Shown here one piece after another: positions 1 through 22,450 of a stretch of 22,450 bases of DNA (position 1 is its first letter; each line of letters opens with the position of its first letter). The notes under the pieces were generated by a model. It was not told the DNA's origin, did not search any database, and saw nothing but the letters and a program-made list of their open reading frames with translations. The position numbers were made by a program, and so were the translations under genes. Origin of the DNA: a virus; the IMG/VR virus record IMGVR_UViG_3300023184_003408, positions 1-22,450 of that record, one strand, 5' to 3'.

Positions 1-1083
1 GCAGCAATTTCAGACAAAGCAATTAATGCTAAAACTCTTCCACGAATTAGGTCTTTGTCTCAAAGATGGGGCGCTGCATTACTAGGTATTACCAGCAAGC
101 CAGACATTATTGAAGCGTTACCTTGGGCAGCAGTAATTGTGGGTTCATGGACCAGCACACTTCGTTATGGGGAAACACAAGTATGGGACGGGCACGCTTT
201 ACGACGGTACCCAGCTCAACAAAAAGAGTCGTCTAGACGGAAGCACCGGCCCGACATTATTCGTCTAGGAATTGACTTTGATGCTGTCATGGAAGACGAT
301 GTAACTACTGTTGGAGCGTTAGCAATTCGTTCTTGGTTGGCTTGGGAAGAGCACACAAATTTGGGCTATGACCCTGAAGAAGGTGTGGACGAAGAGGAGT
401 TTGTAAACAATGAAGAGGGGGAGATAGCAACTATACCCCCTGAAACCCATAGTGGGGGTAAACCGGTTTCTAGGGGGTCAGGTATTGCTACCGGACCTAT
501 AGAAAAGAGGCACGACAGTGAACGCCTATTACTCCCTGTTATGGGTATTGAGCACATCGTATCAATGGGTACCCAAATGCCTAATGAGCAGGGAGAAGTC
601 ATTGAAATTGACCCTGCAGAGACTGCTGTAATCAGATATCAATCAAACCCATTGCGACAGTGTGATAGTTGCTATCTGGCCTCAAGATGTCCTGCATTCA
701 AGGAACATTCAGATTGTGGTTTTAGACTTCCTATTGAGATCCGCACAAAGGATCAACTTAACGCTGTTTTGCAGGCCATGATTGAGATGCAAGCAAGCCG
801 AGTTTTGTTTGCTAGGTTTGCCGAAGAGCTTGAGGGCCAAGGCCTTGACCCAGCTTTATCATCTGAAATGGATCGCTTGTTCTCGCTCATTGATAAGTTC
901 AAGAACATCTCTGACACTCGTGATCTTATGAGGATTGAAGTTGAAGCAAGGGGCGGAGCCGGTGTCCTTTCAAGATTGTTTGGAAGCAAAGCAGGAGAAT
1001 CAGCCAAGCAACTTCCTGGCGGAGGTATGAACGCCAGTCGCACCGATCAGTTTATTTCCGATGTAATTAATATTGGCGAATAA
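1..1083 (+). CDS. Uncharacterised phage protein, N-terminus cut by window edge
   Basis: The frame is open from base 1 and ends at TAA 1081-1083, so about 360 residues are visible and the true start lies outside the window. A TTG at 55 could be read as a start but has no ribosome site. A cysteine cluster C221-x2-C224-x5-C230-x8-C239 could bind zinc or an Fe-S centre. It is followed by a helical segment (about residues 245-310, rich in E, R, L and K) and a Gly-rich tail. An acidic linker (DEEEF, NEEGE) lies near residues 120-140. I do not recognise the family. The C-terminal stretch IRTKDQLNAVLQAMIEMQ recalls proteins near packaging genes in other long-tailed phages, but this is an impression from memory and not a call. 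The next gene follows after 36 bases. Confidence 0.85.
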   Translation, partial: AAISDKAINAKTLPRIRSLSQRWGAALLGITSKPDIIEALPWAAVIVGSWTSTLRYGETQVWDGHALRRYPAQQKESSRRKHRPDIIRLGIDFDAVMEDDVTTVGALAIRSWLAWEEHTNLGYDPEEGVDEEEFVNNEEGEIATIPPETHSGGKPVSRGSGIATGPIEKRHDSERLLLPVMGIEHIVSMGTQMPNEQGEVIEIDPAETAVIRYQSNPLRQCDSCYLASRCPAFKEHSDCGFRLPIEIRTKDQLNAVLQAMIEMQASRVLFARFAEELEGQGLDPALSSEMDRLFSLIDKFKNISDTRDLMRIEVEARGGAGVLSRLFGSKAGESAKQLPGGGMNASRTDQFISDVINIGE

Positions 1084-1119
1084 TGGTGTATGCTAAGTTC
1101 CCCTACTAAAGGATGTACG

Positions 1120-1431
1120 ATGAACAACTCGCATAGCTCTATAGAAGAACTTGACCCATACCAAACTGCTGAGCAACTAGTGAAAATGGCTATTGACCTA
1201 GGGTCAGATACCCTGAGCATGACTATCAATGATGTATCAAAGTCACTTGTTGAAGCAGCTCATTTGATCACTCATCTTGCTGATGAGTCTAATCATTACC
1301 GGTTGAAGACACAGGTAGTGATTAATGTAAACGGAACTGATTTGATGGTTGACCAAGCAGTAGTAGACAAGTTGTTTGCTTCTACTGTTCAAAACCTAAT
1401 TACCAATGCTCTTAACGAAACTACGGTGTGA
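1120..1431 (+). CDS. Small uncharacterised protein (103 aa)
   Basis: ATG 1120 is preceded by AAAGGAT at 1108-1114, a good ribosome site, so it is preferred over the in-frame ATG at 1090. The product is acidic and mostly helical, with no cysteine motif, signal peptide or membrane segment. The centre (residues about 35-65, ending in HLADESNHYRLKTQVVINVNG) looks like a helix followed by a beta strand. The stop TGA overlaps the next ATG by one base (TGATG), so the two are very probably translationally coupled. Family unknown. Confidence 0.8.
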   Translation: MNNSHSSIEELDPYQTAEQLVKMAIDLGSDTLSMTINDVSKSLVEAAHLITHLADESNHYRLKTQVVINVNGTDLMVDQAVVDKLFASTVQNLITNALNETTV

Positions 1432-1733
1432 TGGATACTGATTCTTCTAAGCAGGCAATGATTAACGCTTTGACACAACGTGTTGAGCAACTTGAAGAAG
1501 TGTTACAAAGTATTCTTCCTCCAGCAATGGCGTATTATTCAGAGGAGTTATTTGCTGCCGGATGGTTGACTGGTTTAGAGAAAGAACTACCCCAGCACGT
1601 ATCAGCTATTGACAAGGCCGCTACTCTTCTTGGTATGATACCTATATCGTGGCATTATAAGGAAGAGAACTCAATTTGGCACACAACTTGGAAAAAGTAC
1701 CCAACTACGTCTACCAAGACAGACGACGTTTAG
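1431..1733 (+). CDS. Small uncharacterised protein (100 aa)
   Basis: It starts at ATG 1431 inside the stop of the preceding gene; an in-frame GTG at 1428 would add one residue. Residues about 8-30 (ALTQRVEQLEEVLQSIL) have a heptad pattern typical of a short coiled coil, suggesting oligomerisation. The C-terminus is rich in Trp, Lys and Thr. Its last 58 bases overlap the next gene in another frame. No known domain is visible. Confidence 0.75.
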   Translation: MDTDSSKQAMINALTQRVEQLEEVLQSILPPAMAYYSEELFAAGWLTGLEKELPQHVSAIDKAATLLGMIPISWHYKEENSIWHTTWKKYPTTSTKTDDV

Positions 1734-1897
1734 TTTCTGCTGGGTTTTTAACTGTTATTGCTTCTATTTCTAATTCTTTTTCAAAGCACGGAACTGGCTG
1801 GCCTTTTGTAGTTACTTTTGGATTTTTCTTTATCCTAACAACTGGTCCACTTATGCTTGGAAAGTTATTTGATATCTTGGGTGAACAAGGTGTCTAA
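1676..1897 (+). CDS. Small membrane protein (73 aa)
   Basis: A TTG start at 1676 follows AAGGAAGAG (1659-1667) at a workable distance; a later TTG at 1688 is the alternative. The protein has a basic N-terminal part, a weakly hydrophobic stretch near residues 21-35 and a clear membrane helix at about 43-62 (WPFVVTFGFFFILTTGPLML). Size and topology would fit a holin-like or other small phage membrane protein, and a lytic-transglycosylase-like lipoprotein is encoded 0.5 kb downstream. No sequence motif proves a lysis role. It overlaps the preceding gene by 58 bases. Confidence 0.6.
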   Translation: MAHNLEKVPNYVYQDRRRLVSAGFLTVIASISNSFSKHGTGWPFVVTFGFFFILTTGPLMLGKLFDILGEQGV

Positions 1898-1915
1898 AGA
1901 AACTAATAACAACTA

Positions 1916-2290
1916 ATGGATTGGCTTGAGCAATCTGCTTGTCGTGGTAAAAACGTTGACATGTGGTACGCCCCTTTAGATGCACCAAATCCTAACGATT
2001 ATTACGCTGTTGGAAAAACAGCATGCAAAAATTGTCCTGTGTGGAAAGAGTGCATGAAGTTAGGTGCAGAGGAAACATGGGGTATGTGGGGCGGGCTAAC
2101 ACCACAAGAACGTAGAGGCACAGTAAAGTTGCAACATGGGACACTTGAAAGCTACCGAAAAGGTTGCCGGTGTACTCCGTGTATTGATGAATCAATTTCT
2201 GCTATGGACTACATCATGCCAATAGTTCTTCCTTCTCGCGGAGAAACTTTTGATGTAAAGTCCCTGCTCTACGCACTAATTAATCCTTGA
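1916..2290 (+). CDS. WhiB-family Fe-S transcription regulator with extra Cys-rich C-terminus (WhiB-1)
   Basis: The WhiB (Wbl) signature is complete: C9, C37, C40 and C46 (C-x27-C-x2-C-x5-C) to hold a [4Fe-4S] cluster, then the turn G56-MWGG-L and the basic segment ending in ERR (residues 65-67). Wbl proteins are confined to Actinobacteria and their phages, where they bind the primary sigma factor or DNA. After the core comes HGTLESYRKGCRCTPC (residues 74-89), a second cluster C84-x-C86-x2-C89 that resembles a module seen elsewhere in actinophage proteins. No strong ribosome site precedes ATG 1916, so translation may be coupled to the gene ending 18 bases upstream. A hairpin pair follows the stop codon. 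Confidence 0.93.
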   Translation: MDWLEQSACRGKNVDMWYAPLDAPNPNDYYAVGKTACKNCPVWKECMKLGAEETWGMWGGLTPQERRGTVKLQHGTLESYRKGCRCTPCIDESISAMDYIMPIVLPSRGETFDVKSLLYALINP

Positions 2291-2291
2291 T

Positions 2292-2356
2292 GTAGGGAGT
2301 TACCGTAATGAGATGGTAACATATCTGCATGGCCCTACCTCCAAAGTAGGGCCTTT
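2292..2356 (+). terminator. Attenuator-like hairpin pair after WhiB-1
   Basis: GGCCCTAC (2331-2338) pairs perfectly with GTAGGGCC (2346-2353) across a 7-nt loop and is followed by TTT, a terminator-like hairpin with a short U tract. Upstream, GTTACC (2299-2304) pairs with GGTAAC (2315-2320). A further GTAGGG at 2292-2297 can pair with CCCTAC (2333-2338) and so compete with the terminator stem. It lies directly between the WhiB-1 stop and the lipoprotein gene. Confidence 0.6.
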
Positions 2357-2383
2357 CCATATCCCCTATCAAGGAGAAAACTA

Positions 2384-2908
2384 TTGCGTAAACTTACCCT
2401 AACGAGTGCGATCATTGTGGGCGCTTTATCACTCACAAATTGCAACCGAACAGTAAGCCCACAAGAAGTTGCAGCCACACCAGAAACTTCAACCACCACA
2501 ACTACCCCACCCCCAACAACTACAACCACTACAACCACTACAACCACTGTTGCCTCAACCACCACTACTACCACAACACTTGTACCACTTGGATCAAAGT
2601 GCGAAGAGTTAGCACCTCTTGCCGTAGAAGCAGGTTGGCCTCAGTCCCTTTTAGTAGACGTTCTTGACGAAGCCTGGAATGAGTCTCGTTGTGAAAACGT
2701 TATTCCTGGGCATCCCCGATGGAATGGTAGTGATCATGGCCCAATGCAGATTAACTTTGTTTGGAAAGACGAAGTTGAAAGCATGTTTGGAAGTTGGGCA
2801 ATGATCGATGACCCTTTGACCAACTTTAAATGGGCATGGGAAATGTACAAATGGTACGACGGGCACGGATACTGTGGTTTTAAACCATGGTCTCGTAAGT
2901 GCAAGTGA
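2384..2908 (+). CDS. Secreted lipoprotein with Thr-rich linker and lytic-transglycosylase/lysozyme-like domain
   Basis: The start is TTG 2384 after AAGGAG at about 2371-2376. Residues 1-19 form a lipoprotein signal peptide ending LTNC, with C20 the probable lipidated residue (N at -1 is unusual). Residues 36-65 are almost pure Thr/Pro, a flexible cell-wall linker. The C-terminal domain (about 72-174) has the pattern of SLT/goose-lysozyme folds: E100 in the WNES segment as the candidate catalytic acid and GPMQIN (119-124) matching the G-[LP]-MQ-I motif. Four cysteines (73, 103, 164, 173) may form disulfides. The likely role is cutting peptidoglycan from the outer face of the membrane, as part of lysis, superinfection control or host-wall remodelling. 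It follows the attenuator-like hairpins. Confidence 0.8.
   Translation: MRKLTLTSAIIVGALSLTNCNRTVSPQEVAATPETSTTTTTPPPTTTTTTTTTTTVASTTTTTTTLVPLGSKCEELAPLAVEAGWPQSLLVDVLDEAWNESRCENVIPGHPRWNGSDHGPMQINFVWKDEVESMFGSWAMIDDPLTNFKWAWEMYKWYDGHGYCGFKPWSRKCK
2495..2580 (+). repeat. Low-complexity ACC/ACA/ACT tract coding the Thr linker
   Basis: The sequence is a run of Thr codons (ACA, ACC, ACT) with a few proline, valine, alanine and serine codons. It is internally repetitive (units such as ACAACCACT) and could expand or contract by slippage in steps of three without breaking the frame. Confidence 0.85.
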
Positions 2909-2937
2909 TTGCTTTCCTGCTCTTAACTGTGTAGTAT
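2908..2937 (+). promoter_or_regulatory. Possible sigma-A-type promoter
   Basis: TTGCTT (2908-2913) and TAGTAT (2932-2937) are separated by 18 bases in the short gap before the helix-turn-helix gene. Each matches the consensus in four positions or so. Support is moderate and comes from sequence alone. Confidence 0.35.
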
Positions 2938-2973
2938 GTACTAAGAATGAACACCCTTACAAAAGGACAACAA

Positions 2974-3171
2974 ATGGATCTCAATAACATTGGAGGGACG
3001 TCTGAAGTAGCGGAGCTACTGGGATGTCCTAAGCAACAAATTCATGCTTTGCGCAAGCGGGCTAACTTTCCAAAGCCAATCAAGATTTTGGCTGCAACAC
3101 CATTGTGGGACTTAGATTCCATCAGGAACTTTGCTACTACATGGATTCGCAGAACACCAACAGATAAATAA
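2974..3171 (+). CDS. Small helix-turn-helix protein, AlpA/excisionase-like (65 aa)
   Basis: ATG 2974 follows AAAGGAC (2962-2968); an upstream in-frame ATG at 2947 has no ribosome site. The chain has the MerR-type winged-helix pattern of AlpA and phage excisionases: GGTSEVAELLGCPKQQIHAL forms helix-turn-helix, then RKRANFPKPIKI and PLWDLDSIRNF the wing and final helix. Such proteins are small DNA-binding regulators or recombination directionality factors. No integrase is seen here, so a regulatory role is as likely as excision. Confidence 0.75.
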   Translation: MDLNNIGGTSEVAELLGCPKQQIHALRKRANFPKPIKILAATPLWDLDSIRNFATTWIRRTPTDK

Positions 3172-3172
3172 C

Positions 3173-3346
3173 ATGGGTAGCAGTTCCCTACCCGCAGGGT
3201 ACTACAAATGCCCTCAATGCAACAGTGGGATAAAGGTGCACGTACCTTTAGTTACTGCACCTACCCACTGTTGTGGGGTGGGCAAAAAAACGTACACAAT
3301 GCAACTTGTTGAAGGACACGATGAAAATAGGAATAACGTCAGGTGA
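3173..3346 (+). CDS. Small zinc-ribbon protein (57 aa)
   Basis: ATG 3173 lies just after the stop of the helix-turn-helix gene. The protein carries CPQC (residues 13-16) and HCCG (residues 32-35), a knuckle pair typical of a zinc ribbon. No ribosome site is obvious, so translation is probably coupled to the upstream gene. The last 26 bases overlap the glycosyltransferase start. Function unknown; zinc ribbons of this size often bind nucleic acid or partner proteins. Confidence 0.65.
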   Translation: MGSSSLPAGYYKCPQCNSGIKVHVPLVTAPTHCCGVGKKTYTMQLVEGHDENRNNVR

Positions 3347-4388
3347 CTGGCAAACCCCACTCACTCCTGGAGGAGACCATCGATGGGGTGGCTCAGGATG
3401 GGCACGCATTGGCCAGTACTTAAAGTACTTACCTGAAAACACTGTTGTAGGTACATTGGCCTGGAACAACAAAGATCATTTTGTGGTTATTGATCACCTT
3501 ACAAAAGAAGAGTGCGAAGTAGATACTGTTGTCATGCAACGCTTGATGCACAAAGGTATTAATGAGCACATCCTTCAAGCACAGGCTTATGGCCAAAAGT
3601 TTATTAATGACATTGACGATTGGTATTGGGGGGTGTCTCCATCCAACAAAGCGTTTAGTCACAACCACCCACAAACTAGCCCTAATGAAAACATTAATCA
3701 TTACAGAGGGACTATTGCTAAATCAGACATGGTTTTGTGTAGCACCTCTTACTTGCAGGATCGGTTACGTGATTTAGTCAAAGGAGAAATGGTGTTGTTA
3801 GAAAACACCATTGATTTATCAAGATTTACTCAGCACGTAGATTCTGGTGATGTATCTCCAACTGTTGGTTGGGTAGGAAGTACTGCTCATAGAAGTGGGG
3901 ACATTGAAACCCTTCGTGGTGTACTAGATATTATGGCAAAGCGTGGGGAAGTAAAGCTGTACCACGGTGGAAACCATATGAGTTACCCTACTTTTGCTTC
4001 TTTACTAAACGTTCCAGACGAGTTAGTTACGACTGCGCCGTTGCACCCAATTGAAACGTACGCAACACTCATGTCTATGGACATTGGGATTATCCCTTTG
4101 CGTGATTTTCCTTTTAATCGTTGCAAGTCAGACATTAAAGGAATGGAGTACGCAGCTTCAGGTATTCCTTTTATCGCACAAAACTTAGATGCGTACGTAC
4201 AGCTAAACGAGTCGCTTGGAGTCGGAAGGCTAGCCAAGAAACCTTCTGATTGGATTAAGCATTTAAAACAATTGATTGCTGATCCCTCACTTCGCAGAGA
4301 AGAAGGTGCTCGCAACCGAGAATTAATTTCTGCAAGAGACATACTTTTTGGTGCTCAACGATTTGTTGATGTGGTTACTGGCCTGTAG
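3321..4388 (+). CDS. Glycosyltransferase, GT-B fold, group 1 type (355 aa)
   Basis: ATG 3321 follows GAAGGAC and is chosen over the longer frame from 3273. The N-terminal half has a Gly-rich loop (TPGGDHRWGGSGWARIG, residues 14-31) as in GT-B acceptor domains. The C-terminal half has GWVGS (183-187), DIGIIPL (254-260) and an E-x7-type donor-binding region KGMEYAASGIPFIA (273-286) typical of Glycos_transf_1. It would transfer a sugar from an NDP-sugar; in a phage the acceptor may be modified DNA, a virion protein or a host surface glycan, which cannot be told from sequence. WhiB-2 follows after 9 bases. Another surface-modification type enzyme, the methyltransferase at 21735, is far away in the same orientation. 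Confidence 0.85.
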   Translation: MKIGITSGDWQTPLTPGGDHRWGGSGWARIGQYLKYLPENTVVGTLAWNNKDHFVVIDHLTKEECEVDTVVMQRLMHKGINEHILQAQAYGQKFINDIDDWYWGVSPSNKAFSHNHPQTSPNENINHYRGTIAKSDMVLCSTSYLQDRLRDLVKGEMVLLENTIDLSRFTQHVDSGDVSPTVGWVGSTAHRSGDIETLRGVLDIMAKRGEVKLYHGGNHMSYPTFASLLNVPDELVTTAPLHPIETYATLMSMDIGIIPLRDFPFNRCKSDIKGMEYAASGIPFIAQNLDAYVQLNESLGVGRLAKKPSDWIKHLKQLIADPSLRREEGARNRELISARDILFGAQRFVDVVTGL

Positions 4389-4397
4389 GATAACCCC

Positions 4398-4829
4398 ATG
4401 AATGAGAACACTATTGTATCTGCCCTAGTTGATCTCCCACAATTGAAAGAATGGGGGGACGGAAGATGGCGTGTAAAAGCAGCATGCGCTAACAGCGATA
4501 CTGAGAAGTTCTTCCCTAACAGGGATGGTGTTGACGCCGCTATGATTGTTGCTCAAGCACAGTTATGTTGTGCAATGTGCACAGTGCGTAAAGAATGCTT
4601 AGAGTTTGCGCTAACCAACAAACTTAAGTACGGTATTTGGGGTGGGGTAACCCCTCGGAATCGTCGTGGTTTAGAACTAGAGCATGCTGACGAAGCATCA
4701 AAGCTAACAGCAACTAGTCTTATTAAGGTATTGCGTAAGGTAAAGGACGAAACTCCTTTGAAAACCTCAGCAAAGATGATGAACTTAGATGTCGACGAGT
4801 TTCGTAAGTTACTATCTGAAAACAAGTAA
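4398..4829 (+). CDS. WhiB-family Fe-S transcription regulator (WhiB-2)
   Basis: The core cysteines are C30, C58, C61 and C67 (C-x27-C-x2-C-x5-C), with an additional C57 next to C58. The motif G79-IWGG-V and basic NRR (residues 88-90) complete the Wbl signature. The C-terminal 50 residues are helical and charged and differ from WhiB-1, so the two are not a recent duplication. A weak AGGAT precedes ATG 4398. The stop TAA (4827-4829) abuts the stop of the convergent HNH gene with no base between them, so there is no room for a dedicated terminator. Confidence 0.93.
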   Translation: MNENTIVSALVDLPQLKEWGDGRWRVKAACANSDTEKFFPNRDGVDAAMIVAQAQLCCAMCTVRKECLEFALTNKLKYGIWGGVTPRNRRGLELEHADEASKLTATSLIKVLRKVKDETPLKTSAKMMNLDVDEFRKLLSENK

Positions 4830-5300
4830 TTACATTTCTTTTTGAAGGCTGTCGGGGTTGTACCCAATGTCTTCAAGGAACCTTCGTAGTCTATTGATCT
4901 CTGCCCGCATAGCGTGGTACAAGTGTTGACGCTCAATGTTTTCAATGAGCGACACTTTCTCTAGATGCTCCGGGTTACAGCAAAGAGTGTTGCGACATAA
5001 GTGGTCTAGTGTCTCAACCTTAGTAAGGGAGGCATGCATGTGCTGTTCGTAAGACCATCGGTGAGCTTGGAAAGCTTTGTTACCAACGTACATACGGCCA
5101 TACCCTTTATCAACAGGGCCAGTCCATGTCCAGCAGCCATCATCCTGCTTTTTAATGTGTTTCCAAAACTTGTCTTCTGGAAGCTTTGACTTGTCAATAA
5201 TATGCATACGCCCATCGCGTTGCATTTGTTTGTAATGAGCTGCGCACAATCCTTTGGCTACAGCTTTTTCGTTACATACCGGACCTCTACACATGTACAT
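4830..5300 (-). CDS. HNH endonuclease with N-terminal zinc finger
   Basis: ATG 5300 has AAGGAG six bases upstream; the longer frame from 5375 runs through the hairpin and leader and is less likely. Residues 4-22 form a C-x4-C-x9-C-x2-H zinc finger. The HNH core is at about 57-113: GCWTWTG then HRWSYE, then DHLCRNTLCCNPEHLE with H100 as the general base, N109 and H112 completing the metal site. Cysteines 102, 107 and 108 may bind structural zinc. Free-standing phage genes of this type are often homing endonucleases; DNA nicking during packaging is an alternative. It is the last gene of the leftward block. Confidence 0.9.
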   Translation of the reverse strand: MYMCRGPVCNEKAVAKGLCAAHYKQMQRDGRMHIIDKSKLPEDKFWKHIKKQDDGCWTWTGPVDKGYGRMYVGNKAFQAHRWSYEQHMHASLTKVETLDHLCRNTLCCNPEHLEKVSLIENIERQHLYHAMRAEINRLRRFLEDIGYNPDSLQKEM

Positions 5301-5310
5301 ACTAATCTCC

Positions 5311-5334
5311 TTGGACGGCGCCACAATTGCGCAG
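5311..5334 (-). promoter_or_regulatory. GTCCAA-type leader hairpin 1 (HNH gene)
   Basis: The leftward transcript carries AATTGTGGCGCCGTCCAA, one of nine copies of this 18-nt element. Here only GCGC/GCGC (5318-5321 with 5329-5332) pairs, a short stem. The GTCCAA end runs straight into the AAGGAG ribosome site of the HNH gene. Confidence 0.6.
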
Positions 5335-5364
5335 ACACATAGTCTAACCCAGGTTCGCCCCTTA

Positions 5365-5408
5365 CCCCATAACAATCAGCACGGATGCATGTTTTGTGCT
5401 GTATGGGG
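5365..5408. other. Strong hairpin in the HNH leader region
   Basis: CCCCATA (5365-5371) pairs with TATGGGG (5402-5408) and CAGCAC (5377-5382) with GTGCTG (5396-5401), leaving a 5-nt bulge on one side and a 13-nt loop. It sits in the 165-base non-coding gap between the Myb-like gene and the HNH gene. No U tract follows on either strand, so it is not an obvious terminator; a structured leader or small RNA is possible. Confidence 0.55.
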
Positions 5409-5465
5409 CAGGGGGAGGAAAGATCCCGACAAGAAAGGGTAGATGTCAGGCCCTGGCTTCTTTCC

Positions 5466-5825
5466 TTACGTCCTTTGTTTGTAGTTTTCCGTCTTTCTAC
5501 GGGGGTTAACTGGGTGGCCTAAGTCTGCCAAGTGCCTAATCCTCATGTAAATAGTTTGTTGGCTACGACCTAGGAGGTTAGCAATGTTAGCAGTGCGGTC
5601 CCCATTATTCCAGCCCGCAATGAGTTGCTCATCTTCTTCTTTAGTCCAGTGCCTTGAATGGCGCTTCTGACTTCCGTAGATTGTAAACATAAGTCGCTCA
5701 GGGTCAATCTCGTACGCATTGGCTACAAGAGTTAAACCAATCTTCGGATCAAGGTGCCCATCGATCATCAGCTTAAAGATTACTTTGAGATCAAGGGTCG
5801 CTACAGTTTCATATTCACATTCCAT
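5466..5825 (-). CDS. Myb/SANT-like helix-turn-helix DNA-binding protein (119 aa)
   Basis: ATG 5825 has AAAGAGGAAACC just upstream; the longer GTG form from 5840 is less likely. Residues 60-102 (HWTKEEDEQLIAGW ... NIANLLGRSQQTIYMRIRHL) match the Myb/SANT or GcrA-like pattern: a first helix starting W-T-x-E-E-D and a recognition helix after LGRS. The first 55 residues are a separate helical region. It resembles the protein at 9069-9434 in its DNA-binding unit, so the phage carries two such factors. A regulator role is inferred. Confidence 0.75.
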   Translation of the reverse strand: MECEYETVATLDLKVIFKLMIDGHLDPKIGLTLVANAYEIDPERLMFTIYGSQKRHSRHWTKEEDEQLIAGWNNGDRTANIANLLGRSQQTIYMRIRHLADLGHPVNPRRKTENYKQRT

Positions 5826-5836
5826 GGTTTCCTCTT

Positions 5837-6193
5837 TCACTTAACTCGTAGTTGCGAGTATGGGGTTTTGTTGGTGACTGACTCAGCTACGTCAGCTGTA
5901 ATCTTTCCTAAGCTAAAAGCAGCATCAAACAACTGAGTCTTAACTGCTGGCTCAGTGATCTGTTTAAACACTGCAGGAGACACCAGTTTCTTCAATGTCT
6001 CAATGTCAAACGAGCGACGCTCTGCCTGAACTAAAGAGACGACTTTGCCGTCTACTTCTACCTTGTCAAGAGACTCACTAAGCATCGCCGTCTTAAGTTC
6101 TTCTTCAAGACCCTTAAGTAACGTTGCCCATGAGTCTGCTTCTTTCTTTGCAGCTAAGTAACTTCTTACTGTGGTTTCCATATTGTTTGTCAT
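5837..6193 (-). CDS. Uncharacterised helical protein (118 aa)
   Basis: The ATG at 6193 overlaps the upstream gene's TGA (ATGA). Residues 6-40 form a charged coiled coil (SYLAAKKEADSWATLLKGLE), followed by a beta-rich part (KVEVDGKVVSLVQ) and RRSFDIETLKKLVSP. The layout recalls small phage proteins encoded next to recombination or replication genes, but no family is certain. The stop lies 12 bases before the next start. Confidence 0.8.
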   Translation of the reverse strand: MTNNMETTVRSYLAAKKEADSWATLLKGLEEELKTAMLSESLDKVEVDGKVVSLVQAERRSFDIETLKKLVSPAVFKQITEPAVKTQLFDAAFSLGKITADVAESVTNKTPYSQLRVK

Positions 6194-6504
6194 GATGATA
6201 ACTTACCTTCTCTCGCTAGTTGTAACAACTTTTCTAATGAACAATCAGGCCCAAGTACTACTACAACAACCTGGTTTGGTTGCGGGCCAGTAATTACTTT
6301 TGGTTCCACCGAACCAACTAACCTAAGTTGCTTAGGAATAATGAACGTGCTACCAACACCCTCAATATCTACAAGCATCTTCCTCTGTTCCGGGTGTCCA
6401 TCGGGCATAACGTCAGGGTCTACGACTTCAGCCATAAGCCCCTTGTATGGCCCGCTTGAAACCTCCACGGACATTCCTTTTCGTAAGGCTTTTGCGCCTA
6501 CCAT
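6190..6504 (-). CDS. Small protein with KOW-like segment (104 aa)
   Basis: ATG 6504 follows AGAAAGG. The segment SSGPYKGLMAEVVD (residues 16-29) matches the KOW pattern (basic-G-x-V-x-sG-P-[FY]-x-G) found in NusG/Spt5 and ribosomal proteins that touch RNA or RNA polymerase. Beta-rich sequence follows. It is too short to be a NusG homologue, as no NGN domain is present. A transcription or translation link is possible but not shown. Confidence 0.75.
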   Translation of the reverse strand: MVGAKALRKGMSVEVSSGPYKGLMAEVVDPDVMPDGHPEQRKMLVDIEGVGSTFIIPKQLRLVGSVEPKVITGPQPNQVVVVVLGPDCSLEKLLQLAREGKLSS

Positions 6505-6523
6505 TTTGTTACCTTTCTGTGGG

Positions 6524-6712
6524 TCACGATACTGTTGGGAGTACGTTTAATGTAAAGAGGAACTCATCGAGCACTTCTAAAGCGTCGTGTGTCTCGTCGC
6601 TGTTGTCAAACTTTGCAAAGTCAAGCAAGTGCTCAAGAGCCTTGATCTCGTCACTACTAAAGATGACCACAGTAATGGGTCCACTGTTTTCTGATGATTT
6701 GATAATTGTCAT
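6524..6712 (-). CDS. Small acidic protein (62 aa)
   Basis: ATG 6712 follows AAAGGG about 7 bases upstream. The product has a beta start (MTIIKSS, ITVVIFSS) and an acidic helix (SDEIKALEHLLDFAKFDNSD). It sits 17 bases after the ATPase gene. No family recognised. Confidence 0.65.
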   Translation of the reverse strand: MTIIKSSENSGPITVVIFSSDEIKALEHLLDFAKFDNSDETHDALEVLDEFLFTLNVLPTVS

Positions 6713-6729
6713 TGTTTTCCCTTTGTTTG

Positions 6730-8163
6730 TTATCGGTATGTGTTAATAAGACTGTCTTGTATTTCTTCTAGCAAGTATTCACCCTTGCCATCTACTATTT
6801 CCCCCGCAGAAAACGCCTTGCTTTCTAACAGGCCCCATAACCGCTCATCAATTGTCCATGAGCCATCAATACTGGCCAAGCAAACTTCTACGTTTACATC
6901 ATTTATTTGGCCAATCCTGTGGAGCCTATCTTCTACTTGTGTTAGATCACTGGGTGACCAAGGCAATTGTGTGATTAACACATGGTGGTTTTTACCGTCA
7001 CCATGTAATGTCAACCCAACACCAACTGACTTGATTTGCCCAATCATTACTCGTGCTTCACCACTATTGAAAGCACGTATTGCTTCTGCTTTCATGTTGT
7101 CATCCATGCGCCCGTTGAACTCCACTACACCATACTTACTAAGTTCCTCACTAAGGCTCTCCATCACATCATGATGCTCAGCAACTATAAAGAGGCCGTG
7201 ATCTTCTGGCAAGGTCTCCTTAAATAACTCTTTTGCACGTTCTACTACCCCCTTTACTTTGCATGCTCCTGCTAGTTTTCGCATAGTAGTGAGCTTTACT
7301 AACGCTTCATTACGCATTGCACCACGCCACTCCTTACCAGCACCAGCTAAGTAGGCAACTAAATCCTCTTCAGCAAGCAAGTAATCTTTGACGGGCTGAC
7401 CTCTTCCTTCAATATGGACACCAGCACGACCTTTGTTGGGCAGGTCTAGTACATCATCTCGTTTAAGCCGCAGCATAAACGATGAGATCATTGCCGCATT
7501 GAGCCCAAGCGAATCAACATTGGCACGCTTGCCAAACTTATTGCGCTTACCATTACCATCCAGTTCTACTGGGCAGTAATAATTCCAAAAGACACCCTTA
7601 CCACCTATGGCTTTCCATGCGTCATCCCCAAGTATTTCTATTTGAGCACCCATCTCCATGTTCCTACCATTAGGCGTAGGTGTACCGGACATAAGTATCT
7701 TGAATCCATCCACAGTCTTAGATACCTTAATGACTGCTTGAGTACGCCTAGCGGAGATGTTCTTAACACGGTGAGACTCATCAACAACAAGAGTCTTGAA
7801 CTTACCTAACAATGACAAAGGATCATCCTCTAACTCAGGTGTCCAACTTGCTATAACTGAATCCCCAATGATGTACACATCCGCCCCACTTAACTCTCTT
7901 GGGTACGATCCACGGAGAACCTCAACGATTAAGTGTGGTGCAAACTTCTCTAACTCTTTTACCCAAGTTAAACGCAAGGACGGTGGGACGACTACAAGGG
8001 CTGGGGATTCACCCAACTCTTTTGCTCTGCTAATCACTTCAATTGCACATGCTGTTTTGCCAAGGCCCATGTCAAGGGCCAAGTAAGCCTGTTTCTTGTC
8101 CATGACAAACTCAACTGCTGCTTCTTGGTGAAACATTAACGGGGTAGGTACCGCTGCTTCCAT
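6730..8163 (-). CDS. SNF2-family (SMARCAL1-like) DNA-dependent ATPase
   Basis: This 477-residue protein has the ordered superfamily 2 motifs: Q-like FHQEAAVEF (11-19), Walker A DMGLGKT (31-37), motif Ia VVPPSL (58-63), DESH box (128-131), motif III SGTP (159-162), and in the second RecA domain SVGVGLTLHG (379-388) and motif VI QVEDRLHRIGQ (409-419). The D-R-x-H-R-I-G-Q form is diagnostic for SNF2. No nuclease or HARP domain is attached. Phage members of this group are thought to remodel or anneal DNA at forks or during recombination. ATG 8163 is preceded by AAGGAGAT. It lies among early-type genes. Confidence 0.93.
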   Translation of the reverse strand: MEAAVPTPLMFHQEAAVEFVMDKKQAYLALDMGLGKTACAIEVISRAKELGESPALVVVPPSLRLTWVKELEKFAPHLIVEVLRGSYPRELSGADVYIIGDSVIASWTPELEDDPLSLLGKFKTLVVDESHRVKNISARRTQAVIKVSKTVDGFKILMSGTPTPNGRNMEMGAQIEILGDDAWKAIGGKGVFWNYYCPVELDGNGKRNKFGKRANVDSLGLNAAMISSFMLRLKRDDVLDLPNKGRAGVHIEGRGQPVKDYLLAEEDLVAYLAGAGKEWRGAMRNEALVKLTTMRKLAGACKVKGVVERAKELFKETLPEDHGLFIVAEHHDVMESLSEELSKYGVVEFNGRMDDNMKAEAIRAFNSGEARVMIGQIKSVGVGLTLHGDGKNHHVLITQLPWSPSDLTQVEDRLHRIGQINDVNVEVCLASIDGSWTIDERLWGLLESKAFSAGEIVDGKGEYLLEEIQDSLINTYR

Positions 8164-8176
8164 TAGATCTCCTTAA

Positions 8177-8419
8177 TTAGTTGTTGAAATCATCAGGAAC
8201 CTGCACTGTAGTAGTCCAACCACGATTGGATCGCCATTGCATGTACATGATGTTTTTGATGGTAGTGAACAGTGCAACAAGGAACATTGCTATCCCTATA
8301 CCCAAGTACATTTTGTTTGATTCAATTACTAACAATCTCCCAATTGTTATTAACATAAGAAAACTAATAACAACTTGTTTGATAACTGCTCGCTTAGGAG
8401 AAACTACTAAATTTGTCAT
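8177..8419 (-). CDS. Small two-helix membrane protein (80 aa)
   Basis: The start ATG 8419 overlaps the upstream TGA (ATGA). Hydrophobic helices lie at about residues 16-32 (VVISFLMLITIGRLLVI) and 37-58 (MYLGIGIAMFLVALFTTI), separated by a short polar turn, with a soluble tail ending DDFNN. No conserved motif is visible; function unknown. Confidence 0.75.
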   Translation of the reverse strand: MTNLVVSPKRAVIKQVVISFLMLITIGRLLVIESNKMYLGIGIAMFLVALFTTIKNIMYMQWRSNRGWTTTVQVPDDFNN

Positions 8420-9093
8420 ATCTCTACTTCATTTCTTTTTGCAAAATTGTAAGCTTTATTAAAGGCGCTACTACTTAATTCTTGCGTCGCTTCTTCATGG
8501 CAGTTGCAACCATCGTGCTCGTTGTCTGCCTCAGAGCAATCTTCGTCAAATTTAAGGTCATTGAAGTCATACGTTTCATTGAATACCAGTATGCCTGCTA
8601 TCCAAACGTTTGCACCACCAAACCCCATACCCCATTCGTCATAACTGTTGATGAAGAAAAGGTTTGGGAACTTAGATGATACGTACGACCAAAAGTTATT
8701 TTCAAATGGCCCCCATGCGGTGTCATAACTAAACGAAAGTGTTTTTACGTCTTCGCCTAGTTCATACCTATCAATAGCTCGTGTTTCACAATCACCCCAT
8801 TTGGTACCCCACTCGGCATTTGCCCATTCATAACTGTTCTTGTGTCCAGTTATTCTTAGGCATAACTCTTGATGCTCTTTTATTAACTTATCTTTTTCAA
8901 AAGCTAACTCAAGAGTAAGGGGATGCTTGTGGTATTTCTTAAGTTTTACAGGGTCTCTTGTAAGCACTGTTGGCATCTTCTTTAAATTTGTCAAGCTTGT
9001 CGTGCCATCTTTGTTTGTGACTTTTAAACTAAGCTTTTGAAGCTGTTTCTGGTCACCAATTACAACTGTTACATTTCCACACCAGTTAGGCAT
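8416..9093 (-). CDS. DUF1281/Api92-like (YubB-type) ferredoxin-fold protein
   Basis: The protein starts MPNWCGNVTVVIGD, the hallmark N-terminus of this family, and has the later Trp motifs WGTKWGD (about residues 95-101) and TAWGP. It is 225 residues long, somewhat longer than usual because of an acidic His/Cys tail (EDCSEADNEHDGCNCHEE, about 184-201) that could bind metal. The family is widespread on plasmids and phages and its biochemical role is unknown. AAAGGAGAAGA precedes ATG 9093, inside the end of the Myb-like gene. Confidence 0.9.
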   Translation of the reverse strand: MPNWCGNVTVVIGDQKQLQKLSLKVTNKDGTTSLTNLKKMPTVLTRDPVKLKKYHKHPLTLELAFEKDKLIKEHQELCLRITGHKNSYEWANAEWGTKWGDCETRAIDRYELGEDVKTLSFSYDTAWGPFENNFWSYVSSKFPNLFFINSYDEWGMGFGGANVWIAGILVFNETYDFNDLKFDEDCSEADNEHDGCNCHEEATQELSSSAFNKAYNFAKRNEVEI

Positions 9094-9434
9094 TCTTCTC
9101 CTTTGTTTTGGTATTTGCGACGCAACTTTACGACACGGTTACGAAGCGTGTTTTGTGTTCTGCCTGTAATTTCTGCAATTTCCTTATAACGCTTACCCAA
9201 GTTGATTAACTCAATGAGTTGCAAATCATCATCGTAAGTCCAAAGACGACCTCTACGAGAATAGGCAAGCATATTTTGAGCATTGAGACGCACAAGTTGT
9301 TGTTTGATTGCCGCAATCGTGCGACCAGGAATAACAATGTCATCTATGTGCTTTACGACGACATGCTGATGGAGGAGATATTTGTTTTCCTCTTCAGTCC
9401 ATTTTGCTTTTTCGTAGTTGTAATTAATTTCCAT
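9069..9434 (-). CDS. Tandem Myb/SANT-like DNA-binding protein (121 aa)
   Basis: ATG 9434 follows AAAGGAG; the longer frame from 9596 overlaps another gene and is rejected. Two repeats are seen: KWTEEENKYLLHQH ... IAAIKQQLVRL (about 10-50) and LWTYDDDLQLIELINLG ... GRTQNTLRNRVVKLRRK (about 64-107). Each begins with W-T and ends in a recognition helix, the layout of Myb R2R3-like or GcrA-like regulators. The stop lies 25 bases inside the downstream DUF1281-type gene. A GTCCAA-type hairpin precedes it, so it probably starts a regulatory subunit of the operon. Confidence 0.8.
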   Translation of the reverse strand: MEINYNYEKAKWTEEENKYLLHQHVVVKHIDDIVIPGRTIAAIKQQLVRLNAQNMLAYSRRGRLWTYDDDLQLIELINLGKRYKEIAEITGRTQNTLRNRVVKLRRKYQNKGEECLTGVEM

Positions 9435-9450
9435 TACTTCTCCTTTGTTA

Positions 9451-9480
9451 TTGGACCGGGCCACGATTGAGTCATGGCGT
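9451..9480 (-). promoter_or_regulatory. GTCCAA-type leader hairpin 2 (tandem Myb-like gene)
   Basis: The right arm in the leftward RNA is AATCGTGGCCCGGTCCAA. GCCATGA pairs with TCGTGGC (9460-9478 with two flanking pairs); one pair is T.G, possible only in the leftward strand. It lies 16 bases before ATG 9434 and starts immediately after the preceding stop. Confidence 0.65.
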
Positions 9481-9747
9481 TTACCATCTTTCTCTGTACT
9501 CAAAGTCTTCTGGCGGTGGCGGTGGTTCATTAAGTCTTTCCCAATAAGACTCAACGGAACTTTCATAATCACTGCTATTACGCCAAGCATCTTCATCTAG
9601 GCCGGGATTATCTTTTAAGAACTCATCTAACCCCTCCCAATAAGAGTCTGTTTCGTTGTATAACTCACAGGCATTGTCGTAATCGTCAGCCGCTTTGCAT
9701 TTATCTTGGTGTGGCTGTTCTAACCAAGCGTCATAATTAAGACTCAT
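9481..9747 (-). CDS. Small acidic protein with Pro run (88 aa)
   Basis: ATG 9747 overlaps the end of the zinc-ribbon gene by 11 bases; a GTG/ATG further up is possible. The chain is rich in D, E, Y and W (DYDNACELYNETDSYWEG) and ends with PPPPPEDFEYRERW. This highly acidic, aromatic-rich composition could mimic DNA, which is inference only. No family recognised. Confidence 0.7.
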   Translation of the reverse strand: MSLNYDAWLEQPHQDKCKAADDYDNACELYNETDSYWEGLDEFLKDNPGLDEDAWRNSSDYESSVESYWERLNEPPPPPEDFEYRERW

Positions 9748-9991
9748 TCTTTTCCATCGCTTTCGCACTCAAGGTCATTCCAACCCATGCCCAAATTCTC
9801 CATTCTTCTTGGGGCAACAAACCACCATTCTCTTTGCCACCCCATTGCTCTAATGCTTCAAGCACACCGCACTCACTACAGATTTCTGTTTTGTCATCTG
9901 TGCGGCTGATGGCACCCGGATACTGCCCACGCTCGGAAGCGTTGGGCACAGCACCTAGGCACCTTGGGCAGGTATGGTCAGGGAACCTCAT
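9737..9991 (-). CDS. Zinc-ribbon protein common in actinophages (84 aa)
   Basis: Cysteine pairs C8-x2-C11 (CPRC) and C38-x2-C41 (CSEC) frame a short domain with the segment YPGAISRTDDKTEICSECG, which I recall as a recurring small protein in actinobacteriophage genomes. It is probably a structural zinc site. The start overlaps the upstream TGA as ATGA. Function unknown. Confidence 0.8.
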   Translation of the reverse strand: MRFPDHTCPRCLGAVPNASERGQYPGAISRTDDKTEICSECGVLEALEQWGGKENGGLLPQEEWRIWAWVGMTLSAKAMEKNES

Positions 9992-10278
9992 GCTCTTACT
10001 CCTAATTCGTTGATTGCGTTGACGTATGCGATAGCAGACAACTCATCCAATTGAACGGTTGCTGCTTCAATGATCTGCTTAAGTACATCGATAAGGTTGG
10101 GGCCTTCGTCGTACTCCTTGAAGAACACACTAACCGTGTGGTCTCCTGCATTTAACTGCAGTGTACGAAACGGGACAGAAGAAAGAATAGGGTCTGTGAA
10201 GTCATTAAACTCTATGTTTACTTTGCTACCTGCACGTAGGTGAACACTGGTGGATGTGCTTGTGTGGTCGTAACTCAT
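9988..10278 (-). CDS. Uncharacterised protein (96 aa)
   Basis: AAAGGAG precedes ATG 10278, and the start overlaps the upstream TGA as ATGA. The first half is beta-rich (VHLRAGSKVNIEFNDF, HTVSVFFKEYD) and the second half helical (LIDVLKQIIEAATVQLDEL). No motif recognised. Confidence 0.8.
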   Translation of the reverse strand: MSYDHTSTSTSVHLRAGSKVNIEFNDFTDPILSSVPFRTLQLNAGDHTVSVFFKEYDEGPNLIDVLKQIIEAATVQLDELSAIAYVNAINELGVRA

Positions 10279-10769
10279 TTGATTGCTCCTTTTTTTTCTT
10301 TTGATAGGTCTGATGCAAGTTCTTGTAACTCTTCAATCTTTTGCTTAACGCTGTCAACTGCTTCGTTAATGGCGTCTGCTAACGCCCCAACGCCAGTCTC
10401 ATTCATGACTTTTAACTCTTCATCTCTTGGGTGCAGAGCCACGGTTAAAACACCGTTGTCATTTTGAATATGCAAGTACATAACAATACGCATGCGCTCA
10501 GGGTGTTGTGAAGGACGCGTTTCATTTTTAATGTTGTCAGGGTCTTTAACGGGAGCACCCCAACCTCTAACGGCTAGCACTGCTCCGTGAGCAATACCAT
10601 GGACTGCTAAAGCATCCATTAATTCATACGGGCTGTCGGCTTGAGCAACAACACACGGCTCATTATCTTTCCAGACACCCATATCCCATACGGTTGCTGG
10701 AGCTTCGCCCCAACCTTCGTATTCTTTAAAGTACGTTTCATCAAATGCGATGAAGTCTTGCTCATTCAT
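10275..10769 (-). CDS. Uncharacterised protein (164 aa)
   Basis: ATG 10769 has AAGGAG upstream, while the 10808 start would lie inside a leader hairpin. The central part (HGIAHGAVLAVRGWGAPVKD, RMRIVMYLHIQNDNGVLTVAL) is beta-rich and the last 45 residues form a likely coiled coil (INEAVDSVKQKIEELQELA). No family recognised. It heads a run of three genes that overlap by ATGA. Confidence 0.8.
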   Translation of the reverse strand: MNEQDFIAFDETYFKEYEGWGEAPATVWDMGVWKDNEPCVVAQADSPYELMDALAVHGIAHGAVLAVRGWGAPVKDPDNIKNETRPSQHPERMRIVMYLHIQNDNGVLTVALHPRDEELKVMNETGVGALADAINEAVDSVKQKIEELQELASDLSKEKKGAIK

Positions 10770-10794
10770 GGTGGTTCTCCTTATTGTTGGTTTA

Positions 10795-10827
10795 TTGGAC
10801 TGCGGCACTATTAAAGATGTTGCTGTC
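10795..10827 (-). promoter_or_regulatory. GTCCAA-type leader hairpin 3
   Basis: The right arm is AATAGTGCCGCAGTCCAA. Pairing is broken: GAC/GTC, GC/GC and CA/TG steps separated by mismatches. The element directly follows the lipoprotein stop and lies 25 bases before ATG 10769. It is the weakest stem of the family although the right arm is well conserved. Confidence 0.5.
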
Positions 10828-11229
10828 TTAGTTATTGAATTTCCACTGCTGTTCGGGGCAATAGGTAACTACTGCGGCTGCAATGACTGATGAAAGGAAG
10901 TCATATGTGTCGTAGTCCCCATCTGCCGAATTGTTTGCGGCGTCAACAACATCCTGTGCTGTACTACCTGTTTGTAGCGCATCACAAGTTGATCGTCCAG
11001 CATCAATCATGTTTTGGTCAGTTACTGTAATGATTCCGTTGTACAGGTCATTCACACTTGATAAAAATGCATCATCATCACCATAGACAGCAATGGGTGC
11101 ATCTGTTGTCTTTATAACACGAATTGTTGTAGTAGGCGCGTCAGTTGATGGCATGTACACCACACGTTCTGTGGTTGTTCCTCCGCAAGCGGCTAAGCCT
11201 AACAAGCTAATTGTTAATAATCTTTTCAT
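10828..11229 (-). CDS. DUF732-like secreted lipoprotein (133 aa)
   Basis: Residues 1-14 are a signal peptide ending in the lipobox LAAC (C15 lipidated). A Thr-rich linker follows. The rest matches the DUF732 pattern known from mycobacteria: DDAFLSSV, then DAGRSTCDALQTGSTAQDVV and a final AVVTYCP; the two cysteines probably form a disulfide. Its role on the host cell surface is unknown; superinfection exclusion is one possibility. ATG 11229 overlaps the upstream TGA as ATGA. Confidence 0.8.
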   Translation of the reverse strand: MKRLLTISLLGLAACGGTTTERVVYMPSTDAPTTTIRVIKTTDAPIAVYGDDDAFLSSVNDLYNGIITVTDQNMIDAGRSTCDALQTGSTAQDVVDAANNSADGDYDTYDFLSSVIAAAVVTYCPEQQWKFNN

Positions 11230-11459
11230 GATGGGTCAGCCCACTCTCTTTGTAGTTGTTCGGACATTACTGCATCCATTACATGCTCATAATCAACATA
11301 ATAAGTTGATATGAGCCTTTCAATGCGAGCAATCTTTTTACGTAGGCTTCGGTTGCGTAATAACCTCCACCAAGGTGTTTCAATTAACATTGTCTCTACC
11401 AATGAGACCTCTATTCGAGCCTCATTGAGCTTTTTCTCTAGGTACTTATTGTTCAACAT
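11226..11459 (-). CDS. Small basic helical protein (77 aa)
   Basis: It starts within the end of the upstream gene (14-base overlap). The sequence is helical and basic (YLEKKLNEARIEVSLVETM, LLRNRSLRKKIARIERLIS), suggesting a coiled coil or membrane-edge protein. The start at 11459 encodes MLNNKYLEKK with no strong ribosome site. Function unknown. Confidence 0.75.
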   Translation of the reverse strand: MLNNKYLEKKLNEARIEVSLVETMLIETPWWRLLRNRSLRKKIARIERLISTYYVDYEHVMDAVMSEQLQREWADPS

Positions 11460-11745
11460 ATTCCTCCGGTGAATCTATTCCGCATTTGGGGCAGTACGAG
11501 TCATACTCATGGTCACATGGATCGTTGTAAGGTGCTGGTAACTTTGGCATTTGTGCCAACAACTTACTGACTATTCCACGTATATCCAACAAGACATCAG
11601 CAACTTCTGAAACAGGCATCATTTGATGACCTGCATTGTTTTCTAATGACTTATCAACCATTGCCATTACCTCTAAACAAACAGCGATAGTGGCAACCGC
11701 TTCAAACGCTTGAGGTCCTGGGGTTTCTAATGTGTGGACACTCAT
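11446..11745 (-). CDS. Small protein with C-terminal zinc knuckle (99 aa)
   Basis: The first 65 residues are helical and hydrophobic in pattern (AFEAVATIAVCLEVMAMVDK). The C-terminus has CDHEYDSYCPKCG (about residues 77-89), a C/H cluster fitting one zinc. ATG 11745 overlaps the TGA of the 44-residue gene upstream (ATGA). Function unknown. Confidence 0.78.
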   Translation of the reverse strand: MSVHTLETPGPQAFEAVATIAVCLEVMAMVDKSLENNAGHQMMPVSEVADVLLDIRGIVSKLLAQMPKLPAPYNDPCDHEYDSYCPKCGIDSPEEYVEQ

Positions 11746-11876
11746 GATTCATCCTCGGTTTCTTCATCAAACGGCAAAACCGTTTCAGGTCGTGGAAGTT
11801 CTATGTAACCTCCAAAGATCTCTCGGATATAGGTACCGTTGGATAGGTAACTGTATGTTGGTTCTTCCGTGGTCAT
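11742..11876 (-). CDS. Very small protein (44 aa) between coupled genes
   Basis: The frame from ATG 11876 to TGA 11742 fills the gap between two genes exactly. Its ATG overlaps the upstream TGA as ATGA and its own TGA overlaps the next ATG as ATGA. The product starts MTTEEPTYSYLSNGTYIREI and ends in an acidic tail (FDEETEDES). The double overlap is the main evidence that it is real. No domain visible. Confidence 0.8.
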   Translation of the reverse strand: MTTEEPTYSYLSNGTYIREIFGGYIELPRPETVLPFDEETEDES

Positions 11877-12256
11877 TCTGCCTCCGTAGTTACTAAGTCA
11901 TGCTTGTGGTCTAACCACATCTTGAATGGTGGGTAAAGGCCAGCAATACGTTCTAATGCTTTCTCAGGTACTGAATGGCTATCTCCATCGTAGACGCCAT
12001 TGGCATCAAGTGCCCCAACGATTACACAAGTGCCTACAAGCACTTGCCCAAACAATGCTGTGGCAATTGGGTTGATATCAAACCCCAATAGCAGGCCCTC
12101 GTCATGTACATAACCAACGATCTCTAAGTCGCTGTTATGCACACAGTCAAACCAACCTCCGACTGCATTGTTGAGGTACTCACTGATACCACTTTCTTTG
12201 GTATGCAGGTTGACCCCTACCACATTGTCTGTACCAATTTGAATGACCTTGATCAT
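11873..12256 (-). CDS. DUF3846-like protein (127 aa)
   Basis: The segment GISEYLNNAVGGWFDCV (residues 23-39), then GYVHDEGLLLGFDINPIAT and FGQVLVGTCVIVGA, matches the DUF3846 pattern common in actinobacterial phages and conjugative elements. Its function is unknown. It overlaps the upstream TGA and the downstream ATG, both as ATGA. Confidence 0.85.
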   Translation of the reverse strand: MIKVIQIGTDNVVGVNLHTKESGISEYLNNAVGGWFDCVHNSDLEIVGYVHDEGLLLGFDINPIATALFGQVLVGTCVIVGALDANGVYDGDSHSVPEKALERIAGLYPPFKMWLDHKHDLVTTEAE

Positions 12257-12633
12257 TTGCTTTCCTCCTTGTTATTTAGGCGTAATTGGACGGCGACCAG
12301 AGCTTTGATGATCTCCGTCTTTTGTTCTTCAGTTAAAGGCTTAGCCATGGTGTCATTCCATTCTGCTTCACACAAATCAGGACCGTAGTATTCTTCGTAA
12401 CGGCCCAACAATGTGCAACGTTCACACTCAGAGATAACTGATTCCTCAGGTTCCGGTGCTTCGTTGGAGATACTCCAAAGCATCCGCTCTGCAGCTGTTT
12501 TGTTTTGAGACAATCGATATTGATAGTCTTTCTCAATATCTGATTCCACACAAGAACATGGGGTGGAACCAATGAACCACCTCATGTCTTTAACTAAGTT
12601 GCGTAGCACTTTCTTTTTGCTGTTGTTGAACAT
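12253..12633 (-). CDS. Uncharacterised protein with two Cys pairs (126 aa)
   Basis: ATG 12633 has AGGAGG upstream. Cysteine pairs CSC (about 26-28) and CERC (about 70-73) could bind metal; the C-terminus is a Lys/Glu helix. A TTGGACGGCG match at about 12286 falls inside this coding region and lacks the hairpin context, so I do not count it as a leader element. Family unknown. Confidence 0.78.
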   Translation of the reverse strand: MFNNSKKKVLRNLVKDMRWFIGSTPCSCVESDIEKDYQYRLSQNKTAAERMLWSISNEAPEPEESVISECERCTLLGRYEEYYGPDLCEAEWNDTMAKPLTEEQKTEIIKALVAVQLRLNNKEESK

Positions 12634-12641
12634 GCTTCCTC

Positions 12642-13232
12642 CTATTTGTTTTTCTCTGATAAAGACAGTAAGGCTGCTTTTCTGGCAAGTGCTTCAGCTT
12701 GCTGCATTAACTCTTGCGCTTCTCGAGCCAAGTTCATGCTCTTGCGCATCAAATCACCTACAGCACCACAACCACCATGATCTATAGACCACTTGAGGCT
12801 AAGGGATGCTAACGCAATTGGCAACTCTCCTTGATAACTATTTTCATCGTCATCATCAGAAAGTATTTCTACTTTGTTAGTAGCAAGATCCCAACATCCA
12901 AACTCAATGTTGTCATGGTCACTTACAACTGCAAGCATGATGATTTGAGATACAACTTCACCTGTATCAGGGTCACGCTTACGGGCGGGCACAAAGAAGC
13001 CAAAGCTTTCTTTTGGAAGCCTGTCAGTTTCGTGGCAAAGGTTTGCTATAAACGAGTATGAGTCACCCTCATACTCTTCTTTCTCCATTGACGAGATCTC
13101 TGGAAGAAACTCGTCATCTAGAGATAGAGGGACAACACTGGCCCAAAGATCCTCAAAAGGATCATTGACTTTATTGCCAATGTTGTTACTAAAGTGTTTC
13201 CACAAATCGTGGATTGATTTATTAGTAGCCAT
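12642..13232 (-). CDS. Uncharacterised protein (196 aa)
   Basis: ATG 13232 has AAGGAAGAGG upstream. The central region is beta-rich (FGFFVPARKRD, VVSQIIMLAVVSDHDNIEFG) and precedes an acidic loop (SDDDDENS, about 127-134). The C-terminal 40 residues are an Ala/Glu/Gln helix (LAREAQELMQQAEALARKAA) likely to form a coiled coil. It follows a GTCCAA-type hairpin and the VWA gene. Family unknown. Confidence 0.8.
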   Translation of the reverse strand: MATNKSIHDLWKHFSNNIGNKVNDPFEDLWASVVPLSLDDEFLPEISSMEKEEYEGDSYSFIANLCHETDRLPKESFGFFVPARKRDPDTGEVVSQIIMLAVVSDHDNIEFGCWDLATNKVEILSDDDDENSYQGELPIALASLSLKWSIDHGGCGAVGDLMRKSMNLAREAQELMQQAEALARKAALLSLSEKNK

Positions 13233-13251
13233 AGCCTCTTCCTTGTATTAG

Positions 13252-13280
13252 TTGGACCGCATCACGATTGTGATGTGGGT
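13252..13280 (-). promoter_or_regulatory. GTCCAA-type leader hairpin 4
   Basis: Nine-base arms at 13257-13265 and 13270-13278 pair across a 4-nt loop, with one A.C mismatch in the leftward RNA (it would be G.U in the other strand). The right arm is AATCGTGATGCGGTCCAA. It lies between the VWA stop and the next start, 19 bases before ATG 13232. Confidence 0.65.
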
Positions 13281-13281
13281 A

Positions 13282-14709
13282 TTAGTACTCCAACCCACGA
13301 GTAATTTTCATGGGCAACTTGTCACCACGGGCAACTTTCTTAAGAGCCTCAACGGTCTCTTCAACGTCGTAGGTCATGTGGATGCCATGCTTCTGAACAA
13401 TGCTGATGCACTGCTTGGTCAACTCTGTGCGCTGTTGGTCACCAGTACCGTCAGTCACATAACCATCGCACAACCATATGAATGGCTCACTTTTCCTGCG
13501 CATTGACAATGCCAACGCTAATGCAGGACCATCCACACCATTGCCACCATTGCCACGGCGTACTTCCTTGACTACCTTGCCACGATCAGCAAGCACCCAG
13601 ATGTTGGGCTCACCACTTGACCCAGTTTGATGGCTGTAACCAATGACTACACACCCAGGCGAGGCCTTAATGATTTGCCACAGGTCAGAAGTGTCAAGTT
13701 GCATTGAGCCAGACTGGTCAATCAAAATGACGCCACCAACGCCCCGGACTGTCTTGTCAAACACTCGCTGATCAGGATCAGTGAGCATACGACTGATACG
13801 TCGTGGAGCTTTACCAATGTCAGTCGCTACACGACGCCGACCGAGACGACCAGCGACTCGCTCAGTCAAAGGGATCTTGTCAATGACAGGGACAGCAAAC
13901 CCTGTAGAACCACCGACACTTACTTCCTGACCGTGCAGACCCTCACGAGCCTTAGCCTCGCTCTTGGTCTTGGTGACCATGCGTGACAAGTCACGTGCCA
14001 ATGGCAATGTGAATGCCCGATAACCCTTAGGCACAGACGCATACTCAGTTGAAGTCTCACCATCGTCGTCTTCTTTGCTAGACACTGCAATTGGGTACGG
14101 CTCAGTACTGGCAATACGAAGCCTGGGCTGACGATTCCATGAACGCTCGTGTCTCGCACAAACTTTCTTGACATCCTTGGCAAACTGGTACATATTTGCG
14201 TCAGCACCAGCGTCAACTGCTTTCTTGATACCCCGCATGAAACTACTACATGCTTTAGTACCGTAGGTCGCAGAGACCATACGCATGATGCCCATGAGGT
14301 CCTCACCATTGGCAAGGATCTCGCCTGAAGTCTGCTCACTACCATCTTTGAGCATGTCCATGTCAAAGCCAAGACGCTTTGCCAAGTAATTGACACGCAA
14401 CTCCTCAGCCGACTCAACAAGCTCGGGGTGAATAGTGCCTATCCAGTCAAGCGGAATAGCAGGCCCGACCTCGGGAGAGATCTTGGCATGCAACGCCTCA
14501 TGAGCACGGATCACACGTGACAATGGGTCAACACCCATTGGCACTTTCATGCGCCGATTCTTGATGTCAGTGAATGCATCACCACGCTGTGCTGACGCTG
14601 ACGTGACAGTCCACGGAGTATCGTTAGACAGGTCATCCCTGTCTAACCACTCAGGGAACACACTGACAAGCTTTGGCTTTGGCTTTGGCTTAGCTGTTTT
14701 ATTGCTCAT
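13282..14709 (-). CDS. VWA-domain protein with N-terminal HEALH zincin-like motif (MoxR partner)
   Basis: ATG 14709 follows GAGGAGGG; the longer frame crosses a leader hairpin. The 475-residue chain has a basic Lys/Pro start (residues 7-13 alternate K and P) and then HEALH (70-74) with downstream acidic residues at E99, E102 and E103, a possible HExxH-x(n)-E zinc peptidase site. At the C-terminal third is a von Willebrand A domain whose MIDAS begins DQSGS (331-335) and which also has GNGGNGVDGPA. This joins the DUF2201-like metallopeptidase and CobT/YehP-like VWA patterns. Partners of MoxR AAA+ ATPases of this kind act as metal- or protein-remodelling complexes. It lies just after the AAA+ gene. 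Both genes look richer in G+C than their neighbours. Confidence 0.85.
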   Translation of the reverse strand: MSNKTAKPKPKPKLVSVFPEWLDRDDLSNDTPWTVTSASAQRGDAFTDIKNRRMKVPMGVDPLSRVIRAHEALHAKISPEVGPAIPLDWIGTIHPELVESAEELRVNYLAKRLGFDMDMLKDGSEQTSGEILANGEDLMGIMRMVSATYGTKACSSFMRGIKKAVDAGADANMYQFAKDVKKVCARHERSWNRQPRLRIASTEPYPIAVSSKEDDDGETSTEYASVPKGYRAFTLPLARDLSRMVTKTKSEAKAREGLHGQEVSVGGSTGFAVPVIDKIPLTERVAGRLGRRRVATDIGKAPRRISRMLTDPDQRVFDKTVRGVGGVILIDQSGSMQLDTSDLWQIIKASPGCVVIGYSHQTGSSGEPNIWVLADRGKVVKEVRRGNGGNGVDGPALALALSMRRKSEPFIWLCDGYVTDGTGDQQRTELTKQCISIVQKHGIHMTYDVEETVEALKKVARGDKLPMKITRGLEY

Positions 14710-14734
14710 ATCCCTCCTCAGGGTGTAGTGGGCA

Positions 14735-14766
14735 GGACGGCGGCACAATTGAATGCGCCACCGTCC
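14735..14766 (-). promoter_or_regulatory. GTCCAA-type leader hairpin 5 (VWA gene)
   Basis: The leftward RNA forms 13 consecutive pairs (GGACGGTGGCGCA with TGTGCCGCCGTCC) including two G.U pairs that would be A.C mismatches in the other strand. The right arm ends GTCCTG instead of GTCCAA. It lies between the AAA+ stop and the VWA ribosome site. Confidence 0.75.
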
Positions 14767-14792
14767 CACCCGATTGGTTACTTAATTACTTA

Positions 14793-15515
14793 TTACGAGG
14801 CAATGCTGTTGACTTTGATGGAGTCAATAATCCCCATCCACATGTCGTTGAATACGAGCTGTGCTGCACGCTCGTCACCCAACACCTTGCGCACTTGATC
14901 GAAAGCCTTCCAAGTACGCAAAGAGATGCGGCGGTCATTGTCAAGGTCACACGACAATGCCGCAGCCGAACGAATGTCCTCTGACAAGAATGTCAAAGCG
15001 TCCGGGTGTGGCTGATTGATGCGCACGACAAGTGGGAAACGATCCTTGAGGGCAGTCGGGAGTTCCCGCATGTCCTCAATGTTGGTCGTCATAACTGCTG
15101 AGAAGCCGGCATTGGGCTTGACTGTACGGTCATTCTCGGGGTGCAAGAATGATGCAGACTCAGGGCTGTCAAGCATGCTGAGCATGAGTGACAACACGTC
15201 GCCAGATGCACGGTCAATTTCGTCAATGATGACGCGACCGCCGACAGAGCCATTGCCCTCCCAAGCACGAAGTACTGCGCCGTCGTGCCATTTCCATGTG
15301 CCACCACCAGTGGGCATGAAGTGACCAGTGATGTCACTACTGGTCATGTCTTCATTACAGATCAAGCGATGTGCTCCACCTGCAATATTGCCCATGGTGA
15401 GTCCTGCAAACGTTTTGCCAGTTCCTGGCGGACCATGCAGAATGACGCGATCAACGCCAGCTTCCAACAAGTCACTAACGTCTGCCCAGCACTGGGGTAG
15501 ATTTGATGTGGTCAT
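14793..15515 (-). CDS. MoxR/CobS-type AAA+ ATPase
   Basis: ATG 15515 follows GAGGAAATA. This 240-residue single AAA+ module has Walker A GPPGTGKT (28-35), Walker B VIIDEID (95-101), sensor 1 TTN (143-145) and the ALKDRF arginine-finger region (155-160). The insert containing ITGHFMPTGGGTWKWHDG before Walker B is typical of MoxR/CobS proteins (helix-2 insert clade). The C-terminal lid is short. With the adjacent VWA protein it forms a MoxR-VWA pair, a chaperone-like arrangement widespread in bacteria and seen in some phages; the target is unknown. A GTCCAA-type hairpin lies about 70 bases upstream. Confidence 0.92.
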   Translation of the reverse strand: MTTSNLPQCWADVSDLLEAGVDRVILHGPPGTGKTFAGLTMGNIAGGAHRLICNEDMTSSDITGHFMPTGGGTWKWHDGAVLRAWEGNGSVGGRVIIDEIDRASGDVLSLMLSMLDSPESASFLHPENDRTVKPNAGFSAVMTTNIEDMRELPTALKDRFPLVVRINQPHPDALTFLSEDIRSAAALSCDLDNDRRISLRTWKAFDQVRKVLGDERAAQLVFNDMWMGIIDSIKVNSIAS

Positions 15516-15586
15516 TATTTCCTCTTCCTGGTTGTTTTGTGCGTTAAAGATGCGCACCCCCTTTTATTAGATGGCATTACAAACTA

Positions 15587-15616
15587 GACAGCCGCCCGAT
15601 TGAACGAGCGGCTGTC
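15587..15616 (-). promoter_or_regulatory. GTCCAA-type leader hairpin 6 (AAA+ gene)
   Basis: GACAGCCGC and GCGGCTGTC form nine perfect pairs and TCG/CGG extends the stem, including a T.G pair present only in the leftward RNA. The right arm AATCGGGCGGCTGTCTAG is the most diverged copy. It lies about 70 bases before ATG 15515. Confidence 0.65.
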
Positions 15617-15639
15617 CTAATTACCTTGACTTGTTAGGG

Positions 15640-16032
15640 TCAAGAGATGTACTGCGACACCGACTTATAGGTCGATGCACTTACAAATTCCTCATCGCTG
15701 ATGTTGAGGATTGCAATTGCGTTTTCAAGTTCAGCGATTTGGTGTGTGCTGAAACTTGGTGTGTCAGTGCGCTCTGGATTTTTCCATGATTTTGGCAAAA
15801 CCACCTCAATGGATGCTCGCACTTCATCGTTGTATCTCCAGTTATTGATGGAGACTGATGTCACTTTGACTTTGCCATTGGCAACTGCTTCAAGGATTTT
15901 TGCTTCAAAAGCAACAACTTCTTCCTTGTATGCCTTTTCCGCTTTGTCAAAAGCGGCTTTACCATCAAGACGTGCTTTCAACGCTTTCTGAAGTGCCTTG
16001 ATCAATGCAATGCGCTTAACTTTGATATTCAT
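15640..16032 (-). CDS. Uncharacterised protein (130 aa)
   Basis: The ATG at 16032 overlaps the upstream TGA as ATGA. The first 50 residues form a long charged helix (ALIKALQKALKARLDGKAAF); the middle is beta-rich (VKVTSVSINNWRYNDEV, ASIEVVLPKSW) and the end helical. I recall similar small proteins in actinophage early regions, without a function. The stop is followed by a leader hairpin for the AAA+ gene. Confidence 0.8.
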   Translation of the reverse strand: MNIKVKRIALIKALQKALKARLDGKAAFDKAEKAYKEEVVAFEAKILEAVANGKVKVTSVSINNWRYNDEVRASIEVVLPKSWKNPERTDTPSFSTHQIAELENAIAILNISDEEFVSASTYKSVSQYIS

Positions 16033-16172
16033 GTTGTTGTTTCCTCTTCCTTGTGAGCTGTTGTAGGTCGCTCTTCACCTAATAATTCTCCCCTGAACAG
16101 GGAGAACAACAAAAAAGCCACACCAAAAAACATGGTGCCGACTACTAAGAAATCTTCAAGTAGCTCAATCAT
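16029..16172 (-). CDS. Tiny single-pass membrane protein (47 aa)
   Basis: ATG 16172 has GGAGG eight bases upstream, and the longer frame from 16250 runs antiparallel to no clear signal. One membrane helix spans about residues 9-27 (LVVGTMFFGVAFLLFSLF), followed by a charged tail rich in E, K and T. It overlaps both neighbours. Function unknown. Confidence 0.72.
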   Translation of the reverse strand: MIELLEDFLVVGTMFFGVAFLLFSLFRGELLGEERPTTAHKEEETTT

Positions 16173-16323
16173 TGAGCAACCTCCGTTTGTCCCTGGCTGG
16201 TGGGTTGGCTTTACGATCAGCCTTGCACCAGCACTTCCCACCACACCCATTATCTGAGTGGGCTTTCCATCCTTGTGACTGTGACCAGCCCCAGGAATTC
16301 TTATTGCGAATTGTTCTGCTCAT
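16165..16323 (-). CDS. Small basic Cys-containing protein (52 aa)
   Basis: The frame from ATG 16323 to TGA 16165 bridges the gap between the 153-residue gene and the membrane protein gene, overlapping both (23 and 8 bases). GAGGAAGAG precedes the ATG. The product has C27-x3-C31-x-C33 within NGCGGKCWCK, a basic C-terminus (RDKRRLLND) and several Trp. The tight overlaps and the ribosome site argue that it is translated. Function unknown; nucleic-acid binding would fit. Confidence 0.68.
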   Translation of the reverse strand: MSRTIRNKNSWGWSQSQGWKAHSDNGCGGKCWCKADRKANPPARDKRRLLND

Positions 16324-16762
16324 ACTCTTCTTCCAATCTGTCTAGCTCGTTGAAAACCATACAAGTGCACCAATACGCAATTTCGTATTGCTCGTCAAGA
16401 AACGCCTGTCTCATTGGGTCTTGATCATCTGGATGAAACCCTGCACGAGACAAATTTCGCCCCGAGAAGTTATGCATTTTTATGACAAGATCCATTGTTT
16501 CTGGCCTGAGGGTTGCGTAACACTCCCCTAAAACATCCACCGGCAAGCCTGAGAACATAAACACTTGCAACACAGATGAAAGGGGCATTGGCCTTTCATC
16601 TTCGTACAGGATTACATCGTCGTAACCTGCACATTGCTCATCGTCACCAATGAGCATAACTTTTACCCATTTCCCTGAGTCTTCATCAGGGAGTTTTAAA
16701 ATGGCCACGTAACTTTGACCACGTTCGGGATGTTGTATTGCCCGAATTTCTCCAACTTTCAT
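16301..16762 (-). CDS. Uncharacterised protein (153 aa)
   Basis: ATG 16762 is preceded by AAGGAGG, which lies in a small hairpin (16765-16779). The N-terminal half is beta-rich and the C-terminal part helical (DEQYEIAYWCTCMVFNELDRL). No family recognised. It follows GTCCAA-type hairpin 7. Confidence 0.8.
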   Translation of the reverse strand: MKVGEIRAIQHPERGQSYVAILKLPDEDSGKWVKVMLIGDDEQCAGYDDVILYEDERPMPLSSVLQVFMFSGLPVDVLGECYATLRPETMDLVIKMHNFSGRNLSRAGFHPDDQDPMRQAFLDEQYEIAYWCTCMVFNELDRLEEEYEQNNSQ

Positions 16763-16764
16763 GT

Positions 16765-16779
16765 CCCCTCCTTATGGGG
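16765..16779 (-). promoter_or_regulatory. Ribosome-site hairpin
   Basis: In the leftward RNA CCCC (16776-16779) pairs with GGGG (16765-16768) across ATAAGGA, so most of the AAGGAGG ribosome site of the 153-residue gene is in the loop and stem. This could damp translation until the upstream hairpin or a protein opens it. Confidence 0.4.
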
Positions 16780-16783
16780 TGTT

Positions 16784-16816
16784 GGACGGCGGCACGATTA
16801 CATCGCACCGCCGTCC
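16784..16816 (-). promoter_or_regulatory. GTCCAA-type leader hairpin 7
   Basis: The leftward RNA forms a 15-pair stem with two G.U pairs that would be A.C mismatches in the other strand, around a 3-nt loop. The right arm is AATCGTGCCGCCGTCCAA, the apparent consensus of the family. It lies between the preceding stop (16821) and ATG 16762. Confidence 0.78.
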
Positions 16817-16820
16817 GTTG

Positions 16821-17144
16821 TTAGTTACTTTGAAGTTCTTCAGGAAACTCACTGAAGCCGGTAAACCAGCCCCAGAGTTCGGGTAGAACTTTGGCGCACT
16901 CTTCCAAGGAGTTATACCCCTTGCAATGCGCTTCCCCTGCAAGCATGGGGGTGTCGTCACTGGGCAGGTAACCGTTTTCTTGGCGGTACATCTCCTTTAC
17001 ATCCTCAGGCGCATTACTGCCTGTGAACATTCGTGGCTTGACAGCCATGAACATCCACTTTCCGTTATCACGATCCCACATGATTTGAACCGCCGGAGGT
17101 GGCAGTTCAAACCCCTCGGGAAGCCCGTTGAATCCGTCAGACAT
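16821..17144 (-). CDS. Uncharacterised protein (107 aa)
   Basis: ATG 17144 overlaps the upstream gene end by 8 bases; the longer frame from 17246 lies mostly within that gene and is rejected. The protein has FELPPPAVQIMWDRDNGKWMFM, a short beta pattern, and a helical C-terminus with SLEECAKVLPELWGWF. No family recognised. Confidence 0.72.
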   Translation of the reverse strand: MSDGFNGLPEGFELPPPAVQIMWDRDNGKWMFMAVKPRMFTGSNAPEDVKEMYRQENGYLPSDDTPMLAGEAHCKGYNSLEECAKVLPELWGWFTGFSEFPEELQSN

Positions 17145-17385
17145 TGCGTGCCTGACGCTGACGGCGAGCCTTGAGGCGCATGTGGGCCGCAAGGCGCTGC
17201 GGATCAACGCTAGGCACAACGGCCTTTGCACGCTTAACCACATCACGGTTGATGATGCGATGAAGCGTATCGTCTTCCGGGGTTAGGCCCCATGTAGGGG
17301 CCCACTTCCAGAAGTTCTGATGTGTTTGGATGTCAGTCTCGTCACCGAGACTTTCGCCCACTAACTTACTAAGCAAAGAATCCAT
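17137..17385 (-). CDS. Uncharacterised basic-tailed protein (82 aa)
   Basis: GAGGGAGA precedes ATG 17385. The first half is acidic and the C-terminus strongly basic (RLAAHMRLKARRQRQARNV), which could contact nucleic acid. The gene lies just downstream of tRNA-Arg in the leftward direction. Function unknown. Confidence 0.75.
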   Translation of the reverse strand: MDSLLSKLVGESLGDETDIQTHQNFWKWAPTWGLTPEDDTLHRIINRDVVKRAKAVVPSVDPQRLAAHMRLKARRQRQARNV

Positions 17386-17424
17386 GATTCTCCCTCTCTG
17401 TTACTATATCCACACGTTGTGGAG

Positions 17425-17498
<74 letters not shown>

Positions 17499-17507
17499 TG
17501 GTATTAC

Positions 17508-17816
17508 TTAGTCACGCTCACGATTTTCAACATGGTTGATAAAACGCTCAACCATGCGCTGCTGGGCAAGCGTAAGACTGCGACAGTCAAACAAACCGGA
17601 TTGGACAACCATGTCATCTTCCAATGCTTTCCAGTAATCACCGTATTGGGTGGTTATTAGGATGTGATTACATTTGGATGCATCACCTTTGTTGAACAAC
17701 TCATCTACCATGGCGTGTGCCATGCTCCGAGCTTCTTCAATTGAATTTAGTTCACACGTTGATTCAACTGAATCTTCGTTATTTTCATAACGAATTTCAA
17801 TTACTGGGTTACTCAT
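17508..17816 (-). CDS. Uncharacterised protein (102 aa)
   Basis: AAGGAGGGG precedes ATG 17816. The product opens with a beta strand (NPVIEIRYEN), has a helix (SIEEARSMAHAMVDELF) and a further alpha/beta part. No family recognised. It is bracketed by tRNA-Arg downstream and the tRNA-like element A with hairpin 8 upstream. Confidence 0.75.
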   Translation of the reverse strand: MSNPVIEIRYENNEDSVESTCELNSIEEARSMAHAMVDELFNKGDASKCNHILITTQYGDYWKALEDDMVVQSGLFDCRSLTLAQQRMVERFINHVENRERD

Positions 17817-17854
17817 TACCCCTCCTTGGGTTGTTCCTCTTATTGAGGCTTTTT

Positions 17855-17887
17855 GGACGCCAGCACGATTTTGGGTCGTGCTTGTCC
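17855..17887 (-). promoter_or_regulatory. GTCCAA-type leader hairpin 8
   Basis: AGCACGA pairs with TCGTGCT over a 7-nt loop, and GGAC with GTCC closes the base around an internal loop. The right arm is AATCGTGCTGGCGTCCAA. It lies four bases after the tRNA-like element A and 36 bases before ATG 17816. Confidence 0.7.
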
Positions 17888-17890
17888 TAG

Positions 17891-18004
17891 TGGGGCTGAG
17901 GGGAATCGAACCCCTGAGACACTTTCGTGGTCCTGTCTCCTGGCTTTTAATTGATTAACAACAAGCCGCGACTCGGTAAGAATGTGCTCTACCATTACAA
18001 CCCC
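17891..18004 (-). ncRNA. tRNA-like element A: tRNA ends without a normal body
   Basis: The ends match a tRNA well: GGGGTTG pairs with CAGCCCC, discriminator A, T-arm AGGGG-TTCGATT-CCCCT. Positions 8-9 are TA and the D-loop-like ATGGTAGAGC follows, but the 5' strand of the D-stem is missing. No 5-bp/7-nt anticodon arm is found. Instead the 114-nt element has other stems, such as GGTAG/TTACC, CGAG/CTTG and GAGACA/TGTCTC with an alternative CAC-GAAA-GTG. It could be a degenerate tRNA, a tRNA with a small insertion, or a tRNA mimic. It is too short and lacks the tag frame of a tmRNA. Confidence 0.6.
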
Positions 18005-18007
18005 CCA

Positions 18008-18178
18008 GTGGCATACTGATAAGCCATTTGCCTTGTGCATGCCAGACAAGGACATAGTACGCAGGTTGCTTATCAATCCTGACACGTCACTAACGGCACG
18101 TGCAGCCGTTTGGCAATGGTGCAAGTATTTCGAGACCCATGCATGAACGTATCCATGCACTTCGTGCTATTGCCAAAG
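18008..18178 (-). ncRNA. Structured RNA segment B between tRNA-like elements
   Basis: No credible frame is present but stems are perfect. TTTGGCAAT (18169-18177) pairs with ATTGCCAAA (18109-18117), enclosing GCAC-GAA-GTGC and GCATGGA-TACG-TTCATGC (a UACG tetraloop). AACGGC/GCCGTT spans 18092-18110. TGATAAGC/GCTTATCA (18017-18024 with 18068-18075) encloses CCTTGT/ACAAGG. The pieces follow each other with almost no spacer and join element C directly. It looks like functional RNA of unknown class. Confidence 0.6.
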
Positions 18179-18272
18179 TGGAGGGAAGAGGAATCGAACC
18201 TCTTAGGAGAGTGCGTCCGGACGTCTTTTGCGCCCCGCAATGACTCTGGCCTGTGCAACCAGCATCCCCTCC
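18179..18272 (-). ncRNA. tRNA-like element C
   Basis: GGAGGGG pairs with TCCCTCC (last pair G.U), discriminator A, T-arm AGAGG-TTCGATT-CCTCT. The 60-nt body has CTGG/CCAG, TTGCG/CGCAA and a possible GGGCG-CAAAAGA-CGTCC arm whose loop lacks U33, so a working anticodon is not evident. At 94 nt it has the length of a type II (Ser/Leu) tRNA, but the D-arm does not fit one. No CCA is encoded. Confidence 0.6.
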
Positions 18273-18275
18273 TTG

Positions 18276-18305
18276 TGTTGATTAGCGAAGAAGCAGTGGT
18301 GACCC
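18276..18305. repeat. Inverted repeat, 3' copy (pairs with 18799-18828)
   Basis: This 30-nt block begins TGTTGATTAG and includes AGAAGCAGTGGTG. It lies 11 bases after the stop of the 149-residue gene and three bases before element C. In the leftward RNA it is complementary to the leader copy at 18799-18828 without mismatch, counting four G.U pairs. Confidence 0.8.
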
Positions 18306-18316
18306 GGGATATGGGT

Positions 18317-18766
18317 TTATTTGGTAAAACTTGCAGAAGTACTGCAAACTTTGTTGAAGTTTGCAACGTCTTCATCTTGGCGCTCAGCATCGGCGTTTAA
18401 CCGGTCTGCAATGTAGTTGGCAACAGTGGTATTCCACCACAATGTTGTAGCTACTTTGCGTTCGGCGTCACGCAATGCGCTCATTTCAGGCGAGAAAGCC
18501 TGAGTGAGGGCATGAAAGCCATTGAGTGTGACGTTTTTCAACGACACAGGCGCCGAGGCAACTGCCTCCTTGGCTCGCTTAAGTTGACGTTGGTTTGCCT
18601 CTTGGCGAGCAACATACTTGTCAAGCAATTCAGCAGTTGCTGCATTGCGCTCAAGCGGGTTATCAATTGTGGACCCATCACAGAGTTCCACAGCCGACTT
18701 AGCCGCTACCTCACGGAGGAGTCCTTTGGCAAACTCAATTGCTTTGTTGACTTTTTCTTTCTTCAT
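18317..18766 (-). CDS. Uncharacterised helical protein bracketed by complementary UTRs (149 aa)
   Basis: ATG 18766 begins MKKEKVNKAIEF; no strong ribosome site is seen (a GAG lies 9 bases upstream), and the longer frame from 18856 crosses the leader repeat. The protein is mostly helical and alanine-rich (ATAELLDKYVARQEANQRQL), with no known domain. Complementary 30-nt sequences flank it at the 5' leader and just after the stop. The absence of a good ribosome site together with the pairing suggests translation is controlled by RNA structure. Confidence 0.75.
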   Translation of the reverse strand: MKKEKVNKAIEFAKGLLREVAAKSAVELCDGSTIDNPLERNAATAELLDKYVARQEANQRQLKRAKEAVASAPVSLKNVTLNGFHALTQAFSPEMSALRDAERKVATTLWWNTTVANYIADRLNADAERQDEDVANFNKVCSTSASFTK

Positions 18767-18798
18767 GATGTACTCGTTTCTGCCCAAAGGGCTATAGT

Positions 18799-18828
18799 GA
18801 GCCACCACTGCTTCTCCACTAATCAACA
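18799..18828. repeat. Inverted repeat, 5' leader copy (pairs with 18276-18305)
   Basis: In the leftward RNA this leader block reads TGTTGATTAGTGGAGAAGC onward to 18799. It starts 33 bases before ATG 18766 and six bases after hairpin 9. Besides the 3' copy, its first part can also pair with 18873-18897 upstream. Confidence 0.8.
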
Positions 18829-18834
18829 ACATTT

Positions 18835-18866
18835 GGACGGCGCCCCAGTTGCCCAAGGCGCCGTCC
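18835..18866 (-). promoter_or_regulatory. GTCCAA-type leader hairpin 9
   Basis: GGACGGCGCC pairs with GGCGCCGTCC (10 perfect pairs), and TTGG/CTGG extends the stem to 14 pairs around a GCAA (GNRA) tetraloop. Three successive extension pairs are G.U in the leftward RNA and would be A.C mismatches in the other strand. The right arm is AACTGGGGCGCCGTCCAA. Confidence 0.78.
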
Positions 18867-18869
18867 TCC

Positions 18870-18979
18870 CGTTTTGATTAGGTGGAGGAGGTGGCAGCGC
18901 CCAAGCCCTCTATTAGCCAGAGGTAATCTCTTGGGAGGGCAGGGCACTGCCGTGTCAGCAAACACGTCGGTCTAACTTA
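18870..18979. other. Structured non-coding stretch
   Basis: No gene is seen. Three hairpins stand in a row: CCCAAG/CTTGGG with inner CCTCT-loop7-AGAGG (18900-18935), GGCAG/CTGCC (18938-18951) and CGTGT/ACACG (18951-18966). A partial third copy of the leader repeat (TGATTAGGTGGAGGAGG) is at 18874-18890. The stretch lies 3' of the 207-residue gene and upstream of hairpin 9; strand of function is unclear. Confidence 0.5.
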
Positions 18980-19011
18980 CGGTTGCACTCCCTAGGCAAC
19001 GCTCTTGTCTG
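18980..19011. repeat. Inverted repeat, 3' copy (pairs with 19807-19839)
   Basis: CGGTTGCACTCC, a CTAGG core and GCTCTTGTCTG are shared with the reverse complement of 19807-19839. The copy lies 31 bases after the stop of the 207-residue gene. Confidence 0.8.
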
Positions 19012-19042
19012 CTACTGGCTCACTCCTATGGGCTATTGCTTA

Positions 19043-19666
19043 TTACTTACGGGACTTGATGACGGCCTGAGCCGACTTGACCAACTTGAGCAAAAGGTCG
19101 GTGTCAACCAACTCGATGCTCTTGAGAGCCAACTCGACTCGGCTCGTTGCGAGGACTGTGGCGTCCTTGGCAACGGTCGTCTTCTTGACCTTGGCAGTCA
19201 TGTCCGCAACAAAGCGACGAGCGTCGCCCGTCGTCTTTGCACGGCCAACCGAGGTGAGCAGTCGGGCAAATGGCGAAGCCTTGACGACCTTGCCCTCTGC
19301 TGTCTCGCTCAGGGTGATGAAGTCGTAGCCCGAAAGAGCATCAACAATTGCGAAGTAATCACCATTGCTGGTGACCTCCACATTGTCACGGCTCAACAAG
19401 CCGACGACCACCATCTTGCCAACGATGTCAGCAGAGACGCCCAAAGACTGAGCAAGTGTCTCCACCTTGTTGACATTCTCGACCTTGACGAACAAGGACA
19501 AGACCTCGGTGCCATACTTGCGGAAGTCGGCAGACATTGCTGCTGCTTTGTCCTGCAAGATAAGGACAGACTTGAACAGAGTGTTGAGGCTCTGACCAAG
19601 GGTAGTGGGTGATGCGGTCTGAGTTTCCTCTACCGCTGGTTGTGAGGCAAGAACGGAAGTGTTCAT
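19043..19666 (-). CDS. Uncharacterised first gene of the leftward block (207 aa)
   Basis: ATG 19666 follows AAAGGGG; the longer frame from 19720 is unlikely. The protein is rich in Ala, Val, Ser, Thr and Lys (VKASPFARLLTSVGRAKTTG, VKKTTVAKDATVLATSRV) and mostly helical; it has no cysteine motif, membrane helix or recognised domain. It uses noticeably more G+C in codons than most neighbours, as do the AAA+ and VWA genes, perhaps for high expression. A DnaA box sits in its leader (19694-19702), and complementary 32/33-nt sequences lie in its leader and after its stop. Confidence 0.8.
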   Translation of the reverse strand: MNTSVLASQPAVEETQTASPTTLGQSLNTLFKSVLILQDKAAAMSADFRKYGTEVLSLFVKVENVNKVETLAQSLGVSADIVGKMVVVGLLSRDNVEVTSNGDYFAIVDALSGYDFITLSETAEGKVVKASPFARLLTSVGRAKTTGDARRFVADMTAKVKKTTVAKDATVLATSRVELALKSIELVDTDLLLKLVKSAQAVIKSRK

Positions 19667-19693
19667 TTGGAGCCCCTTTCTTTGTAGAAAGTG

Positions 19694-19702
19694 TGTGGAT
19701 AA
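19694..19702 (-). promoter_or_regulatory. DnaA box 1
   Basis: TTATCCACA on the leftward strand, an exact DnaA box, lies 28 bases before ATG 19666, so DnaA could also control this gene. Confidence 0.65.
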
Positions 19703-19806
19703 CAACTCACAACAACCCAATTAGGAGTGATAACCAGTAGTTGCATTTCAGCATGGGGTATCTCTCATTTTTTAGCCCTATTTCTAGGACCCAAAATGCA
19801 TTTTTA

Positions 19807-19839
19807 CAGACAAGAGCGCACCCTAGAGGAGTGCAACCG
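19807..19839. repeat. Inverted repeat, 5' leader copy (pairs with 18980-19011)
   Basis: In the leftward RNA this reads CGGTTGCACTCCTCTAGGG and then TGCGCTCTTGTCTG. Twelve outer and 11 inner bases match the other copy exactly, with the CTAGG core between, one bulge and two mismatches. It is 141 bases before ATG 19666. Confidence 0.8.
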
Positions 19840-19929
19840 ATGACCGACTACTGACTAAACACTTACATTCATAGGGCAGGTGGTAGACGCCTAGCCTTGC
19901 AGACCCTATGGGGTGTACTAGAGTGGTGT

Positions 19930-19995
19930 GGTAGCGCCCACACGACTAGTCCGCTGTGTTGCTCGCTCGCTCGTCGTGCTCTGCTTGGTGCTACC
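19930..19995 (+). ncRNA. Possible structured RNA within the origin region
   Basis: GGTAGCGCC (19930-19938) pairs with GGTGCTACC (19987-19995) in nine pairs, one being G.U in the rightward strand. CACGAC (19941-19946) pairs with GTCGTG (19973-19978) inside. The loop includes a short GCTC repeat. No terminator or promoter was found, so expression is unproven. Confidence 0.4.
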
Positions 19996-20093
19996 CACCA
20001 TTAGTGGGTCAGGTCTAGGTGTTCTATGGCAGGACCCAGCCCCCGATGACTACCTAATTGCTGAATAGCCCTATTCCGAACTGGGGGGTTACC

Positions 20094-20151
20094 TGTGGAT
20101 AAGTAGGCACCTGTGGATAACTTTATATAGCCCTATTCTCCCTGTGGATAA
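20094..20151 (-). promoter_or_regulatory. Cluster of three DnaA boxes
   Basis: Exact TTATCCACA boxes (seen as TGTGGATAA) lie at 20094-20102, 20112-20120 and 20143-20151, all in one orientation, with the AT-rich CTTTATATAG between the second and third. This density and orientation are typical of a DnaA-dependent origin. Confidence 0.7.
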
Positions 20152-20180
20152 CTATTCATTCTGCAATGCTCCAACGCGCA

Positions 20181-20218
20181 GGTTGGGCCAACATGTACAA
20201 AATATACATCGCCCAACC
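20181..20218. promoter_or_regulatory. Hairpin or operator upstream of the rightward promoter
   Basis: GGTTGGGC (20181-20188) pairs with GCCCAACC (20211-20218) and ATGTA with TACAT inside. The right arm belongs to the promoter module shared with 20762, so the dyad may be an operator for that promoter. Confidence 0.5.
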
Positions 20219-20239
20219 GTCAAGGGGATAATGTAATAT
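20211..20239 (+). promoter_or_regulatory. Rightward promoter module, leaderless
   Basis: GCCCAACCG and GGATAATGTAATAT are joined by a 6-base segment; the whole 29-base module recurs at 20762-20790 with three differences. TAATAT (20234-20239) is a -10 box placed so that transcription would start at the A of ATG 20246, giving a leaderless mRNA, a common feature of actinobacteria. No clear -35 box is seen. Confidence 0.6.
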
Positions 20240-20245
20240 CTAAGT

Positions 20246-20713
20246 ATGACTCTTAACCCTACCCAGTTCAATAAACAAAAAAGGGTAGTTGATCCTGACG
20301 AGGCACACCCCAATGCTAAAGGGTTTAGCAATACTGGTCACCCTATATATGGTCACAATGAATTTGTAAACTCTAAGTTTGAAAAGGGATGGATTAACAC
20401 AGACGGAGACATCATCCAAGTACCAGAACACGGTGTTTATGAGCCACGATATGCCTATGGGTCTGGGATGGTGAGGTTGCATGTCAACCAAGGGAGATCA
20501 CCATTTTTAGGTTTAGAAATACGTGACAATAGACCCACCCAACAGCAACTAACCACTATCAATGGACTCCACACACAATCACAGTCTAAGAAACTTTTAC
20601 TAGATGTGCTTAAAACAAACACAGATGATTCTGTAGATATGCAAAGTCATGAGCATGACGGTACCTCAAATAGTATTACAAAATTTATTAAGAAATCAAC
20701 ATCACATTTGTAA
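20246..20713 (+). CDS. Uncharacterised protein, leaderless start (155 aa)
   Basis: ATG 20246 has no ribosome site and lies at the expected transcription start of the promoter module. The N-terminal two thirds contain FEKGWINTDGDIIQVPEHGVYEPRYAY and a beta-type segment GMVRLHVNQGRSPFLGLEI, then RPTQQQLTTINGL, a combination that I have an impression of from phage proteins carrying unknown accessory domains. The last 40 residues are polar and low in order. Function unknown. Confidence 0.78.
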   Translation: MTLNPTQFNKQKRVVDPDEAHPNAKGFSNTGHPIYGHNEFVNSKFEKGWINTDGDIIQVPEHGVYEPRYAYGSGMVRLHVNQGRSPFLGLEIRDNRPTQQQLTTINGLHTQSQSKKLLLDVLKTNTDDSVDMQSHEHDGTSNSITKFIKKSTSHL

Positions 20714-20719
20714 CGGTAT

Positions 20720-20759
20720 TTCTAACTTCGAGGGGTAAATGATTCTAACTTTGAGGGGT
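20720..20759 (+). repeat. Two 17-base direct repeats (operator-like)
   Basis: TTCTAACTTCGAGGGGT (20720-20736) and TTCTAACTTTGAGGGGT (20743-20759) differ at one base and are spaced 23 bases apart, about two helical turns. They lie immediately upstream of the promoter module, a natural place for an activator or repressor to bind. Confidence 0.65.
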
Positions 20760-20761
20760 CG

Positions 20762-20790
20762 GCCCAACCGGCACGTGGATAATGTAATAT
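20762..20790 (+). promoter_or_regulatory. Rightward promoter module, with leader
   Basis: It is the second copy of the 29-base module: GCCCAACCG ... GGATAATGTAATAT. TAATAT at 20785-20790 predicts a start near 20797 and a short leader with TCTTAACTAAGGAGT (ribosome site AAGGAG) before ATG 20819. Confidence 0.6.
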
Positions 20791-20818
20791 AGAACTATTC
20801 TTAACTAAGGAGTTAATC

Positions 20819-21046
20819 ATGGCAACAGATCATAAGGGACGTCCACTTCACGCAGGTAAGCGTACTGATGACGAGATGCACGCAAAAATTAAAAATGACT
20901 CTTCATGGTTTGACGACTCCTACCGTGAAACTGGAAAGACCGCTGGTTACCCCTCAACCACGGATGATGAGTCATATAAGTTAACCGACCCTTACATGAT
21001 TAATGAAGACGGTACAAAAACTTACATTTCACAAAGGCTTAAGTAG
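20819..21046 (+). CDS. Uncharacterised small hydrophilic protein (75 aa)
   Basis: AAGGAG is eight bases before the ATG. The product is very polar (D, K, T, Y rich; WFDDSYRETGKTAGYPSTTD) and lacks a hydrophobic core pattern, so it may be partly disordered or bind a partner. Its last residues resemble an extended strand (KTYISQRLK). It begins a rightward transcript with its own promoter. Family unknown. Confidence 0.78.
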   Translation: MATDHKGRPLHAGKRTDDEMHAKIKNDSSWFDDSYRETGKTAGYPSTTDDESYKLTDPYMINEDGTKTYISQRLK

Positions 21047-21177
21047 TCAGTAACGACTCCCATTTTGGACAAACCGTGTGTGACTTCGATTGTTACCCAT
21101 CGGCTAATGCTCTATTAGTTGTGTAAACTTGATGTAGTCAGGTGGCGTAAAAATTCGCCGTTAGGTTTGGAGTATTT
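21047..21177 (+). other. Intergenic stretch with weak hairpin
   Basis: No gene is seen in 131 bases. TGGCG and CGCCG (around 21143-21160) can form a short stem with AAAAATT in the loop, and TTGGAG before ATG 21178 is a ribosome site. No promoter module like those at 20211 and 20762 is found. Confidence 0.4.
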
Positions 21178-21738
21178 ATGGCAACAATGACAGGACCAGG
21201 GTACCCAGATGACGATCCAGATCGTAAGCCATCTAATAGAATGAAATGGCCCAGAGAAGGACAATCTGGTGGGTGGCATGGTCTTGAAGTGCACTTACCT
21301 CAATCAAACATTCTTCCTGATCCTGAAGCCAATGCTCATAACTATGCAGGTTGGGCAAGATCTAAAGAAGAAGCTGCAAAAGACCCTGATAACGTAGTAC
21401 CAGACGAAAGTAAGATTTTTGGTATTAAACCAAAGCCCCACCTAAGTGACAGCCAATTTGATGGTATAGTACATGTTGATGGGGACGGCAATTCAAGATG
21501 GATTACTAGCAGTGAGTTTCTAGGTATGGCACATGAACTTGGTGAAGCACTTACTCCCGGTAACAGAATTAATCCACACGACGATCCAGATAATCCCAGT
21601 ACCCCAGAAGGCCCGCGAAACCAAGAAAACCTTCTTCCTGACATGCCAATACCCTCACACCTTCGACCTAAGTACAATCCAAATAGAGCATTTAAGCCAA
21701 ACAGCAAAAAGAAACCCCCCACCGGTCCTCCTGTATGA
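21178..21738 (+). CDS. Uncharacterised Pro/Asn-rich protein (186 aa)
   Basis: ATG 21178 follows TTGGAG. The composition is rich in Pro, Asp, Asn and Gly with few hydrophobic stretches, suggesting a largely extended or virion-type protein. The middle has HVDGDGNSRWITSSEFLGMAHELGE, the most ordered part. The C-terminus is basic and Pro-rich (NPNRAFKPNSKKKPPTGPPV). Its TGA overlaps the methyltransferase ATG as ATGA. Family unknown. Confidence 0.78.
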   Translation: MATMTGPGYPDDDPDRKPSNRMKWPREGQSGGWHGLEVHLPQSNILPDPEANAHNYAGWARSKEEAAKDPDNVVPDESKIFGIKPKPHLSDSQFDGIVHVDGDGNSRWITSSEFLGMAHELGEALTPGNRINPHDDPDNPSTPEGPRNQENLLPDMPIPSHLRPKYNPNRAFKPNSKKKPPTGPPV

Positions 21739-22412
21739 CACTCACTATTAAACAAATAAAAGAAATGAACTCCATTACGTGGTGGCACCCTATCAAGCTG
21801 GGTGACCAGACAACTCCTGGATTGAGTGTCATTGCAGAAGAGACATTCTTGAGCCTTGGGCTTCCTGATGATCTGTCAGGACTCTCTGTGCTCGATATTG
21901 GCGCTTGGGACGGTTACTACTCGTTTGCGTGCGAGAAGAGGGGTGCAGCCCGTGTGGTGGCCTCTGACAAGTTTGTGTGGAGCGGCAAGGTAATTAGTGG
22001 TGACGTGGCCGTTGGAGATGCAGGTTTTGACTTTGCGCACAAGCACCTTGACTCTAAGGTAGAAAAGCTAGTTGCTTCCGTAGAAGAATTGAACCCAAAG
22101 AAGCATGGCAAGTTTGACATTGTTCTTATGCTGGGGGTTATCTACCATGCCAAAGATCCAATTGGGTACCTTGAGAAGGCCAAAGCTATGTCTAAGGGTT
22201 TGGTAGTTATTGAAACCCACGTAGACATGCTAGACATTGATTACCCAGCTGCTCGTTACTATGTAAACAAAGAGTTAAACAATGATGACACCAACTTCTG
22301 GGGATTTAATCCTGCTGCAGTAATGGGCATGATGACTGACATTGGTTATAAAAACGTTAAAGCAAGCCCCTTATTGTTTGGCAGTAGGATGATTTTTACA
22401 GGCACTGTCTGA
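21735..22412 (+). CDS. SAM-dependent methyltransferase, CmoB/DUF1698-like
   Basis: The 225-residue protein has WWHPIKLGDQTTPG (residues 16-29), the entry motif of CmoB-like and DUF1698 methyltransferases, followed by motif I VLDIGAWDGYYSF (52-64), an acidic end of strand 2 (ASDKF, 76-80), DIVLMLGVIYHAKDP, and a typical C-terminal strand set. CmoB carboxymethylates tRNA U34, but at this length the domain may act on a sugar, lipid or small molecule; phage members are unassigned. The start overlaps the upstream TGA as ATGA, so it is coupled. A new promoter follows the stop. Confidence 0.85.
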   Translation: MTLTIKQIKEMNSITWWHPIKLGDQTTPGLSVIAEETFLSLGLPDDLSGLSVLDIGAWDGYYSFACEKRGAARVVASDKFVWSGKVISGDVAVGDAGFDFAHKHLDSKVEKLVASVEELNPKKHGKFDIVLMLGVIYHAKDPIGYLEKAKAMSKGLVVIETHVDMLDIDYPAARYYVNKELNNDDTNFWGFNPAAVMGMMTDIGYKNVKASPLLFGSRMIFTGTV

Positions 22413-22415
22413 AAT

Positions 22416-22450
22416 AAAGTAATATAAATACAAGTCTTAACTAAGGAGTA
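22416..22450 (+). promoter_or_regulatory. Promoter and ribosome site of a gene beyond the window
   Basis: AAAGTAATATAAATA has TAATAT at 22420-22425 and predicts a start near 22432. TCTTAACTAAGGAGT (22435-22449) is identical to the leader of the gene at 20819, so the next gene starts just outside the window. The upstream GCCCAACCG part of the module is missing here. Confidence 0.6.

Follow-up and report, generated by a model that had tools for sequence, protein, structure and literature searches.

Why should the leader and the trailer of one small phage gene be complementary to each other over 30 positions? The question arises from a window of 22,450 nucleotides that comprises the whole of IMG/VR virus record IMGVR_UViG_3300023184_003408 (22,450 bp, linear). 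Its source is an uncultured phage that encodes a helicase, a queuine tRNA-ribosyltransferase-like protein, a glycosyltransferase and a CobS-like AAA ATPase; DNA searches returned no cultured relative, and only distant CobS-like/AAA ATPase matches were found. The gene in question, ORF B (18317-18766, minus strand), starts with ATG, encodes 149 amino acids and has coding-like codon use, with a codon log-odds of 0.29 in its own frame and negative values in the other five. Its leader-side 5' arm (18799-18828, minus strand) is the 30-position complement of its 3' arm (18276-18305, minus strand), and we refer to the pair as panhandle B. The distance from the end of the 5' arm to the ATG is 33 nt, and that from the stop codon to the start of the 3' arm is 12 nt. 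As an earlier note on this DNA had stated, all 30 positions pair in the leftward RNA, forming 26 Watson-Crick and four G.U pairs without a mismatch; in the rightward RNA, the four differences would read A.C.

This complementarity is beyond chance. The inverted repeat scores 24.0, against a best score of 18.5 in 100 dinucleotide shuffles of the window (span up to 1500), and blastn matches the two arms within the record (E 2.5e-5). The duplex between the ORF B leader and trailer reaches -85.1 kcal/mol, compared with -36.8 +/- 7.1 kcal/mol with swapped partners (z -6.8). In the predicted fold of the surrounding 753 nt, the sense RNA forms 30 of 30 panhandle B pairs at a mean pair probability of 0.92, and the antisense RNA of the same 753 nt forms 23 of 30 at 0.72. 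The 149-residue protein has no significant match in Pfam, PHROGs, phages, viral contigs, genome contigs or related contigs. AlphaFold2, run on the single sequence, predicts an all-helical chain with a pLDDT of 53, a low confidence that is too poor for a fold search. The pattern of the panhandle B arms was found in no other contig, and the search pattern TTTGGSMATAGCACGA was too loose, so that its matches are mostly chance.

The earlier note had considered gene B on its own. Its panhandle is indeed real, but it is one of a set, and the neighbouring upstream gene is enclosed as well. This gene, ORF A (19043-19666, minus strand, 207 aa), lies within panhandle A, an interrupted helix between a 5' arm at 19807-19848 and a 3' arm at 18966-19011 (both minus strand). 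Relatives were collected via the ATPase gene, which gave 53 loci, and related phage contigs contain ten further gene-plus-arms units beyond the window's two. Loci L004, L005 and L011 are 97% identical in the ATPase, and their non-coding blocks are 92-99% identical (DNA) to the window. At the place of ORF B, they have a different 76-aa gene with different arms, whose 31 positions comprise 28 Watson-Crick pairs, two G.U pairs and one mismatch. L051 and L013 carry three units each, and a scan with the conserved hairpin described below found another in L075. L175, found by a scan with a conserved 5' block, has a 181-aa gene inside nested helices, one of which spans 30 positions (26 Watson-Crick and four G.U). 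An assembly artefact is unlikely, since one slot B panhandle recurs in L004, L005 and L011, which come from separate metagenomes, and another is common to L013 and L051.

The enclosed proteins differ between slots in how far they are related. Those of slot A (window 19043-19666; L004 5813-6382; L051; L075; L175) have 181-207 residues, diverge fast and are partly interrelated. The relationship is weak, with 27% identity between L075 and L175 (E about 1e-9) and weaker values for other pairs; the window's ORF A has weak similarity to the slot A proteins of L075 and of G001, the contig of L004 (G002 is that of L051). In every case, the slot A gene is enclosed by a long, interrupted RNA rod near which a conserved CYUAGAAAU motif occurs. 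Slot B and C proteins are mostly unrelated. Homologous proteins (51% over 55 aa) do occur in the first unit of L013 (441-728) and the second unit of L051 (7859-8233), in different slots and between different arms, indicating that gene and stem can be re-paired.

How unusual such pairing is was assessed gene by gene. For every predicted gene, the duplex energy of the leader (-120 to -5) with the trailer (stop to +70) was set against that with swapped partners. Among 336 genes from the window, L075 and four related contigs, all genes beyond z -4 belong to the panhandle cluster. ORF B scored -2.2 in this run, where its start was wrong; the value of -6.8 given above was obtained with the ATG at 18766. 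None of 945 genes from 27 distant relatives reached z -4 (two lay between -3 and -3.7), and none of 119 predicted genes in stretches of T4 and of Microbacterium phage Zooman reached z -3.

Because the arms of different units cannot be aligned, we used own-versus-cross pairing in place of alignment-based covariation. In slot A, where the weak relatedness of the proteins makes the test partly an orthologous comparison, the own leader-trailer duplexes of five phages average -128 kcal/mol against -80 kcal/mol when crossed; of the 120 possible assignments, the true one ranks first. The eight units of slots B and C average -55 kcal/mol for own and -30 kcal/mol for crossed pairs, the true assignment being the best of all 40,320. 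Here, all eight trailers pair most strongly with the leader of their own gene, as do six of the eight leaders with their own trailer; the other two leaders come from the first units of L051 and L013, which resemble each other. Judged by these comparisons, both arms turn over while pairing is retained. The earlier note had named arms that diverge with mismatches in relatives as the case that would speak against it; in the relatives examined, complementarity has been kept despite complete divergence of the arms.

A further test separates pairing in RNA from repetition in DNA. Inverted repeats that are kept as DNA should gain G.U-type and A.C-type differences equally. Using helices found with a score symmetric between G.U and A.C, we counted 41 G.U against 6 A.C differences between panhandle arms on the sense strand. 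The imbalance is 40:6 after removal of a near-duplicate (p 3e-7) and 36:6 once the discovery case in the window is set aside (p 3e-6), and G.U exceeds A.C in 12 of 12 units; these counts are to be read with the relatedness of the L013 and L051 units and the choice of helix borders by the finder in mind. Read in the direction of the genes they enclose, which was assigned by the majority of predicted genes, the 115 control inverted repeats in distant phages gave 131 G.U and 132 A.C. Predicted pair probability of the panhandles is higher in sense than in antisense RNA in eight of eight cases. The lineages behind all these tests are few (about five), and L013 and L051 are close to each other.

Together, the preference of arms for their own partners, the G.U bias and the control genes that stay short of z -4 point to selection on RNA pairing in the sense transcript, a conclusion that is well supported by sequence comparison. 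Complementarity is kept while the sequence changes and G.U is tolerated in the sense strand, as would be expected of a selected RNA panhandle, and the earlier note's proposal of selection for pairing between the mRNA ends thus appears to be borne out by wholly diverged yet complementary arms and by G.U counts far above those of A.C. The evidence also supports the view that this sense-strand complementarity around genes, kept under turnover, is restricted to a single locus in this group of phages. The locus offers a set of strongly diverged examples in one place, each fitted closely to its own gene, in which the strand test can tell RNA pairing from DNA repeats. To our knowledge, few examples are documented of long 5'-3' mRNA stems that selection maintains around entire genes of bacteria or phages, although our check of the literature on phage mRNA panhandles was thin.

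What might the stems do? In slots B and C, the start codon comes 21-36 nt after the end of the 5' arm; the distance from the stop codon to the 3' arm is 4-12 nt in seven of eight units and 32 nt in the remaining one. The stem borders are thus placed such that the ribosome site and the ORF fit the loop, with little else there. Stem lengths range from 18 to 43 bp. This geometry argues against sequestration of the start codon, which the earlier note had offered as one function of the panhandle: the start region lies outside the stem in the window and in all other slot B and C cases, and several panhandle genes have good Shine-Dalgarno (SD) sequences. The absence of a good ribosome site at the ORF B ATG, put forward in favour of structural control, also needs qualification. 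The site is weak but not simply absent, as a GAG lies about 9 nt upstream of the ATG. It falls in a leader module within the loop (18771-18793, minus strand), made up of a small hairpin (AGCCC-UUU-GGGC) and a weak SD (ACGAGUA). The module, in which AGAAAYG(G)AGUACNNCAUG follows a small hairpin, is common to unit B of the window, unit B of G001 and unit C of G002, all with unrelated proteins, and one relative's copy has GGAG at the SD position.

The surroundings of gene B, which the earlier note had missed, consist of a chain of structured RNAs. Read leftward, a putative origin/promoter with DnaA boxes (20094-20151) is followed by ORF A, a structured non-coding block between the two panhandles (18835-18960, minus strand; fold z -6.0), ORF B, a tRNA-like RNA (18178-18272, minus strand), a further conserved non-coding stretch, a tmRNA-like RNA (17888-18004, minus strand), a 102-aa gene and tRNA-Arg. 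Just upstream of panhandle B, the structured block contains the conserved hairpin GGACGGCGCC-UUGGGCAACUGG-GGCGCCGUCC (18835-18866, minus strand), which shows a compensatory C-G to U-A change in L004. The stretch 18831-18944 is 92% identical to L004 DNA although both flanking genes differ. Downstream, the tRNA-like RNA starts 3 nt beyond the 3' arm of panhandle B and is 98.9% identical to L004 over 88 nt; ARAGORN makes no call on it. In L051 and L013, likewise, one arm base lies 3 nt before a tRNA and another directly after a tRNA-like element.

The tRNA-like RNA has proper acceptor and T stems, whose sequences change together between the window and L051/L013, and an invariant odd middle, AUYGCGGGGCGCA-ARGACGUCCGGA, in place of an ordinary anticodon arm. 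The tmRNA-like RNA (117 nt, kept in L004) resembles the tRNA-like domain of tmRNA but lacks the messenger part; it matches the Rfam tmRNA model at E 1.5e-10, below the gathering score. At the gathering score, Rfam reports tRNA only; at gathering and loose thresholds, there was no convincing family for the region beyond tRNA and sub-threshold tmRNA/tRNA-Sec. As to the upstream end, window 20053-20171 carries three DnaA boxes (TTATCCACA), 31-bp repeats and a block GGAATAGGGCTATTCNGCARTTRGG kept in six related contigs, and lies near the minimum of cumulative GC skew; it is possible that this is a replication origin at which the structured transcript starts.

On balance, we consider it probable that the locus is a structured-RNA chain with inserted genes, each in the loop of its own stem, and that the stem insulates and serves processing. 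The leftward transcript would consist of conserved hairpins, tRNA-like and tmRNA-like RNAs and tRNA-Arg in a chain, interspersed with inserted small genes. Each of these genes, including its ribosome site, would form the loop of a long stem built from its own flanks. By joining the two borders of the gene, the stem would let the flanking structured RNAs fold as they do without it, and as a double-stranded substrate it may allow RNase III, or a phage equivalent, to free the small mRNA from the RNA chain. We infer these roles by analogy; stems of 18-43 bp fit RNase III processing but do not prove it. In line with inserted genes, the flanking RNA blocks are 92-99% identical between the window and L004 where genes and arms differ. 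The reading is weakened by cluster genes that have no panhandle (window 17508-17816 and a 71-aa gene of L004) and by L075, where panhandles occur with no tRNA nearby.

The best parallel for such an arrangement is the intervening sequence (IVS) of 23S rRNA. In Coxiella burnetii, a 28-bp stem holds an ORF in its loop and is cut by RNase III (PMC4990558). As in that IVS, the phage units have their ORF in a loop closed by a long stem of complementary flanks, here by sequence and predicted fold, within a structured-RNA transcript; a weak ribosome site and a small helical protein are further common features, the latter a low-confidence prediction in our case. They differ in that they belong to phages, involve no rRNA, and comprise several unrelated ORFs with stems of their own and non-conserved arms. 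Rfam finds no rRNA match in the window and Pfam no match of the enclosed ORF to the S23/IVP four-helix family. We therefore suggest that the units may work like ORF-bearing 23S IVSs without being members of the group, as they have neither rRNA nor the S23p family. The processing stems of rRNA operons follow the same logic as IVS stems. As there, a unit's two flanks form a long stem beside tRNAs in one transcript; unlike there, the enclosed unit is a protein gene instead of an rRNA, and RNase III cleavage is putative. If the stems do serve processing, these phages would apply rRNA-operon logic to small mRNAs among tRNA-like RNAs.

If the RNA stays whole, the messenger would be built into a large structured RNA. 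We regard as possible, but doubtful, an extended version of this idea, in which a large phage RNA acts as scaffold and messenger at once, starting near the putative DnaA-box origin and running through the tRNA-like modules; fast-evolving genes would be plugged into its stem tips, the stems being a gene-holding device re-formed with new sequence at each gene replacement. GOLLD and ROOL are large phage RNAs near tRNA islands, and GOLLD linkers can hold tRNA inserts (PMC12286853). The likeness lies in phage structured RNAs at tRNA loci with inserts. However, the inserts here are ORFs instead of tRNAs. Neither GOLLD nor ROOL matched positions 17300-20300, even at E up to 5; other large-RNA models of Rfam gave no match either, and Rfam models gave none to a group I or II intron core.

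The main rival to the chain of inserted genes is regulation of each gene's own mRNA, in which 5'-3' pairing would set stability or translation, unrelated to the neighbouring RNAs. There is a bacterial precedent in icaR of Staphylococcus aureus, where leader and trailer of a single mRNA pair through a short motif that binds the SD, with cleavage by RNase III (PMC3868564), and selection on sense-strand pairing speaks for this explanation too. We nevertheless hold it to be unlikely. In icaR the SD itself is paired, whereas the phage stems are long, keep 21-36 nt away from the start region, do not involve the SD and are found on many genes. Moreover, the panhandles gather at one locus together with structured RNAs, on unrelated genes.

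Alternatively, the arms could belong to a gene cassette that is mobile or exchangeable and is bounded by inverted repeats in the DNA, the RNA pairing being incidental. Genes are indeed swapped at fixed positions between unchanged flanks, and an 11-bp palindrome, CTAAYNRTTAG, occurs at stem bases and dispersed in L013 and L051; a lone copy lies at position 307 of L013, where L075 has a gene cassette. This origin is nonetheless distinctly improbable as the whole explanation, because it predicts the parity seen in the control (131:132) and the panhandles give 41:6. The cassettes also share no common terminal repeat. A mobile element with terminal inverted repeats was rejected, as arms differ between units and the enclosed proteins match no recombinase family. 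Cassette exchange may operate alongside an RNA function. The palindrome has 19-20 copies in each of L013 and L051, about one per gene, and is also dispersed in L075 and L175.

It is highly improbable that dispersed palindromes or local hairpins, lying by chance on both sides of a gene, gave rise to the inverted repeats as a by-product. In many distant relatives, repeated elements do occur in both orientations, but such palindromes are absent from the arms of the window and L004, an arm folded by itself reaches 0 to -7.5 kcal/mol compared with -32 to -62 kcal/mol for the duplex, complementarity runs past the palindrome into gene-specific sequence, and the own-versus-cross test refutes the idea for slots B and C. 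The by-product explanation does account for the 38-position inverted repeat around the small ipIII gene of T4 (L180, NC_000866; 10747-10784 / 11459-11496). We rejected this repeat as a second example of a panhandle, as both of its arms are palindromic hairpins that fold locally. The same probably holds for the 470-aa gene shared by L013 and L051, which has a weaker leader-trailer signal in L013 (z about -3). In L013, two similar G+C-rich hairpins (3685-3724 and 5181-5220) flank it beside CTAATNATTAG-type sites, and its flanks are probably repeated hairpins and not a panhandle. The window, too, has repeated elements, approximately AATYGTGNCGCNGTCCAA when read leftward, at positions 5308, 9448, 10792, 13249, 16779 and 18833; several lie between leftward genes, and they resemble pieces of the L013 hairpin elements.
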